Shown here piece after piece: positions 1-64,000 of a DNA stretch of 64,000 bases (position 1 is the first letter of the stretch; every line of letters starts with the position of its first letter). The stretch is from Ignavibacteria bacterium (GTDB taxonomy: Bacteria > Bacteroidota > Ignavibacteria > Tepidaquicellales > OLB5). Location of the stretch: the NCBI GenBank assembly GCA_020852705.1, contig JADZAP010000027.1:1-64000 (forward strand). Reading direction: 5' to 3'. A program made the position numbers and the translations under genes. The notes below the pieces were generated by a model. That model was not told the origin of the DNA, did not search any database, and was given only the letters and a program-made list of their open reading frames with translations.

Positions 1-1217
1 AAAACGGGTGTATCAAAATTAACCACATTTTTTCTGAATTTAGCTTCAAATAGCGGTCCTCTGAATTCTGTATTCACAAGGTAGTTCATAGATACATTTG
101 GGTCAAGAATATCATTATTATATGCAATTTCATTAAAATTGCCGGTATATCCGTAAACCTGCAAAGTGTTACCCGGGTGGAAATACAATTTGATATTTTC
201 AGTGCCTGCTGGTGGCCAGGTTGGCGAAAAATTTCTTTGCCACTCCCACTTGCTTTCACTAACAGGGAATTTGCTTGAAACATACGTAAATTTGGTTGAA
301 GCATCCATTACACCGTTTTGAATACCATCAATATGGTATTCAAGCCAATCGTTTAAAACTTCATCTTTGTAATCTTCTTCTTCCTGAATATAATCACTGC
401 CGTGACCATCCATAGCACCAAAATACATTTTTATATTATTATAAGGAAGAATATATGCACTTTGTATCATACCGTAAGTATTAAAAAATTTATCCTGCCA
501 TGCATTTTCTGTAAAAATCGGAATTTGGCAATTTTCAACCAGATTTATAAAATCTCTATTCTGCGGAAGATAATAGGTAAGACTATCCCATTTTTCTTTA
601 GTATTAGCAAGTATCCATGATCTGAATCTTGAGACTGTTGGATTATATCTCACTATAGTATTGTTATAGCTAGTTGACCAAAGCAATGTCATTTTTATTC
701 CCCCGTTCTCAATCCAGTTAGAGCCAGCTGAAGGCGAAGCAAGATCAGTAATTAAAGTTTTTATATTTAAACCGGTGCAAACAGCCATAAACGGAACTAT
801 TCCACCCTGCGAACCTCCATTCACAAATATTTTATCATCGTTTGTGTTAGCATCATTTTTTATGTAAGTTATAAGTTGTTTAAGATCATTTGCCTCTGTT
901 AGACTGATAAAGTTAGACATACCTTCTGAAATGCCCTGTCCCCGCATACTGTAAACAACTGCATAATAACCTGAGTCTGCAAATTTTTCAGCAGTGGGCA
1001 TTTCATAATATTTTGTTAAGCCAAAGCCATGACAAATAACAGCGACAGGATAGCCTCCGGCAGGAGGGTTATCATTTGGGATAAATTTTGAACAATCCAA
1101 TCTAACACCATCTGAGAGCGTTAGCCAGAAATCAGTTTGAGTATATGAACCTGATCCTTTTGAAATTAAACAGTTTGTAAAATATAAAATACAGATTAAA
1201 ATAATATATTTTTTCAT
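1..1217 (-). CDS. CocE/S15-type alpha/beta hydrolase, 3' end cut by window edge
   Basis: The frame stays open from an ATG at 1215-1217 to the left edge, giving about 405 residues; the C-terminus lies outside the window. The N-terminus (MKKYIILICILYF, then TNC) looks like a lipoprotein or secretion signal. A hydrolase core follows: an HGFG oxyanion-type stretch, an SMRGQG segment, and the nucleophile elbow GGSQGG near residue 140. A DGHG motif further on could hold the catalytic histidine. This order, with a beta-rich C-terminal part, fits the CocE/NonD and X-Pro dipeptidyl-peptidase (S15) group, so it is probably an exported peptidase or acyl esterase. Substrate unknown; other alpha/beta hydrolases cannot be excluded. 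Divergent from the asparaginase gene on the right. Confidence 0.75.
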   Translation of the reverse strand, partial: MKKYIILICILYFTNCLISKGSGSYTQTDFWLTLSDGVRLDCSKFIPNDNPPAGGYPVAVICHGFGLTKYYEMPTAEKFADSGYYAVVYSMRGQGISEGMSNFISLTEANDLKQLITYIKNDANTNDDKIFVNGGSQGGIVPFMAVCTGLNIKTLITDLASPSAGSNWIENGGIKMTLLWSTSYNNTIVRYNPTVSRFRSWILANTKEKWDSLTYYLPQNRDFINLVENCQIPIFTENAWQDKFFNTYGMIQSAYILPYNNIKMYFGAMDGHGSDYIQEEEDYKDEVLNDWLEYHIDGIQNGVMDASTKFTYVSSKFPVSESKWEWQRNFSPTWPPAGTENIKLYFHPGNTLQVYGYTGNFNEIAYNNDILDPNVSMNYLVNTEFRGPLFEAKFRKNVVNFDTPV

Positions 1218-1344
1218 TAAGAATTGGATTAATACTTTTATAGAAAGATAAGTTACAATAAAATAATTAATTCTTCAATAGTGTTAATATGGAATAATCA
1301 CTGGGAAAACTATTAAAAATGTATAAATATCTTTCATTTTTAAT

Positions 1345-1352
1345 TATATTTG
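1345..1352 (+). promoter_or_regulatory. TAnnTTTG -7 box, 5 nt before ATG 1358
   Basis: TATATTTG matches the Bacteroidota -7 consensus. It lies inside the longer reading of the asparaginase gene and ends 5 nt before the in-frame ATG at 1358. This supports 1358 as the start and suggests a leaderless transcript. No clear -33 TTG is visible. Confidence 0.35.
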
Positions 1353-1357
1353 TATTA

Positions 1358-2317
1358 ATGAAACCACTAGTAATCTCAACATGGAAACATGGAATTGCAG
1401 CAAATGCAAAAGCATTTGAAATATTAAAATCAGGAGGAAACTCACTCGATGCAGTTGAACAGGGAGTAAAAGTTGCGGAAGATGATCCAAATGTATTGAG
1501 TGTCGGATACGGAGGACTTCCTGATGCAGAAGGAAGGGTTACATTAGATGCAGCAATTATGGATTGGAAAGCAAGAATAGGTTCAGTAATATGTGTAGAG
1601 TATATCAAAAACCCTGTTTCTGTTGCAAGACTTATACTTGAAAAGACTGAACATGTTTGCCTTGCTGGTGAGGGAGCTTATAATTTTGCAATTGCAAACG
1701 GATTTCAGCCGGATATATTGCATACAGAAATTTCTTTGCAAAAATACAATGAATGGAAATCAGGAAATTATGGTAAGTCACAGGAATTTCACACAGATGA
1801 TTATAAAGTAAAAAAAAGAAACATTCTGGGGATTAATGAAGATGGCAATCATGATACAATAGGAATGGTTGCAATAGATAAAGAAGGTCATGTTTCTGCT
1901 GCATGTACAACAAGCGGAACAGCATGGAAGCTTCATGGCAGGGTAGGAGATTCACCGATTATCGGTGCAGGTTTATATGTTGATGGTGAGATTGGAGGAG
2001 CAGCATCAACCGGAAGAGGAGAAGAGTGCGTTAGGGCTTGCGGTAGTTTTCTTACAGTAGAAATGATGGGCAGAGGTATGACACCACAGGAAGCTTGTGA
2101 ATATGCAGCAAAACGAGTTATAAAGTTAAATTTACTTTCGCATATTAACCGTGATCACAATTATCAGGTTGGGTTTATTGCTGTAAATGTTAAAGGTGAA
2201 TATGGAGCAGCCAGCGTAAGATCTGGATTTGAATTTGCACTTCAAACCGATGAAGGTAATACCCTGAACAAAAGTAAATTTATTATTGATGAACATTTTA
2301 TTATAGAAGATCTTTGA
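1358..2317 (+). CDS. N4-(beta-N-acetylglucosaminyl)-L-asparaginase / isoaspartyl peptidase family
   Basis: An Ntn-hydrolase of the glycosylasparaginase family, 319 residues from ATG 1358. It would cleave the N-acetylglucosaminyl-asparagine bond, or isoaspartyl peptides. The N-terminus PLVISTWKHGIAAN matches the mature start of bacterial glycosylasparaginases. HDTIGM holds the autoprocessing and nucleophile threonine (Thr167). GRVGDSPIIGAG and TGRGEE match the substrate-binding loops. A longer frame from ATG 1319 adds 13 hydrophobic residues, too short and without a cleavage site for a normal signal peptide, so I prefer 1358; a membrane-anchored form from 1319 remains possible. Its TGA overlaps the TTG start of the next gene by 2 nt, suggesting translational coupling. 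Confidence 0.9.
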   Translation: MKPLVISTWKHGIAANAKAFEILKSGGNSLDAVEQGVKVAEDDPNVLSVGYGGLPDAEGRVTLDAAIMDWKARIGSVICVEYIKNPVSVARLILEKTEHVCLAGEGAYNFAIANGFQPDILHTEISLQKYNEWKSGNYGKSQEFHTDDYKVKKRNILGINEDGNHDTIGMVAIDKEGHVSAACTTSGTAWKLHGRVGDSPIIGAGLYVDGEIGGAASTGRGEECVRACGSFLTVEMMGRGMTPQEACEYAAKRVIKLNLLSHINRDHNYQVGFIAVNVKGEYGAASVRSGFEFALQTDEGNTLNKSKFIIDEHFIIEDL

Positions 2318-4083
2318 TAATTTTTAAAAATGCATTTGTTTTAAATCTTAACCACAATCCGGAATTCGGCAGATATTCAATTCTTGTAAACGGTAATAAA
2401 ATAACTGATATAGCAGACAACTCTTCTACAGGAAAAGAAAAAGTTGAAAAATGGATAGAGCAGCACATTGAAGCCGAAATTATTGATTGTACATGGAAAT
2501 TAATTATGCCTCCTCTTGCAAATGCATGCCTAAGAAGTGAAGCATCGTTAATTTACTACCTTATGAAAAGAAGAAATTATGAAAAAGCAGAAGAGGATTT
2601 GTGTACAGAACTCATTTTCAATTATCTGTATCAGGAAATACCAGGGAACACCTTAACAGAAGATCTCCAGAATATTTATGATTATTCTTTCATAAAAAGC
2701 GCAAAATCAGGGACAGGTTATATAAATGAATTTTCTCTTCGCAAAGATACTATACATTTACATCCAATTACCAATGCTATAAAAAAAACCGGACAAAGTA
2801 TAATTGTAAGCTATCCAATAAAACAGGATCCTTCAGTAATTAGAGATTATAAATATCTCAATCCGGCAGTATACGTTACACAAGAAAACCTTTTAACAGT
2901 ATTTGATATTTCAGGAATAACAGAGCTTCGCAATCATAATATTAGGAAACTTTTTCTTGAAGTTGCAGTAAATAAAAATGTAACTGAAAATTTCAAGCAG
3001 TCATTTCATAAATCAGTAATAGCATTATTTGATGAATATGGATTAATTGACGAAAATACTTCTCTAATTAACCCTATATATCTTGATTACAGCGATCTTA
3101 AAATTATCACTGAAAAAAAAGCAAGCATAATTATAACACCAAGTGATCTAAACTTTTTTGCTTCAAGGTATTTTCCAATAGATGATTACATAAGTCATGG
3201 TATAAAATATTCAATTGCAACCGGCTGGCTTGGAAATGATCTTCTGAGTGAAATGAGAATTTTCAGAAATAAACACCAAGAGCTTGAACTTTCAAATATA
3301 GATTTATTGAGATCTATTACAGTTGTACCGCATAAATTATATTTTGAAAATGAATCTGCTAACAGCAGCTATTTGGCAGAAGTAAATAAACCTGCAACAT
3401 TTGCAATTGCAGATCTTTCTGATGTTAGGTTTCAGTATTTTCCGGAAGATAATGATATTGATAGAGTATGCGATTTTCTTTCGGATAATTTGACTTCTTA
3501 TAATTTTACATCTTTGGTAATAAATGGTGAGTTTAGAATACGTGATAATAAAATTGATGGTGAAGATGAAGCCGAGTTAGTTAAAAGAATTAATGATACA
3601 CGAGGAAGACTGTATGAAATAGGTAAATATGAGGATTTGAAGAAAAAGAAAAATGCCAGAGAAAAAAATGACAAACTAGATTTATCTCATAGAACAGAAG
3701 ATGAAATAAAGTTATTTTCCGAACCAGAATCAGAGGTATCAGCTGATGATAACACAGAGGAATTCAGGATAAAGACGAAAATTCCGGTTTTAAAACAGAA
3801 AAAAATACCGGGACAAAGAAATCTTTTTGAGGAGTTTGAACATACAAGTATAGTTCAACAGGAAGATGAACTAGATGCCCCGAAACTTAATCTACTTGAT
3901 GCTGATCCTGATTCCAGCAAAACAGTTGAAGAAGATTTTATTCAATCAAAAGCTGTGGATGAAACAATCATTAAAAGATTAAGCAGCACCTCGAAAAAGT
4001 CTGAAAAAACCGTAAAACCAGAAAATATTGAAAGTAAAATAGAACTTCCTAAAAACGTGAAATTAAAATTTGGAGATGATTAA
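2314..4083 (+). CDS. Amidohydrolase-fold protein, probably catalytically dead, with acidic tail
   Basis: 589 residues from a TTG start overlapping the previous stop codon; no ATG occurs in frame until about residue 66. The first ~430 residues follow the amidohydrolase plan: an N-terminal beta-sandwich strand (IIFKNAFVLN), an IDCTWKLIMPPLANA segment where active enzymes have a V-x-P-G-x-x-x-x-H-x-H motif, and a late ADLSDV...VINGEF piece like the C-terminal sandwich. The HxH is replaced by ACLRS, and the usual GTD aspartate region reads ATGWLGND. The metal site therefore appears lost. Residues ~430-589 are charged, low-complexity and probably disordered, ending KLKFGDD. Fold assignment is by motif order only; a structural or regulatory role with the upstream asparaginase is inference. 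Confidence 0.6.
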   Translation: MIIFKNAFVLNLNHNPEFGRYSILVNGNKITDIADNSSTGKEKVEKWIEQHIEAEIIDCTWKLIMPPLANACLRSEASLIYYLMKRRNYEKAEEDLCTELIFNYLYQEIPGNTLTEDLQNIYDYSFIKSAKSGTGYINEFSLRKDTIHLHPITNAIKKTGQSIIVSYPIKQDPSVIRDYKYLNPAVYVTQENLLTVFDISGITELRNHNIRKLFLEVAVNKNVTENFKQSFHKSVIALFDEYGLIDENTSLINPIYLDYSDLKIITEKKASIIITPSDLNFFASRYFPIDDYISHGIKYSIATGWLGNDLLSEMRIFRNKHQELELSNIDLLRSITVVPHKLYFENESANSSYLAEVNKPATFAIADLSDVRFQYFPEDNDIDRVCDFLSDNLTSYNFTSLVINGEFRIRDNKIDGEDEAELVKRINDTRGRLYEIGKYEDLKKKKNAREKNDKLDLSHRTEDEIKLFSEPESEVSADDNTEEFRIKTKIPVLKQKKIPGQRNLFEEFEHTSIVQQEDELDAPKLNLLDADPDSSKTVEEDFIQSKAVDETIIKRLSSTSKKSEKTVKPENIESKIELPKNVKLKFGDD

Positions 4084-4103
4084 AAAATAGCGGGCAGAGT
4101 TTT

Positions 4104-4502
4104 ATGTATAAAAAACTGACATGGATTCTTGCTGTAATTTTGTTTATTCTTGTTTTAGACAGAGTTTATTTTACCTCCAGCGATATTAGATTTATACTTA
4201 CCCCAGAGTTTCTTAATGCACGTGCCAACTCAGAGCTTAAGATCAATATCTTCAGAGTAAATATTCTAGGATTAAAAGTACCGTTCAGTAAAATTGATGC
4301 CAGATTTTCAATTGAGGAAGGAGCTAATTTGATAGAGATTACAGATGATGATAATTTAAACGGAGAGATAAAAGTAAGAAGTAAAGGGATTGAAGGAGAA
4401 GCTGTAATTGGAGTTTATTCTTTAAGATCTGGATTACTAATAAAAAAATTACTGATAAAAATACTACCGCGGGATTATACGCAAAATAATTTTAGAAAAT
4501 GA
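4104..4502 (+). CDS. Small membrane-anchored protein of unknown function
   Basis: 132 residues. One N-terminal membrane segment (WILAVILFILVL, residues 7-18) is followed by about 105 residues with alternating beta-type hydrophobics, which would lie outside the cytoplasmic membrane. No cysteine or catalytic motif stands out; an immunoglobulin-like or other small beta fold is possible. It lies 20 nt after the amidohydrolase-like gene on the same strand and may be the third member of that operon. Not recognised. Confidence 0.55.
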   Translation: MYKKLTWILAVILFILVLDRVYFTSSDIRFILTPEFLNARANSELKINIFRVNILGLKVPFSKIDARFSIEEGANLIEITDDDNLNGEIKVRSKGIEGEAVIGVYSLRSGLLIKKLLIKILPRDYTQNNFRK

Positions 4503-4505
4503 TAT

Positions 4506-4799
4506 TTAATCAATTTTAGTTTTAGGTGTATTTGCAGAGAAATAGAATTTATAAAACACAGTTTCTAAGATAGTCAGCAGCCCCAAAGAAAATGCAGCTT
4601 TTGTAAGCACTCTTGAAATTCCTTCTTCGGGGATAAAAAACCCCGTTACAAATGCAGAAAAAGTCCACCCTACAGTAAAAATAATTATTACAAATATTGT
4701 ACTTAAAAATGCACTTACTTTATTTTGCTCAACATAATTTTTAACAAAAATATAAACAAAAAATACTGCATGTGCATAAAATAATATTACTTCTATCAT
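4506..4799 (-). CDS. Small integral membrane protein, unknown
   Basis: 97 residues with about three hydrophobic segments (residues ~2-18, ~28-55 and ~65-88) and a polar C-terminus (NTPKTKID). No family recognised. It starts 15 nt after the stop of the polyprenyl sugar transferase gene on the same strand, so it is likely co-transcribed, and it converges on the gene to its left. A membrane role beside the sugar transferase is only a positional guess. Confidence 0.5.
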   Translation of the reverse strand: MIEVILFYAHAVFFVYIFVKNYVEQNKVSAFLSTIFVIIIFTVGWTFSAFVTGFFIPEEGISRVLTKAAFSLGLLTILETVFYKFYFSANTPKTKID

Positions 4800-4814
4800 T
4801 GTTTGGTTTTATTT

Positions 4815-6260
4815 CTAATAAGCAGCTTTTGAAAAGAACATCTCTTTAATTGTTTTAATGATAATTTTAAGATCAAAGATTATTGACCAATGTTCAATAT
4901 AATATATATCGTATTCTATTCTTTTTTCAATTGAAGTATCACTACCTCGTAAACCATTGACCTGTGCCCAGCCGGTGATTCCGCATTTTACTCTGTGTCT
5001 TTCAAGATATTTTGGTATTTTATTTTTGAAAAGATTAATAAAATATTCTCTTTCAGGTCTTGGTCCGACAATACTCATATCACCTTTGAGAACATTTATA
5101 AACTGCGGAAGTTCATCTAAGGAATATTTTCTTAAAATTTCACCTATTGGCGTATATCTTGAATCACCTTTTTTAACATATACAGCTCCGGTTTTTTGTT
5201 CTGCATCTGTAATCATAGAACGGAATTTTATCATATTAAATTTTTTCCCCGTCATGCTAAGCCGCTCTTGACTGTAAAATACAGGACCCTTTGAAGTTAG
5301 TTTAACCAAAATTGCTAAAATAATAAATAACGGGCTTGTAATAAGCAGTATTGCAACTGCGAAAATAAAATCAAAAGCTCTCTTTAAAATCCTGTTCCAG
5401 ATATTCATTGGTATGCTCTTAATTTTAAGGAACGGAATTCCGTCTATTTCTTGTACTCTAACTGATGAAGTTATTACTTCAAGAAAGTCGGGTACCATTA
5501 AGAACTCAACATTTTCACCTTCGCACATTTTCATTAATTCATAAAGTTTATCGTGATCAGCGGATGGTATGGCAACAAGCACTGTTTCGGCATTTGTTTT
5601 TTGTACAAGCATTGCCAGTTCATTATATGTTCCAAGCTTAAGTTTATCCGGTAAAAAATTATTGTTTGTGTCAGAATCATCAACAAAACCTATTATATTA
5701 AACCCTGCATATTTGTGCGGGTCAAGTTTATTGTAAATATCAAATGCACTTTGATTATTACCTGCAATAATTGTATCTTTTAATCCCTTACCTTTGTTAT
5801 AAAGGGTTTTTTCGTATTTAAGAACAATATATCTGCCAATAGTTATTAGAATTATAGATATGAACCAGGTTAAAACAAGTACTACCCTTGAATATGGAAA
5901 TGTTCTGTAAAAAAAGATCAATCCAAACGAAAAGATAATTCCGAAAGTTACAAGTCTGCCGATTAAAAAGAATTCATCAAATATGAACACTATTCTTTTT
6001 GTCCTGAACATTTTTCTGGACTGAAAAATAAGCAGCCAAATAGGTATTATAAAAATATACAGTTGAATATAACCTGAAAGAGGAGGAATAATTCCATTAA
6101 AAGGGAATAACTTAACAAAAGGATCAAAGAAAAATCTAATCCAGTAAGCAGCCAAAAATGCGCATAATACGGCTGCTGAATCCGAAAGGATGTTCAGCAA
6201 AGGTACTAAAAAATCAATTCTTTGTGATTTTTTATTAAATTTTTGCTCAATATAGTTCAT
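4815..6260 (-). CDS. Polyprenyl-phosphate sugar-1-phosphate transferase (WbaP/WcaJ type)
   Basis: Initiating sugar-phosphate transferase for exopolysaccharide or O-antigen; it loads hexose-1-phosphate onto undecaprenyl phosphate at the inner membrane. About 481 residues with four or five N-terminal membrane helices, a central nucleotide-binding-like CoA-binding domain (IIAGNNQSAFDIYNKL), one more helix, and the C-terminal bacterial sugar transferase domain with GPVFYSQER, KFRSM, SLDELPQ and VGPRP. The motif order and length are typical of the whole WbaP/WcaJ family; the sugar cannot be read from sequence. A TTG at 6264-6266 would add two residues; I prefer the ATG at 6258-6260. No other polysaccharide cluster genes are adjacent. 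Confidence 0.9.
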   Translation of the reverse strand: MNYIEQKFNKKSQRIDFLVPLLNILSDSAAVLCAFLAAYWIRFFFDPFVKLFPFNGIIPPLSGYIQLYIFIIPIWLLIFQSRKMFRTKRIVFIFDEFFLIGRLVTFGIIFSFGLIFFYRTFPYSRVVLVLTWFISIILITIGRYIVLKYEKTLYNKGKGLKDTIIAGNNQSAFDIYNKLDPHKYAGFNIIGFVDDSDTNNNFLPDKLKLGTYNELAMLVQKTNAETVLVAIPSADHDKLYELMKMCEGENVEFLMVPDFLEVITSSVRVQEIDGIPFLKIKSIPMNIWNRILKRAFDFIFAVAILLITSPLFIILAILVKLTSKGPVFYSQERLSMTGKKFNMIKFRSMITDAEQKTGAVYVKKGDSRYTPIGEILRKYSLDELPQFINVLKGDMSIVGPRPEREYFINLFKNKIPKYLERHRVKCGITGWAQVNGLRGSDTSIEKRIEYDIYYIEHWSIIFDLKIIIKTIKEMFFSKAAY

Positions 6261-6268
6261 TTTCAATT

Positions 6269-6276
6269 CAAATATA
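6269..6276 (-). promoter_or_regulatory. TAnnTTTG -7 box for the sugar transferase gene
   Basis: The minus strand reads TATATTTG, ending 8 nt before ATG 6260. Spacing is compatible with a very short or absent leader. No convincing -33 TTG seen. Confidence 0.35.
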
Positions 6277-6494
6277 TAAATTCAAAACTTTATAATATAT
6301 GATGAAAAACCCAATTTCTTTCATAATTTTATATATATTTTAATGTATAGAATATTAATAATTTTTATGATTATATTTGAAAAATTTTTATTTTTGCATA
6401 AAAAAATAAATAATTTTTGAAACTTTTTGCATTTGTAATTGTATAAGGTATATTAATCAACAAATATATAAATAAGAAAAAAGAAAGGGTCAAA

Positions 6495-6899
6495 ATGACT
6501 AAATTTAAATTGTTTTTAGGGGTATTTGCTTTACTTTTTGTTTTAGGGTTAACATCAAATGTAAAAGCACAGAATGGTCCGGTACTATATTTCTGTGAAA
6601 AATACAACTCATCTGGCGAACAATCAATCAGTGATAGATTTTATACAGGTCCGGTTACAGTTATGGTAAAATGTGATTATGCATTAAACTTAACTGATTG
6701 TGCCATTCAGTTTGACAAGTATAATGGTTACAGTTTTGACTATTACAAAAAAGTTAATTTTGATGTCTCTTCAGAAATGAAATATATATATTTTACTTCT
6801 GACGATCTTAGAGTTGACTCGCCTGGAATTTACAGATGTTTTTTACTTGACTCAAAGAAAAACACTGTAGCAAGCGCACTTATTGAATTTATAAGATAA
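6495..6899 (+). CDS. Small secreted protein of the LYFCEKY family
   Basis: 134 residues with a clear signal peptide: MTKFKLFLGVFALLFVLGL, then a VKA cleavage-type site near residue 25. The mature part begins LYFCEKY and continues with TGPVTVMVK, KYIYFTSDD and a GIYRC segment, ending ALIEFIR. These blocks recur in the same order in the lipoprotein gene at 20789-21196, so the two are paralogs. The mature part looks all-beta, with four cysteines. Likely periplasmic or surface-exposed; function unknown. AAAGGGT 6 nt upstream could be a ribosome-binding site. A strong terminator follows, so the gene appears monocistronic. Confidence 0.65.
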   Translation: MTKFKLFLGVFALLFVLGLTSNVKAQNGPVLYFCEKYNSSGEQSISDRFYTGPVTVMVKCDYALNLTDCAIQFDKYNGYSFDYYKKVNFDVSSEMKYIYFTSDDLRVDSPGIYRCFLLDSKKNTVASALIEFIR

Positions 6900-6921
6900 A
6901 CACACCACAATTTAAAAGTTT

Positions 6922-6950
6922 AAAGGGAAGTCTATTGGCTTCCCTTTTTT
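6922..6950 (+). terminator. Rho-independent terminator after the 6495 gene
   Basis: AAAGGGAAG pairs with CTTCCCTTT across an 8-nt loop, followed by a T run on the plus strand. It sits about 25 nt after the stop codon. Confidence 0.85.
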
Positions 6951-7007
6951 ATTGTACATTTATTAAAATTTGATATAAAAGTAATAGATTAATTTTGTTT
7001 GATGGAA

Positions 7008-9104
7008 TTATGCAATTTTAATTAATTCTGAAGATTCCTTATAATATTTTAAAAAGTGTTCTTTTATAGTTTCGTTATGATAGCTTCGGAGCTGAGGATC
7101 TTCATCAATAACTTTAAACGCAGATTCACGTGCCTTAATGAGAAGATCGCCATCAGTTGCTAAATCAGCAGCTGTGAATTTAAGTTCACCGGATTGCCTT
7201 GTTCCGAGTAATTCACCAGGTCCCCTAAGTTTCAGGTCAGTTTCTGAAATTTTAAAACCATCATTAGTTTCAGTCATTATCTTTAATCTTTCATAAGAAA
7301 TATCATTGGTTTTATCAGCCATTAAAATACAATATGATTGCTCAGCACCTCTTCCAACTCTGCCGCGAAGCTGGTGAAGCTGAGAAAGACCGAACCTTTG
7401 TGCTTCTTCAATTACCATAATTGAAGCGTTTGGAATATCAATTCCTACTTCAATAACAGTTGTTGAAACAAGTATATTTATTTTTTTATTTTTAAAATCT
7501 TCAATTGTATTATTTATTTCTTTCCAGGGCATTTTTCCATGTACAAGTCCAATAGAAAATTCGGGGAAAATATCATTTTTCAATATTTCATAATGTATTA
7601 CCGCTGATTTTAGGTCAAGTTTTTCTGATTCATTAATGATAGGATAAACTATATATATCTGTCTGCCTGCATTAATTTCCTTCCGGATAAAATCATATAT
7701 TTTCAATCTTTCGGTTTCTCCCCGCAATGCTGTTTTTATACTCTTCCTGTTTTTTGGCAGTTCATCAATAATTGAAATATCAAGATCGCCAAAGACTGTT
7801 AAAGAAAGTGTTCTTGGAATTGGGGTTGCTGTCATTACAAGAACATCGGGATTGGTTCCTTTTGAACGGAGCATTGCACGCTGAATTACACCAAATTTAT
7901 GCTGTTCATCAATAACAGTAAATCCCAAATTATTAAATACAACATTATCCTGTATTAATGCATGTGTTCCAACAACAACTGATGCATTACCGGTTTTTAC
8001 CTTAGTTAGATTCTCTTCTTTTTCTTTTTTCCTTTGGCTTCCTGTTAATAAAACAGCATTTATGCCGAGCTTGTTAATGTAATAAGAAAGAGTTTTGAAG
8101 TGCTGCTCTGCAAGAATTTCTGTTGGAGCCATAAATGCAGTTTGATAACCGTTTTCAATAGCTACAAGAATACAAAATACTGCCACTATTGTTTTCCCGC
8201 TGCCTACATCACCCTGTAATAACCTGTTCATTGGTTTTGTTGATCGCATATCGGAGATAATTTCTTTAATAACGCGTTTTTGAGCGGAAGTAAGCTCAAA
8301 TCCAAGATGTTCATTAAAAAGTTTTTCAAAGTTCTCTCCAATCTTTTCAAAATGGATGCCATTTTCTGTTTCGGAATATGCTTTTTTGCGAAGTGCAATA
8401 ACAAGCTGGAGATAGAAAAACTCTTCAAATGCCAGAGTTTGCCTAACTTTTTCAACTTCTGCTTCCGAAGAGGGATAATGCATTTTAAGCAACGCTGTTT
8501 TGTGGTCAAGAAGGTCGTTAGCAATTCTGACGGGCTCGGTTAATACTTCAAATATATTTTCTGCTTCAGATTTTAATGCATTAAAAATAATTTTAGTTAA
8601 AGTAAGCGGTTTTACCCATGTTTTTTTTAACTCCTCAGAAAGAATATAAACAGGTATAAGAGGATATTTAAGCATATCGTCATCAGTTACCTCAAATTTT
8701 TTATGATCTCTAATATCAAGCATTACTGATTTGTTATATGTGTTATAAGTAGTTTTACCCCAAAAGATATATTCATCACCAATTTTAAACTGTTTTTCAC
8801 GGTAAAATGTATTACCCCACATAAGTGATTCAATGCTTGCTGTACCATCTGAAATTATAATTCTGGTTGGTTGTTTAGGTTTAAAAGGTAAATATTTATC
8901 AATAACCTTACCTTTAAATATAACATTTATATCATGATTTTTTGCAAGGCTCCTTATATTTGTTTTTAACAGATACATTCTTGGGTAAACTGTCAATAAA
9001 TCTTCAGAATACTTTAAACCAAGTTTATTAAAAGCTTCGGCTCGTTTTGGTCCAACCCCTTTTATATAAGCAATTTCTGTTTTTGCTGAATTCTTTTGAT
9101 ACAA
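7008..9104 (-). CDS. recG: ATP-dependent DNA helicase RecG
   Basis: 698 residues, the usual RecG length. RecG remodels stalled forks and branch-migrates Holliday junctions. The N-terminus carries an HhH-like IKGVGPKRAEAF and the OB-fold wedge domain (residues ~60-160). The helicase core shows LLQGDVGSGKT (Walker A), IDEQHKFGV (DEQH box II), TATPIPRT (motif III), LVSTTVIEVGIDIPNA (motif V) and QLRGRVGRG (motif VI). The C-terminal TRQSGE segment matches the RecG TRG region. The start is a TTG at 9102-9104; no in-frame ATG lies upstream before the likely promoter. Convergent with the secreted-protein gene on the left and divergent from the wlbA-like gene. Confidence 0.97.
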   Translation of the reverse strand: MYQKNSAKTEIAYIKGVGPKRAEAFNKLGLKYSEDLLTVYPRMYLLKTNIRSLAKNHDINVIFKGKVIDKYLPFKPKQPTRIIISDGTASIESLMWGNTFYREKQFKIGDEYIFWGKTTYNTYNKSVMLDIRDHKKFEVTDDDMLKYPLIPVYILSEELKKTWVKPLTLTKIIFNALKSEAENIFEVLTEPVRIANDLLDHKTALLKMHYPSSEAEVEKVRQTLAFEEFFYLQLVIALRKKAYSETENGIHFEKIGENFEKLFNEHLGFELTSAQKRVIKEIISDMRSTKPMNRLLQGDVGSGKTIVAVFCILVAIENGYQTAFMAPTEILAEQHFKTLSYYINKLGINAVLLTGSQRKKEKEENLTKVKTGNASVVVGTHALIQDNVVFNNLGFTVIDEQHKFGVIQRAMLRSKGTNPDVLVMTATPIPRTLSLTVFGDLDISIIDELPKNRKSIKTALRGETERLKIYDFIRKEINAGRQIYIVYPIINESEKLDLKSAVIHYEILKNDIFPEFSIGLVHGKMPWKEINNTIEDFKNKKINILVSTTVIEVGIDIPNASIMVIEEAQRFGLSQLHQLRGRVGRGAEQSYCILMADKTNDISYERLKIMTETNDGFKISETDLKLRGPGELLGTRQSGELKFTAADLATDGDLLIKARESAFKVIDEDPQLRSYHNETIKEHFLKYYKESSELIKIA

Positions 9105-9120
9105 ATGAATGGTATTTTTA

Positions 9121-9128
9121 CAAATATA
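9121..9128 (-). promoter_or_regulatory. TAnnTTTG -7 box upstream of recG
   Basis: The minus strand reads TATATTTG 16 nt before the TTG start of recG, the same spacing as the box on the opposite strand at 9211-9218. Confidence 0.4.
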
Positions 9129-9210
9129 GTAAAATCACTCTAAACTTTCTTTAATTTATTGTGTATAGCGCAAAAATTACGGTGATTTATTATACATACA
9201 ACTATATTTT

Positions 9211-9218
9211 TATTTTTG
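9211..9218 (+). promoter_or_regulatory. TAnnTTTG -7 box upstream of the wlbA-like gene
   Basis: TATTTTTG ends 16 nt before ATG 9235. No clear -33 TTG. Confidence 0.4.
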
Positions 9219-9234
9219 TTATTTTTACAAATAT

Positions 9235-10179
9235 ATGAAGAAAAATAACTTTGCATTGATTGGGGCAGCGGGTTACATAGCACCCAGACATTTAAGAGCT
9301 ATCAAAGAAAATGATCAAAATCTTTCCGCAATTCTTGATCCCAATGATTCTGTTGGCATAATTGACAGCTATTTTCCGGAAGCATCATATTTTAAGGAAT
9401 ATGAAAGATTTGACAGACACTGCGAAATGCTTCGCCGGGCAGGAGAAAAGGACCGCATACATTATGTAAGTATATGCTCACCAAATTATCTGCATGATGC
9501 TCACATTAGATTTGCGCTAAGGGCAGATGCAAATGCAATTTGCGAAAAACCATTGGTTCTAAATCCCTGGAACGCAGATGCATTAAGCTTGCTGGAGGAT
9601 GAAACAGGAAGAAAAATATATACAATATTACAGTTAAGGCATCATCCGGCAATTATAGGATTAAAGACAAAGATTAAGAATTCCCCAAAAAATAAAAAAC
9701 ACGATATAATTTTAACGTATATTACCCCGCGCGGTAAATGGTATCATTTTTCATGGAAAGGTAATATTGTTAAATCAGGAGGTGTAGCTACAAACATTGG
9801 AGTTCATTTTTTTGATATGCTTACATGGATATTTGGAAACACAAAAAGCAGTGTTTTGCACTACTCTACTGATGAAAAAGCAAGCGGGCTGTTAGAGCTA
9901 GAAAATGCAAACGTTAAGTGGTTTCTTTCACTTGATAAAAATGACCTTTCAGCCGGAGATAAAACTTATCGGTCAATTTCAATTGACGGAGAAGAAATTG
10001 AATTTTCAGAAGGATTTACGGATCTTCATACAATAAGCTATAAGGAAATACTTGAAGGAAGGGGCTACGGTGTTGAAGATGCAAAATCTTCAGTTGAAAC
10101 TGTTTATGAAATTAGAAATTCAATTCCTGCCGGACTGAAAGGAGAATATCATCCCTTATTAAAAAAAATAAAGCTATAG
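9235..10179 (+). CDS. Gfo/Idh/MocA oxidoreductase, WlbA/WbpB type
   Basis: 314 residues. The N-terminal Rossmann part begins FALIGAAGYIAPRH and continues with DSYFPEA, the ERFDRH segment, SICSPNYLHD and CEKPLVLNPWN. These are close to the diagnostic stretches of WlbA/WbpB, the NAD-dependent 3-dehydrogenase acting on UDP-N-acetylglucosaminuronic acid in the pathway to 2,3-diacetamido-2,3-dideoxy sugars of O-antigen. CEKP holds the family's catalytic lysine. The C-terminal beta-sheet domain is complete. No aminotransferase, acetyltransferase or epimerase of that pathway lies nearby, so the partners must be elsewhere or the substrate differs. Confidence 0.88.
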   Translation: MKKNNFALIGAAGYIAPRHLRAIKENDQNLSAILDPNDSVGIIDSYFPEASYFKEYERFDRHCEMLRRAGEKDRIHYVSICSPNYLHDAHIRFALRADANAICEKPLVLNPWNADALSLLEDETGRKIYTILQLRHHPAIIGLKTKIKNSPKNKKHDIILTYITPRGKWYHFSWKGNIVKSGGVATNIGVHFFDMLTWIFGNTKSSVLHYSTDEKASGLLELENANVKWFLSLDKNDLSAGDKTYRSISIDGEEIEFSEGFTDLHTISYKEILEGRGYGVEDAKSSVETVYEIRNSIPAGLKGEYHPLLKKIKL

Positions 10180-10349
10180 TTTAATACGATTTTTAATTTA
10201 GAGAATTTTAAAGATTTCAAATGTTCTAAAATAAAACATTCCGTTTGCAGGATAAATATTGATTTACAAGAATATTTTTTGATGGTCTAAATTAAACAGC
10301 AAATTCTTTTAGCAGCAATACATAATATTAACTAATCTTAAACCACAAC

Positions 10350-12170
10350 ATGAAACTTATACCTCTCAGAGATTTTTTCAAAAATTCAGAAAGATCTAAT
10401 TACCGGATTTCACAAGACGGAAAATATATTTCATATCTTGCTCCTTATAATAACAGGATGAATATTTATGTACAAAAAACAAACAGCCCTGACTCAAAAC
10501 GCGTAACGGATGTTACAGACAGAGATATTGCAGATTATATTTGGGGCAATAAAGATATAATAATATATATTAAAGATAACGGGGGCGATGAAAACTATCA
10601 CTTTTATTCAGTAAATATAAATACAGGAAATCTGAAAGAACTTACTCCATTTGAAGGGGTTAGGGTAAACTTAGTAGATGAACTGGAAGAAATAGATGGT
10701 GAAATTCTTGTTGAGATGAACAGAAATGACCCGCAGGTGTTTGATGTGTACAGACTTAATATAATTACAGGAGAGTTAAAACTTGAAGTAAAAAATCCCG
10801 GGAATATTTCCAGATGGATAACTGATCATAAAGGAAATATTAAAGCAGCAATTACAACAGATGGAGTAAATACAAGCTTATTATACCGGGAAAACAATAA
10901 TGATGAATTTGTTGTAAAGCTTACTACCAATTTTAAAGAAACATTAAGTCCTTTATTTTTTACTTTTGATAATGAAAATATCTATGCACTTTCAAACATT
11001 GGCAGAGATAAAAATGCAGTAGTAAAATATGATATTAAAAATTCCAAAGAGTTTGAAGTATTATATGAAAACCCTGATGTTGATGCATCAAATCTAGTTT
11101 TTTCAAAAAAACGGAAAGTATTAACAGCTATAACATATTACACTTGGAAACTTGAAAGAATATTTTTAGATAAAGAAATAGAAAATATATTCCGAAGATT
11201 AGAAAAAGAGTTGAAGGGATACGAAATAATAATATCAGATATGGATGATGAAGAAAATAAATATATAGTCAGAACATTTAGCGACCGCACACTTGGTACA
11301 TATTATCTGTATGATAAACAAACAGATAAATTAAACAAAATTGCAGATGACAGTCCCTGGCTGAATGAAAACGAAATGGCTGAAGTAAAGCCAATAAGTT
11401 ATCTTTCAAGAGATGAACTGACAATAAACGGATATTTAACACTTCCATTAAATAAAGAACACAAAAATCTGCCGGTAGTTGTAAATGTCCATGGCGGTCC
11501 GTGGGCAAGAGATTATTGGGGCTTTAACCCCGAGGTTCAGTTTCTTGCTAACCGTGGTTATGCAGTTCTTCAGATGAACTTTCGGGGGTCAATAGGATTT
11601 GGCAGAAAATTCTGGGAAGCATCATTTAAGCAATGGGGTAAAACAATGCAGGATGATATTTCAGATGGTGTAAAATGGCTTATTGAGCAGGGTATTGCTG
11701 ACCCTAAAAGAATTGCAATATACGGCGGAAGCTATGGCGGATATGCAGTACTTGCTGGTCTTGCTTTTTCTCCTGAATTATATGCAGCTGGAGTTGATTA
11801 TGTGGGTGTATCTAATTTATTCACATTTATGAAATCTATTCCGGCATACTGGAAACCTTATCTTGAAATAATGTATGCTATGGTAGGTGATCCGGAAAAG
11901 GATAAAGAGCTTATGCAGGCAGCTTCACCTGTATTTCATGTTGATAAAATAAAAGCTCCGCTTTTTATTGCACAGGGCAGAAAAGACCCACGTGTAAATG
12001 TAAATGAATCTGATCAAATGGTTGAAGCACTTAAAAAAAGAGGAATTGATGTACCTTACATGGTAAAAGATAACGAAGGGCATGGTTTTCATAACGAAGA
12101 GAATAAATTTGATTTTTATGAGGCAATGGAAGAATTTCTGAAGAAACATCTTAAAAACTATTTGAATTAA
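10350..12170 (+). CDS. Prolyl oligopeptidase family (S9) serine peptidase, cytoplasmic
   Basis: 606 residues from ATG 10350 with no signal peptide, so probably cytoplasmic. The N-terminal ~340 residues form repeated beta-propeller-type blades (ISQDGKYISYLAPY, later ILVEMNRNDPQVFDVY). The C-terminal alpha/beta-hydrolase domain contains NVHGGPW, the nucleophile elbow GGSYGGYA (Ser461), GRKDPRVN (Asp546) and EGHGF (His578), a complete S9 triad. Such enzymes cut small peptides, as acylaminoacyl peptidases or oligopeptidases. It stands alone in a 170-nt leader and is followed 56 nt later by the addA-like gene; co-transcription is possible but unproven. The second S9 gene at 62340 is a different, exported-type relative. 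Confidence 0.92.
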   Translation: MKLIPLRDFFKNSERSNYRISQDGKYISYLAPYNNRMNIYVQKTNSPDSKRVTDVTDRDIADYIWGNKDIIIYIKDNGGDENYHFYSVNINTGNLKELTPFEGVRVNLVDELEEIDGEILVEMNRNDPQVFDVYRLNIITGELKLEVKNPGNISRWITDHKGNIKAAITTDGVNTSLLYRENNNDEFVVKLTTNFKETLSPLFFTFDNENIYALSNIGRDKNAVVKYDIKNSKEFEVLYENPDVDASNLVFSKKRKVLTAITYYTWKLERIFLDKEIENIFRRLEKELKGYEIIISDMDDEENKYIVRTFSDRTLGTYYLYDKQTDKLNKIADDSPWLNENEMAEVKPISYLSRDELTINGYLTLPLNKEHKNLPVVVNVHGGPWARDYWGFNPEVQFLANRGYAVLQMNFRGSIGFGRKFWEASFKQWGKTMQDDISDGVKWLIEQGIADPKRIAIYGGSYGGYAVLAGLAFSPELYAAGVDYVGVSNLFTFMKSIPAYWKPYLEIMYAMVGDPEKDKELMQAASPVFHVDKIKAPLFIAQGRKDPRVNVNESDQMVEALKKRGIDVPYMVKDNEGHGFHNEENKFDFYEAMEEFLKKHLKNYLN

Positions 12171-12226
12171 TATAATATAAAATTGCAGAGAAGAATAATT
12201 ATTAGCATAATTTTTAAATAGTTCAT

Positions 12227-15200
12227 TTGAAAAACTTTCTTATTTACCGATCTTCAGCAGGTTCAGGCAAAACTTATACGCTGGTTAAAGAGTATCTTAA
12301 ATTAGTACTTAAAGAACCTGAAAATTTTAAATCTGTACTTGCAGTTACCTTTACAAATAAATCAGCAGCTGAAATGAAAAACCGGATTGTAGAAGCATTA
12401 ATAGCTTTGGCAGAAGGGAAGGATGAAAAGCTTAAACACGAGCTAATTAAAGAAGGCATTGCAATAAATATTGAACTTGCTGCTTCACAAGTATTGCAGA
12501 ATATTCTTCACAGATACTCTTATTTTTCAGTTTCAACAATAGACAGTTTTTTTCATAAGATTTTACGCTCTTTTGCCCGTGAGCTAAAGCTGCAGATTGG
12601 GTATAACATAGAGCTTGAGCAGAAAGAAATACTTGATAAAATTACCGATAAACTGCTTGATGATGCGGGAAACGATAGGGAGCTTACTGAGTATATAGAA
12701 AATTACATATACTATAGTATAGATGATGAAACAGGGTGGAAAATAGATAAAAAAATTAAAGACATTGCGCAGGAGATATTTAACGAAAGATTTTGGATTA
12801 AAAGCGGAACAGAAAATGAACTATTAAACAACAGGCAAAAGTTAAAGGAATTTATTAATAAACTCTTTGCAATAAAAAATGATTTTGTGGAGACAATGCT
12901 GAAGATAAATAATGAAACCTTAAAAATTTTACAACACTCAGGACTTACTGCAGATGATTTTCCGCATAAGAAGCAGGGATACATCAATTATTTACTTAAA
13001 AATATTATAAATGATAAATATGAACCAGGGAAAAGAGTAAGGATTGCAATTGAAAATATCAATAATATGTACATAAAATCATCTAAACCGCAGGTTAAAA
13101 AAGCTGCAGAGGGTGGTTTATATACTTTGCTTTGTAATGCTGTAGAAAATTATGATAAAAATATTGAGAAATATAATTCAGCCAGTGAACTAATAAAAAC
13201 AATATATGTAACCGGAATATTTAAAGATCTGATTGATAAATTAAAAACTTACAGAGATGAAAATAAAACATTACTTATTTCTGATGTTAATAATTTATTG
13301 GTTAGTGTAATTTCAGATGAAAGCAGTCCGTTTGTTTATGAAAAAACAGGTAGTTATTTTAAGAATTTTCTTATTGATGAATTTCAGGATACTTCAACCT
13401 TCCAATGGCGTAACTTTAAACCTCTTATAGAAAACGCTTTAAGTGAAAATAATGCTTCAATAATTGTAGGTGATATAAAGCAATCAGTTTATCGCTGGAG
13501 AAACGGAAACATGAAACTGCTGCTTGAGGATGTTAAAAATGATCTTGAAGCTTTTAGAAGTGATATTGAAGAAAAAGTTCTTACCAAAAATTACCGCAGT
13601 AGCCATGAAATTATAAATTTTAACAATAGCTTTTTTAACAGCGCAGCAAAAGAAGCTGCCAAATGGGTTTCAGAAGATAAAGGCGAAGTTATTGAACAGG
13701 TCTATTCCGATACTTTTCAAAAACCCGGGAAGGATATTAAAGAAGGATATATTAAAATAAAATATTTTGATAAAGCTGATGACTATGAAAATACTCCTCG
13801 CGATCAATCTTTAAAAGAAACAATTAATGAAATACAAAATCTTCTTAAAATTGGTTATAGCCAGAAAGATTTCCTGATTCTTGTAAGAAATAAAATAGAT
13901 GCTAAGGAAGCAGCCAAAGCATTACTCAATGAAAAAAATCTTAAGATTGTTTCAAGTGACTCGCTTCTTTTAACAAATTCACCCAAAGTTAGTTTACTTA
14001 TCAATTTATTTAAATTTATTGCTGATAAAACAAATTTATTGGCATATACAGAAATTTTATTTAATTATTTAATTTACATAAAAGATGAGAAAACAGACCT
14101 TAACGAAATCTTTACAGATCATTTAAAGAAAAAGAGTTCGCTTTTCAGCAAAGTTCTTCCTGCAGGTTTTTTTGAAAATGAAAGCTCAGTAATAAATGCC
14201 AAATTATTAAAACTTCCTCTATATGAACTTGCAGAAGAGATGATTAGTATTTTTGAACTAAACAACGGATCTGATGCATACTTACTCAGATTTCTTGATC
14301 TTTTAAAAGAATATTCAGAAAAATTTAATTCAGGTATATACGGATTTGTTAAGTGGTGGGATGAAAATAAATCTAAATCATCTATTGTAATTTCAGAAGA
14401 TGAAGATGCGGTAAGGATTATGACAATTCACAAAGCTAAAGGTTTACAGTCACCGGTTGTGTTTATGCCATTTACCAATTGGCAAATTGAACTTAAATCA
14501 GGGAGAGATATGTTTTGGGCATCTGCAAAGGAACCACCATTTGATTCATCACCTTCATTTTTTTTAAATGCAAATAAAGCATTGGAAAATTCGTATTTTA
14601 GCGAAGATTATAATGTGGAAAAAACGCTCACACTGCTGGATAATCTTAATTTATTGTATGTAGCATTTACAAGAGCTGAAGAAAGATTGTATGTGAATAT
14701 TCCGGAGAGTTCACATTCAATTAAAAGGTGCGGAGATTTGATTAAAGACACATTGTTAAAAAATCCTGAGTTATCACAAAAATTTAATCAGGAATCAAAA
14801 AGCTATATTGCCGGTAACCATAATTTTAAACATTTAGATAATAAACCAAACACAGAGAACGATAATATAATCAATGATGAAGATAAACTAAAAGCTTATG
14901 CCGTTGAACAATTTTATTCAGGAAATCTACTGGAAGATATATTGTTAAAGCCGGAACGGGAATTTAATAGTTATGAAAAAATTAATGAAATTGAAAAGTT
15001 CAGAAACAGGGGTATAATTTTACATCGCGGGTTATCTTGCATAAAGACATCAGATGATTTAGAAATAAGAAATGCTTCCCGCAGACTTGCAATTGAAGGA
15101 TTGATAACATTTGATATAGTGATTGAAACAGAAACTGAATTAAAAGAAATTCTTTCTAACGAACTTGTAAAGGAATGGTTTAAACCAAACCTTAAAATTA

Positions 15201-15424
15201 TGAATGAGCATGAAATAATTTTGCCTGATGGCAGAATATACAGACCCGATAGAGTAATTTTTAATAAAGATAAAGTGATAATAGTTGATTATAAAACCGG
15301 CAACAAGAAACCTGAACATAAAAAACAATTGAAAGAATATACAGAAATAATAAAACAGATGGGATTTAAAGAAACTGAGAGCTATATTTTTTATCTTACT
15401 GAAAGAAAAGTTGAAAATGTCTGA
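12227..15424 (+). CDS. addA: UvrD/Rep-family helicase-nuclease, AddA/RecB-like
   Basis: 1065 residues from a TTG start at 12227. The protein opens directly with Walker A SSAGSGKT (Lys15), then AVTFTNKSAAEMKNR (motif Ia), DEFQDTS (Asp384-Glu385, motif II), GDIKQSVYRWR (motif III), TKNYRSS (motif IV), IMTIHKAKGLQ (motif V) and LLYVAFTRAEERLY (motif VI). The C-terminus is a PD-(D/E)XK nuclease: PDRV, VDYKTG (Asp1021, Lys1023) and QLKEY. With the overlapping AddB-like partner it should form a double-strand-break end-resection complex feeding RecA. The family is well established; the name addA rests on architecture and the partner gene. Confidence 0.88.
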   Translation: MKNFLIYRSSAGSGKTYTLVKEYLKLVLKEPENFKSVLAVTFTNKSAAEMKNRIVEALIALAEGKDEKLKHELIKEGIAINIELAASQVLQNILHRYSYFSVSTIDSFFHKILRSFARELKLQIGYNIELEQKEILDKITDKLLDDAGNDRELTEYIENYIYYSIDDETGWKIDKKIKDIAQEIFNERFWIKSGTENELLNNRQKLKEFINKLFAIKNDFVETMLKINNETLKILQHSGLTADDFPHKKQGYINYLLKNIINDKYEPGKRVRIAIENINNMYIKSSKPQVKKAAEGGLYTLLCNAVENYDKNIEKYNSASELIKTIYVTGIFKDLIDKLKTYRDENKTLLISDVNNLLVSVISDESSPFVYEKTGSYFKNFLIDEFQDTSTFQWRNFKPLIENALSENNASIIVGDIKQSVYRWRNGNMKLLLEDVKNDLEAFRSDIEEKVLTKNYRSSHEIINFNNSFFNSAAKEAAKWVSEDKGEVIEQVYSDTFQKPGKDIKEGYIKIKYFDKADDYENTPRDQSLKETINEIQNLLKIGYSQKDFLILVRNKIDAKEAAKALLNEKNLKIVSSDSLLLTNSPKVSLLINLFKFIADKTNLLAYTEILFNYLIYIKDEKTDLNEIFTDHLKKKSSLFSKVLPAGFFENESSVINAKLLKLPLYELAEEMISIFELNNGSDAYLLRFLDLLKEYSEKFNSGIYGFVKWWDENKSKSSIVISEDEDAVRIMTIHKAKGLQSPVVFMPFTNWQIELKSGRDMFWASAKEPPFDSSPSFFLNANKALENSYFSEDYNVEKTLTLLDNLNLLYVAFTRAEERLYVNIPESSHSIKRCGDLIKDTLLKNPELSQKFNQESKSYIAGNHNFKHLDNKPNTENDNIINDEDKLKAYAVEQFYSGNLLEDILLKPEREFNSYEKINEIEKFRNRGIILHRGLSCIKTSDDLEIRNASRRLAIEGLITFDIVIETETELKEILSNELVKEWFKPNLKIMNEHEIILPDGRIYRPDRVIFNKDKVIIVDYKTGNKKPEHKKQLKEYTEIIKQMGFKETESYIFYLTERKVENV

Positions 15425-18275
15425 AGAAAAATACAAAATTACAAAACCATTTCTGGAAAAGCTTGCTGAAGAACTTTTAAAAAAATTTGGAAATGATATT
15501 TCAGGTATGCAGGTTGTTTTTCCATCTAGAAGAGCAGGTATATATTTTAAAAAATATCTTTCTAAAAATATTTCTTTACCGTTGTGGGTTCCCGTTACGA
15601 GCGGAATTGCTGATTTTATAAGTGATAATACCGATAATCAGATTGCCGATGAACTAATTTTAATTTTTGAACTGTATAAAATATATGCTAAATATGCTGA
15701 TGATGTAACATTTGATAAATTTTACCCTTGGGGAGAGATTATATTAAGAGATTTTGATGAAATTGATAAAAATCTGGTGGATGCAACTTATCTATTCAGG
15801 ATTTTAAGAGAGCATAAGCAAATTGAAGCTGATTTTGAACTGATAGTTTCAGATATAGAAGGATTTTACAGATTCTGGAATACATTTTCAGGCAGGGATA
15901 TTACAAATCTGCAGGAAGAGTTTATTAAAACATGGGAAATTTTAGGTAAAGTTTACCATGAATTCAGGAAAACAATGAAGAGTAAAAATATTTGCAATGA
16001 AGGAATGGCTTACCGTAGGTTATATGAAAAAGTAAAGACTGGTGATTTTAATAATAAATTTTCAAAAGTAATTTTTGCAGGATTTAATCAGCTGAATAAA
16101 TGCGAAGAAGGCATTATTAAAGAGCTTATAAAACAGGGGGATGCTGAGTTTTATGCGGATGGTGATATGTATTATTATGATGATAATACACAGGAAGCTG
16201 GCAGGAATTTAATATATTCATTAAATTTTCTTGGATTAAATGAAGTAAAATGGATTGAAAATAATTTATTAACAGATTCCAAATCGGTAAAAATAATTGG
16301 AGCACCTTTACAAATTCCACAAACCAAAGTATTAGGTAATGAGCTAACTAAGTTATCAGAGAAGGAAAAGGAGAATACAGTTATTGTACTTCCGGATGAT
16401 GGTTTGCTTTTACCGGTATTAAACTCCCTGCCACCTGAAGTGCGGAAAGTTAATATTACAATGGGATATTCTTTAAAAAATACTTTATTATATACACTGC
16501 TAAAGCAGCTAAAGGATTTATATAACAATAAAAGCGGGACTGAAGAAAACCCCGCATTTTACTATAAAGATGTAATAAACCTGTTAATGCATCCTTATAT
16601 TAAGAAAGAGAAAGTTACCAATGCTGATGATTTGATAAATATTATAAATAAAAGAAACATTATTTATGTTTCTATACGATTTCTTAAAAGCTACTATAAG
16701 GAAATACCGCATTTATTAAACATAATAATAAATCTGGCTTGTAATATTAATTCTTTGACGGATGACATTTATAAATTGCTTGAAGAGATTGAAAAGAATT
16801 TAGCTGCTGAAAAAGATAATAAATATGACAATGAATTTCTTTACAGAGCATTTAAAGAGATAAACCATGTTTTTAACATACTTAAAAACTACGATGAAAT
16901 AATACAACCAGAAACTATTTGGGATATTATTCTTGAAAAAACAGCATCAGCTAAAATTCCATTTGAAGGAGAACCGCTTAAAGGTTTACAGATAATGGGA
17001 TTACTAGAGACAAGGCAGCTTGATTTTGACAATGTATTTATACTTTCGGTAAATGAAGGAATTTTGCCTTCTGAAATCTATAACAGCTCTTTTATTCCAT
17101 ATTCATTACGCAAAGCATTCAGACTTCCTTTAAATGAAGATTCTGAAGCGGCATCAGCGTATAATTTTTACAGACTTTTGCAAAAAGCTAAAAACATTAC
17201 ATTAATCTATAACGCAGAAGCCGGAGCAATTTCAGGAGGTGAAAAAAGCAGGTTTATTCTGCAGCTTGAAAATGAACTTGGAAAAAAGAATAAAAATGTA
17301 ACAATTGAAAAATATATTTTTTCAGGAGATATAAAACCGCAGACTAAAAAAGAAATTATTGTTGAAAAAAGCTCTGATATAATAGAAAGACTAAAAAATG
17401 AAAAACAATTCAGCGCCAGTACATTAAGTCTTTATATAAACTGCCCATTGCAGTTTTACCTGAAAAAGATTGCAAAACTCAAAGAGAAAGATGAAGCTGA
17501 AGAATATTTTTCAAGCGGTGCGTTTGGAGATATATTTCACAAAATTATGGAAGATCTTTATAAAGGGTTTGAAAATAAAATACTTGAAGAAAATGATATT
17601 TCAAGTATGATTAAAAAAATAAATAGAGAATATGATGATATTTGGAAAGCTGCTTGTAATATAAAGCAGGAATATGCAGTATTTAGTGAAATAAGACAGG
17701 GGAAAAATCTTTTATATAAGGGTATTATTCAAAAGCTTGTAACTAAGGTACTTGAAGAAGATAAAAAACAAATCCCCTTTAAGATACTTGATATAGAACA
17801 AGAATCAAAGCGAGATTTTGAAATTAATATTAATGGAGAAAAAATTCACATACCGCTTTTAGGAAGATTGGACAGAATAGAATTAAAAGACAATATTACA
17901 AGAATAGTTGACTATAAAACCGGTTCAGTAAAAATAACCCCAAAAGGAAAACTTTCGGATGAAGAGCAAATGGATAAAATTTATAATGATATTAATTTAA
18001 AAGAGAATTTTCAGCAATTGTTTTATGCCTCCCTATATCTAAATCATAATCCTGAAACTAAACTTGTTATTGGTATTTATCCGCTAAAAAAAATATCCGG
18101 AGGCATAGAATGGTTTGAAAAAGAGCCAATAAATAAATATCGTAAAGCATTATTTGAAGAGAAGCTAAGAGAAATGCTGGTAAAAATATTTGATGATACA
18201 ACTCCGTTTATCCAAACAGAAGATTTATCCCACTGTAAATACTGTTCGTATAAAACTGTGTGTTACAGGGATTGA
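15417..18275 (+). CDS. addB: AddB-like PD-(D/E)XK nuclease with Fe-S cysteines
   Basis: 952 residues from ATG 15417, overlapping the end of addA by 8 nt; a TTG at 15411 would add two residues. The N-terminal and central parts resemble an inactivated helicase: VVFPSRRAGIYFKKYL without a Walker A, and LLETRQLDFDNVFILSVNEG. The C-terminal nuclease shows IVDYKTG (Asp832, Lys834) and QQLFYASLYL. Four cysteines, Cys676 (INCPLQFYL) and Cys940/943/949 (CKYC-x5-C), have the AddB spacing for a 4Fe-4S cluster that staples the nuclease domain. It should act with AddA in DNA end processing. Translational coupling is likely from the overlap. Confidence 0.85.
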   Translation: MSEEKYKITKPFLEKLAEELLKKFGNDISGMQVVFPSRRAGIYFKKYLSKNISLPLWVPVTSGIADFISDNTDNQIADELILIFELYKIYAKYADDVTFDKFYPWGEIILRDFDEIDKNLVDATYLFRILREHKQIEADFELIVSDIEGFYRFWNTFSGRDITNLQEEFIKTWEILGKVYHEFRKTMKSKNICNEGMAYRRLYEKVKTGDFNNKFSKVIFAGFNQLNKCEEGIIKELIKQGDAEFYADGDMYYYDDNTQEAGRNLIYSLNFLGLNEVKWIENNLLTDSKSVKIIGAPLQIPQTKVLGNELTKLSEKEKENTVIVLPDDGLLLPVLNSLPPEVRKVNITMGYSLKNTLLYTLLKQLKDLYNNKSGTEENPAFYYKDVINLLMHPYIKKEKVTNADDLINIINKRNIIYVSIRFLKSYYKEIPHLLNIIINLACNINSLTDDIYKLLEEIEKNLAAEKDNKYDNEFLYRAFKEINHVFNILKNYDEIIQPETIWDIILEKTASAKIPFEGEPLKGLQIMGLLETRQLDFDNVFILSVNEGILPSEIYNSSFIPYSLRKAFRLPLNEDSEAASAYNFYRLLQKAKNITLIYNAEAGAISGGEKSRFILQLENELGKKNKNVTIEKYIFSGDIKPQTKKEIIVEKSSDIIERLKNEKQFSASTLSLYINCPLQFYLKKIAKLKEKDEAEEYFSSGAFGDIFHKIMEDLYKGFENKILEENDISSMIKKINREYDDIWKAACNIKQEYAVFSEIRQGKNLLYKGIIQKLVTKVLEEDKKQIPFKILDIEQESKRDFEININGEKIHIPLLGRLDRIELKDNITRIVDYKTGSVKITPKGKLSDEEQMDKIYNDINLKENFQQLFYASLYLNHNPETKLVIGIYPLKKISGGIEWFEKEPINKYRKALFEEKLREMLVKIFDDTTPFIQTEDLSHCKYCSYKTVCYRD

Positions 18276-18383
18276 CCTGTAATTGTAACAGATTGTAAAT
18301 TATATAAATTCTGTTTAAACTTTATAAAATAATCGGTGTCTAATTATCAAGAAGTTATTTTATAAATAATAATTTATTATTTT

Positions 18384-18806
18384 ATGCAAGAAACAAAAAA
18401 TTATTCAGCATTTTTGCTGGTTTTACTGTTTATGTTTTTATCTACTTCGGTATTTTCACAGAGTGAAAAAAATAAAACCCCCGAAGAACGGGCAAAGTTA
18501 AGAACCGAAAGATTGACTGATAAGCTTTCATTGAGCGAAACACAAAAGCAACAGGTATATGATGTAATTCTTAATCATGCTAATCAGGTGAATACAATCA
18601 GGAATACTCAGGATATAACTAAGGAATCAAGACGCGAACAGATGAAGACATTGAGAACAGATACTAACCAAAAGCTAGAGGGAATATTTTCCAAAGAACA
18701 GATTGATAAATGGAATACTATGAAACAAAAGATGAAGGAAAAACATAAGAATAAACATGGAAATAAAAAGCACGGAAAGAAAAATAAGGGTAAAATCAAG
18801 AAGTAA
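18384..18806 (+). CDS. Secreted Spy/DUF4890-like small basic protein
   Basis: 140 residues. A signal peptide (hydrophobic residues ~9-23, then SVFSQ) is followed by a helical core with ERLTDKLSLSETQKQQVYDVI and a later LEGIFSKEQIDKWNTMK. These two segments resemble the paired LTxxQ-type helices of Spy/CpxP-like and DUF4890 proteins. The C-terminal ~30 residues are almost all Lys, His, Gly and Asn, a strongly basic tail that might bind metal, nucleic acid or anionic polymer. Periplasmic location inferred. Function unknown. A GC-rich terminator follows. Confidence 0.65.
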   Translation: MQETKNYSAFLLVLLFMFLSTSVFSQSEKNKTPEERAKLRTERLTDKLSLSETQKQQVYDVILNHANQVNTIRNTQDITKESRREQMKTLRTDTNQKLEGIFSKEQIDKWNTMKQKMKEKHKNKHGNKKHGKKNKGKIKK

Positions 18807-18850
18807 TATAAATTTTCACCAGTTATCCTTTTTAAAATATTATTCTGTTA

Positions 18851-18878
18851 GCCACGGCTTTAAACCCGTGGCATTATT
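18851..18878 (+). terminator. GC-rich hairpin terminator
   Basis: GCCACGG pairs with CCGTGGC (18851-18857 and 18866-18872), followed by ATTATTTTTTT on the plus strand. It lies about 45 nt after the 18384 gene. Its GC-rich, nearly symmetrical core stands out from the AT-rich surroundings and may also be a dispersed repeat. Confidence 0.7.
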
Positions 18879-18921
18879 TTTTTAGGTAAACTTATAAATA
18901 AATAAAGACCCTGCGGAATAC

Positions 18922-20184
18922 CTACGTTTTCAATTTCTTTTTTTTGGCGGCGGGGAACAAAACATTATTTAGTATTAGTCTGTAACCGGGTGAATTTTTA
19001 TATAATGAAAGATCAGTTTTTGGGTCGCCTACTGCATGCTGATAATCTTCAGGGTCATGGCCTCCATAGAGGGTAAATGTACCTCTACCGTAATTTCCGT
19101 GAACATATCTTACCCAGTTTGTTCCTTCATTTTTAGCAAGGATTGTCATGTTTGGTTTTATGTATTCTTCTTTAAATCCTGATTCCTGTCCTAAAAATCC
19201 TTTTATCATAGCGGTATGATCTTGTGTGAGCATTGATGGAACCGGATCAATTTTTGCTGAAAAATCGAACAGAGTGAAATAGTCATTATATTGTCCCATC
19301 ATCAGTTCTGCATCTGTTACATCTATATCTGAATATTCATAAACATAAGGATTCAGCTGAACCTGAAAATTTTGAAATACCATGCATTCTGAATAATCTA
19401 GTTTGCTGTTTGCATTTTGGTCATAAGGGTCACCGTCGTACATTGCATCACATATATCGGTATATTGCGAAGCAAGAGCAATATCAGGTGTAGTGGTGCC
19501 AGAGCACATTGTAAACAAAAATCCTCCACCTGAAACATATTCTTTAAGTTTTTTAACAACAGCAAGCTTTAACTGAGAGACTTTGGCAAAGCCAAGCTTT
19601 TTTGCCATTTCTTCATTTGTCTGTTTTTGAGTTAAATACCAAGCTGAAGAGCCAAAGGCAGCGAAGAATTTACCGTACTGACCTGTAAAATCTTCATGAT
19701 GAAGGTGTACCCAGTCATAATCTTTAAGTTTGCCCTGCAGAACTTCTTCATCCCAAATTTTATCATAAGGTATTTCAACATAATCAAGTGCAAGTTGAAC
19801 TGCATCATCCCAAGGCAGGGCATTAGGAGGAACATAAACAGCTATTTTTGCTACTTTTTCAAGTCTAACAACATCCATGTTATTGTTTTCGTTCTGCACT
19901 TCAGAATAAACCTGTGCGGCTTGAGTACCCGAAAGCAGTTCATAACTGACGCCTTTTGAATTGCATTCAGCGGTTAGCTCAGTGCTATAATCAAACATAA
20001 ACGAACCCCCCCGGTAATTAAGGAGCCAGTCAAGCTCCTTGCCTCCAAGTAAATGCCTGTAAGCAATACCATAAGCCCGTAAATGATCAGTTTGTGAGTT
20101 TACATCCATCGGAATAAGCAATTTTTGCTGGGAATAAACAGAAACTGAAAAAAAGGAAATTAAAAGAAAAATTAAAAATCTCAT
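18922..20184 (-). CDS. Exported protein of unknown function, amidotransferase-like features
   Basis: 420 residues with a signal peptide (MRFLIFLLISFFSVSVYSQ). The mature protein opens KLLIPMDVNSQTDHLRAYG and has LLNYRGGSF. A central KLKEYVSGGGFLFTMCSGTT resembles a nucleophile-elbow region of class I glutamine amidotransferase-like folds, with a cysteine in place. Later it has HGNYGRGTFTLYGGHDPEDY. From memory, similar proteins are sometimes named asparagine synthetase B in this phylum, but I see no AsnB domains, so that label looks wrong. Envelope location is inferred. Transcribed away from the cassette on its right. Function unknown. Confidence 0.6.
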   Translation of the reverse strand: MRFLIFLLISFFSVSVYSQQKLLIPMDVNSQTDHLRAYGIAYRHLLGGKELDWLLNYRGGSFMFDYSTELTAECNSKGVSYELLSGTQAAQVYSEVQNENNNMDVVRLEKVAKIAVYVPPNALPWDDAVQLALDYVEIPYDKIWDEEVLQGKLKDYDWVHLHHEDFTGQYGKFFAAFGSSAWYLTQKQTNEEMAKKLGFAKVSQLKLAVVKKLKEYVSGGGFLFTMCSGTTTPDIALASQYTDICDAMYDGDPYDQNANSKLDYSECMVFQNFQVQLNPYVYEYSDIDVTDAELMMGQYNDYFTLFDFSAKIDPVPSMLTQDHTAMIKGFLGQESGFKEEYIKPNMTILAKNEGTNWVRYVHGNYGRGTFTLYGGHDPEDYQHAVGDPKTDLSLYKNSPGYRLILNNVLFPAAKKKKLKT

Positions 20185-20301
20185 AAAAGTAACTTATATT
20201 TAAAAACTATTGTAAACAATGAAGTAATTGAAATATTCAGAATTACAGCTATTATAATTATTAAATGTAAAATTCTTTTAATTTGTTTCCGTATAATAAA
20301 T

Positions 20302-20331
20302 AAAAAAGCCATTCCATTTAAATGGAACAGC
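20302..20331 (-). terminator. Terminator for the 20394-21649 gene group
   Basis: On the minus strand GCTGTTCCATTT pairs with AAATGGAATGGC, using two G-U wobbles, and a run of six T follows. The wobbles make the hairpin better on the minus than the plus strand, which fits the direction of the upstream genes. Confidence 0.75.
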
Positions 20332-20393
20332 AAATTGGGGGGTGAAAAAAATTTATAAAAATCTTATATAATTAAATACAAAAATACAGATGT

Positions 20394-20651
20394 TTACTTT
20401 ATTAATGCTTTAGCAATTTTCCACTCCGCAACAAATATAGATGCAGTTCTGCCCATATCTGATGGATCAGTTATTCTTGATTGCCAACCGCTGTGAGCAA
20501 TTTCCCAATCTTTTTTACTAATACCATCTGCCTTTGCAATTTTTGCGCATTCCCTTTTATCATGTAAAACATTTTCCATCTTAGCACATAATTTTGCATA
20601 TCTTTCAATATCTATTCCGTTAATAGGTTCCATATTTAATTTTCCGCTCAT
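20394..20651 (-). CDS. Small helical protein, DUF6620-like
   Basis: 85 residues from ATG 20649-20651; a TTG three codons upstream is the alternative start. The sequence has MEPINGIDIERYAKLCAKM, then a helical stretch with KADGISKKDWEIAHSGWQSR and a C-terminal helix. The L-E-P-I-x-G-V-x-L opening and the G-I-x-K-x-x-W middle resemble DUF6620-type proteins, as I recall them. No signal peptide, so cytoplasmic. Same strand as the lipoprotein and the 21239 gene; a GC-rich inverted repeat lies in the gap upstream. Function unknown. Confidence 0.6.
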   Translation of the reverse strand: MSGKLNMEPINGIDIERYAKLCAKMENVLHDKRECAKIAKADGISKKDWEIAHSGWQSRITDPSDMGRTASIFVAEWKIAKALIK

Positions 20652-20711
20652 AGTTTCCAAAAGGAAAAAAAATTGCTTTCTGAATTTATCTGTATAGGTT
20701 TTGTATTCTTT

Positions 20712-20739
20712 AGCCTTGCCGGCTGCCTCCGGCAGGCTT
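20712..20739. repeat. GC-rich inverted repeat
   Basis: AGCCTTGCCGG pairs with CCGGCAGGCTT around a 6-nt loop, with one bulged base. It is strikingly GC-rich for this genome and has no T run next to it. A REP-like dispersed element or transcript-stabilising hairpin between two cassette genes is likely. Confidence 0.6.
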
Positions 20740-20788
20740 AAATGAATACATTGGAAGTAATGAATGAATTATTACAGTATTTATTTAT

Positions 20789-21196
20789 TTAAATTATTTC
20801 AACTTCACTGCTGCAGATTACATCACCGTTCTTTTTAAGGCAGCTAACTTTGTACTTGCCTTTATCTTTGAACTCAACGTCATCAAAATGAATATAGTCC
20901 CAGCTTGGTTGAACAGTGAATGGGAATGTATCTACAGCTTTTCCTGATGCTATATCAGTTACATTTATATCAACTTCTTTTTCACCAATTGGATTCTGCA
21001 GTTTGACCATCACTGTTATTTTTCCTGCTTTGAACTTAGTATCTTCACCAATTTCTTTAGTTACATACTTTTCACAGAAATAAAGTCTGTCTCCAGAAAA
21101 TTTATCGGTTATCTTCTGTATTTGTTTTATTTTACTACAGCCGGAAAAAGCTATAATTAAAGTAAAAAGTAACAAAATTAATTTTGCGGATCTCAT
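20789..21196 (-). CDS. Lipoprotein of the LYFCEKY family
   Basis: 135 residues with a lipoprotein signal ending in AFSGC (Cys20), so it is probably lipid-anchored in the envelope. The mature part has RLYFCEKY, KAGKITVMVK, DYIHFDDVEF and a KYKVSC segment, then SSEVEII. The same blocks occur in the secreted protein at 6495-6899, so the two are paralogs with different targeting. An excellent ribosome-binding site, AGGAGG, lies 11 nt upstream (plus-strand 21208-21213). It is separated by 42 nt from the 21239 gene and probably shares its transcript. Function unknown. Confidence 0.7.
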   Translation of the reverse strand: MRSAKLILLLFTLIIAFSGCSKIKQIQKITDKFSGDRLYFCEKYVTKEIGEDTKFKAGKITVMVKLQNPIGEKEVDINVTDIASGKAVDTFPFTVQPSWDYIHFDDVEFKDKGKYKVSCLKKNGDVICSSEVEII

Positions 21197-21238
21197 TTGT
21201 TTGAATTCCTCCTGTATTGTTATTATGTTTTGATATTT

Positions 21239-21649
21239 TTATACAACCAGAACTTGGGAAGTATTTGCGGGATTATATTTTATATTAATTTTATCCCCTA
21301 CTCTTGGTATAGCAATTTTTGAAACAGCAATTTCAACCATTTGTTCAAATGCAGGTCCAAACTGCGGAGTGATGTTTAATTTCATTTTTACTACCGGATT
21401 ATAGTTAACAAGGGCGCCTGTATCTTCTATGCTTAACACATCTGCTGTTGCAGGCATACCAGTCTGACTTAAATTACCGGAATCTGTATATTGTTTTGCA
21501 ACATCAAGACTATGATTTATCTGATCCAGACTTTCTTTTCCAACAAATGCTTTAGTAAAAAAACCGGTTAAACCTGAATTTATAGTTTTATCTGCCTGTT
21601 CAAGTGCTTTTTTAGGGTCTTTTTCAATTTTTTTTCCAAATCCAAACAT
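21239..21649 (-). CDS. Small soluble protein with C-terminal beta domain, unknown
   Basis: 136 residues from ATG 21647-21649. A longer reading from 21724 crosses the promoter and is rejected. The N-terminus is MFGFGKKIEKDPKKAL, then helical. Residues ~60-136 form a likely beta-barrel: GMPATADVLSIEDTG, NYNPVVKMKL, a VSKIAIPRVGDKINIKY stretch and a final strand. This domain resembles the short beta domains found next to DUF6620-type proteins in other bacteria (memory-based, unverified). AAAGGAA about 8 nt upstream is a plausible ribosome-binding site. First gene of a probable three-gene transcript with the lipoprotein and the 20394 gene. Confidence 0.7.
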   Translation of the reverse strand: MFGFGKKIEKDPKKALEQADKTINSGLTGFFTKAFVGKESLDQINHSLDVAKQYTDSGNLSQTGMPATADVLSIEDTGALVNYNPVVKMKLNITPQFGPAFEQMVEIAVSKIAIPRVGDKINIKYNPANTSQVLVV

Positions 21650-21693
21650 GATTGTGATTCCTTTCTTTATTTGTTTAAAAATTAATTGTGCTA

Positions 21694-21724
21694 CAAAAAT
21701 ATAACAGATTTTATGCTTATGCAA
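21694..21724 (-). promoter_or_regulatory. Bacteroidota-type promoter (-33 TTG, -7 TAnnTTTG)
   Basis: On the minus strand TTG at 21722-21724 is followed after 20 nt by TATTTTTG at 21694-21701. This is the best two-part promoter match in the window. It would drive the three-gene group down to 20394 and gives a leader of about 40 nt before ATG 21649. Confidence 0.6.
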
Positions 21725-22319
21725 AGAAATGATTTGTTGTTTGTTTATAATTCTGTTTCCTTTTCTTACTTATATTAACACAAAAAGATAATATAATATT
21801 TTGTTATATATTAACTTAGCATTGGAATTAATTTTTTTGATGTTTCATTTCATTAGTAACATTTTAAACAGAAAAAATATTCATTATCACACTTTCATAA
21901 TAATTTTTGTAAATTGTTTTGTAAGCTTATAAGGAACATGAAGTGATAATAAGAAAAAGAAACGGATATAAATTCATCATATTTTTTTTGATATAAATTT
22001 ATATTTATCAATTTAATTAACCAAATAAGTATTTAAAATTATTAGTAGTTAACCAAATGATTATATTTAATATATTGTATTACTAACATTTTAAAAGAAA
22101 ACAAGAATTGAATATTTTGAAAATTATGTTTTTAAAAAATTCATAAAATTGTTTTTGATTATTTTTTGGAAAAATAATAAAAACCTAAAAATAATGATAT
22201 TTTAACTAATATTTTAGGTTTTTTATACTTAAAAAGAGTGTTATATTGTTTTAAAATCATATGCGAATTTGATTATTTGAACTAACTTATTTATTTAAGA
22301 AAGCAGGATATATTTTTAA
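21725..22319. other. Long non-coding divergent region
   Basis: About 600 bp, very AT-rich, with no credible reading frame. It holds an imperfect direct repeat (ATTAGTAACATTTTAAACAG at 21853-21872 and a close copy near 22079), a GATATAAATT motif repeated at 21964 and 21990, and the hairpin at 22178-22218. Both flanking genes point away, so a terminator-like hairpin here suggests an unannotated small transcript. Confidence 0.5.
22178..22218. terminator. Terminator-like hairpin in a divergent region
   Basis: AAAAACCTAAAAATA pairs with TATTTTAGGTTTTT, with one mismatch, across a loop of about 13 nt. T runs flank it on both strands. No annotated gene ends here. Confidence 0.55.
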
Positions 22320-23765
22320 TTGAACAAGAGCAGTTTAATTGAAGCAATTAGAACATTTTCTCCAAAGGAAATGAAGGAATTTTCCGAGTTTGTTTCCTCT
22401 CCTTTTTTCAATAAGAATGTAAATGTAATCAAATTGTTTGAATACCTAAAAAAACTATATCCGGAATTTGAAGCGGCAAAGATTGAAAAAGAAAAAGCAT
22501 TTGCTAAATTATTTCCAGGAAAACCATTTAAAGATAGTACTCTTAGATTACTGATGTTTTATCTATATGAGCTAGTTGAAAAATTTTTGGCATATAACCG
22601 GTTTAATAATGATCCTTTTAAAAGCAAGGATATTCTGTTAAACGTGTTATTTGAAAGAAAATTATTTAAAGATTATGAAAGAACAATTGAAATTGTAAAC
22701 AAAGAATTAGATAATACAATTGTAAAAGATCAGGAATATTTTGCAAACAGATATCAATTTGCTGAACATAAATTGAGCTATCTAGCTGAAATTTATATGG
22801 GTAAGTATGAAAAATACCTTACAAGTGATAATATACAGCTATTTAGTGATAATATTACTTATTATTATCTGATAAGTGTATTAAAGTATTATGCTATTAC
22901 TTTAAACACTATGTACCTTTATAATATAAAAATTAATACATCTGTTTTTGAAAATATTATAAAGAACTTTAATATTGAAGGTTTTAAAAATATACCGCTA
23001 ATTCAGGTATATTACAGGGTAATATTACTGTTTATTGAACCAGAAAATGAAGATCACTATTATAAGCTAAAGGAGCTAGTTGTAAAATTTGAAAAAGAAA
23101 TTGGTGATTTCTTAGGCGATTTGTATATTAATTTAGAAAATTATACTATAAGGCAGTTAAGAAAAGGCAATCATAAATTTCTGCAGGAATCAATGAACAT
23201 TTATGAAATGGAACTTGAAAAGAAGACATATTTAAACTTTGGTTGTATGCCCAATACTTTTTATACAAGCATTGTAGTTACAGCATCTAAACTTAAAAGT
23301 TTTGATAAGCTTAGAAGTTTTATTGAAGATTATAAACATGAGCTGCATGAATCATCAAGAGAAGCAAATTACTATTATGCTTTAGCATATATGGAAAATG
23401 AACAGGGTAATTATGAAAAAGCTCTGGAATACTTGGCAAAAAGTAAGCCAGATGAAGTATATTTAAAAATGGACTTACGAATACTGCAGGTAAGGATTTA
23501 TTACGGGTTGAACTGGATGCTTCCATTGCAATCTCTTCTTGATACATTTAAAAAGACTGTTCATAACAATAAGTTTATTCCTGATATGAGGAAAAATCAA
23601 TATCTGAAATTTATCAGATATACAAATCAACTTAATAACATAAGGTTTAAGGAAGATAAAAATTTGTGTAATGAACTTATTATGGATCTAAAAAGGGATG
23701 AATATTTTTCTTATAAGCTTTGGATATTAGAAGAAGCTGAATTGTTGTTCAACAAGTTAAATTAA
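22320..23765 (+). CDS. All-helical repeat protein, lineage-specific family
   Basis: 481 residues from a TTG start. No signal peptide or membrane segment, so cytoplasmic. Predominantly helical, with TPR-like spacing near the C-terminus (YYALAYMENEQGNYEKALEY). The opening FSPKEMKEFSEFVSSPFF and the C-terminal pattern SFIEDYKHEL ... KFIRYTNQL match in order and spacing the protein at 26821-28302, so the two are paralogs. The stop codon overlaps that of pdxH by 4 nt on the opposite strand. TPR-type scaffolds usually bind proteins; the partner is unknown. Confidence 0.65.
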   Translation: MNKSSLIEAIRTFSPKEMKEFSEFVSSPFFNKNVNVIKLFEYLKKLYPEFEAAKIEKEKAFAKLFPGKPFKDSTLRLLMFYLYELVEKFLAYNRFNNDPFKSKDILLNVLFERKLFKDYERTIEIVNKELDNTIVKDQEYFANRYQFAEHKLSYLAEIYMGKYEKYLTSDNIQLFSDNITYYYLISVLKYYAITLNTMYLYNIKINTSVFENIIKNFNIEGFKNIPLIQVYYRVILLFIEPENEDHYYKLKELVVKFEKEIGDFLGDLYINLENYTIRQLRKGNHKFLQESMNIYEMELEKKTYLNFGCMPNTFYTSIVVTASKLKSFDKLRSFIEDYKHELHESSREANYYYALAYMENEQGNYEKALEYLAKSKPDEVYLKMDLRILQVRIYYGLNWMLPLQSLLDTFKKTVHNNKFIPDMRKNQYLKFIRYTNQLNNIRFKEDKNLCNELIMDLKRDEYFSYKLWILEEAELLFNKLN

Positions 23766-24403
23766 GGAGCAAGTCTTTCAATTTTCCAACCATTCTTTTT
23801 TCTTTTGTATTTTATTCTGTCATGAAGTCTATTCGGACGACCTTGCCAAAACTCAAATGAAGCAGGGATAAGCTTGTACCCTCCCCATGAATCAGGAAGT
23901 GGCACGTGATTTTTGAATTTGACCATATATTTAATGAATTCCTTTAAAACAGTACCTCTGTTTTCTATGACACTGCTTTGTTTGGAAGCCCAGGCACCTA
24001 TCTTGCTTTTATACGGTCGTGTTTGAAAATAAGCATCACTTTCATTTTTAGTAATTTTTTCAACTTTACCTTCAATCCTTACCTGACGCTCAAGTATATC
24101 CCAAAAGAAAAGTATTGAAGCAAATGGGTTCACTTCAAGGTCATTTCCTTTTTTACTTTTATAATTTGTAAAAAAAACAAAGCCATTATTATTAATTCCT
24201 TTCAGCAGAACAACACGTGCAGAGGGCTTGCAAAATTTATCAGATGTAGCAACAATCATTGCATTTGGCTCCAGAAATCCTGACTTTAAAACTTCACCAA
24301 ACCATTTATCAAATTGTTTGAAGGGATCTTTACTTACATTTTTAGCTGTTAAGGAACCTTTTGTATATTGTCTTCTTAAATTTTGTATTTCTTTTTTATC
24401 CAT
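23762..24403 (-). CDS. pdxH: Pyridoxamine 5'-phosphate oxidase
   Basis: 213 residues, typical length. The enzyme uses FMN and oxygen to oxidise pyridoxine or pyridoxamine 5'-phosphate to PLP. Visible family stretches: an N-terminal helix with RRQYTKGSL, an ATSDKFCKPSARVVLLKG strand pair, GFVFFTNYKSKKG (FMN-binding), FFWDILERQVRIEG, and a C-terminal WQGRPNRLHDR containing the substrate-binding Arg/His. Cytoplasmic. It is followed upstream by a GNAT gene 72 nt away on the same strand. Confidence 0.95.
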   Translation of the reverse strand: MDKKEIQNLRRQYTKGSLTAKNVSKDPFKQFDKWFGEVLKSGFLEPNAMIVATSDKFCKPSARVVLLKGINNNGFVFFTNYKSKKGNDLEVNPFASILFFWDILERQVRIEGKVEKITKNESDAYFQTRPYKSKIGAWASKQSSVIENRGTVLKEFIKYMVKFKNHVPLPDSWGGYKLIPASFEFWQGRPNRLHDRIKYKRKKNGWKIERLAP

Positions 24404-24475
24404 TATACAAGTTTATTTAACTTAAGCATTATAAAAAAAATAAAGTTAAATGATATATTTTTAAAAGGGAAATAT

Positions 24476-24874
24476 TTATTTTTTTCGGTAAATAATGAAG
24501 GCATTTCCGGCTTTTTCAAAGCCAATTTTAGGATAATATTCAATTGACTCCGGAGCAGCGAGAAGCACTAAGTTAGATTCATCACCTATAAGCTTTTGAA
24601 TTTCATTAACCAACTCGTGTCCAATACCATGATTTTGATATTCTTTATCAACTGCAAGGTCTGAAAGGTAGCAGCAGTAAGCGAAATCACTGAAAGCTCT
24701 GGCAATTCCTACTAATTTTTCACCATCCCATGCAGTAATTACAAGGTTTGCCTGCTCAATCATTTTTTTTACACGGTTCAGATCCTCAACCGGTCGTTTT
24801 ATCCCTGAAGACTTAAACAATTCTGCCAATTCATGTGCTTCAGGCTTAGCGTTTGTTTTATAGGTAATTACCAT
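24476..24874 (-). CDS. GNAT family N-acetyltransferase
   Basis: 132 residues, a single GNAT domain. It has VITAWDGEKLVGIARAF (strand 2-3), YLSDLAVDKEYQNHGIGHELV with the acetyl-CoA-binding Q-x-x-G-x-G loop, and a final YYPKIGFEKAGNAFIIYRK. Acceptor substrate cannot be told from sequence. ATG start. Possibly co-transcribed with pdxH downstream. Confidence in the fold is high, in specificity nil. Confidence 0.88.
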   Translation of the reverse strand: MVITYKTNAKPEAHELAELFKSSGIKRPVEDLNRVKKMIEQANLVITAWDGEKLVGIARAFSDFAYCCYLSDLAVDKEYQNHGIGHELVNEIQKLIGDESNLVLLAAPESIEYYPKIGFEKAGNAFIIYRKK

Positions 24875-25056
24875 TTCTATGTTTATTTATTAAAAATATC
24901 GTATAATTTAAGGTATTTTGAACAATAATAAAAATTATAAATATGTGAAATTAAGCGTTTTATATACTAATATATTGCAAATATCATTAAATATTACCCT
25001 ACTATCAATATAATTATTTTTTATGTATTTATGTTTCAGGTTAGTAAAATTTAAAT

Positions 25057-25092
25057 ATAAAAAAAAAGCTCTTCAATTTAAATGAAGAGCTA
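25057..25092 (-). terminator. Terminator of the isocitrate dehydrogenase gene
   Basis: AGCTCTTCA pairs with TGAAGAGCT around ATTTAAA (25068-25092). On the minus strand a T run follows. It lies about 25 nt after the icd stop codon. Confidence 0.85.
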
Positions 25093-25116
25093 AAAAAAAG
25101 TATACTAGAAATAAAA

Positions 25117-26553
25117 TTATGCCGAATAACCGCTTTCACCATCAAAGGTATAAAGGTTTTCTGTTTTAATAAAATCAAAGCCAGCTTTTTGGAATTTATC
25201 CAGCAGAGCAATAATATTTTTGTGTTTAGTTATTTTTTCATTAGCAATGAACCGGCATCTCCAGTTATCTACACAGAAAGTTTCACTCAATCCTCCGGGA
25301 TAAACTTTTACACCACGATTTGTAATTGAAACAAGTTCTAAGCTTTCGTCAGAAATATTTTCAACCAATTTGCCAAGTTCATCAGCTGTGCCAGCTGTCC
25401 AATGAAGAAATATATCAACACCAACGAGTTCTTTTTTTGCTTTTGGAGAGTTTTTATAATCATAATATGGTTTCATACTTACATCAAAATCATGATACTC
25501 CACCGGCTTTAAAGTTGTTGGTTTTTGTCCAAGTCTGGCAATTACTGCCTTTGCAAATTCTTTAGTTCCTACTTTTTCTTTACTAAAGCCCTCTCTGAAA
25601 ATGTCATAAGTATGAACACCATCTTCAAGGGTTTTAAGCCAAGCATTATGTACTTTTGTTGCTATATCAGATTGATTAATATGAGCAAGCATCATAACTG
25701 CTCCAAGCAGCAATCCGGAAGGATTTGCTGAGTTCTGACCTGCACGCCGAGGGGCTGAGCCGTGAATAGCTTCAAACATAGCACAATTATCACCTATATT
25801 TGCTGAACCCGCAAGCCCTACAGAACCAGTCATTTGTGCAGTAACATCAGATAAAATATCGCCATAAAGATTTTCCATTACTACAACATCAAACAACTCG
25901 GGTGATGTAGCAAGCTTAGCTGCACCAATATCTACAATCCAGCTTTCTTTTTCTATTTCAGGATATTCTGCACCAACTTTATCAAAAATTCTATGAAAGA
26001 GACCATCGGTAAACTTCATGATATTATCTTTCATAAAGCATGTAACTTTTTTTCTTCCGTTTGCTTTAGCATATTCAAATGCGTAACGGATTATTTTTTC
26101 AGACCCAGGTAAAGATATAAGTTTTAAACCCTGCATTACCTGATCTGTTTGCCTGTATTCTATTCCAGCATAAAGATCTTCCTCGTTTTCTCTCATTATC
26201 ACAACATCCATTACAGGATGTTTGGTTTGTACATAAGGAAAGTAAGAAACACACGGTCTGACATTTGCATATAAGCCCAAAGTTTTTCTTGTTGCAACAT
26301 TTAAGCTTTTAAAACCTCCGCCTTGAGGAGTAGTGATTGGAGCTTTTAGGAATACTTTTGTTTTTAATAACGAATTCCATGCACTAGGTTCAATACCTTC
26401 AGTGTTTCCTCTATTATAAACTTTTTCACCTATTTCAATTACTTCAATATTAATTTTTGCATCTGCTGCCTTGATAATATCAAGGGTAGCCTGCATAATT
26501 TCGGGACCTATACCATCTCCATAAGCCACTGTAATTGGCGTATTTTCAGACAT
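25117..26553 (-). CDS. icd: Isocitrate dehydrogenase, long Thermus/Rickettsia type
   Basis: 478 residues. TCA-cycle oxidative decarboxylation of isocitrate to 2-oxoglutarate. The N-terminal ~340 residues are the beta-decarboxylating dehydrogenase fold: TVAYGDGIGPEI, substrate-binding NVRPCVSYF, MRENEEDLYAGIEYRQT, then NLYGDILSDVTAQMTG and EAIHGSAPRRAG. The C-terminal ~130 residues (VGVDIFLHWTAGTADELG onwards) form the extra domain found in Thermus- and Rickettsia-type IDH. NADP preference is expected for this group but not proven here. Stand-alone gene with its own terminator. Confidence 0.9.
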   Translation of the reverse strand: MSENTPITVAYGDGIGPEIMQATLDIIKAADAKINIEVIEIGEKVYNRGNTEGIEPSAWNSLLKTKVFLKAPITTPQGGGFKSLNVATRKTLGLYANVRPCVSYFPYVQTKHPVMDVVIMRENEEDLYAGIEYRQTDQVMQGLKLISLPGSEKIIRYAFEYAKANGRKKVTCFMKDNIMKFTDGLFHRIFDKVGAEYPEIEKESWIVDIGAAKLATSPELFDVVVMENLYGDILSDVTAQMTGSVGLAGSANIGDNCAMFEAIHGSAPRRAGQNSANPSGLLLGAVMMLAHINQSDIATKVHNAWLKTLEDGVHTYDIFREGFSKEKVGTKEFAKAVIARLGQKPTTLKPVEYHDFDVSMKPYYDYKNSPKAKKELVGVDIFLHWTAGTADELGKLVENISDESLELVSITNRGVKVYPGGLSETFCVDNWRCRFIANEKITKHKNIIALLDKFQKAGFDFIKTENLYTFDGESGYSA

Positions 26554-26820
26554 TTAATACCCTTTCTTAAATATGTATTTATTTTGATCTTTTGCGGAAT
26601 TGAAAAACAAACTTAATAATTTATCCTGTTAAATTAAATGTAGATTTTGGGAATATTATTTGTGTAATTTAGTGGTTACAAAAAGTCTATAAAATTTTTA
26701 GAATTAAAATTTTTGTATGAATTTAATTTTAGTAATAAATTCTAATGAAAATTTGTTAAATTTTTAAATATTTCAATAATGAAAATATTAATAATTAAAA
26801 CGGATATAAATTTATAAAGA

Positions 26821-28302
26821 TCACCCGGAATTCTTTTTTAGAATTTCCATCCCTTTTTCATATAACCAACTGCCAAGTCCAACATTTTTGATTGGATCCA
26901 TTTGTAATAAGAACATTTCATTTTCTGAAACATCATATTTTTGATTAAGTTTGAGAAGGATCTCGAAATACTTTATAAATTTTTGATATCCTGTTTTTAA
27001 ATATGCGGGAATTTCCTTGTGCTTCCTTATATAATCTTTTAGTCTGGCAGTTTCAAGATATGAATCTTCGAAAATACGCGTTTCGTAAAAAACAATAAGT
27101 TTATACACACTTGTATCAAGGTAATGCAGATATTTTTTTCTATTCACTTTTTTAAGGTACTGCAGAGCTGTTGTGAAATCTTTTTCATATATTTTTAATA
27201 TTCCGTTATTTAGGTTTACTTCATCTTCTCTTATTTCATCGGGAAGTTCGTTTGAATAATTTTCAATAAAGTTCCGAACCCAATCATATTTGTTTAGGCG
27301 CAAAGCGGCAAAGATAAAATTTCTGAAGTTATTAGTTCCGGTATTTATTGCATTAAAATCACTGTAGAGTCCTTCTTCAATTATATTGTTATTTATAATA
27401 AATATTTCTTGGTAATATTCAGCTTTACCTAAATTGGTCATTTCTATACAGTAATTTCTTAAATATTGGTAAACGGAATTTTTGAAATATGAAGAAAATA
27501 ACTGTTTATGTTTTATAAAAAGTTCTTTTGCAGAAAAGTAATTATCAGAACTTCCGGGTTTTTTAAATGCCAAGTAGAGATAATAGAATATTTCCACAGG
27601 AATAAAAAAGTTTATATTACTGTTTTTTAAATTTATTAATTTATTATGTTTAATTAACGTTTCAATTATCAGTTCTGCTGCATTTACATCATCATAAATA
27701 TTGTTTCGTTTCCTAAGCTCGGCATCCAAAAGCTGCTTTATAAGTGTTGTAACAAAATGTACTAAAATGGAATCTGATTTAAGGTTATAATAATAAATAG
27801 ATTTTACCTGATTATCTGTAATAGCATGAAATGAACTTACATCATTGAATATTTTTTGTATATAAAACAGTGAATCTGCATTATATAGATTATTATTAAC
27901 AGCTTTTAAAGATAGGGTTGATTCAAATTTGATTTGTTCCAAAAGATTTCTTGATGCAAGTTCCTCTAAATAAATACTTTTTCTTGTAAGATTATTTTTA
28001 TTCAGATGTTCATTTACATAAAAATATTCGGCAATTTTTGTAAGTTCTGAAAACCTATTCCATAATGCTCTTTTATTAATTTTTAATCTTACTGTTAACA
28101 CATTGTAAATTTTTTCATTATCTGAAGATATTAATTCTAGTCTTAATTCATTTAAAATCTTTAAAAGTGTTCCATAAGATCTTTTTTTGCAAAAATAAGA
28201 GTTTTTTGAAAATTTTATAAAATTCTTCCTGTCATCTTCATTAAAACTATAATAAATATAGAGAAATCTGGCTGTTTTCTTATGGTGAGTAATTTTAATC
28301 AT
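26821..28302 (-). CDS. All-helical repeat protein, paralog of the 22320 gene
   Basis: 493 residues, no signal peptide or membrane segment. Largely helical and rich in Asn, Lys, Tyr and Ile. The opening FNEDDRKNFIKFSKNSYF aligns with FSPKEMKEFSEFVSSPFF of the 22320 protein. The C-terminal order NFIENYSNELPDEIRED, EKDFTTALQYLKKV and GYQKFIKYFEILLKL also matches its counterpart. Identity is low but the layout is the same, so ancient duplication is likely. Function unknown; a TPR-like scaffold is inferred. Confidence 0.6.
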   Translation of the reverse strand: MIKITHHKKTARFLYIYYSFNEDDRKNFIKFSKNSYFCKKRSYGTLLKILNELRLELISSDNEKIYNVLTVRLKINKRALWNRFSELTKIAEYFYVNEHLNKNNLTRKSIYLEELASRNLLEQIKFESTLSLKAVNNNLYNADSLFYIQKIFNDVSSFHAITDNQVKSIYYYNLKSDSILVHFVTTLIKQLLDAELRKRNNIYDDVNAAELIIETLIKHNKLINLKNSNINFFIPVEIFYYLYLAFKKPGSSDNYFSAKELFIKHKQLFSSYFKNSVYQYLRNYCIEMTNLGKAEYYQEIFIINNNIIEEGLYSDFNAINTGTNNFRNFIFAALRLNKYDWVRNFIENYSNELPDEIREDEVNLNNGILKIYEKDFTTALQYLKKVNRKKYLHYLDTSVYKLIVFYETRIFEDSYLETARLKDYIRKHKEIPAYLKTGYQKFIKYFEILLKLNQKYDVSENEMFLLQMDPIKNVGLGSWLYEKGMEILKKNSG

Positions 28303-28431
28303 ATTTTTTATTTAAATTATATAAAAATATCAATATATTTCTTAATTTAAGTGGGTAAAAATAATAAAATTTCTATTTGCATATGCCGTATCAATCAGCT
28401 ATTTTTAAATGCCTTTATCTTACATAAATAT

Positions 28432-28439
28432 TAATTTTG
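28432..28439 (+). promoter_or_regulatory. TAnnTTTG -7 box 3 nt before ATG 28443
   Basis: TAATTTTG precedes the T9SS gene start by 3 nt, compatible only with a leaderless transcript or with chance. Confidence 0.25.
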
Positions 28440-28442
28440 TAT

Positions 28443-30187
28443 ATGAAATCAATTATTAAGTTTATCAAAGTAATAATACTTTTATCTATAGTTACCTTAA
28501 ATTTACATTCCCAATGGAATTCTAATACAGCAATTAATACATTAATATGTGATGAGAACGGAGAGCAATCTGTTACAAAGCTTGCACTTTGTCCTGATGG
28601 TTCAACTTATTATTCATGGTTTGATCATAGAGGAAGTGGTTATGCTGTATATATCCAAAAGCTTGATGTGAATGGTTTTACGGTTTTTCCTTCTGGAGGA
28701 ATTTTAGTAAGTAATAATCCTCAGAATTCTTCGTTGGTAGATTGGGATTTGATAGCTGATAATAATAATAATGCAATTATAACCTTTACTGATATACGAA
28801 ACGGTGGTTCAATAAATCCGTTTGCATATAAGATAAGCTCTTCAGGAACGCAATTGTGGGGAGCTAACGGAGTTACATTATCTGATTCAATTAATTCTTT
28901 TCAACCAAATCCTAAAGTTGTACAAACCTCTGACGGTAATTATGTTTTCTTCTGGCGAATCGGTTCAGGTCCTCAAAAGCTTGCTATGCAGAAGCTTAAT
29001 TCTGCAGGGGTAAAGCAATGGGGTGCGTCTCCAATTATATGGTCTAGCGGAACAAATGAAAACTATGACTGGCCGTCAATTGTTGCATCAGATAACGGAA
29101 GTGTTATTGTAATGTTTTCAGGATACACGGGTTCTTTTATCAGTCCCTCAAATTACAGAATATATTCTCAAAAAGTTTCAATATCCGGAACCAAGGTGTG
29201 GAATAGTACACAAGATACCGTTTATTCACTTGGCAGAATTTCAGGGTTTTACACACCCAGACTTTATAGTGATGGAAATAACGGAGCTGTTTATTGCTGG
29301 CATGACGACAGAAATGCAGTAAACCGTACAACAGGTTATATTCAGAGAAAAAATTCATCAGGAGCAATTCAGTTTCCATTGAACGGAACAGCAGTTTCAG
29401 GAAATACAACAAATAACCATTTTACACCTATTGCAGCATATATAGTGCTACAGGTGAAACATATACTGCATGGCAGGAAGCAAATTCAGGGCAGACACAA
29501 TGGGGTTTTTACATTCAGAAAATTAATTCTACGGGTACAAGGCAATGGGGTGATGGTATTGCTGTACAAAGTTTAGGTACAAACCAAGTTGGGATATATA
29601 CAGTTATGACCAAAGACACCGCAGTAGTTATATGTTTTAATCAGGATGCCGGAAGCAATACAAATACGATAAAAGCAGCAAAACTTGGTAAAAGCGGTAC
29701 ATTTTTATGGAGCGGAAGTATTGTTACAGCAAGCAGTATTTCAAGCTCAAAGATCAGGTTAAATTCTGTAATAAACTCATCTGGAATGAGCATTTTAAGC
29801 TGGCAGGATAAACGCAATGATGGAGGCGGAATATATGCTCAGAATATTAATTGGGATGGAACATTTGGTCCTTTAACAGTGATAGAGGTTATAAGCAGTA
29901 ATGTCCCAGATAGATTTTCATTAAACCAAAATTATCCTAACCCGTTTAATCCGGTTACAAAAATAAAATATGATTTAGCATCTTCTTCTTTAGTTAACAT
30001 TTCAGTTTATAATCTGCTTGGAGTATTAGTTGAAGAATTGGTTAATATCAAACAAAATTCAGGCACATACGAAGTAAGTTTTGATGCATCGCAATTTGCT
30101 ACAGGAGTATATTTTTATACTATAAATGCTGTTTCAGAAAGCGGTATGAGATATACAGATACAAAAAAAATGATTTTGGTTAAATAA
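28443..30187 (+). pseudogene. Frameshifted secreted T9SS cargo protein
   Basis: One gene split by a frameshift. Frame 1 runs from ATG 28443 (signal peptide MKSIIKFIKVIILLSIVTL, then NLHSQ) to a stop at 29574-29576. The correct reading continues in another frame from about 29441 to 30187. At the join the DNA reads GCATATATAGTGCT; removing one TA restores A-Y-S-A-T-G-E and then TAWQEANSGQTQWGFYIQKI, which repeats the motif style seen earlier (KISSSGTQLWG, KLNSAGVKQWG). The repaired protein has about 580 residues. The body is made of beta-propeller-like repeats of the form G-x-x-x-W-G. The end is a T9SS sorting domain. Secreted or surface-attached; ligand unknown. It may be a true pseudogene or a sequencing or phase-variation event. 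Confidence 0.85.
29606..30187 (+). CDS. C-terminal fragment of the frameshifted T9SS protein
   Basis: The open part of the second frame from its first ATG, 193 residues. It contains the last propeller-like repeats and, from residue ~110, the type IX sorting domain: FSLNQNYPNPFNPVTKIKYD, a VNISVYNLLG strand, SGTYEVSFDA and GVYFYTI, ending KKMILVK. It has no signal peptide of its own, so this fragment alone could not be exported; it belongs to the gene starting at 28443. Confidence 0.8.
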   Translation: MTKDTAVVICFNQDAGSNTNTIKAAKLGKSGTFLWSGSIVTASSISSSKIRLNSVINSSGMSILSWQDKRNDGGGIYAQNINWDGTFGPLTVIEVISSNVPDRFSLNQNYPNPFNPVTKIKYDLASSSLVNISVYNLLGVLVEELVNIKQNSGTYEVSFDASQFATGVYFYTINAVSESGMRYTDTKKMILVK

Positions 30188-30314
30188 TTTGTTTTGCAAT
30201 TAACGGTGTTTATTGGTTTATAAAATTCAGGTTGGTTAACAATGAATTGGATAGGATATACGTATTGCTAAAATAAGATATAATGTGATTATTATATATG
30301 TTTTACCCCAAATC

Positions 30315-30348
30315 AACTCCTTTAGTCAATGGATTAAAGGAGTTTTTC
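30315..30348 (+). terminator. Terminator after the T9SS gene
   Basis: AACTCCTTTA pairs with TAAAGGAGTT across a 10-nt loop, then a short T run on the plus strand. It lies about 130 nt after the stop codon. Confidence 0.7.
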
Positions 30349-30369
30349 AATTGTTTGGCTTTAATAATA

Positions 30370-30990
30370 TTAATTATACTTCATCACATCAGCTATATCA
30401 CACATTTCATGCAGCAAAAGCTCTGTTCGTGTCAGGGCTTCATCGCTATCTAATAAATTGCGTTCAATATATTGAATCTGATTACCTTGCAAAACTAAAA
30501 TTCCGTTAAAGCCAAGTGCATTAACACTATCCATTTTAAAACGGGTATTAAAATCAAATATTTTTTTAAGTTTTTCTGCATTATTTGTTTGTAATATGAA
30601 TTTATCATCAAATTCATTATCATCTAATAAAACCGAATCTGCAGAATATCTTAAAATATTTCGCTTATTTCTTTTTAATAAAGTAAAGGAAAAGTCATCA
30701 TTATTAATGCACTCAACAGTAACAACTGTATGGGGTAAAACATTTTGTCCTTCAAGAGTATCACGAACCTGACTTTCAATCTTAACCGATTTGTTCCTGT
30801 AAACACCGTTAGCTACAGGGTGATTTTTCATGCCGATCTTTTTTGTAGTATCAACATTTAGCGAATATTTTTCAGCAAGTTTTCCGTAATTGCCTAATAC
30901 CTTTTTATTTGTTCTAAAAAATATAAAATATACTGCTATCCAAGGAACAATAAGTACAGGCAGGAGAACCAAAATTGATTTTAAATCCAT
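30370..30990 (-). CDS. Membrane-anchored protein of unknown function
   Basis: 206 residues. One N-terminal membrane helix (ILVLLPVLIVPWIAVYFIFF, residues ~6-25) is followed by a soluble domain with VANGVYRNKSVKIESQV, a VTVECINNDDFSF strand and a C-terminal helix. The soluble part looks alpha/beta and may resemble DUF3137-type proteins, but I cannot name it. Its start lies 124 nt after the terC stop codon on the same strand. No conserved catalytic residues stand out. Confidence 0.55.
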   Translation of the reverse strand: MDLKSILVLLPVLIVPWIAVYFIFFRTNKKVLGNYGKLAEKYSLNVDTTKKIGMKNHPVANGVYRNKSVKIESQVRDTLEGQNVLPHTVVTVECINNDDFSFTLLKRNKRNILRYSADSVLLDDNEFDDKFILQTNNAEKLKKIFDFNTRFKMDSVNALGFNGILVLQGNQIQYIERNLLDSDEALTRTELLLHEMCDIADVMKYN

Positions 30991-31113
30991 TATATTTTTT
31001 TAAATTTATAATGTAATTAAAGATTATTTTTATTAAAAAAAAATACCCAATTTAAACTAAAAAAGTTTGCTAATAAAAATTTATAAAAAGATAATAAATT
31101 AGGTAGAATAATC

Positions 31114-32064
31114 TTAAACAACATCAGTTTTTGGCTTAAATACTGATAGAATTACTGAGACAGTAAGTATAGAAATAATTGTAATTAAAGAAAGTTCAGT
31201 AGAAATTATTTTTGCAGAATAATAGTGATTGATTATCATTTTAATACCAACAAGAACCAGAATGGCTGCTAAACCATAATGCAGGTAATGAAAAAGCTTT
31301 ACAAGTCCTGCAAGTGCAAAATATAATGATCGCAAACCCAATATTGCAAACACATTACTGGTATATACAATAAAGGGATCCTGTGTAACTGCCAGTATAG
31401 CAGGTATAGAATCAACGGCAAAAATTAAATCGGTAGTTTCAACAATTATTAAAACAACAAATAAAGGGGTTGCTGTTTTCCGGAAATTTTGAACTGTAAA
31501 GAATTTTCCGCCTTCAAATTTATCAGTTACTCTGAAAAATCTTTTGAAGTATTTTAATACTGGATTTCTTTCAGGGTGAATTTCCTTATCCTTTTGAATA
31601 ACAAGTTTAATACCTGAATAAATAAGAAAAATGCCAAACACATAAATTATCCATGCAAATTTATTTATAAGCGCAATTCCTGCAAAAATGAATACTGCAC
31701 GCATTATTAGTGCCCCTAGAATTCCCCAAAACAAAACTTTATGCTGGTAAAGAGCAGGTACTTTAAAGTAGGAAAATATAAGCACAAATACAAATATGTT
31801 ATCAACACTTAATGATTTTTCTATAACGTACCCAGTTAAAAACTGCATAGCTGAATCAGCATTTGTTAAACCAACCGGAGGAGGATAGAAAAAATATATG
31901 AATAAATTGAAAAATAATGCTAAGGTAACCCAAATACCGCTCCAAATTAAAGCTTCCTTAATTTTAACTTCATGAGCCTTTCGGTTAAACAACCCAAGGT
32001 CCAAAGCCAGCATTAAGAGAACAAATATGTTAAATAATAGCCAGTATATAGTTTTACTCTCCAA
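31114..32064 (-). CDS. TerC/Alx family membrane protein
   Basis: 316 residues, typical of TerC/Alx integral membrane proteins with about nine helices. The diagnostic stretches are present: ALDLGLFNRKAHEV near the start, EKSLSVDNIFVFVLIFSYF, an FWGILGALIMRA segment, TTDLIFAVDSIPAILAVTQD and NVFAILGLRSLYFALAG. The acidic residues in DN and FAVDSIPA are the conserved metal-site candidates; Alx/TerC proteins export manganese or handle metal loading of secreted proteins. The start is a TTG at 32062-32064. I looked for a yybP-ykoY manganese riboswitch upstream and saw none. Confidence 0.92.
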   Translation of the reverse strand: MESKTIYWLLFNIFVLLMLALDLGLFNRKAHEVKIKEALIWSGIWVTLALFFNLFIYFFYPPPVGLTNADSAMQFLTGYVIEKSLSVDNIFVFVLIFSYFKVPALYQHKVLFWGILGALIMRAVFIFAGIALINKFAWIIYVFGIFLIYSGIKLVIQKDKEIHPERNPVLKYFKRFFRVTDKFEGGKFFTVQNFRKTATPLFVVLIIVETTDLIFAVDSIPAILAVTQDPFIVYTSNVFAILGLRSLYFALAGLVKLFHYLHYGLAAILVLVGIKMIINHYYSAKIISTELSLITIISILTVSVILSVFKPKTDVV

Positions 32065-32355
32065 TTAATTTACTTATTATATTTAAAAAGATAACCGTGA
32101 GTTTTAAAATATTAGTTTCTTAAATATTACTTGATATAAAATATATATTTTAAGTAGTTGAAAATACAATCTCTAATTAAAGCAAAAAAACATTATTTTT
32201 AGTTTATTACAGTTTTTAATTGCTGTATTTTACAATATCAATATGTTTTGCATATTAATTTAAAAATTAAATATATTAGTGTTGATAACTTTGATAAAAA
32301 ATTAATATTTTCAATAAATACGAGTCAACGTATTCATTTTTTTAAAAATTGGCAG

Positions 32356-32799
32356 TTAGAGGTTTTGTTTCCAAACATAATTTTGATCTTCAAAAATTTC
32401 TTTTCCAAAAATAGGAACATTGGCTTTTATTTCTTCTACTATCCAATGACATGCATCAAATACAATATCCCTGTGTTTGGAAGAAACAAAAACAAAAAGA
32501 GAAATTTCTCCGGCTCTTACTATTCCTTTACTATGATAAATATGAAGGCAGGTAAGATTGAATTTTTCAAAGGCAGTCTCACGTATTTCATGAAATTTTT
32601 CTTCTGCCATTTCGTCATATGCGGAATAGTCTATTGACTGAACTGTTTTTCCGTTAATTTCATCAGCACGCACTTGTCCCAAAAAAATATTGTGTGCTCC
32701 AATGTTTAATTTGCTGCTGTGTTTAGCTATTGAGTCAGCAATAAATTGCGGATTTACAGCACCGTTTACAAAAACTTTATGTTTCTTTTTTTCGCTCAT
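32356..32799 (-). CDS. moaE: Molybdopterin synthase catalytic subunit
   Basis: 147 residues. MoaE with MoaD inserts the dithiolene sulfurs into precursor Z. The family stretches are visible: GAHNIFLGQVRA, the SIDYSAYDEMAEE region, IYHSKGIVRAGE, KHRDIVFDACHWIVEEIK and VPIFGKE with the catalytic-site lysine. ATG start. MoaD is 262 nt upstream on the same strand. The other Moco genes are not in the window. Confidence 0.93.
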   Translation of the reverse strand: MSEKKKHKVFVNGAVNPQFIADSIAKHSSKLNIGAHNIFLGQVRADEINGKTVQSIDYSAYDEMAEEKFHEIRETAFEKFNLTCLHIYHSKGIVRAGEISLFVFVSSKHRDIVFDACHWIVEEIKANVPIFGKEIFEDQNYVWKQNL

Positions 32800-33061
32800 G
32801 AGTTATGTTGTTCAGATGAAAGGTATGTCAATCTCTGTAAACTGACTTTCAGGTTAATTAAATTATTGAAGTTATTATTTTCTAAAAAGTAATGCTTAGA
32901 CAGCTCAGCTTTTTATACCATTTCTGGCAAAATACTCCACTTTTTATTCCGGAAAATATTTTAAACATGGAAACTATATAATTTCTCTTCAAATGCATTT
33001 TCAATATGCTAAAGAAGCAAGCAGTGCGGGATGAAGATATTTCTATTTCTGTTAACAGAAT

Positions 33062-33295
33062 TTAACCTCCGGCAAATGGCGGTAATAACGCAACAACATC
33101 ACCGGCATGCAAAGCCTGGTTATTTCTAATGATTTGTTTAGAAACAGCTATCACAAACCTGTTATCTTTCAGCTTAGGAAAATCTCTCAGTAATTTTGTT
33201 TTTAACTCATCCGTATCGGCAATTCCATTAACACTAATTTCATCCGCGCCAACAATTTCCGTTAATAAACCAAAGAATTTAACTTGAATACTCAT
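33062..33295 (-). CDS. moaD: Molybdopterin synthase sulfur-carrier subunit
   Basis: 77 residues, a ubiquitin-like fold ending in the obligatory Gly-Gly (LLPPFAGG), the site that is thiocarboxylated and passes sulfur to MoaE. The start VKFFGLLTEIVGADEISVNG is typical. Same strand as moaE, but with a gap of 262 nt that holds no clear gene. ATG start. Confidence 0.92.
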   Translation of the reverse strand: MSIQVKFFGLLTEIVGADEISVNGIADTDELKTKLLRDFPKLKDNRFVIAVSKQIIRNNQALHAGDVVALLPPFAGG

Positions 33296-33488
33296 AATTG
33301 ATTTTAGTTATGGATTGAAAATAAGCCGGGGTACAGGTATTTTGATTTTTTACACAAGAATTCATTGAAATAGTTCGTACAAAAATAAAATAAAAAAGTA
33401 AAAATTTCATTTAGATAGATAATTAATTTATTGACAATAATTAAATATAATACAGTGAGAAACTAATTACAACTGCTTTAGAATAACT

Positions 33489-34604
33489 TTAAATTTTAAA
33501 ATTGGTAATAGCATTTGAAAGTTGCTGCCATGAATGCTCTTTTTTGTATTCTATAATTCCCGGTACAAATTTTTCCTTTAAATTTTCTTTAAAAAAATTG
33601 TTAATTTTTGCTGCAATTTTTTCAGGTTTAAGATCATTTATAATTAAGCCGGTTTTATTTTCAATAACCATTTCACTCAATCCGCCTACATTTGTAACAA
33701 TAACAGGAATCTTAAAATGATATGCTATACCAGTAATACCGCTTTGTGTAGCAGAGCGATAAGGCAATACACATACATCTGAGGCAGAAAAAAATACTGG
33801 TATTTCAGATTCAGGAATGTACCGAATATGCATGTTTATTCTTTTTCTTATTCCAAGATTATCTATTTGTTCATCATATTTTTTAAAATCACCATAATTT
33901 TCTCCGGCAATCAGCAAAATATACTCATCGTTTAGATATTTCAGTGCTTCTATAAGCAGATCAAGACCTTTATAATCACGTATAAATCCAAAAAATAAAA
34001 TTACTTTTTTTTCCGGAGGTACATCTAATTTTTTTTTAGCATCAATTTGATTCATTTTGATCCCGTAATGATCATACAGCGGATGAGATTGAATAATATA
34101 TTTTGCATCGGGTTTTAATTTAAGAAGGTCTTTTTCGCTATGATTATTAAGCAGTACAAAGCCGCTGCATCTGTTAATGAAATATTTTGTTAAAGCTAAA
34201 TCCCCAAAACGCTTTTCATGAGCAATAACATTATGAAGCAAACCTATAACCTTCAATTCATTTTTTTTCAATAAGGCAGCAACTTTTCCCAGAGCGGGAG
34301 CGAAAAAAGGCATCCAATAACTTATCAATACTAAATCAGGTGAAAATTTTTTAATTTCTTTCCCTGTTTTATACCACGTATAAGGATTAATACTGTCAAG
34401 AAGTCTTGTAGCCTGTATGTTACGGTTAAGGTCATCTATAGACACAAATTGAGATTTGCCAGGGAAAAGTATTGATGGATATTGTCTTGTGAATGTAAAA
34501 GCTTTAACATTATTTGTTTGTGATAATGCAAGATAAAGGGAATCGCCAAATTGTGCAATACCCCCTCTATAAGGATAAAATGGTGATAAAAATGCTATTT
34601 TCAT
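33489..34604 (-). CDS. Glycosyltransferase family 4 (GT-B)
   Basis: 371 residues. The N-terminus AFLSPFYPYRGGIAQF has the Gly-rich acceptor-side loop of GT4 enzymes. The C-terminal half has VILFFGFIRDYKGLDLLIEA, YILLIAGENYG, RYIPESEIPVFFSASDVCVLPYRS and a VTNVGGLSEMV segment, the nucleotide-sugar-binding E-x7-E-type region. Cytoplasmic or membrane-associated transfer of a sugar to lipid, LPS or polysaccharide; donor and acceptor unknown. Isolated from other polysaccharide genes. Confidence 0.9.
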   Translation of the reverse strand: MKIAFLSPFYPYRGGIAQFGDSLYLALSQTNNVKAFTFTRQYPSILFPGKSQFVSIDDLNRNIQATRLLDSINPYTWYKTGKEIKKFSPDLVLISYWMPFFAPALGKVAALLKKNELKVIGLLHNVIAHEKRFGDLALTKYFINRCSGFVLLNNHSEKDLLKLKPDAKYIIQSHPLYDHYGIKMNQIDAKKKLDVPPEKKVILFFGFIRDYKGLDLLIEALKYLNDEYILLIAGENYGDFKKYDEQIDNLGIRKRINMHIRYIPESEIPVFFSASDVCVLPYRSATQSGITGIAYHFKIPVIVTNVGGLSEMVIENKTGLIINDLKPEKIAAKINNFFKENLKEKFVPGIIEYKKEHSWQQLSNAITNFKI

Positions 34605-34720
34605 TATTGTAAATTCTTAAATAATTAATACTTTTACAATTGAAATATTAAAACCCATTTTTGTAAGAATTATTAATAAATAGTATAACTTATGTGATTT
34701 TATCTGAAATGAATATTCAC

Positions 34721-34728
34721 TATTTTTG
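34721..34728 (+). promoter_or_regulatory. TAnnTTTG -7 box upstream of the bPH gene
   Basis: TATTTTTG lies 43 nt before ATG 34772 and could drive the bPH-ccmC-ccmD-ccmE run. Confidence 0.4.
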
Positions 34729-34771
34729 TGTTATAAATATCAGGATAAACTGAAAAACTATAAAAATCAAA

Positions 34772-35278
34772 ATGAACGATAGTAGCGAACAGATAATCTG
34801 GGAAGGACCACAATCACAGGTTCTTAATTTTGGAATATTTATTTCAATGGGAATAATTTCAATTGTAATAATTGTTGCGGGATTAATATTTTTTCAGCTT
34901 GCGGCTTTTCTTGCTATAATCCCTTTGGTTTACTTGTTTATTAAATGGCTTATTATTCGTAACAATAAATATAAAGTTACAACTGAAAGAATATTTTATA
35001 CAACCGGAATATTTTCAAAAAGAACTGAAGCATTGGAATTATACAGAGTAAGGGATGTTGATATGTATGAGCCATTTTGGCAGAGAATTTTTAAACTTGG
35101 AAATATTGCACTCACAACTTCAGATAAAACAACAATGAACTTTCTGCTTAAAGCTGTACCTCATCCAGCAGAACTAATGAATAAAATTCGTGAAAGTGTA
35201 GAAAAGCGACGTGATGTAAAACGAGTAAGGGGAGTTGAATTTCTTGATGATGAAGATACTGTTGAAAATTTAGGATAA
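34772..35278 (+). CDS. bPH2 (DUF304) membrane protein, YdbS-like
   Basis: 168 residues. An N-terminal IIWEGPQSQVLNFG is followed by two adjacent membrane helices (residues ~18-58), then a bacterial PH domain: NNKYKVTTERIFYTTGIFSKRTEALELYRVRDVDMYEP, read as successive strands, and GNIALTTSD near the end of the domain. The C-terminal tail is charged. Function of the family is unclear. It starts the run that includes the ccm genes and ends 11 nt before ccmC. Confidence 0.85.
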   Translation: MNDSSEQIIWEGPQSQVLNFGIFISMGIISIVIIVAGLIFFQLAAFLAIIPLVYLFIKWLIIRNNKYKVTTERIFYTTGIFSKRTEALELYRVRDVDMYEPFWQRIFKLGNIALTTSDKTTMNFLLKAVPHPAELMNKIRESVEKRRDVKRVRGVEFLDDEDTVENLG

Positions 35279-35283
35279 GTTTG
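35276..35283 (+). promoter_or_regulatory. TAnnTTTG -7 box overlapping the bPH stop, 6 nt before ccmC
   Basis: TAAGTTTG starts at the TAA stop codon of the bPH gene and ends 6 nt before ATG 35290. It may be an internal leaderless promoter for ccmC, or chance. Confidence 0.25.
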
Positions 35284-35289
35284 TAAATA

Positions 35290-35943
35290 ATGAGTTATGT
35301 TTTAAAATATTTTTTATTTGTTTGGCTGACTGCTGTGATAATTTTTGCAATAGCTGCACCTATTCCTGCTGTAGGTGATATGGGTGAGCGTGCAAGGATA
35401 TTATATTTTCATGTTCCTGCAGCTTGGGTAAGTACTGTTGCATTTATAATGGCACTTTTTTATGGTGCAATGTATATTAAAAAGCGTGATATTATATATG
35501 ACCATAAAGCTTCATCATCAGCGGCTTTGGGTCTCATGTTTGCTGTTTTGGCAACTATTACCGGCGCTATTTGGGCAAGATTTGAATGGGGAGCATTTTG
35601 GAACTGGGATCCAAGGCAGACTTCAATATTTGTATTGATACTTATTTACGGAGCATACTTTGCATTAAGGAGTGCTGTAGAATCAGAGGAGCAAAGAGCA
35701 AAGTTATCTTCGGTATATTCAATACTTGCAGGTATTACAGTTCCGTTTTTTATTTTCGTTTTTCCAAGAATTGTTGAGTCGCTTCATCCAGACCCCATTG
35801 TAAATTCAAGCGGAAAAGTTAAAATGAATACTAATATGCTTCTTATCTTTTTAAGCTCACTTGCAGGTTTTACCGGTATTTATGCTTGGATGATGAACTT
35901 AAGAGTTAGAATTGCAAAATTAAAGCTAAGGGAGGGTAATTAA
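35290..35943 (+). CDS. ccmC: Heme exporter CcmC
   Basis: 217 residues with six membrane helices. CcmC handles heme at the outer face of the cytoplasmic membrane and delivers it to CcmE in System I cytochrome c maturation. The conserved GERARILYFHVPAAWVS contains the first heme-ligand histidine, WGAFWNWDPRQTS is the WWD motif, and IVESLHPDP supplies the second histidine. ATG start, preceded 11 nt upstream by the bPH gene. Its TAA overlaps the ATG of the small ccmD-like gene, so translation is coupled. Confidence 0.95.
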   Translation: MSYVLKYFLFVWLTAVIIFAIAAPIPAVGDMGERARILYFHVPAAWVSTVAFIMALFYGAMYIKKRDIIYDHKASSSAALGLMFAVLATITGAIWARFEWGAFWNWDPRQTSIFVLILIYGAYFALRSAVESEEQRAKLSSVYSILAGITVPFFIFVFPRIVESLHPDPIVNSSGKVKMNTNMLLIFLSSLAGFTGIYAWMMNLRVRIAKLKLREGN

Positions 35944-36065
35944 TGGATTTTATATGGATAAACCAAACATTCATAGTTTTAGGAATAACACTAATTCTTT
36001 GGATTGGACTTTTCTTCTATATGCTTTCTGTTGATATGAAGATCAAGAAAATTGAAAAGGAGTAA
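35943..36065 (+). CDS. CcmD-like small membrane protein
   Basis: 40 residues: MDFIWINQTFIVLGITLILW, one membrane helix, then a lysine-rich tail ending KIKKIEKE. The ATG overlaps the ccmC stop (TAATG) with GGGAGG just upstream, and it ends 4 nt before ccmE. Size, single helix, basic tail and position between ccmC and ccmE fit CcmD, which helps release heme-loaded CcmE. CcmD proteins are poorly conserved, so this rests on context. Confidence 0.8.
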   Translation: MDFIWINQTFIVLGITLILWIGLFFYMLSVDMKIKKIEKE

Positions 36066-36069
36066 ATAT

Positions 36070-36462
36070 ATGAATAAACGATATATTATAGGTGCTTTTA
36101 TTATTATTGTTTTTTTAGTGGTAGGTTTCTACGCATTTGTTGATTCTAAAGTTGAATATTCAAACTTTCAGTATGCAACTGAATCACAGAAGAAATGCCA
36201 GGTAAAAGGCACATGGGTTAAAGAAAAAAAATCAGGGTTTGACCCGCAAACCAATAAATTTACTTTTTATATGGTTGATGAAAATAAAACTGAAATGAAG
36301 GTTGTGCTTGATGGCGCTGAACCCAATAATTTTAAAATGGCGGAAAGTATTGTAGCCAAAGGTAAAATAAAAGACGGTTATTTTCATGCAAGCGAAGTTC
36401 TTACAAAATGTCCAAGTAAGTATGAAGGTGATGGGGAAGATGTAAAGAAATCAAGTATGTAA
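36070..36462 (+). CDS. ccmE: Cytochrome c maturation protein CcmE, CxxxY variant
   Basis: 130 residues from ATG 36070, with AAGGAG 7 nt upstream; a longer reading from 36052 overlaps ccmD and is less likely. One N-terminal membrane anchor (YIIGAFIIIVFLVVGFYAFV) and an OB-fold with VKGTWVKEKKSG, KFTFYMVDENKTEMKVVLDG and VAKGKIKDGYFHASEVL. Where most CcmE proteins have the heme-binding histidine (HxxxY), this one reads CPSKY: Cys114 and Tyr118. CxxxY CcmE proteins are known from some sulfate reducers and archaea. Periplasmic heme chaperone taking heme from CcmC. No ccmA, ccmB or ccmF in the window. Confidence 0.93.
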   Translation: MNKRYIIGAFIIIVFLVVGFYAFVDSKVEYSNFQYATESQKKCQVKGTWVKEKKSGFDPQTNKFTFYMVDENKTEMKVVLDGAEPNNFKMAESIVAKGKIKDGYFHASEVLTKCPSKYEGDGEDVKKSSM

Positions 36463-36507
36463 AAAATTAAAAAATATAAAATCAGTATATAAATATTGAT
36501 TTTGTTT

Positions 36508-36533
36508 AAAAACATGATAAAGCCATGTTTTTT
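36508..36533. terminator. Bidirectional terminator between ccmE and pyrG
   Basis: AAAAACATG pairs with CATGTTTTT across a 7-nt loop, with T-rich sequence on both strands. It lies between two converging genes. Confidence 0.7.
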
Positions 36534-36536
36534 ACT

Positions 36537-38910
<2,374 letters not shown>

Positions 38911-39204
38911 TTAATTATCAAGCACTTTTGGTACTTTAAAGAAATTTTCTGATTTATCAGGAGCATTTTTTAATGCTTCTTCTTTTGTTACTCCAACTTC
39001 AGAGATATCTTCTCGGAATACATTTTGGGTATTGTTAATGTTTTCAAGCGGTTCAACATTTTCTATACCGGGTATTTTATTTATTGTATCAATAAAACCA
39101 AGTACTTCATTCATTTCATTGCTAAGCTTAAGTTTTTCTTCATCTGTAAAACGAAGTTTTGCAAGCTTGGCAATTTTTTCGACATCTTTAATAGTTACGG
39201 ACAT
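38911..39204 (-). CDS. gatC: Aspartyl/glutamyl-tRNA amidotransferase subunit C
   Basis: 97 residues. GatC stabilises GatA in the GatCAB complex that converts misacylated Glu-tRNA(Gln) and Asp-tRNA(Asn). Family features: VEKIAKLAKLRFTDEEKLKL, FIDTINKIPGI, EPLENINNTQNVFRED and a terminal FFKVPKVLDN. gatA and gatB are not in this window. ATG start, 2 nt from the plsC stop; the stop abuts the kdsB start. Confidence 0.95.
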   Translation of the reverse strand: MSVTIKDVEKIAKLAKLRFTDEEKLKLSNEMNEVLGFIDTINKIPGIENVEPLENINNTQNVFREDISEVGVTKEEALKNAPDKSENFFKVPKVLDN

Positions 39205-39206
39205 AA

Positions 39207-39887
39207 TTATTTTTTTATATTCTTAATTACAATATTTCTAATTTCATTTAAAAGTTCTTTATCTTTCCTGTATTTTACAGTTTTATCTATTACCATGTAA
39301 ACATTGCCTGATTTAACTTTAGCACTTCCGCCGGGCATTAAATTAAATGTACCGCTTAAAGAAACGGGAACAATATCAGCTTTAGCTTTATCAGCAAGAA
39401 AAAACATTCCTCGTTTAAACTCTCCTGTATTTCCGTCACGTGTTCTGGTACCTTCAGGGTAAATAACTGCGGATAAACCCTTTTTTACTCTTTCTGCAGC
39501 TTTATCAAGAGATTTCATAGCATTACGTACATTTTCGCGGTCAATCGGTATAAAACCGGCACATAACATTGCCCATCCAAGAACAGGGATTTTATTAATT
39601 TCTTTCTTATATATCATTCTTACATTATCTGGCAAATATGCCAGTTGAACAAAAATATCAAGATAGCTGGCGTGATTGCTTATATAAATCTTTCCTTCGC
39701 CCGGCTTTATGTTTTCTGCACCATACACATGTACCTTAATTCCGTAAATAAACAGTGTACCTTTTGTCCATACCCGCATTAATGGATTGGAAAGCCAATT
39801 TTTGTAATCAACGGGCCATATCAAAATTGATATTATGGCAACGAGCAGAGAGTAAAGGATGACAATAAAATTTTTTATGAGCCACAT
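39207..39887 (-). CDS. plsC: 1-acyl-sn-glycerol-3-phosphate acyltransferase
   Basis: 226 residues with an N-terminal membrane segment (FIVILYSLLVAIISILIW). Makes phosphatidic acid from lysophosphatidic acid at the inner membrane. Motif I is NHASYLD (H-x4-D). FIPIDRENVRNA is motif II, YPEGTRTRDG is motif III and IVPVSLSG is motif IV. First gene of plsC-gatC-kdsB-pyrG, all closely spaced. A -7 box lies 5 nt before its ATG. Confidence 0.94.
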   Translation of the reverse strand: MWLIKNFIVILYSLLVAIISILIWPVDYKNWLSNPLMRVWTKGTLFIYGIKVHVYGAENIKPGEGKIYISNHASYLDIFVQLAYLPDNVRMIYKKEINKIPVLGWAMLCAGFIPIDRENVRNAMKSLDKAAERVKKGLSAVIYPEGTRTRDGNTGEFKRGMFFLADKAKADIVPVSLSGTFNLMPGGSAKVKSGNVYMVIDKTVKYRKDKELLNEIRNIVIKNIKK

Positions 39888-39892
39888 TTGAG

Positions 39893-39900
39893 CAAAAATA
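39893..39900 (-). promoter_or_regulatory. TAnnTTTG -7 box 5 nt before the plsC ATG
   Basis: The minus strand reads TATTTTTG ending 5 nt before ATG 39887. The spacing suggests a leaderless transcript for plsC-gatC-kdsB-pyrG. Confidence 0.35.
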
Positions 39901-40048
39901 CAAAATAATTTATTCTGTTTTTACTACCATGTGAATACTTATAAAAATATAAATCTTGTTTTGATAAATTGAAATTAAATATTCAGCAAAAATAATAATT
40001 TGAAATTTAGGGATAAATAAATAAACTTTTTCATATACTTTTTTTTGG

Positions 40049-40056
40049 TATATTTG
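40049..40056 (+). promoter_or_regulatory. TAnnTTTG -7 box upstream of carAB
   Basis: TATATTTG lies 52 nt before the TTG start of carA. The transcript would include the GC-rich inverted repeat at 40070-40092. Confidence 0.45.
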
Positions 40057-40069
40057 TATCTAACCTAAT

Positions 40070-40092
40070 AGCCACCGGAAGTACCTGCGGCT
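40070..40092 (+). repeat. Imperfect GC-rich inverted repeat in the carA leader
   Basis: AGCCACCGG can pair imperfectly (7 of 9) with CCTGCGGCT. It is the only GC-rich patch in the leader and resembles the palindrome at 20712-20739 in composition. It may be a decayed repeat or a leader structure. Confidence 0.4.
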
Positions 40093-40108
40093 GATTGATC
40101 AATAAAAT

Positions 40109-41203
40109 TTGACACAAAAACAAAAAGTATATCTAAAGCTGGAAAACGGCAAATCTTTTGCAGGTTACAGCTTTGGAAAATACGGAGATTCTTCGGGTGA
40201 AGTTGTTTTTACAACCGGAATGACCGGATATCCTGAATCAATTACCGACCCCTCATATTCAGGACAAATACTTGCATTCACATTTCCCTTAATTGGAAAT
40301 TACGGAATACCAAAGTTTAAAAGAGATGATTCTGCCAAAACAATACAGGATGCGTATGAATCGGGGAAAATACAGGTACGCGGTTTAATAATTTCAGACT
40401 ATAGTTTTGATTATAGTCATTTTGATGCTGCAGGCTCACTTCATACATTGCTGCTTGAAAACGGGATACCTGGGATATACGGGGTAGATACTAGAGAGCT
40501 AACTAAAACATTGCGTACAGCCGGAGTAATGGTTGGTAAAATTTCTGCTAACCCTGAAGCTAATATATCTGATTTAGTTGATCCAAATGAAGAAAATATG
40601 ACGGGGTTAGTATGTGTAAAAGAACCTGTTGTTTACGCATCAAAGAAAAAAAATCCCAAAAAAATATTACTTATTGATTGCGGGGTAAAAAATAATATTA
40701 TCCGTAATTTTATAAAACGCAGAGCAGAAGTTATTAGAGTACCGCATAATTTTGACCCTACAAATTCAAAGTATGATTTTGACGGGATTTTTGTATCTAA
40801 CGGACCGGGTGATCCAAAACTATGCATAGAAACGATAGAAAACCTGAAAAAATCATTTGAGTTAAATAAACCTATATTCGGTATCTGTCTTGGCAGCCAG
40901 ATACTTGGACTTTCATCCGGTGCTGATACATTCAAATTAAAGTTCGGGCACAGGTCTCAAAATCAGCCTTGTATTGAAATTGGCGGACATTGCTATATTA
41001 CTTCACAAAATCACGGATATGCTGTTGATACAAAAACAATTTCAAAGGACTGGTCTGAATGGTTTGTAAACAATAATGACGGTACAAATGAAGGCGTAAA
41101 GCATAATACCAAACCTTTCTTTGCAGTTCAGTTCCATCCGGAATCATCTCCGGGACCAAATGATACAAGCTGGCTTTTTGATAAGTTTATGGATCTATTA
41201 TAA
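40109..41203 (+). CDS. carA: Carbamoyl-phosphate synthase small subunit
   Basis: 364 residues from a TTG start. Supplies ammonia from glutamine to CarB for carbamoyl phosphate (pyrimidines, arginine). The N-terminal domain has LKLENGKSFAGYSFG, EVVFTTGMTGYPESITDPSY and GIYGVDTRELTK. The amidotransferase domain has FVSNGPGDPK, the nucleophile in IFGICLGSQILGL, SQNHGYAVD and FAVQFHPESSPGP. Complete triad. It precedes carB by 2 nt. Confidence 0.97.
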   Translation: MTQKQKVYLKLENGKSFAGYSFGKYGDSSGEVVFTTGMTGYPESITDPSYSGQILAFTFPLIGNYGIPKFKRDDSAKTIQDAYESGKIQVRGLIISDYSFDYSHFDAAGSLHTLLLENGIPGIYGVDTRELTKTLRTAGVMVGKISANPEANISDLVDPNEENMTGLVCVKEPVVYASKKKNPKKILLIDCGVKNNIIRNFIKRRAEVIRVPHNFDPTNSKYDFDGIFVSNGPGDPKLCIETIENLKKSFELNKPIFGICLGSQILGLSSGADTFKLKFGHRSQNQPCIEIGGHCYITSQNHGYAVDTKTISKDWSEWFVNNNDGTNEGVKHNTKPFFAVQFHPESSPGPNDTSWLFDKFMDLL

Positions 41204-41205
41204 AT

Positions 41206-44200
41206 TTGACTAATTCAATAAATAGAATTTTATTGCTGGGTTCAGGTGCCCTTAAAATAGGAGAGGCAGGGGAGTTTGATTATTCAGGTTCGCAGGCAAT
41301 TAAAGCTTTAAAAGAAGAAGGTAAATATATTATACTCGTAAACCCAAATATTGCAACAGTTCAAACTGATAAAGATCTTGCTGATAAGGTTTACCTGCTG
41401 CCTGTAAATCCATACTTTGTAGAGCAGATAATAAAGAAAGAAAAACCTGAAGGTATTATGCTTGGTTTTGGCGGACAAACAGCACTAAATTGCGGTTTGG
41501 AACTGAACAGACTTGGCATATTTAAAAAAAATAATATTCAGGTTTTAGGTACACAGATAGATTCCATAAATAAAACAGAAGACCGCGAACTTTTTGTAAA
41601 AGAGTTAAACAAGATAAAAATAAAAACTCCAAAAAGTATAGCTGTAAAAAGCGTAAAAGAAGGTTTAAAAGCAGCAAAAATAATAGAATATCCCGTTATT
41701 TTAAGGGCGGGGTTTACATTAGGCGGGCTTGGTTCAGGATTTGCAAACAATGAAAAAGAAATAACTAAAGCACTTAAAGAAGCATTTTCTTATTCACCGC
41801 AGGTATTAATTGAAGAAGACTTGCGCGGATGGAAAGAAATTGAATATGAAGTTGTACGTGATTCAGCAGATAACTGTATTACTGTATGCAATATGGAAAA
41901 CTTTGACCCGCTTGGAATACATACGGGCGAGAGTATTGTAATTGCGCCATCACAAACCCTTTCAAATCATGAATATCATACCTTACGGGATATTTCCATT
42001 AAAACAATCAGGCATTTTAAAATAATTGGCGAATGTAACATTCAGTTTGCTCTAAATCCCAAATCTGTAAATGAGAACGGTGAATTTGATTACCGTGTTA
42101 TTGAAGTGAACGCAAGACTTTCACGGTCATCAGCACTTGCTTCTAAAGTTACCGGTTACCCTCTGGCTTATATTGCAGCGAAACTTGGACTTGGATATAA
42201 ACTTACTGAGTTGGAAAATTCTATAACAAAAAAAACTTATTCTTGTTTTGAACCAGCACTTGATTATGTTGCCTTAAAAATTCCCAGATGGGATCTTGCA
42301 AAATTTCCCAGGGTAGATGTTGAAATAGGCAGTAAAATGAAATCAGTTGGTGAAGTAATGGCAATAGGCAGAAGTTTTCCGGAAGTATTGCAAAAAGCAA
42401 TCAGAATGCTTCAGGTAGGAAAGTTTGGACTTGTTTTAAACCGCTCTAAAACACAAACTATCAAAGAGGATATTGTAACACCAACTCCACGCAGACTTTT
42501 TGCTATATCAAGAGCATTACGAGACGGATATAGTGTTGATGAGGTGAATGATATGTCAAAGATAGATAAATGGTTTCTTAATCAGATAGGTTTAATAAGT
42601 AATTTCAGAAAAGTTGAAATAAAAAATGATGCACTTAATTCAGATTTTTTGCTTGAGGCAAAAAAGCTTGGGTTTTCTGATAAGCAAATAGGTATCCTAA
42701 CTGAAATGGAAGAAGATGAAATCAGAAAAATCAGGAAGTCGCTGGGTATTCTGCCGGTTTTCAAACAGATAGATACATTAGCCGCAGAATATCCGGCTGA
42801 AACTAATTATCTATATTCAACATACCATGGTGAGACAAATGATATACCCGAAACTAATGAAAAAGATGAAAAGAAGATAATGATACTAGGGTCAGGACCT
42901 TACAAAATAGGTTCATCTGTTGAGTTTGACTGGTGCTGTGTAAATACAGCAAAATACCTTAGAAAATTGGGTTATAAGGTTATTATGGTGAACTATAATC
43001 CTGAAACAGTGAGCACAGATTATGATATATGTGATAAACTATATTTTGAAGAACTAAGTCTTGAACGTGTACTTGATATATATGAGTATGAAAAGCCGCA
43101 GGGGATTATTCTTTCTATGGGCGGACAGATACCAAATAATTTAGCACTAAAGCTTCATGATAATAATGTTTGGATTCTTGGAACTTCTCCTCACTCAATT
43201 GATAAATGTGAAGACAGGAATAAATTTTCGCAAATATTGGATAGACTTAATATAGATCAGCCACAATGGCAGGAACTTTCTGAATTAAAGCAGGCAAAGA
43301 AATTTTCCAATAAAATTGGCTATCCTGTACTTATAAGACCTTCGTATGTATTAAGCGGTACTGCAATGAAAGTATGCAGCAACGATAAATCTGTTGAAGA
43401 ATATATAAAAGAGCATGCACAGATATCAAAAGATTATCCTGTAGTAATTTCAAAATTTGAAGAAGGTGCAAAAGAAATAGAAATTGACGGTGTGGGGCAG
43501 AATGGTGAGCTAATAATATATGCTATAAGTGAACATATAGAAAATGCAGGAGTGCATTCAGGAGATGCAACACTGGCGATACCCCCTCAAAAGCTATATT
43601 TTGAAACTGTTCACCAGATTAAACGTATTACAAAAGCAATAGTAAAAGAGCTTAAAATTACCGGACCATTTAATATACAGTTTTTGGCAAAGGAAAATAA
43701 AGTGAAGGTAATTGAATGCAATCTGCGTGCTAGCCGTTCTTTTCCGTTCATTTCCAAAGCTACTAATTATAATTTTATTGAGTTTGCAGTTAAATCAATA
43801 CTTGGATATAACATTAAAGGCAGCTATAAAACTTTAGACCTTGATCATATAGTTGTAAAAGCGCCACAATTTTCTTTCAGCCGCTTAAGCGGTGCTGACC
43901 CTATATTAGGTGTAGAAATGTCATCAACAGGAGAAGTGGCTTGTTTTGGTGAGTCATTGGAAGAGGCTTTCCTGAAATCAATGCTTTCAACCGGTTTCAG
44001 GCTGCCAAAAAAGAATATATTGATTACTCTTGGGGATCTTGAAGATAAGATAAATTTCCTTGACAGCGCTAGGAAACTAAATGAAATGGGATTTAATATT
44101 TATGCAACTTTAAACACACATCAGATATTAAAAGAACATAAGATAAAATCAAATCTAGTTAATAAGATAAGTGAAATGAAAAATCCAAATATTCTTACAA

Positions 44201-44412
44201 TGCTTGAAGGTAAGAAGTTTGATATGGTTATTAATACTCAATCAATGAAACATGAACATAAGGCAATGCGGGATGGATATATTATGAGAAGGAAGGCTAT
44301 TGATTACAATATTCCGCTCATCAATAATCTTAAGATTGCCGAACTGTTTGTAAACTCAATATATAAATATAAGCTGGAAGAGCTTGAGATTAAGAGTATG
44401 GATGAATATTAA
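41206..44412 (+). CDS. carB: Carbamoyl-phosphate synthase large subunit
   Basis: 1068 residues, full length, TTG start. Two homologous ATP-grasp halves: ILLLGSGALKIGEAGEFDYS with GFGGQTALNCG in the first, and IMILGSGPYKIGSSVEFDWC with SMGGQIPNNLA in the second. The C-terminal MGS-like domain (residues ~940-1060) has GFNIYATLNTHQIL and an end region with RRKAIDYNIPLINN; it is the usual site of allosteric control by UMP or ornithine. Coupled to carA; a strong terminator follows. Confidence 0.98.
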   Translation: MTNSINRILLLGSGALKIGEAGEFDYSGSQAIKALKEEGKYIILVNPNIATVQTDKDLADKVYLLPVNPYFVEQIIKKEKPEGIMLGFGGQTALNCGLELNRLGIFKKNNIQVLGTQIDSINKTEDRELFVKELNKIKIKTPKSIAVKSVKEGLKAAKIIEYPVILRAGFTLGGLGSGFANNEKEITKALKEAFSYSPQVLIEEDLRGWKEIEYEVVRDSADNCITVCNMENFDPLGIHTGESIVIAPSQTLSNHEYHTLRDISIKTIRHFKIIGECNIQFALNPKSVNENGEFDYRVIEVNARLSRSSALASKVTGYPLAYIAAKLGLGYKLTELENSITKKTYSCFEPALDYVALKIPRWDLAKFPRVDVEIGSKMKSVGEVMAIGRSFPEVLQKAIRMLQVGKFGLVLNRSKTQTIKEDIVTPTPRRLFAISRALRDGYSVDEVNDMSKIDKWFLNQIGLISNFRKVEIKNDALNSDFLLEAKKLGFSDKQIGILTEMEEDEIRKIRKSLGILPVFKQIDTLAAEYPAETNYLYSTYHGETNDIPETNEKDEKKIMILGSGPYKIGSSVEFDWCCVNTAKYLRKLGYKVIMVNYNPETVSTDYDICDKLYFEELSLERVLDIYEYEKPQGIILSMGGQIPNNLALKLHDNNVWILGTSPHSIDKCEDRNKFSQILDRLNIDQPQWQELSELKQAKKFSNKIGYPVLIRPSYVLSGTAMKVCSNDKSVEEYIKEHAQISKDYPVVISKFEEGAKEIEIDGVGQNGELIIYAISEHIENAGVHSGDATLAIPPQKLYFETVHQIKRITKAIVKELKITGPFNIQFLAKENKVKVIECNLRASRSFPFISKATNYNFIEFAVKSILGYNIKGSYKTLDLDHIVVKAPQFSFSRLSGADPILGVEMSSTGEVACFGESLEEAFLKSMLSTGFRLPKKNILITLGDLEDKINFLDSARKLNEMGFNIYATLNTHQILKEHKIKSNLVNKISEMKNPNILTMLEGKKFDMVINTQSMKHEHKAMRDGYIMRRKAIDYNIPLINNLKIAELFVNSIYKYKLEELEIKSMDEY

Positions 44413-44447
44413 GTTTAAATTACATCTGAAAAGATTAAAATGGCACT

Positions 44448-44472
44448 GCCCTGAATTTTTCGGGGCTTTTTT
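44448..44472 (+). terminator. Terminator of carAB
   Basis: GCCCTGAA pairs with TTCGGGGC (one wobble) around TTT, followed by a T run. About 35 nt after the carB stop. Confidence 0.9.
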
Positions 44473-44501
44473 ATTATGTTTTTATAATTAGCCAATACTT
44501 A

Positions 44502-44509
44502 TAAATTTG
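44502..44509 (+). promoter_or_regulatory. TAnnTTTG -7 box 5 nt before ATG 44515
   Basis: TAAATTTG ends 5 nt before the start of the exported TPM gene, consistent with a leaderless transcript. Confidence 0.35.
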
Positions 44510-44514
44510 AACAT

Positions 44515-45297
44515 ATGAAAATTATATTCCTGAAATATTTTGCATTATTTCTGCTATTTACTGTAGTTTCGGGAAATTATGCACAGCGCACCAAATCTGT
44601 TCCTCAGGAAATTAAAGTTACTAATTACGTAACAGATAGAACGGGAACACTTAATTCTTCACAAATTAAATCACTTGAGCAAAAGCTTGCAGCTTTTGAG
44701 AAGGAATCTTCAAACCAGGTTGTTGTTTGGATGGAGCCATCTCTGGATGGTAATTCAGTTGAAGATCGTTCATATGAAATTGCTGAGAAAAACGGTATTG
44801 GACAAAAAAGTAAAAATAACGGTGTTCTGCTTTATATTGCAAAAAATGACAGGAAACTTAGAATTGAAGTAGGTTACGGGTTAGAGGGAGCATTAACTGA
44901 TGCACTTTGCAGCCAGATAATTCGTAATGAAATTACTCCACAATTCAAAAAAGGTAACTTTTTTGAAGGTATTAATGCCGGAGTTGATGCTGTGATTAAA
45001 GCAACAAAGGGCGAGTACACCGCGGAAAAGGAATCAACTAACGATAATCCATTTAGCGGAATATGCTGTGTACCTTTCCCGGCAATAGTATTTATAGTAA
45101 TATTTTTATTCATATTTGTTTTTCCAATTATAAGCAGAATTTTTGGATGGAACAAAGGTAAGGGCAAAAATAATTGGTGGTACACCGGAGGCGGCTCGAG
45201 CGGTTGGTCATCGGGCAGTTCCAGCGGCTGGAGCGGGGGCGGTTTTTCCGGTGGTGGCGGTTCTTTTGGAGGAGGCGGTTCAAGCGGTTCATGGTAG
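44515..45297 (+). CDS. Exported TPM-domain protein, YgcG-like
   Basis: 260 residues. Signal peptide (LKYFALFLLFTVVSGNYAQ), then a TPM domain (residues ~35-165): VTDRTGTLNSSQIKSLEQKL, NQVVVWMEPSLDG and an RKLRIEVGYGLEGALTDA segment. One C-terminal membrane helix (residues ~187-208) is followed by a positively charged stretch and a Gly/Ser/Trp-rich tail. This is the YgcG/psb32 layout: periplasmic TPM domain, anchor, cytoplasmic Gly-rich tail. TPM domains have been linked to phosphatase activity or membrane-protein quality control. Followed by a second TPM gene 131 nt downstream. Confidence 0.88.
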   Translation: MKIIFLKYFALFLLFTVVSGNYAQRTKSVPQEIKVTNYVTDRTGTLNSSQIKSLEQKLAAFEKESSNQVVVWMEPSLDGNSVEDRSYEIAEKNGIGQKSKNNGVLLYIAKNDRKLRIEVGYGLEGALTDALCSQIIRNEITPQFKKGNFFEGINAGVDAVIKATKGEYTAEKESTNDNPFSGICCVPFPAIVFIVIFLFIFVFPIISRIFGWNKGKGKNNWWYTGGGSSGWSSGSSSGWSGGGFSGGGGSFGGGGSSGSW

Positions 45298-45428
45298 AAA
45301 ACAAACAGTAATGAATAATGCGTAATGAGTAATTTAGAATAAGCAATAAGTAATATGTAATAATAGAACAATAAATAGATATGACAAGAAAGAAATAATT
45401 TATAATTATATAATCTCAATGGTTTTAC
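45298..45428. repeat. Low-complexity linker between the TPM genes
   Basis: Near-repeats of the form TAATGA, TAATGCG and TAATGAG within about 60 nt (45309-45345) then AT-rich. Stop-rich in all frames, so it does not code. It looks like simple-repeat drift. Confidence 0.4.
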
Positions 45429-45896
45429 ATGAGTAATAAAAAGTGGATATACAAATACTTTTCTGAAGATGAACTGAAAGATATTCAGCTAGCAGCTGAT
45501 GAAGCAGAAGCCAAAACTATTGGCGAAATTGTACTTAGTTTCAGGGATAAAAAATCATTTCTGGAGAAGTTATACAGCAATCATGAACTTGCTTTGAAAG
45601 ATTTTGAAACGCTTGGGGTTTTTAAAACCAAAGAAAGAACAGGGGTTTTAATTTTTTTAATATTTGAAGAAAATTATTATGATATCATAGCAGATGAAGG
45701 AATTTACTCAAAGATTCCGGATGAGATATGGAATAAAATGGAAGCTAAACTTAAAGAAGAATTCAGAAATAAAAATTATGCAACCGGAATTAAGGTATTA
45801 ATAAATGCAATGAGTGAAGTACTTACTAAGGAGTTTCCTACAAGGGCTGGAGCTGTGAATGATGATGAATTAAACAATGAAATAGTAATTAATTAA
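45429..45896 (+). CDS. Soluble TPM-domain protein
   Basis: 155 residues, no signal peptide or membrane helix. The TPM domain is shorter than in the upstream gene: EDELKDIQLAADEAEAKTIG, IVLSFRDKKSF, RTGVLIFLIFEENYYDIIADEG and a C-terminal helix with KNYATGIKVLINAMSEVL. A paired exported and cytosolic TPM arrangement is common in Bacteroidota, from memory. Ends 17 nt before the convergent der gene. Confidence 0.82.
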   Translation: MSNKKWIYKYFSEDELKDIQLAADEAEAKTIGEIVLSFRDKKSFLEKLYSNHELALKDFETLGVFKTKERTGVLIFLIFEENYYDIIADEGIYSKIPDEIWNKMEAKLKEEFRNKNYATGIKVLINAMSEVLTKEFPTRAGAVNDDELNNEIVIN

Positions 45897-45912
45897 AATT
45901 TTTGAATTAAGC

Positions 45913-47307
45913 TTATTTTTCCTTATTTTTTGCCTTAAATACAAGTGTTAACGGTACGCCGGTAAATCCAAATTCTTCCCTTATTTTATTTTCCAGAAAT
46001 CGTTTATAATTTACTTCAATTTCATCTGGTAAGTTACAGAAAAATCCAATAACCGGAGGTGAATGCTTCAGTTGAGTTATGTAGTTTATTTTAAGCTCTT
46101 TATGTGATTTAGAGCGTGGTGGAAATTGCTTTATGTATGACTGAATTTTATCATTAAGCTCGCTGGTTTTTAATACAGATGCCCTATTATCATAAACCAG
46201 TAATGCTGATTCAATTAACTTTGAAACCCTTTGTTTTGTAATTGCTGAGGTGAATAAAAAAGGAATAAAATCAAAAGTTTTTAAATGTTCTTTAACTTTT
46301 TCTTCAAATATTTTAGCTGTATTACTGTTCTTTTCAATTAGATCCCATTTATTGATAACTATCAATATTCCTTTTTTTAGCTCAGCTGCTTTATTAATAA
46401 TTTCAACATCTTCTCTGCTGAGCTTAAATATTGCATCTTGAGGATCAGCAAATTTTGAAAGCTTGCTTATAATAGTTGTTGCATCAATCACAATAACTGC
46501 AATATCACAGCGTTCAATACTTTTTTGAGTTCGCAAAGCAGAAAAATATTCAAGACTTTCAGCACGTTTAATACGTGATTTTTTTCTTAATCCTGCAGTA
46601 TCAATTAATGTTATATATTTACCGTGATATTTAATTAAAGTATCAATTGAATCTCTTGTTGTACCCGGAATATCCGTAACAATATTTCTGTTAGTTTGTG
46701 TAATTGAATTTGTAAGAGATGATTTGCCAACATTCGGTCTGCCAATAATTGCAAGTTTGATAGTTGTGTTTTCATCTTTACTCACTTCAGAAATTAACTC
46801 TGCAGAAATTTTATCCAGAAGGTCACCCGATTTTCTGCCAACCATAGCAGAAACTTCAACCGGTTCACCTATTCCAAGTTTAAAGAATTCTTCTTTCCCC
46901 ACGGAATCTTTACTACTATCAACTTTATTAACAACAAGAATTACTTTTTTTTTATTGTTCTCAATAATATTTACTTCACGTCTTAGTATTTTAGCAATAT
47001 CAAGGTCTAACGGAGTTATCCCGCTTTTTGCATCAACAACAAATAAAATTATATCAGCTTCTTCAATAGAAATTTTTACCTGCTCTCTTATGGCTGATTC
47101 AAATGTATCTTTGCTATCGGGAACATAACCGCCTGTATCTATTAAAAAAAATTTTTTACCATTCCATTCAGCTTCGCCATAATTGCGGTCTCTTGTAACT
47201 CCCGGCAAATCATGCACTATCGCAATTTTTTTGCCAATAAGGCGGTTAAACAGCGATGATTTACCCACATTAGGTCTTCCGATAATTGCGGTGATTTTTT
47301 GAGACAT
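45913..47307 (-). CDS. der: Ribosome-biogenesis GTPase Der
   Basis: 464 residues with the two tandem GTPase domains unique to Der/EngA. Domain 1: GRPNVGKSSLFNRL, DTGGY and NKVD. Domain 2: GRPNVGKSSLTNSI, DTAGLRKK and NKWD. A C-terminal KH-like domain (PPRSKSHKELKINYITQL) follows. Acts in 50S assembly. Last gene of a probable operon with a polyprenyl synthase and tatC. Confidence 0.98.
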   Translation of the reverse strand: MSQKITAIIGRPNVGKSSLFNRLIGKKIAIVHDLPGVTRDRNYGEAEWNGKKFFLIDTGGYVPDSKDTFESAIREQVKISIEEADIILFVVDAKSGITPLDLDIAKILRREVNIIENNKKKVILVVNKVDSSKDSVGKEEFFKLGIGEPVEVSAMVGRKSGDLLDKISAELISEVSKDENTTIKLAIIGRPNVGKSSLTNSITQTNRNIVTDIPGTTRDSIDTLIKYHGKYITLIDTAGLRKKSRIKRAESLEYFSALRTQKSIERCDIAVIVIDATTIISKLSKFADPQDAIFKLSREDVEIINKAAELKKGILIVINKWDLIEKNSNTAKIFEEKVKEHLKTFDFIPFLFTSAITKQRVSKLIESALLVYDNRASVLKTSELNDKIQSYIKQFPPRSKSHKELKINYITQLKHSPPVIGFFCNLPDEIEVNYKRFLENKIREEFGFTGVPLTLVFKAKNKEK

Positions 47308-47322
47308 ATTGGTTTATAGAAG

Positions 47323-48300
47323 CTAATTTACTCTTTCGCTGATAAAATCAACAAATTTTAACATAGTTTCTTTAGTTTCAGAAGAATTAAAATTGCTAAG
47401 GTTGTTTTTTGCAGCACTGCAGTATTCAGCAGTTTTATTGATTGTATATTCTATACCGTTATAATCTTTGATAAAATCAAGAACAATACTTCTGCTTTTT
47501 GAATAAGAACCGTTTTTCACTAGACTTATAATTTCTTTTGCTTCTTTTTTGGTTGAGTTATTTAGAGAATGAATTAAAGGAAGTGTAAATTTTTTTTCTT
47601 TCAGGTCACTGCCGGAAGATTTTCCCATAATTTTTTTCTTGCCAACATAGTCAAGAAGATCATCACGGAGCTGAAATGCAATCCCAAGATTTTCACCAAA
47701 TTTGCTCATCATATCAATTTCATTTTTATCCTTAGAAGAACTTGCAGCACCAAGCTCGCAACAAGCATTAATGAGCGAAGCAGTTTTATCAGAAATTATC
47801 CGGAAGTAAGTTTCTTCGTTTACATCAAATTTTCTGTTCTTTTGAATCTGCAAGAGTTCTCCTTCACTCATTCGTTTAACAGCCCGTGAAGTTATTTTAA
47901 GAAATCCACATTCATCATTTTCAAGTGCAAGCAGCAGCCCTCTAGAGAGCATAAAATCACCCATTAAAACAGCAATTTTATTTTTCCATACAGCGTTAAT
48001 AGATGCAAGCCCGCGTCGAGATTTTGCATCATCAACAACATCATCATGAATCAATGTTGCTGTATGCAGCATTTCTACAAGTGTTGCGGCGGTATAGGTT
48101 CTAGGAGAAATATCACCACATAGCTTTGCAGAAAGAAGGACAAGAATTGGACGGATTTTTTTGCCTTTTTGCCGTAAAATATATTTGCTGATAAGATCTA
48201 CCAGTGCTACTTTTGAGCGAATAGAATTTCTGAAATGAACTTTAAATTCATCTAGTTCTTTTTCAATAGGATTAGATATTTTTTTTAAGTCAAGTTCCAT
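47323..48300 (-). CDS. All-trans polyprenyl diphosphate synthase
   Basis: 325 residues from ATG 48298-48300; a TTG would add three. Head-to-tail prenyl elongation with isopentenyl diphosphate. Both aspartate-rich motifs are complete: LIHDDVVDDAKSRRG (first) and FQLRDDLLDYVG (second). GKKIRPIL is the substrate lysine/arginine region. Product length, probably octaprenyl or heptaprenyl for menaquinone, cannot be read with certainty. 15 nt before der and 20 nt after tatC. Confidence 0.93.
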   Translation of the reverse strand: MELDLKKISNPIEKELDEFKVHFRNSIRSKVALVDLISKYILRQKGKKIRPILVLLSAKLCGDISPRTYTAATLVEMLHTATLIHDDVVDDAKSRRGLASINAVWKNKIAVLMGDFMLSRGLLLALENDECGFLKITSRAVKRMSEGELLQIQKNRKFDVNEETYFRIISDKTASLINACCELGAASSSKDKNEIDMMSKFGENLGIAFQLRDDLLDYVGKKKIMGKSSGSDLKEKKFTLPLIHSLNNSTKKEAKEIISLVKNGSYSKSRSIVLDFIKDYNGIEYTINKTAEYCSAAKNNLSNFNSSETKETMLKFVDFISERVN

Positions 48301-48328
48301 TAATTTCAATTAAAATAAAAGCATAAAT

Positions 48329-49084
48329 CTATGTTTTTTTAGGCTGTGAAAATTTTGAGATCAAAATGCTAATTTCATACAGTATTAACAGAGGAATACC
48401 CAATAAAAGCTGACTGGTTATATCCGGACTTGGAGTTAATATTCCTGCAAGTAATAATATTATAACAATTGCATGCTTGCGGTATTTACGCATAAATTTA
48501 GGTGTAAGTATGCCCAATTTTGAAAGAAAAAATGATATCATTGGAAGTTCAAATACTACACCTGCAGCCAGCATTACTGAAATTACAAAACTGAAATACT
48601 CATCAACAGCAATGTTATTACTTATAGCCTGCGTACCAAATGAAGCAAAAAATTTTAATGCTGTAGGAAGCATTACAAAGTATGCAAAAGTTAAACCTCC
48701 TAAAAAGCACAGACTAGAAAATATTACAATTGCTGAAATATATTTTCTTTCTGAAGGCATCAGGCCGGGTTCAATGAACTTCCAGATCTGGTAAAAAATA
48801 TTAGGAATACTAAAAATTATTCCGCAGGTAAGTATAACTTCAAAATAAAGAACAAGCTGTCCGTATGGTTTTAAATTAATAAGTTCAAGCGGAGGGGTTG
48901 TATGTGTTGCAGGGGCAAGAAGAAAATCATTCATAATATAGTCAATGAAAATTGCAGCAATTATTCCTCCGGCAACAACACCAATTAGTGCTTTTATCAG
49001 TCTCCACCTAAGTTCTTCCAGGTGTTCCCAGAAGCTCATTTCTCCAGGCTGTGAATTATCCTTTATTGCATCGTTTTGAGACAT
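48329..49084 (-). CDS. tatC: Sec-independent translocase TatC
   Basis: 251 residues with six membrane helices. The N-terminal MSFWEHLEELRWRLIKAL holds the signal-recognition Glu and Arg patch, with the conserved LREFWYQIWKFIEPGLMPSE-type region present as FYQIWKFIEPGLMPSERKY. TatC binds twin-arginine signals and forms the receptor core. The tatA partner is not adjacent; the small upstream gene is not a TatA. Likely operon tatC, polyprenyl synthase, der. Confidence 0.95.
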   Translation of the reverse strand: MSQNDAIKDNSQPGEMSFWEHLEELRWRLIKALIGVVAGGIIAAIFIDYIMNDFLLAPATHTTPPLELINLKPYGQLVLYFEVILTCGIIFSIPNIFYQIWKFIEPGLMPSERKYISAIVIFSSLCFLGGLTFAYFVMLPTALKFFASFGTQAISNNIAVDEYFSFVISVMLAAGVVFELPMISFFLSKLGILTPKFMRKYRKHAIVIILLLAGILTPSPDITSQLLLGIPLLILYEISILISKFSQPKKT

Positions 49085-49105
49085 ATCTTTAAGCCCGCAG
49101 TTTTA

Positions 49106-49426
49106 TTACTTCCCTGTAATTAATTCTCTTTCTTGGCGTTCTTTTTCAAGCTGTTTAAGCAGCATATTATATTTCATTTCAAATGTAATATCACTGCGTT
49201 CAGGGTTATCTGTTGGTTTGTTACCCTTTGAAATTTTTACAATTTTATCATAATCTTCATTTTTAGTTTTATCAGTAGTTACATTTTCTATTTCGGATAC
49301 AGAATTATGTTCTGATAAAAAATTATTTTGCTGATTTATTTCAGCAGATTTAATTTCTGTTTTATCAGAAAGAACTAAAGATTCTTTCTTTAATAACGTA
49401 ATACCCTCAATGAATGATAAAATCAT
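49106..49426 (-). CDS. Small hydrophilic protein, unknown
   Basis: 106 residues, charged and rich in Glu, Lys, Asn and Ser. No signal peptide and no membrane helix. The C-terminal ~30 residues (MKYNMLLKQLEKERQERE) look like a coiled coil. It sits between glyA (18 nt upstream) and tatC (22 nt downstream) on the same strand. Position suggests a Tat or cell-envelope link, but there is no TatA feature. Not recognised. Confidence 0.45.
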   Translation of the reverse strand: MILSFIEGITLLKKESLVLSDKTEIKSAEINQQNNFLSEHNSVSEIENVTTDKTKNEDYDKIVKISKGNKPTDNPERSDITFEMKYNMLLKQLEKERQERELITGK

Positions 49427-49443
49427 ATTGATAATGAATTAAA

Positions 49444-50745
49444 TTACCAAGTAAATAGTTCAGGATATAACGGGTATTCACCGGTTAAGTCGTCAATTTT
49501 CTGCTTTACACTTTTCTTTACATCACTGCTTTGAGTATTAGAAATTATATCGTTAATCATTTCAGCAACTTTTTCCATTTCCTTTTCTTTAAAACCGCGG
49601 GTTGTTAAAGCAGGAGAGCCTAATCTGATACCGCTTGTAATTAACGGACTTTTGTCATCAAAAGGAACTGCATTTTTATTACAGGTTATTCCAACTTCAT
49701 CAAGTAATTCCTGTGCATGTTTACCGTTAATATTTTTATTACGAAGATCAATCAGCATTAAATGATTATCTGTTCCTCCTGAAATTATCTTGAAACCAAA
49801 TGAAATAAGTTTTGCCGCCATGGCTTGAGCATTTTTAATTACCTGCTCAGCATATTTTTTAAAGTCAACTTCAAGAGCTTCTTTAAAAGCAACAGCCTTT
49901 GCTGCTATAACATGCATTAATGGACCGCCCTGAATACCCGGAATAACCATAGAATCAATCAGTTCACTCATCATTTTAATTCTGCCTGATTTTGGTGCTT
50001 TTATTCCGAAGGGGTTTTCAAAATCTGCTCCCATAAGAATCATACCGCCTCTTGGTCCGCGAAGTGTTTTATGAGTTGTTGTTGTTACAACATGGCAATG
50101 CGGAATGGGGTCATTCAATAATCCCTTTGCTATTAATCCGGCAGGATGAGCAATATCAGCGAGCAAAAATGCATTAACTTTATCGGCAATTTCACGAAAT
50201 TTTTTATAATCAATGTTTCTGGAGTAGGCACTTGCACCAACTGTAATCATCTTTGGTTTTTCCTGCAGAACAACCTTTTCTATCATATCATAATCAAGCA
50301 TTTCTGTATCTGGATTAATTCCATATTGAGTAAAGTTATATAGTTTACCTGAAAAGTTTACAGGTGATCCATGTGTTAAATGTCCGCCGTGAGAAAGATC
50401 CATACCCATTACTTTATCACCGGGTTTAACAAGTACAAAATAAACAGCCATGTTTGCCTGTGAGCCAGAATGCGGCTGCACGTTAACATATTCTGCTCCA
50501 AAGAGTTCTTTAGCTCTATCGCGTGCAACATTTTCTGCTATATCAACATATTCGCAGCCTCCGTAATATCTTTTTCCCGGGTAACCTTCAGCATATTTAT
50601 TTGTCATAACAGAGCCCATTGCCTGCATAACAGCTATGCTTGTAAAGTTTTCTGAAGCAATTAGTTCAAGTTTATTATTTTGTCTTTCAAGCTCATGCCT
50701 TATTGCACTATATATCTGAGGATCAAAATCCAGTAAGTGAGTCAT
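49444..50745 (-). CDS. glyA: Serine hydroxymethyltransferase
   Basis: 433 residues. PLP enzyme converting serine and tetrahydrofolate to glycine and methylene-tetrahydrofolate. [30 protein letters not shown] and [13 protein letters not shown] open the protein; [14 protein letters not shown] carries the PLP lysine; [13 protein letters not shown] and [14 protein letters not shown] are in the C-terminal domain. First gene of the run glyA, 49106, tatC, polyprenyl synthase, der. Confidence 0.98.
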
Positions 50746-50818
50746 AATAAAATTTTGTATTTAGAATTGTGTAAAATTAAATTATAATATTTTGTTTTAT
50801 TTTTGAGATTAAAAATTT

Positions 50819-52093
50819 TTAAAAATCATCAGAAGGTCTTAAAAACCACAGCTCTCCAATTTTAACAGATGCACCAAATCTGAAGATCTCATCTTTAATA
50901 AGTCCATTTGATTCTTTCCCTTTAATGTTATATTTCGCGTATAAATCAATTGAGTTATACAAACCTATAGGTAAACCCAAACCTGCGCTAACGCTTATAA
51001 TATTTATATTTTCCCCATTAAGCTTTAAATAATCTTGGGTGTAACTGCCTCCAAGTCTTAATGTAATTCTCTTTATATATGAATCTTCCAGTTTTTTAGA
51101 ACCAGTATATTCTATTCCGGCACCAATTTTCATGCTGTTTTTAATTTCAGCAGGGTGAGTACCGTAATAGGTAAAATCATCCCACTTCTGATAAAACATA
51201 TCTGCTGAAACAGTAAGTTTGTTATTAAAAGTATTGGCAATACCAACTCCAAAAGCAAGCGGTATCTTCAGTTTGCCGTTTGAAATAAAAATGGAATCAG
51301 TAGCACTGGTTGAGCGGTTAAATCTTCCTGTTAAATTTGAAGTAAACTCTGCAGGCGTTGAAAAATATACACCTAAATTCAGATCATCAAATTTTTTATT
51401 TTTAAAGATCTTTCCGAAACCGTGAAAAATGAGACCTGAGTTAAAATAGAATCCGTATATGTTGTTTGCTGATAAGTTTTTTGTATCAAATAATGAGCCG
51501 TTTGTAAAATCAATATTTACTGATTTATTAATATTCCCGAAGGCATAATTAAACTGTGCTCCAAAGCTTAAATATCTGAATAAGATATAAGAAAAACCCA
51601 TATTAAATTTATATAATCCGCCATTACCGCTGTAAGTTTGCCTGTATGGTTCGTTACCAATTGAGCCGTCAAAGTATGTATCATAATTAACATTGCTGTA
51701 ATTATTTATTCCAAGGTTCACAATCCAGCCGTTACCTTTATTAAAGGGAATTGAAAGATCAAATCCGTTAAAGTTTCCGTAAGTCCTTTTAGCTGATTTT
51801 GTTCCGTCTGTAGATCTTATATTGTCCAGAGTGAATTTTGATGTAAAAATCGTAGTGGGAATTCTAGTCCATGCAGCCGGATTATTAGAGTTTGTATAAT
51901 CACCATAAAGAGCAAAACCCATAATACCCATTGCTTCTGTGCGATTGCTTGATGAGTATGAAAGCTCACCAAGTCCGAAGAGTGAATAGATAGATCCACC
52001 ATTCTTATCAGTTTGAGAAAAAAGTGAAACTGAAAAGAAAAGGATTATTATGGAAATTTTTAAAAAATATTTTATTTTGATATTTAATTGCAT
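50819..52093 (-). CDS. Outer-membrane beta-barrel protein
   Basis: 424 residues. Signal peptide ends near SVSLFSQ. The mature protein starts GGSIYSLFGLGELSYSSSNR and continues with AMGIMGFALYGDYTNSNNPAAW, the Asn-Asn-Pro-Ala-Ala signature seen in FadL/PorV-like barrels. Alternating aromatic strands run through to the end (GASVKIGELWFL). No plug domain is obvious. Probably an outer-membrane porin or T9SS-associated barrel. Downstream of the lipoprotein gene by 29 nt on the same strand. Confidence 0.8.
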   Translation of the reverse strand: MQLNIKIKYFLKISIIILFFSVSLFSQTDKNGGSIYSLFGLGELSYSSSNRTEAMGIMGFALYGDYTNSNNPAAWTRIPTTIFTSKFTLDNIRSTDGTKSAKRTYGNFNGFDLSIPFNKGNGWIVNLGINNYSNVNYDTYFDGSIGNEPYRQTYSGNGGLYKFNMGFSYILFRYLSFGAQFNYAFGNINKSVNIDFTNGSLFDTKNLSANNIYGFYFNSGLIFHGFGKIFKNKKFDDLNLGVYFSTPAEFTSNLTGRFNRSTSATDSIFISNGKLKIPLAFGVGIANTFNNKLTVSADMFYQKWDDFTYYGTHPAEIKNSMKIGAGIEYTGSKKLEDSYIKRITLRLGGSYTQDYLKLNGENINIISVSAGLGLPIGLYNSIDLYAKYNIKGKESNGLIKDEIFRFGASVKIGELWFLRPSDDF

Positions 52094-52122
52094 TACTTGC
52101 TATTACCTGATTATCTATTAAA

Positions 52123-53343
52123 TTAAGGTGTTACCCTTGGAGTATATTTTATAATTACATGCGGACGTTTTGAATGATCAGAAGCGGTTTCGTTGTAAAA
52201 CACATATCTATCCAGATTAATTGTCTGGTTTCCAGCAAATAACAACAGTCCGTAATTTGTTTCACCGGAAAGCCAGCGGGCAAACGGGGAGGGGGCACCT
52301 GCTGCAACAAGGCGCATCATATACATACCACTGCCTGCAGGTGAACCGTTGAATGCAAATAGATCTGTTTTTAATCCTGCTGAATCATTAATAAACTGAC
52401 CATAAATTGTGAAGTTTGACTGATTAGAAAAAATACAATTCAATGAATCTAATGCGAGAAACAACTGTACATCATTTATTGTTGCAGTAGATGGAATATG
52501 ACTTAGATCAAACTTCATTGGCTGAACATAACTTATTCCTGCCTGAAGTGTAAAAGTTTCACTTTGTACCGGCAAGTCTCCGCGTGAAAGTGAAATTGTA
52601 GAATTTGTAGTTATGCTAAAAGTATCTGTTGTCCCATTTTTAGTATAAATTACCTCTAACTTTGGTTCAAGATCTGTAGTTGGAGAGTTGTTAGAAGTAA
52701 AACCTTTGATACAAACTGATGAACCATTAGGTGAGAGTACAATACCATAATTTTTAACTGAATATGAAGTATCTGCGGCGTATTCAAGCCAATCTTTCAC
52801 CAATGAAGTATTGAGTGAAAGTTCCACTTCCTGTGAATCAGCTGTAGGTGTACCGGTATAACTACCCTGTGATACAGTACCAAATGCGTTTGAAGTTACA
52901 GAATCATAAGTGATATTATTGAAATCATATTTTTCCTGAATACGGTAAACATCAAAACCAATTTGTCCCAAAGAATCAGAAGTGGTGTTAGGGAAATAGT
53001 AATTTCTGTAATAAAGAAACAACTTTGCAGAAACTACAGTTGCACTGTCATAACTATCACCAATATCATCAAATTTTATTAATCCCTTTGATTCAATGCT
53101 TCCCTTTTTGCCAACCAAAAGGTTATGAGAACCTGAAGTATTAACATAAAACAATTTATTTTGAGATGTAATGGGCATTGTATCAATAAATGAGTCAAAT
53201 ATCTTTACTCCTGTTGTTTCACCAGGCGGAATGAAATTAAGCCCAAGTTCAGAGGGATCATCAGCACATCCAATAGTATATATAGAAAGAGTTACAATTC
53301 CGATTATACAAAAGAAAGCAGTCTTAAGATTTTTATTTATCAT
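52123..53343 (-). CDS. DUF4270/DNRLRE-like lipoprotein
   Basis: 406 residues. Lipoprotein signal with IYTIGC (lipid cysteine near 26). Then DDPSELGLNFIPPGETTGVKI, an opening typical of DUF4270-type lipoproteins, and beta-rich sequence with SATVVSAKLFLYYR, the VELSLNTSLVKDWLE region and a C-terminal strand set. The A-x-L-x-L-Y pattern resembles DNRLRE adhesion-type domains. Probably surface-exposed on the outer membrane next to its barrel partner gene. Function unknown. Confidence 0.7.
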   Translation of the reverse strand: MINKNLKTAFFCIIGIVTLSIYTIGCADDPSELGLNFIPPGETTGVKIFDSFIDTMPITSQNKLFYVNTSGSHNLLVGKKGSIESKGLIKFDDIGDSYDSATVVSAKLFLYYRNYYFPNTTSDSLGQIGFDVYRIQEKYDFNNITYDSVTSNAFGTVSQGSYTGTPTADSQEVELSLNTSLVKDWLEYAADTSYSVKNYGIVLSPNGSSVCIKGFTSNNSPTTDLEPKLEVIYTKNGTTDTFSITTNSTISLSRGDLPVQSETFTLQAGISYVQPMKFDLSHIPSTATINDVQLFLALDSLNCIFSNQSNFTIYGQFINDSAGLKTDLFAFNGSPAGSGMYMMRLVAAGAPSPFARWLSGETNYGLLLFAGNQTINLDRYVFYNETASDHSKRPHVIIKYTPRVTP

Positions 53344-53412
53344 CTAAATTTCTGTATTTCCTGTTTATTTTTGACAGTTTGATATTCATAATCTATAATA
53401 ATATTGCCAATT

Positions 53413-54009
53413 TTAACTGTTTTTAGCAATAAATCTTACAGCATCAAGTAAATTTGATGCAATAAAATCAATTTTTACATTTTCATCAAGACATTTCCTT
53501 TGAGCTATTTTTCCGTATCCAGTGCTAACTAAAATATTGTGTAAACCTGCATTTATACCTGTTTTCATATCACTATAAGCATCACCAATAATATAAGATG
53601 ATGCGATATCTATATTATATTCATGTTCTGCCTGTTTTATCATGCCTATTCCCGGTTTTCTTGAAATATGATCAATGGAGAATTCTTTTATTTTTCCTTC
53701 TATGTGATATGGTGAAAAATATAAAGCATCAATTTTAGCTTCAGAATTTTCTTCAAGAAGAAGTGAAAACATCTTATTATTGATATTATTCAGAGTTTCA
53801 AAAGTTAGCCAGCCGCGCGCAATAGATGACTGGTTAGTAACAACAATGATCTTAAAGCCCAGTTCACGAGCTTCTGCTATTGCAGAGGCAGAACCACTAA
53901 TAAGCTTAACATCTTCAACAGATAACAGGTAACCTAAAGTTTCAGAAGATTCGCCTTCTACCTCTTCTAAAATTGTACCGTCTCTATCCAAAAAAAGTGC
54001 TTTATTCAA
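53413..54009 (-). CDS. HAD phosphatase, GmhB/HisB-like
   Basis: 198 residues from a TTG start. HAD motif I LFLDRDGTI, motif II VVTNQSSIARG, motif III in ISRKPGIGMI and motif IV YIIGDAYSDMKTG fit the GmhB/HisB-N group; GmhB removes the 7-phosphate of heptose-1,7-bisphosphate for LPS. The zinc loop of classical GmhB (Cys-x-His-x-Cys type) is absent: the stretch YFSPYHIEGKIKEFSID has no cysteine and the whole protein has one. Specificity is therefore uncertain. A terminator separates it from glgA. Confidence 0.8.
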   Translation of the reverse strand: MNKALFLDRDGTILEEVEGESSETLGYLLSVEDVKLISGSASAIAEARELGFKIIVVTNQSSIARGWLTFETLNNINNKMFSLLLEENSEAKIDALYFSPYHIEGKIKEFSIDHISRKPGIGMIKQAEHEYNIDIASSYIIGDAYSDMKTGINAGLHNILVSTGYGKIAQRKCLDENVKIDFIASNLLDAVRFIAKNS

Positions 54010-54021
54010 TTGGTTTAAATA

Positions 54022-54053
54022 AAAAAACAGGACAGCAATAATAAAGCTGTCCT
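54022..54053 (-). terminator. Terminator of glgA
   Basis: AGGACAGC pairs with GCTGTCCT around a 9-nt loop (54029-54053), followed by a T run on the minus strand. It separates glgA from the phosphatase gene. Confidence 0.9.
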
Positions 54054-54095
54054 AAAATAAAATCTGATTAATAAATCATGCCCAGATAAAATAGC

Positions 54096-55577
54096 TTAAC
54101 CTTTTTTCATAATTGACCTGTATAGATCAATATATTTTTTAGCAGAAACTTCCCAGGAAAAATCGTAAGCCATAGCCTGCCTAATTAACTTGATCCATTC
54201 TTCACGGTTACTATAAAGTTTTAATGCCCTCTTAATAGCTTTCATCATTTCAGCAGGTTCGTATTTGTTAAATAAAAAGCCATTACCTTTGCCGTTTTTA
54301 TATTCAGTAATAGTATCAGCAAGCCCACCCGTTGCTCTGACAATGGGAATAGTGCCGTATTTTAAACTATACATTTGGTTTAAGCCGCAGGGTTCATATT
54401 TTGAAGGCATCAAAAACATATCACTACCTGCTTCTATCAGGTGAGCCAATTCCTCCGAAAAGCCAAAATGCACTCCGACTTTTTGCGTGTATTTTTTCTT
54501 TACACCTTCAAAAAATTTCTGGTAAGTCTTGTCTCCTGAACCCAACAGAACGAATTGAATATTTTCTTTCATCATCTCAGGTATTGCATTTTTGATAAGA
54601 TCAAATCCCTTCTGATCGCTTAATCTTGAAATAATACCTATAACCGGTGTTTCTGCATTGAACTCAAGGTTAAAATGTTTGCATAAAGCTTTTTTATTTT
54701 CGCGTTTAAGAGGAAGTTCTTTAGATGTATATCGGAAAGGCAACAGGGAGTCACGTTCCGGGTTCCATACTGAATAATCCACTCCATTTAGAATACCGTA
54801 AAGATCTTTTTTCCTTTTTTTAAGCAAGCCTTCAAAACCCATACCGTATTCGTGAGTTGTAGCGATTTCTTTTGAATAATTTTCGCTTACCGTAGTAATT
54901 GCATCACTATAAACAAGTCCGGCTTTAAGCATACTGAATTTATCGTAATATTCTACACCTTCTTCATTATAAATATTTTCAGGAAGTCCGCTTTTTAAGA
55001 AAGAAGTGTGCGGAAATATACCCTGAAATGCCAAATTATGAATAGTGAAGATACTTTTTACATTATGAAACAGAGGATCTTTTGCATAAATAGTTTTTAA
55101 GTATGCAGGTATAAGACCTGTTTGCCAATCATTGCAATGAATTACATCAGGCTGCCAGCCAAGCAAACCCAGCACCTGAACAACTGCACGGTTAAAGAAA
55201 ATAAACCGCTCATCATTATCGGGATAGTCCTTGCCGGTTTTTTGATCTACATAGGGGCTTGATTTACCGAAGTACTCTTCATTTTCTATCAGGAAAACCT
55301 GTGCCTTACCTTTTGGTGAAACAATAAATGAAGATTTTATATTACAAATAGCAATCTTATCTCCAACAGGAACTTCAATGTTTGTTAAGCGTTTTATTTC
55401 GTAGATACGAAGCCTTCTTTCGTCAAGAGTTCCGTATTTAGGAGTTATTATCCTAACAGGATGACCTGCTGCATTTAATTCCTGAGGCAGAGAGTTGGAA
55501 ACATCTGCAAGACCGCCAGTTTTACTGTACGGTGTTACTTCACTTGTACAAAACAGTATATTTAAACCTTTGCTCAT
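54096..55577 (-). CDS. glgA: Glycogen synthase (ADP-glucose)
   Basis: 493 residues, GT5 GT-B fold. It extends alpha-1,4-glucan using ADP-glucose. The substrate loop YSKTGGLADVSNSLP is complete; VIHCNDWQTGLIPAYL and FTIHNLAFQGIFP are in the N-terminal domain; GIISRLSDQKGFDL, EPCGLNQMYSLKYGTIPIVR and TGGLADTI lie in the nucleotide-binding half. No other glg gene is in the window. ATG start; own terminator. Confidence 0.96.
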   Translation of the reverse strand: MSKGLNILFCTSEVTPYSKTGGLADVSNSLPQELNAAGHPVRIITPKYGTLDERRLRIYEIKRLTNIEVPVGDKIAICNIKSSFIVSPKGKAQVFLIENEEYFGKSSPYVDQKTGKDYPDNDERFIFFNRAVVQVLGLLGWQPDVIHCNDWQTGLIPAYLKTIYAKDPLFHNVKSIFTIHNLAFQGIFPHTSFLKSGLPENIYNEEGVEYYDKFSMLKAGLVYSDAITTVSENYSKEIATTHEYGMGFEGLLKKRKKDLYGILNGVDYSVWNPERDSLLPFRYTSKELPLKRENKKALCKHFNLEFNAETPVIGIISRLSDQKGFDLIKNAIPEMMKENIQFVLLGSGDKTYQKFFEGVKKKYTQKVGVHFGFSEELAHLIEAGSDMFLMPSKYEPCGLNQMYSLKYGTIPIVRATGGLADTITEYKNGKGNGFLFNKYEPAEMMKAIKRALKLYSNREEWIKLIRQAMAYDFSWEVSAKKYIDLYRSIMKKG

Positions 55578-56063
55578 GTAAAATTTTGGGTTAAATTAAT
55601 TCCTGTAGGAATAGCCTATGGAAATTACATAATGACCTGATGCTAACTGAAAACTGTATTAATATAGACCTAATCTGTTATTTGTGCTATTATAAAATTT
55701 TAAAAATTATTTAATAAATTGGTGTAAAGTTAAGAAAATCTTAACGAAATGGAAATCTTCAGTTATACTGAATTATTTTGGATTAATTGAATGTAATTTA
55801 CAAATTTACTTAAAATTCATTTTTACTGCAATGAAATTAGCAGGGTATAGGAGTGCTTAAAGCTGAAATTCATTAATTTAATCTAAAAAGCAATCATTTA
55901 TTATTTTTAATAATATTTTAATTTTGATTTTATTCATAATATAAGCTTTTATTGTGATTAATATAGGTTTTTGGATAATTAGATGTTTAAGTTATACATT
56001 TTTTATTGTTTTTAAAATAAATATTTTAACCATATAAATTTAAAAAATTTCCAATAATATATA
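55578..56063. other. Divergent non-coding region
   Basis: About 490 bp, AT-rich, with no plausible reading frame. It holds the palindrome GTTAAGAAAATCTTAAC at 55729-55745 and presumably the promoters of glgA and the protease gene, but no clear TAnnTTTG box near either start. Otherwise nothing seen. Confidence 0.5.
55729..55745. promoter_or_regulatory. Palindrome, possible operator
   Basis: A 7-3-7 perfect inverted repeat (GTTAAGA-AAA-TCTTAAC) in the middle of the glgA/protease divergent region. Operator-like in size and symmetry, but it could be chance in AT-rich DNA. Confidence 0.25.
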
Positions 56064-58208
56064 ATGAAGAAGTATCTTTCGTTTTTACTTGTTTTAAGTT
56101 TTATTTCCCTTTCATTTTTATCATTTAAAACTACCGAAAATAAAATAGGCAAAATGCTTTCAAAAGCTTTGAATGATTCCGGTAATAACACATTTGTTGT
56201 ATGGATTTATTTTAAGGATAAAGGTCCGGATGCAATGTTAAAACTAAATAATCCATTAAATATAGTAACGCAAAGATCGCTTGAGAGGCGCTTGAAAGTA
56301 AAACCTGCAAATCAGCTGCTTGATTTTACCGATATACCGCTTTACGTACCATATATTAATATAGTAAATGCTAATGTATTAAAAATTCGTAATTATACAA
56401 AATGGCTTAACAGTTTAAGTGCAGAAGTTACAAAAGAGCAGATTAATACAATTGCAAACTTTGATTGTGTAAAAAAAATAGAGCTTGTTGAGAGGTTTAA
56501 GGTGATTGAAAATGAACCGGAAATTTCAAGTGATTTATCTCCTGTGTTTATAAGTCCTTCAAATGATGCTCCGTTTGCGGATACTTTATCTTATGGCTCA
56601 GGAAATGCCGTAACACAGATTACACAAATAAAAGTAAATCTTGTTCATAATCAGGGAATAAAGGGACAAGGTGTAATGATAGCAAGTTTTGATGCAGGAT
56701 TTTCTAATCTAACCCACGAGGCATTTACAACATACCCAATGAAGATTCAGACAACTTATGACTTCCAGAACCATACTCCGGCATTAACAGGGGACTCGCA
56801 CGGAACAGCTACACTGTGTTTAACAGGCGGATATAAACCCGGAAAAATGATTGGACCGGCATACGGCTCAACTTTTATTTTAGCAAGAACTGAAGTTGAC
56901 CCGAACGAAGTACCTGCCGAAATGGATAACTGGATTGCTGCTGCACAATGGGCTGATAGTCTTGGTGCTGATGTTATCACAAGCTCACTTGGATACCTTG
57001 AGTTTGATCCGCCTTATTCAAGTTACACATGGCAAGATATGGACGGCAACACTTTGCCAATTACAATTGCTGCTGACCTTGCAGTAAATAAAGGGATTGT
57101 GGTTAGTAATTCTGCAGGAAACAGCGGAAACAGTTCTCACAATACATTAGGCGGACCCGCTGATGGTGATAGTGTACTTACCGTAGGTGCTGTTACATCA
57201 ACAGGTATAAGGGCAGGTTTCAGCTCTGTTGGTCCAACTACCGATAACCCTCCAAGAGTTAAACCGGATGTTATGGCAATGGGCAGTAATAATTACTATG
57301 CATCTACAAATGGGAATAATTATTCTTATGGAAGCGGAACATCTTTTTCATGTCCGTTAACATCAGGAGTTTGTGCGTTGATGCTTTCAGCAAATAAAGA
57401 TCTAACACCGATGCAGGTAGTTGGAATATTAAGAAAGTTTGCAAGTAATTCAAATTCTCCTAATAATCAAATGGGCTGGGGTATAATAGATGCATCGCTT
57501 GCAGTTGATTCTGCCCGTAAACTTGATATTTCTGCTCCATTAATACAGCACACTCAGCCCTTTACATCAACAAGTATAAATACAGCTATTACAATGAAAG
57601 CAAGGATAACTGATAATGGTATTATAAGGAACTGGACAAACGAAGCACCTCTGCTTTATTACAGAAAATCTACTAACGGAGGTTCAAACTGGTCAGCATT
57701 TACTCCAATAAATTATACTGCGGTTAATTTAGATACATTTTCATTTGTTATACCCGGCAGTGTAAATGGTACAACTGTACAATATTACTTTGCTGCACAG
57801 GATATTGCATTACCAGCACCAAAAGTTTCAAAACTGCCGGCAGGCGGAGGAGGTATAAATCCGCCGGGAACAACTGCACCGCCTACACGATTTCAATATA
57901 CAGTTGGCATTGTTGGAATTCAGCCGGTATCAAATGAAATTCCTGCGGTATTTAGACTTTATACAAACTATCCAAATCCGTTTAATCCGGTTACAAAGAT
58001 AAAGTTTGATATTGCAAAAAATACAAATGCAAAGCTGTATATATATGATTTGCTTGGCAGGGTAATTGAAACTTTGATAAACGGTGATATTAATGCCGGC
58101 AAGTATGAAATTGATTTCAGCGGTGCTGAACTTTCATCAGGGGTCTATTTTTACAAACTGATTACAAATGAATTTGCTGATACCAAAAAAATGCTGCTTC
58201 TCAAATAA
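56064..58208 (+). CDS. Secreted subtilisin-family (S8) protease with T9SS signal
   Basis: 714 residues. Signal peptide (KKYLSFLLVLSFISLSFLSF), then a propeptide-like region (residues ~30-150) with SAEVTKEQINTIANFDCVKK. The S8 catalytic residues are complete: Asp210 in MIASFDAGF, His246 in GDSHGTATL and Ser427 in GSGTSFSCP; VSNSAGNSG supplies the oxyanion Asn. A beta-rich region (residues ~500-620) precedes the type IX sorting domain: YTNYPNPFNPVTKIKFD, KLYIYDLLGR and SGVYFYKL, ending KKMLLLK. Exported by Sec then T9SS to the surface. Stand-alone. Confidence 0.95.
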   Translation: MKKYLSFLLVLSFISLSFLSFKTTENKIGKMLSKALNDSGNNTFVVWIYFKDKGPDAMLKLNNPLNIVTQRSLERRLKVKPANQLLDFTDIPLYVPYINIVNANVLKIRNYTKWLNSLSAEVTKEQINTIANFDCVKKIELVERFKVIENEPEISSDLSPVFISPSNDAPFADTLSYGSGNAVTQITQIKVNLVHNQGIKGQGVMIASFDAGFSNLTHEAFTTYPMKIQTTYDFQNHTPALTGDSHGTATLCLTGGYKPGKMIGPAYGSTFILARTEVDPNEVPAEMDNWIAAAQWADSLGADVITSSLGYLEFDPPYSSYTWQDMDGNTLPITIAADLAVNKGIVVSNSAGNSGNSSHNTLGGPADGDSVLTVGAVTSTGIRAGFSSVGPTTDNPPRVKPDVMAMGSNNYYASTNGNNYSYGSGTSFSCPLTSGVCALMLSANKDLTPMQVVGILRKFASNSNSPNNQMGWGIIDASLAVDSARKLDISAPLIQHTQPFTSTSINTAITMKARITDNGIIRNWTNEAPLLYYRKSTNGGSNWSAFTPINYTAVNLDTFSFVIPGSVNGTTVQYYFAAQDIALPAPKVSKLPAGGGGINPPGTTAPPTRFQYTVGIVGIQPVSNEIPAVFRLYTNYPNPFNPVTKIKFDIAKNTNAKLYIYDLLGRVIETLINGDINAGKYEIDFSGAELSSGVYFYKLITNEFADTKKMLLLK

Positions 58209-58290
58209 CAGCAACTGTTATATTATTTAACTTGTTTGCTGGTTTTACGAAAAAAATCAATTACAATTAATATAGATTTTTAATTATAAA

Positions 58291-58319
58291 AAAAACCCCG
58301 TTTCAATGCGGGGTTTTTT
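58291..58319. terminator. Bidirectional terminator
   Basis: AAAAACCCCG pairs with CGGGGTTTTT around an 8-nt loop, between two converging genes (the protease and the 58365 lipoprotein). Confidence 0.92.
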
Positions 58320-58364
58320 ATGGATTCAGCTTTATTTATCATGGAATAATCTACTCAAACTAAT

Positions 58365-58880
58365 TTATCTTTCAGGGAAAGCATCTTTTCCTTCTTTAAC
58401 AACTATCCCGTCTCTTGTTGCCTGCCATGTAAAATCCCACCAATGTCTTGGATTCTTTTTTGTAAGCCCGGTAAACTTAAGCTGTACACCAACCACTATA
58501 GCAGCACCGCCCATTGGAGGAATAGGCTGACCTTGTGGACCGCATTTTACTCCAAATTTACCATTTGCGGTATCAGTGGTATTAGGATCAATTTGCCAGC
58601 CGGTAACAACACCATATCCTGTTATTTTAACACCGGGGTCAAACTGTACATGGAAATCGTTTACTATTGTATCTCTGCTATTATTAATAACTTTGAACAA
58701 TAGAAACCCATTTTCCCAAAACGGTTCAATAGTTATTGAAGAAGGGGGCATTTGTGAATAAGTGCTGAAATCATCAGCAGGTGCTAAAGGATTCTGATCG
58801 CTGCAAGCAGTAAAAATTGCTGCAATTGAAAAGAATATTGCGAAAATTAACTTTGTGAAAATGTTTTTTGAGTTTTTCAT
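58365..58880 (-). CDS. Lipoprotein of unknown function
   Basis: 171 residues from ATG 58878-58880, chosen because AAAAGGAGT lies just upstream; a longer reading to 58928 lacks such a site. Lipoprotein signal: FAIFFSIAAIFTAC, lipid cysteine about 26. The mature domain is beta-rich: SITIEPFWENGFLLFKVINN, DFHVQFDPGVKITGYG and a Gly/Pro-rich loop. The pattern suggests a small Ig-like or carbohydrate-binding-type fold, unproven. A CAAAGTTA box on the plus strand (minus TAACTTTG) lies about 45 nt upstream. Confidence 0.65.
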   Translation of the reverse strand: MKNSKNIFTKLIFAIFFSIAAIFTACSDQNPLAPADDFSTYSQMPPSSITIEPFWENGFLLFKVINNSRDTIVNDFHVQFDPGVKITGYGVVTGWQIDPNTTDTANGKFGVKCGPQGQPIPPMGGAAIVVGVQLKFTGLTKKNPRHWWDFTWQATRDGIVVKEGKDAFPER

Positions 58881-58925
58881 TTTTTTTACTCCTTTTAATT
58901 TTGGTTGTTGATTAATGAATTGATA

Positions 58926-58933
58926 CAAAGTTA
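58926..58933 (-). promoter_or_regulatory. TAnnTTTG -7 box for the 58365 lipoprotein
   Basis: The minus strand reads TAACTTTG, 45 nt before ATG 58880, leaving a leader with a good ribosome-binding site. Confidence 0.4.
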
Positions 58934-59083
58934 ATTTTTAACCTTTCCAAAACCTTATCAATTACCTTATCAGTATAAAAAGTGCAAAAAAACAACAAAA
59001 TAATTTAATTTTTACAGAAAATGAACAAATAGCAGATAAAAAAACGGTTAAAATTATTTATGGTAATGCACTTAAAGTTCTCT

Positions 59084-59091
59084 TATATTTG
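59084..59091 (+). promoter_or_regulatory. TAnnTTTG -7 box upstream of hutI
   Basis: TATATTTG ends 17 nt before ATG 59109. Confidence 0.45.
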
Positions 59092-59108
59092 TAATACAAA
59101 TTTTTATT

Positions 59109-60347
59109 ATGGGACTATTAATAGAAAACGCTTCACAGGTTGTAACATGCCACACACGAGGCAGAAAATTTAAAGCGGGCAAATTCCAATCAGAGCTTGG
59201 TTTGCTAAAAAACACAAGCATTTATGCCGAAGGCGGAAAAATAAAATGGCTTGGCAGCAAACTGCCAAAGATATTGATGAACTCCGTAACTCATGTAATT
59301 GATGCCAAGGGTAAATGCGTACTGCCCGGTTTAATAGATTCACATACACATATTGTATTTGCAGGCAGCCGCGCTGATGAGTTTTCGATGCGAATAAAGG
59401 GAAGAACATATGAAGAGATAGCAAAAGCAGGCGGAGGAATTGTATCAACGGTAAAAGCAGTGCACAGCACAACGAAAGCAAAGATTAAAGAACTAGCACG
59501 AAAGCGAATAATATCATCAATGAGCTTTGGTGTTACCACTATTGAGGCAAAATCAGGTTACGGACTTGATACAAAAAATGAGCTGAAAATGCTTGAAATA
59601 ATTAATGAGTTGAACAGTGAAATGCCTGTTGATTTATATGCAACTTTTCTTGGAGCACACTCTTTTCCCAAAAATTATAGCCGGAAGGAATATATTGATG
59701 AAATACTTTATGAAATGATACCACTAATTGCAAAAAAAGACCTTGCAACATTTATTGATGCATTTTGCGAAAAGAATTATTTTTCTCCGGTTGAAATTAT
59801 AAGAATTTTCATGCAGGGGATGAAGTTTGGTTTGGTGCCAAAGCTTCATACCAACCAGTTTAATTCTATTGGCGGTATTGAAGCGGCTGTAAGATGCGGG
59901 GCACTTTCGGTTGATCATCTGGAAATAATGAAGCAATCAGATATAAACTCACTTGCAAACAGCGGGGTGATTGCTGTTGTACTTCCTGCGGTTTCTTATT
60001 TTCTTGATATTCCATACGCACCTGCCCGAAAAATGATTGAAAAAAATATTCCAGTTGCAATTGCAACTGATTTTAATCCGGGAAGTGCTATGAGTGAAAA
60101 TATTCAGCTTGCCATGAGTATGGGTGTTCATCTACTAAAAATGAACTGTGAAGAAGTAATTAATGCTGTTACAATAAATGCTGCTGCTTCATTAGGTATT
60201 TCACATTATACCGGAAGTATTGAAAAAGGAAAACAGGCAGATATGGTAATGTTTGATACACCCAATTACAAAGATATATTATATCATTTTGGTGTTAATC
60301 AGTTATGGTGTACTATCAAGAACGGGTATGAAATAAAACTAAAATAA
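59109..60347 (+). CDS. hutI: Imidazolonepropionase
   Basis: 412 residues, usual length. Third step of histidine degradation: imidazolone propionate to formiminoglutamate. Amidohydrolase with intact metal site: DSHTHIVFAGSRADEF, the substrate region GRTYEEIAKAGGGIVSTV, ATFLGAH, KLHTNQF (metal and proton-relay His), SVDHLE and ATDFNPGSA (the metal-binding Asp). Its product is the substrate of the fused FTCD 280 nt downstream. A terminator lies between them, so they may be independently regulated. hutH and hutU are not in the window. Confidence 0.97.
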   Translation: MGLLIENASQVVTCHTRGRKFKAGKFQSELGLLKNTSIYAEGGKIKWLGSKLPKILMNSVTHVIDAKGKCVLPGLIDSHTHIVFAGSRADEFSMRIKGRTYEEIAKAGGGIVSTVKAVHSTTKAKIKELARKRIISSMSFGVTTIEAKSGYGLDTKNELKMLEIINELNSEMPVDLYATFLGAHSFPKNYSRKEYIDEILYEMIPLIAKKDLATFIDAFCEKNYFSPVEIIRIFMQGMKFGLVPKLHTNQFNSIGGIEAAVRCGALSVDHLEIMKQSDINSLANSGVIAVVLPAVSYFLDIPYAPARKMIEKNIPVAIATDFNPGSAMSENIQLAMSMGVHLLKMNCEEVINAVTINAAASLGISHYTGSIEKGKQADMVMFDTPNYKDILYHFGVNQLWCTIKNGYEIKLK

Positions 60348-60493
60348 AATTTTTTTTAAGCTAAATTTTAAAAAAATAAATAACGTAAATACGGTAATGG
60401 ATATATTAAAAATACTGATTAAGTTTATATTGATAAAAAAATGTGCTAAATATCTGAGAAAATAGTTAATTGAATTGATTTCTTCATTTTATT

Positions 60494-60519
60494 AATCCCG
60501 CTTAACGCGGGATTTTTTT
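60494..60519 (+). terminator. Terminator of hutI
   Basis: AATCCCGC pairs with GCGGGATT around a 5-nt loop, then a T run. It lies about 150 nt after the hutI stop. Confidence 0.9.
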
Positions 60520-60578
60520 ATATTAATATTAAAATATATGTCAAAATCACATACATTTAAACATTCATTTATAAATGT

Positions 60579-60586
60579 TAAATTTG
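60579..60586 (+). promoter_or_regulatory. TAnnTTTG -7 box upstream of ftcD
   Basis: TAAATTTG lies 41 nt before ATG 60628, downstream of the hutI terminator, so ftcD probably has its own promoter. Confidence 0.45.
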
Positions 60587-60627
60587 TATTATAAGCTATA
60601 AATTTACCAGATTAATTACAAAATGTA

Positions 60628-62247
60628 ATGAGAAAAATAGTTGAGTGTGTTCCTAATATTTCAGAAGGTAGAGATGAAAAAATAATAAATGCATGTGCTG
60701 AAGCAGTACGAAAGGTTAAAGGAGTAACATTACTTGATGTTGACCCGGGGAAATCGACAAACAGAACGGTATTTACTTTTGTTGGTGACCCATCATCAGT
60801 AATTGAAGCAGCGTTTCAGTTTACACAAACCGCTTATGAGCTGATAGATATGACAAAGCATACCGGTTCGCATCCAAGAATGGGTGCAGTTGATGTTTTT
60901 CCTTTTGTACCAGTTTCTGGGGTTACGGGTGAGGAATGTGTTGAAATTTCAAAAAAATTTGGTGAGCGTGTAGGTACTGAACTTAATCTGCCAGTTTATT
61001 TATATGAAGAAGCATCAAATAATCCCGAGCGTAAATCATTAAAACAAATAAGAGCAGGTGAGTATGAAGGATTTAAGCAAAAAATTTATAAACCTGAATG
61101 GAAGCCAGATTTTGGACCTGCTGAATTTAACCCGAAGTTTGGCGCAATGGTTACAGGTTCAAGGTTTTTCCTGATTGCATATAATGTAAATATACTTGGT
61201 ACAAAAGAGCAGGCACACAGGATTGCTTTAAATATCCGCGAACAGGGCAGAGGGGGAAATTATCCCGGCAGACTGAAAGCTATTAAAGCAATTGGCTGGT
61301 ATGTAGATGAATATAATATGGCTCAAGTTTCAATAAATCTAGATAACTACAAAATAACACCTCCTCATATTGTGTTTGAAGAGTGTGTTAAAGATGCAAA
61401 AGAGCTGAATCTGGCGGCAGCAGGCAGTGAGCTTGTTGGACTTATTCCACTTGAAGCGATGTTAATGGCAGCGGAATATTATATTAAAAAAGAGAATCTA
61501 TTTATAATTGATGAAAAACAAAAGATAAGGTTAGTTATAGAAAGATTGGGATTAAATTCAGTATCACCGTTTATTCCAGAAAAACGAATTATTGAATATA
61601 TGATATCAGCAGGTAAAAACGAGCCATTAGCTTCAATGAGTGTACGCAGTTTTGTTGAGCTTGTTGGTGCGCGAACCTCATCTCCGGGCGGAGGGAGTGT
61701 ATCTGCCTTAATTGCTTCTTTGGGTGCGGGACTTGGTGCAATGATGGGCTGGATGAGCTACGGTACAAAGAAGTTTGAAGCACTTGATGCTGAAATGAGA
61801 AAGCTTATACCGCCATTGCATGAAAATATGATGTTGTTAATTCCGATGATAGATGCAGATACTAATGCATTTAATGAATATATGACAGCAATGAAACTTC
61901 CAAAAGATACTAATGAACAGAAAAACTTACGCAAGAATGCAATGCAGGAAGGATTAAAAAAGGCAATAAATGTACCGCTTGGAGTGATGCGAACAGCTGA
62001 TGAATGCTGGCAATATATGATTGAACTGGCGAAAATTGGAAATGTAAGCTCTGCAAGTGATCTTGCAGTAGGAGCAAAATCACTTGAAACCGGAATTTGG
62101 GGTGCGATGAAGAATGTTGAAATAAATATGGGGCAAATTGAAGATGAAAAATATAAAAATGATGTTATGAAAGAAGCGGTTGAAATTATTAAACGAGCAG
62201 AAAAGAACCTTGCAGAAGTTGAAAAGATACTTGCGGGCAGAAAGTAA
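60628..62247 (+). CDS. ftcD: Bifunctional glutamate formimidoyltransferase / formimidoyl-THF cyclodeaminase
   Basis: 539 residues, a fusion with the same domain order as animal FTCD. Residues ~1-300 are the transferase: ECVPNISEGRD, HTGSHPRMGAVDVFPF with the catalytic His, and QGRGGNYPGRLKAIKAIGW. Residues ~335-539 are the cyclodeaminase: SVRSFVELVGARTSSPGGGS, then helical sequence to the end. It moves the formimino group to tetrahydrofolate and releases ammonia to give methenyl-THF. Fits hutI upstream. ATG start. Confidence 0.96.
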   Translation: MRKIVECVPNISEGRDEKIINACAEAVRKVKGVTLLDVDPGKSTNRTVFTFVGDPSSVIEAAFQFTQTAYELIDMTKHTGSHPRMGAVDVFPFVPVSGVTGEECVEISKKFGERVGTELNLPVYLYEEASNNPERKSLKQIRAGEYEGFKQKIYKPEWKPDFGPAEFNPKFGAMVTGSRFFLIAYNVNILGTKEQAHRIALNIREQGRGGNYPGRLKAIKAIGWYVDEYNMAQVSINLDNYKITPPHIVFEECVKDAKELNLAAAGSELVGLIPLEAMLMAAEYYIKKENLFIIDEKQKIRLVIERLGLNSVSPFIPEKRIIEYMISAGKNEPLASMSVRSFVELVGARTSSPGGGSVSALIASLGAGLGAMMGWMSYGTKKFEALDAEMRKLIPPLHENMMLLIPMIDADTNAFNEYMTAMKLPKDTNEQKNLRKNAMQEGLKKAINVPLGVMRTADECWQYMIELAKIGNVSSASDLAVGAKSLETGIWGAMKNVEINMGQIEDEKYKNDVMKEAVEIIKRAEKNLAEVEKILAGRK

Positions 62248-62339
62248 CTTTATATATTTTAAATTTCTTGGTACGATATTAAAAACATTACAAACCCAAA
62301 CAGTTTCAAACAGCAGAATTTAAATAAATTTAACAATAT

Positions 62340-64000
62340 TTACTTTAAATACTTTTCAAAACAATTATAAATACGTTTGTATTGATCAAGCCAGCTTGTT
62401 TGTCTGTAAAAGCTGTGTGATTCCTTTGGGTAAAACATAACTTCAAAATCCTTTTTATTATCAATAAGCTTCTGAGTCAGCTGAACCATATCCTGAAAAA
62501 ATACATTATCATCAAGCATTCCGTGTGTCATTAACAAATGTCCCTGCAGGTTTTGGGAGAATGTAATTGGAGAGGACTGTTCATAAAATTCACTAACTCC
62601 GGTACTATCGGGATTCCCTAATCTTGCAAGTGTGAACCACCAATTGCTATAGTAATAATTCTTCCAGTTTGATACTGCCCGAAGCGAAACACCGGCTTTA
62701 AATAGTTCAGGATGTTTAAACATTGCCATTAATGTTACAAAACCTCCGTAACTTCCGCCGTAAATTCCAATATTGTTTATATCAATCCATCCTTTTGAAT
62801 CAAGAAATTCAATTCCGCTGATGTAATCTGAAACTTCCCAGTAACCTAGATTGCGGTATGTTTTATTGCGGAAATCTTTTCCGTAGCCCATGCTGCCGCG
62901 GAAATCAATATCCAGAATGATGAAATCTTTTTGAGTGAGATATGTATCAACCATAAAGTTATCCCTGTATGGCGAAAAGCCATTTGTTACATTTTGCAAA
63001 TATCCTGCACCATGTACAAAACATATCAGCGGATATTTTTTTTTAGGATTAAAATTTAAGGGTTTATAAACAAATCCGTAAATTAACTGTCCGTCTTCTT
63101 TATTATTAAATGTAATTAATTCAGGCAGATTCCAGTTTACTTCAGTAAATTTTGGCGAAATAGTGTTTGTAAGCTGTTTAACATTTCCTGAAGAAACTGT
63201 AAATGAATACAATTCATTTGGCTGCGTAATGTATGAATGTGTAAAGAATAGTACAGAGCCACCCTGAGTAAGTTTAAGTTCCTGTATGTCACCATCAGAA
63301 TTTGTAAGCTTTTTAAATCCGGTACCATCAAAATTTAATGAGTATAGATTATAGTTATACGGTAACTCAGCATTTGCCGAAAAATATATCATTTTATTTG
63401 TATGGTCAATTGCAGATTCTGTAATTGTATAATTTCCGCCTGCAAGTTTGGTAAAACCACTGCCATCCAGATTAATTGAATATAAATTGTTAAAGCCAGA
63501 AACTTCTGATTCAAAAAATATTGTACTGCTATCAAGAAATACAGTTGGGTTAGAATGCCTTTCAAACCACGCTGCATCAGACTCTGTGTATATTTCTTTT
63601 ATCGCTTTTGATTTAATATTGCAGATAAAAAGTTTTCGCTCATGTCTATCAAGTGTTTCTGCATCTAAAAGTAAATTTCTGCCGTCAGAAGAATAATCTG
63701 CATAAGCTGTAGAATATCGTATATTTGATGGATAAATAATCTCATTAATTTTACAGAACAAAGAATCCTTACCGATTGTATATACTGCATACTCCAAAAG
63801 ATTTACATTTGAAATCCCCCTTTTTCTTCGTTCAGTTTTTACAAAAGTGCTGTTATAATCAGGAATTAAAATTGGTGTTTTGGATGAATTATCATATCTG
63901 GCAATAAAAAGCCTAAGTACGCAATCAGGTTCGTCTGCATATTTATCCGTTATTTCAATTATCTGATATGAAATGGAATCAGACTCATCATTAGTTAAGG
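62340..64000 (-). CDS. S9 family peptidase (DPP4/prolyl oligopeptidase type), 5' end cut by window edge
   Basis: The frame is open from the right edge; the apparent start at 63797 is an internal TTG, since coding sequence continues upstream (LRLFIARYDNSSKTPILIPD). The visible 553 residues hold beta-propeller blades, with YSSDGRNLLLDAETLD and similar, and a C-terminal hydrolase domain: CFVHGAGYL, DIDFRGSMGYG, YGGSYGGFVTLM (Ser), MLDDNVFF (Asp) and KESHSF (His). The triad is complete. It resembles secreted DPP4/S9B peptidases more than the cytoplasmic one at 10350. Export cannot be judged because the N-terminus is missing. Confidence 0.9.
   Translation of the reverse strand, partial: LTNDESDSISYQIIEITDKYADEPDCVLRLFIARYDNSSKTPILIPDYNSTFVKTERRKRGISNVNLLEYAVYTIGKDSLFCKINEIIYPSNIRYSTAYADYSSDGRNLLLDAETLDRHERKLFICNIKSKAIKEIYTESDAAWFERHSNPTVFLDSSTIFFESEVSGFNNLYSINLDGSGFTKLAGGNYTITESAIDHTNKMIYFSANAELPYNYNLYSLNFDGTGFKKLTNSDGDIQELKLTQGGSVLFFTHSYITQPNELYSFTVSSGNVKQLTNTISPKFTEVNWNLPELITFNNKEDGQLIYGFVYKPLNFNPKKKYPLICFVHGAGYLQNVTNGFSPYRDNFMVDTYLTQKDFIILDIDFRGSMGYGKDFRNKTYRNLGYWEVSDYISGIEFLDSKGWIDINNIGIYGGSYGGFVTLMAMFKHPELFKAGVSLRAVSNWKNYYYSNWWFTLARLGNPDSTGVSEFYEQSSPITFSQNLQGHLLMTHGMLDDNVFFQDMVQLTQKLIDNKKDFEVMFYPKESHSFYRQTSWLDQYKRIYNCFEKYLK

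Follow-up and report, generated by a model that had tools for sequence, protein, structure and literature searches.

Cysteine-type CcmE in an Ignavibacteria bacterium and its probable place in a System I* cytochrome c maturation pathway

Positions 36070-36462 (+) of the window, the whole 64,000-nucleotide stretch of Ignavibacteria bacterium DNA analysed here, encode a CcmE of 130 amino acids with a cysteine at the position of the Escherichia coli heme-binding histidine. This CxxxY-type heme chaperone, anchored in the membrane and acting in the periplasm, very probably belongs to a CcmH-less System I*, in which heme would be loaded on C114 and passed to CcmF. The assignment to System I* draws on the genes present, the exchange of histidine for cysteine, the heme-ligating histidines kept in CcmC and CcmF, and the failure to detect either CcmH or a separate ResB. 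The protein is a further case of an already described System I* variant and not a novelty; taken alone, the ccmE gene of the window is an ordinary result.

The ORF matched the Pfam CcmE family (PF03100) with 59.5 bits (4.4e-16), above the curated cut-off of 24.6. The ATG at 36070 was preferred as the start over an upstream TTG (36052) because it is preceded by AAGGAG. In the 130-aa translation the motif stretch reads EVLTKCPSKYEGDG, with KCPSKY replacing the HxxxY motif. In an alignment of E. coli K-12 CcmE (reference sequence NC_000913.3) and 49 relatives, C114 corresponded to E. coli H130 and Y118 to E. coli Y134, a register that agrees with the earlier note on this DNA, which had read CxxxY (C114-Y118) in place of the heme histidine. 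The phmmer alignments to CcmE of both types, from E. coli (8ce8, 1sr3) and Desulfovibrio vulgaris (2kct), displayed the identical register with weak E-values and likewise placed cysteine, not histidine, at the heme position. Codon 114 is TGT (36409-36411).

CcmE was present in 257 of 392 sampled genomes of the phylum, and all 61 of the CcmE sequences read (51 + 10), from many phylum families, had cysteine at the heme position. A degenerate DNA pattern for the KCPSKY-type motif was found in 276 of the 392 genomes, a count that includes some chance matches, the reversed control giving scattered matches. Four CcmE-positive genomes noticed to lack the exact DNA pattern (G126, G160, G164, G208) were read as possible HxxxY exceptions in the phylum and rejected, as all carry cysteine (QCPSKY, KCPSRY, RCPSKY). 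Named genomes were also scanned with two search patterns, one of them the motif itself, so that the result is partly circular; the matches came from MAGs of Ignavibacteria, Chlorobi, Kapabacteria and Bacteroidetes and from a single genome labelled Ectothiorhodospiraceae, all with KCPSKY; the closest named relatives were Chlorobi bacterium OLB5 and the Chlorobiota MAG PMV_1.34. Judged from these sequences, cysteine-type CcmE is the rule in Bacteroidota, and the Ignavibacteria/Chlorobi lineage to which this genome belongs is no exception. The suggestion that a CxxxY CcmE in a Chlorobiota-type genome broadens the group was thus right about the type of genome but not about the form being unusual, as cysteine was found in every CcmE read across the phylum and a 2011 review had already gone beyond Desulfovibrio and archaea, listing cysteine-type CcmE in delta-proteobacteria, Chloroflexi and Firmicutes (PMC3601427). 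CPSKY is the majority motif of this type, in 25 of 36 bacterial genomes (PMC3601427). No paper on the phylum-wide distribution of System I* in Bacteroidota was found in the literature searched, which lacked the primary System I* papers, and we make no claim that it is unreported. With the cysteine form as the norm in a large phylum, more model organisms would be at hand for the making and breaking of the cysteine-heme bond and for the replacement of CcmH.

In the window, ccmE is the last gene of a run ordered bPH, ccmC, ccmD, ccmE. The first gene (34772-35278, +) encodes a bacterial PH-domain (bPH) membrane protein (PF03703, 56.6 bits), and a bPH gene also lies upstream of ccmC in close relatives (loci L035-L037, L091, L092, L094, L099 and L100); we know of no tie between this protein and cytochrome c maturation. 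The heme-handling membrane protein CcmC (35290-35943, +) passed the Pfam cut-off (PF01578, 86.6 bits) but scored under the TIGR01191 ccmC cut-off (118.3 bits against 186). It has WNWD at residue 104, and its H41 and H166 correspond to E. coli H60 and H184, histidines kept in 52 of 52 aligned sequences. A ccmD-like gene (35943-36065, +), whose position is kept in relatives, encodes a small membrane protein of 40 amino acids that matched TIGR04391 CcmD_alt_fam (27.0 bits, cut-off 24) and fell under the cut-off of PF20077 (18.9 bits against 23.5). An ORF on the opposite strand (36537-38153), which looks like a CTP synthase when its translation is read by eye, converges on ccmE. Further away in the window, the products of 29606-30187 and 56064-58208 end in a secretion sorting domain (Por_Secre_tail), the latter product being a subtilase.

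Gene order in relatives was ccmA-B-C-D-E-F in 33 of 86 loci scanned and ccmC-D-E-F in 7 loci. Two ccmE copies were observed in one genome, MAG PMV_1.34, one in the order bPH-ccmC-ccmD-ccmE (L091) and the other in the order tpr-ccmD-ccmE-ccmF (L093). In the window's genome, the pair of tpr and ccmF described below may be such a second cluster that has lost its ccmE. At another locus, a CcmE-like ORF that lacks CxxxY (L105:3384-3764) directly follows a normal CPSKY ccmE, with a similar ORF in L088.

The earlier note had proposed a search of the genome for the other ccm genes, and in the 2.94 Mb genome (97.6% complete) ccmA, ccmB and ccmF were found elsewhere, with ccmC in the run that ends in ccmE. 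ccmB (contig C40, 109754-110365, -) passed the Pfam cut-off and was under the NCBIfam cut-off; the ABC ATPase adjoining it is the genome's best ccmA match (115.6 bits, under the equivalog cut-off of 131.6). In CcmF, encoded on contig C50 (PF16327, 117.6 bits; PF01578, 101 bits), E. coli H173, H261, H303 and H491 all have counterparts, and a WGGYWAWD motif is present. Six cytochrome c domain matches in the genome indicate that clients for maturation are present.

No PF03918 (CcmH) match was obtained at E<=0.001 in this 97.6% complete genome, while E. coli and three further controls did give a match in the same search; a divergent CcmH below the sensitivity of PF03918 may nevertheless be encoded. 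Together with the gene set, this result is consistent with the modified System I without CcmH that had been suggested from the window, and it agrees with System I* as known from Desulfovibrio (PMC3601427). Absence of CcmH is common and not diagnostic, as CcmH is retained by approximately one third of the bacteria with a cysteine-type CcmE (PMC3601427). Across the phylum, PF03918 matches were weak in 11 of 392 genomes and above the cut-off in 4 of 392, and one of the matches read had a sensor-kinase-like sequence. In family f4 of the same class, six loci (L055, L056, L058-L061) encode membrane-anchored proteins that carry a zinc ribbon and a pair of CcmH-like domains (CGCGSC...FIRxxL...KYGGLK and CPCGQC...), and L057 and L066 have shorter CcmH-like forms with a single domain. 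These CGCGSC proteins score 20-30 bits only, and a divergent CcmH may occur in part of a phylum otherwise without CcmH.

Directly upstream of ccmF on contig C50 lies a gene for a lipoprotein of approximately 160 amino acids with a TPR-like stretch (L067:889-1374), which scored 20.8 bits against PF13414, under the cut-off of 26.8. A profile built from 11 relatives detected this lipoprotein in 38 of the 40 genomes sampled from the order, namely all 13 that belong to the family and 25 of the 27 outside it; one match outside the family contains a stop codon. Its C-terminus follows the pattern ALxxYxRVLELDPxNxEA...NKxQIExIYxxMGxPIP, and further copies were seen in L038, L093-L098, L101, L108, L109, L134, L141 and L167. 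In all order-level loci inspected the gene adjoins ccmF, ccmE or ccmC, in several gene orders; more distant homologues, from other families of the class, have no recognisable ccm gene nearby. Since a TPR protein, CcmI, assists System I* in Desulfovibrio (PMC3601427), it is reasonable to guess at a similar role here, and we regard the lipoprotein as a candidate CcmI-like partner. That it evolved independently in the order as a membrane-anchored holder of apocytochromes, an analogue of CcmI/NrfG for a CcmH-less System I*, is a more tentative proposal, to which we give somewhat less than an even chance.

Experiments on System I* have been carried out mainly in Desulfovibrio and archaea. In the pathway proposed here, CcmA, CcmB, CcmC and CcmD would load heme onto C114 of the membrane-anchored periplasmic CcmE, where Y118 would probably serve as axial ligand of the heme. 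Holo-CcmE would then hand the heme to CcmF, which would join it to the CXXCH of apocytochromes without a standard CcmH. From published results for Desulfovibrio desulfuricans and for Methanosarcina acetivorans we infer that the heme on C114 would be covalently bound and that the system would function without CcmH.

Other explanations of the cysteine and of the pathway were weighed against this one. A sequencing or assembly error at C114, or misalignment of an ordinary HxxxY CcmE, retains virtually no probability: a change from TGT to CAT or CAC takes two base changes, so that a single sequencing error cannot account for the cysteine, and the residue sits on E. coli H130. That every one of the 61 CcmE sequences read from the phylum has this cysteine argues that C114 is neither chance nor error, and both error and misalignment were ruled out by this conservation in independent genomes and by the E. 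coli alignment. The separation of ccmE from ccmAB and from ccmF in this genome could be taken to mean that CcmE is a decayed or moonlighting OB-fold protein and that cytochrome c is matured by System II (CcsBA/ResB). This is very improbable, as the genome search gave no PF05140 match for a separate ResB/System II, only a weak 24.8-bit ResB-like score inside CcmF, the sole two PF01578 proteins of the genome are CcmC and CcmF, and ccmA to ccmF are kept together in the 33 relatives' loci noted above; System II was ruled out as the true pathway since the genome search found no ResB.

A further alternative concerns the bond itself: C114 would be a thiolate ligand to a heme held without a covalent bond, and no covalent intermediate on CcmE would arise. 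In vitro, ferric heme is bound non-covalently by D. vulgaris CcmE through its C127 (PMC3884852), whereas the heme-stained band of M. acetivorans CcmE requires the cysteine (C120; PMC9084895), and we consider non-covalent binding unlikely, though less so than either an error or System II. The preferred reading remains a CcmE that would carry heme on C114 and deliver it to CcmF.

The E. coli System I (CcmABCDEFGH) shares with the present system the CcmE register and the equivalents of CcmC H60/H184 and of CcmF H173/H261/H303/H491, and differs in that the present system has cysteine for H130 and no CcmH was detected. System I* of D. desulfuricans has in common with it a cysteine-type CcmE, ccmABCDEF and no detected CcmH; here, however, the system occurs in another phylum, the ccm genes are split over three places in the assembly, and a TPR lipoprotein lies beside ccmF with no recognised CcmI. 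The Ccm system of M. acetivorans (CcmABCEF) also combines a CxxxY CcmE with the lack of CcmH, whereas the present system includes a member of the CcmD family and has one undivided CcmF in place of CcmF1 and CcmF2.
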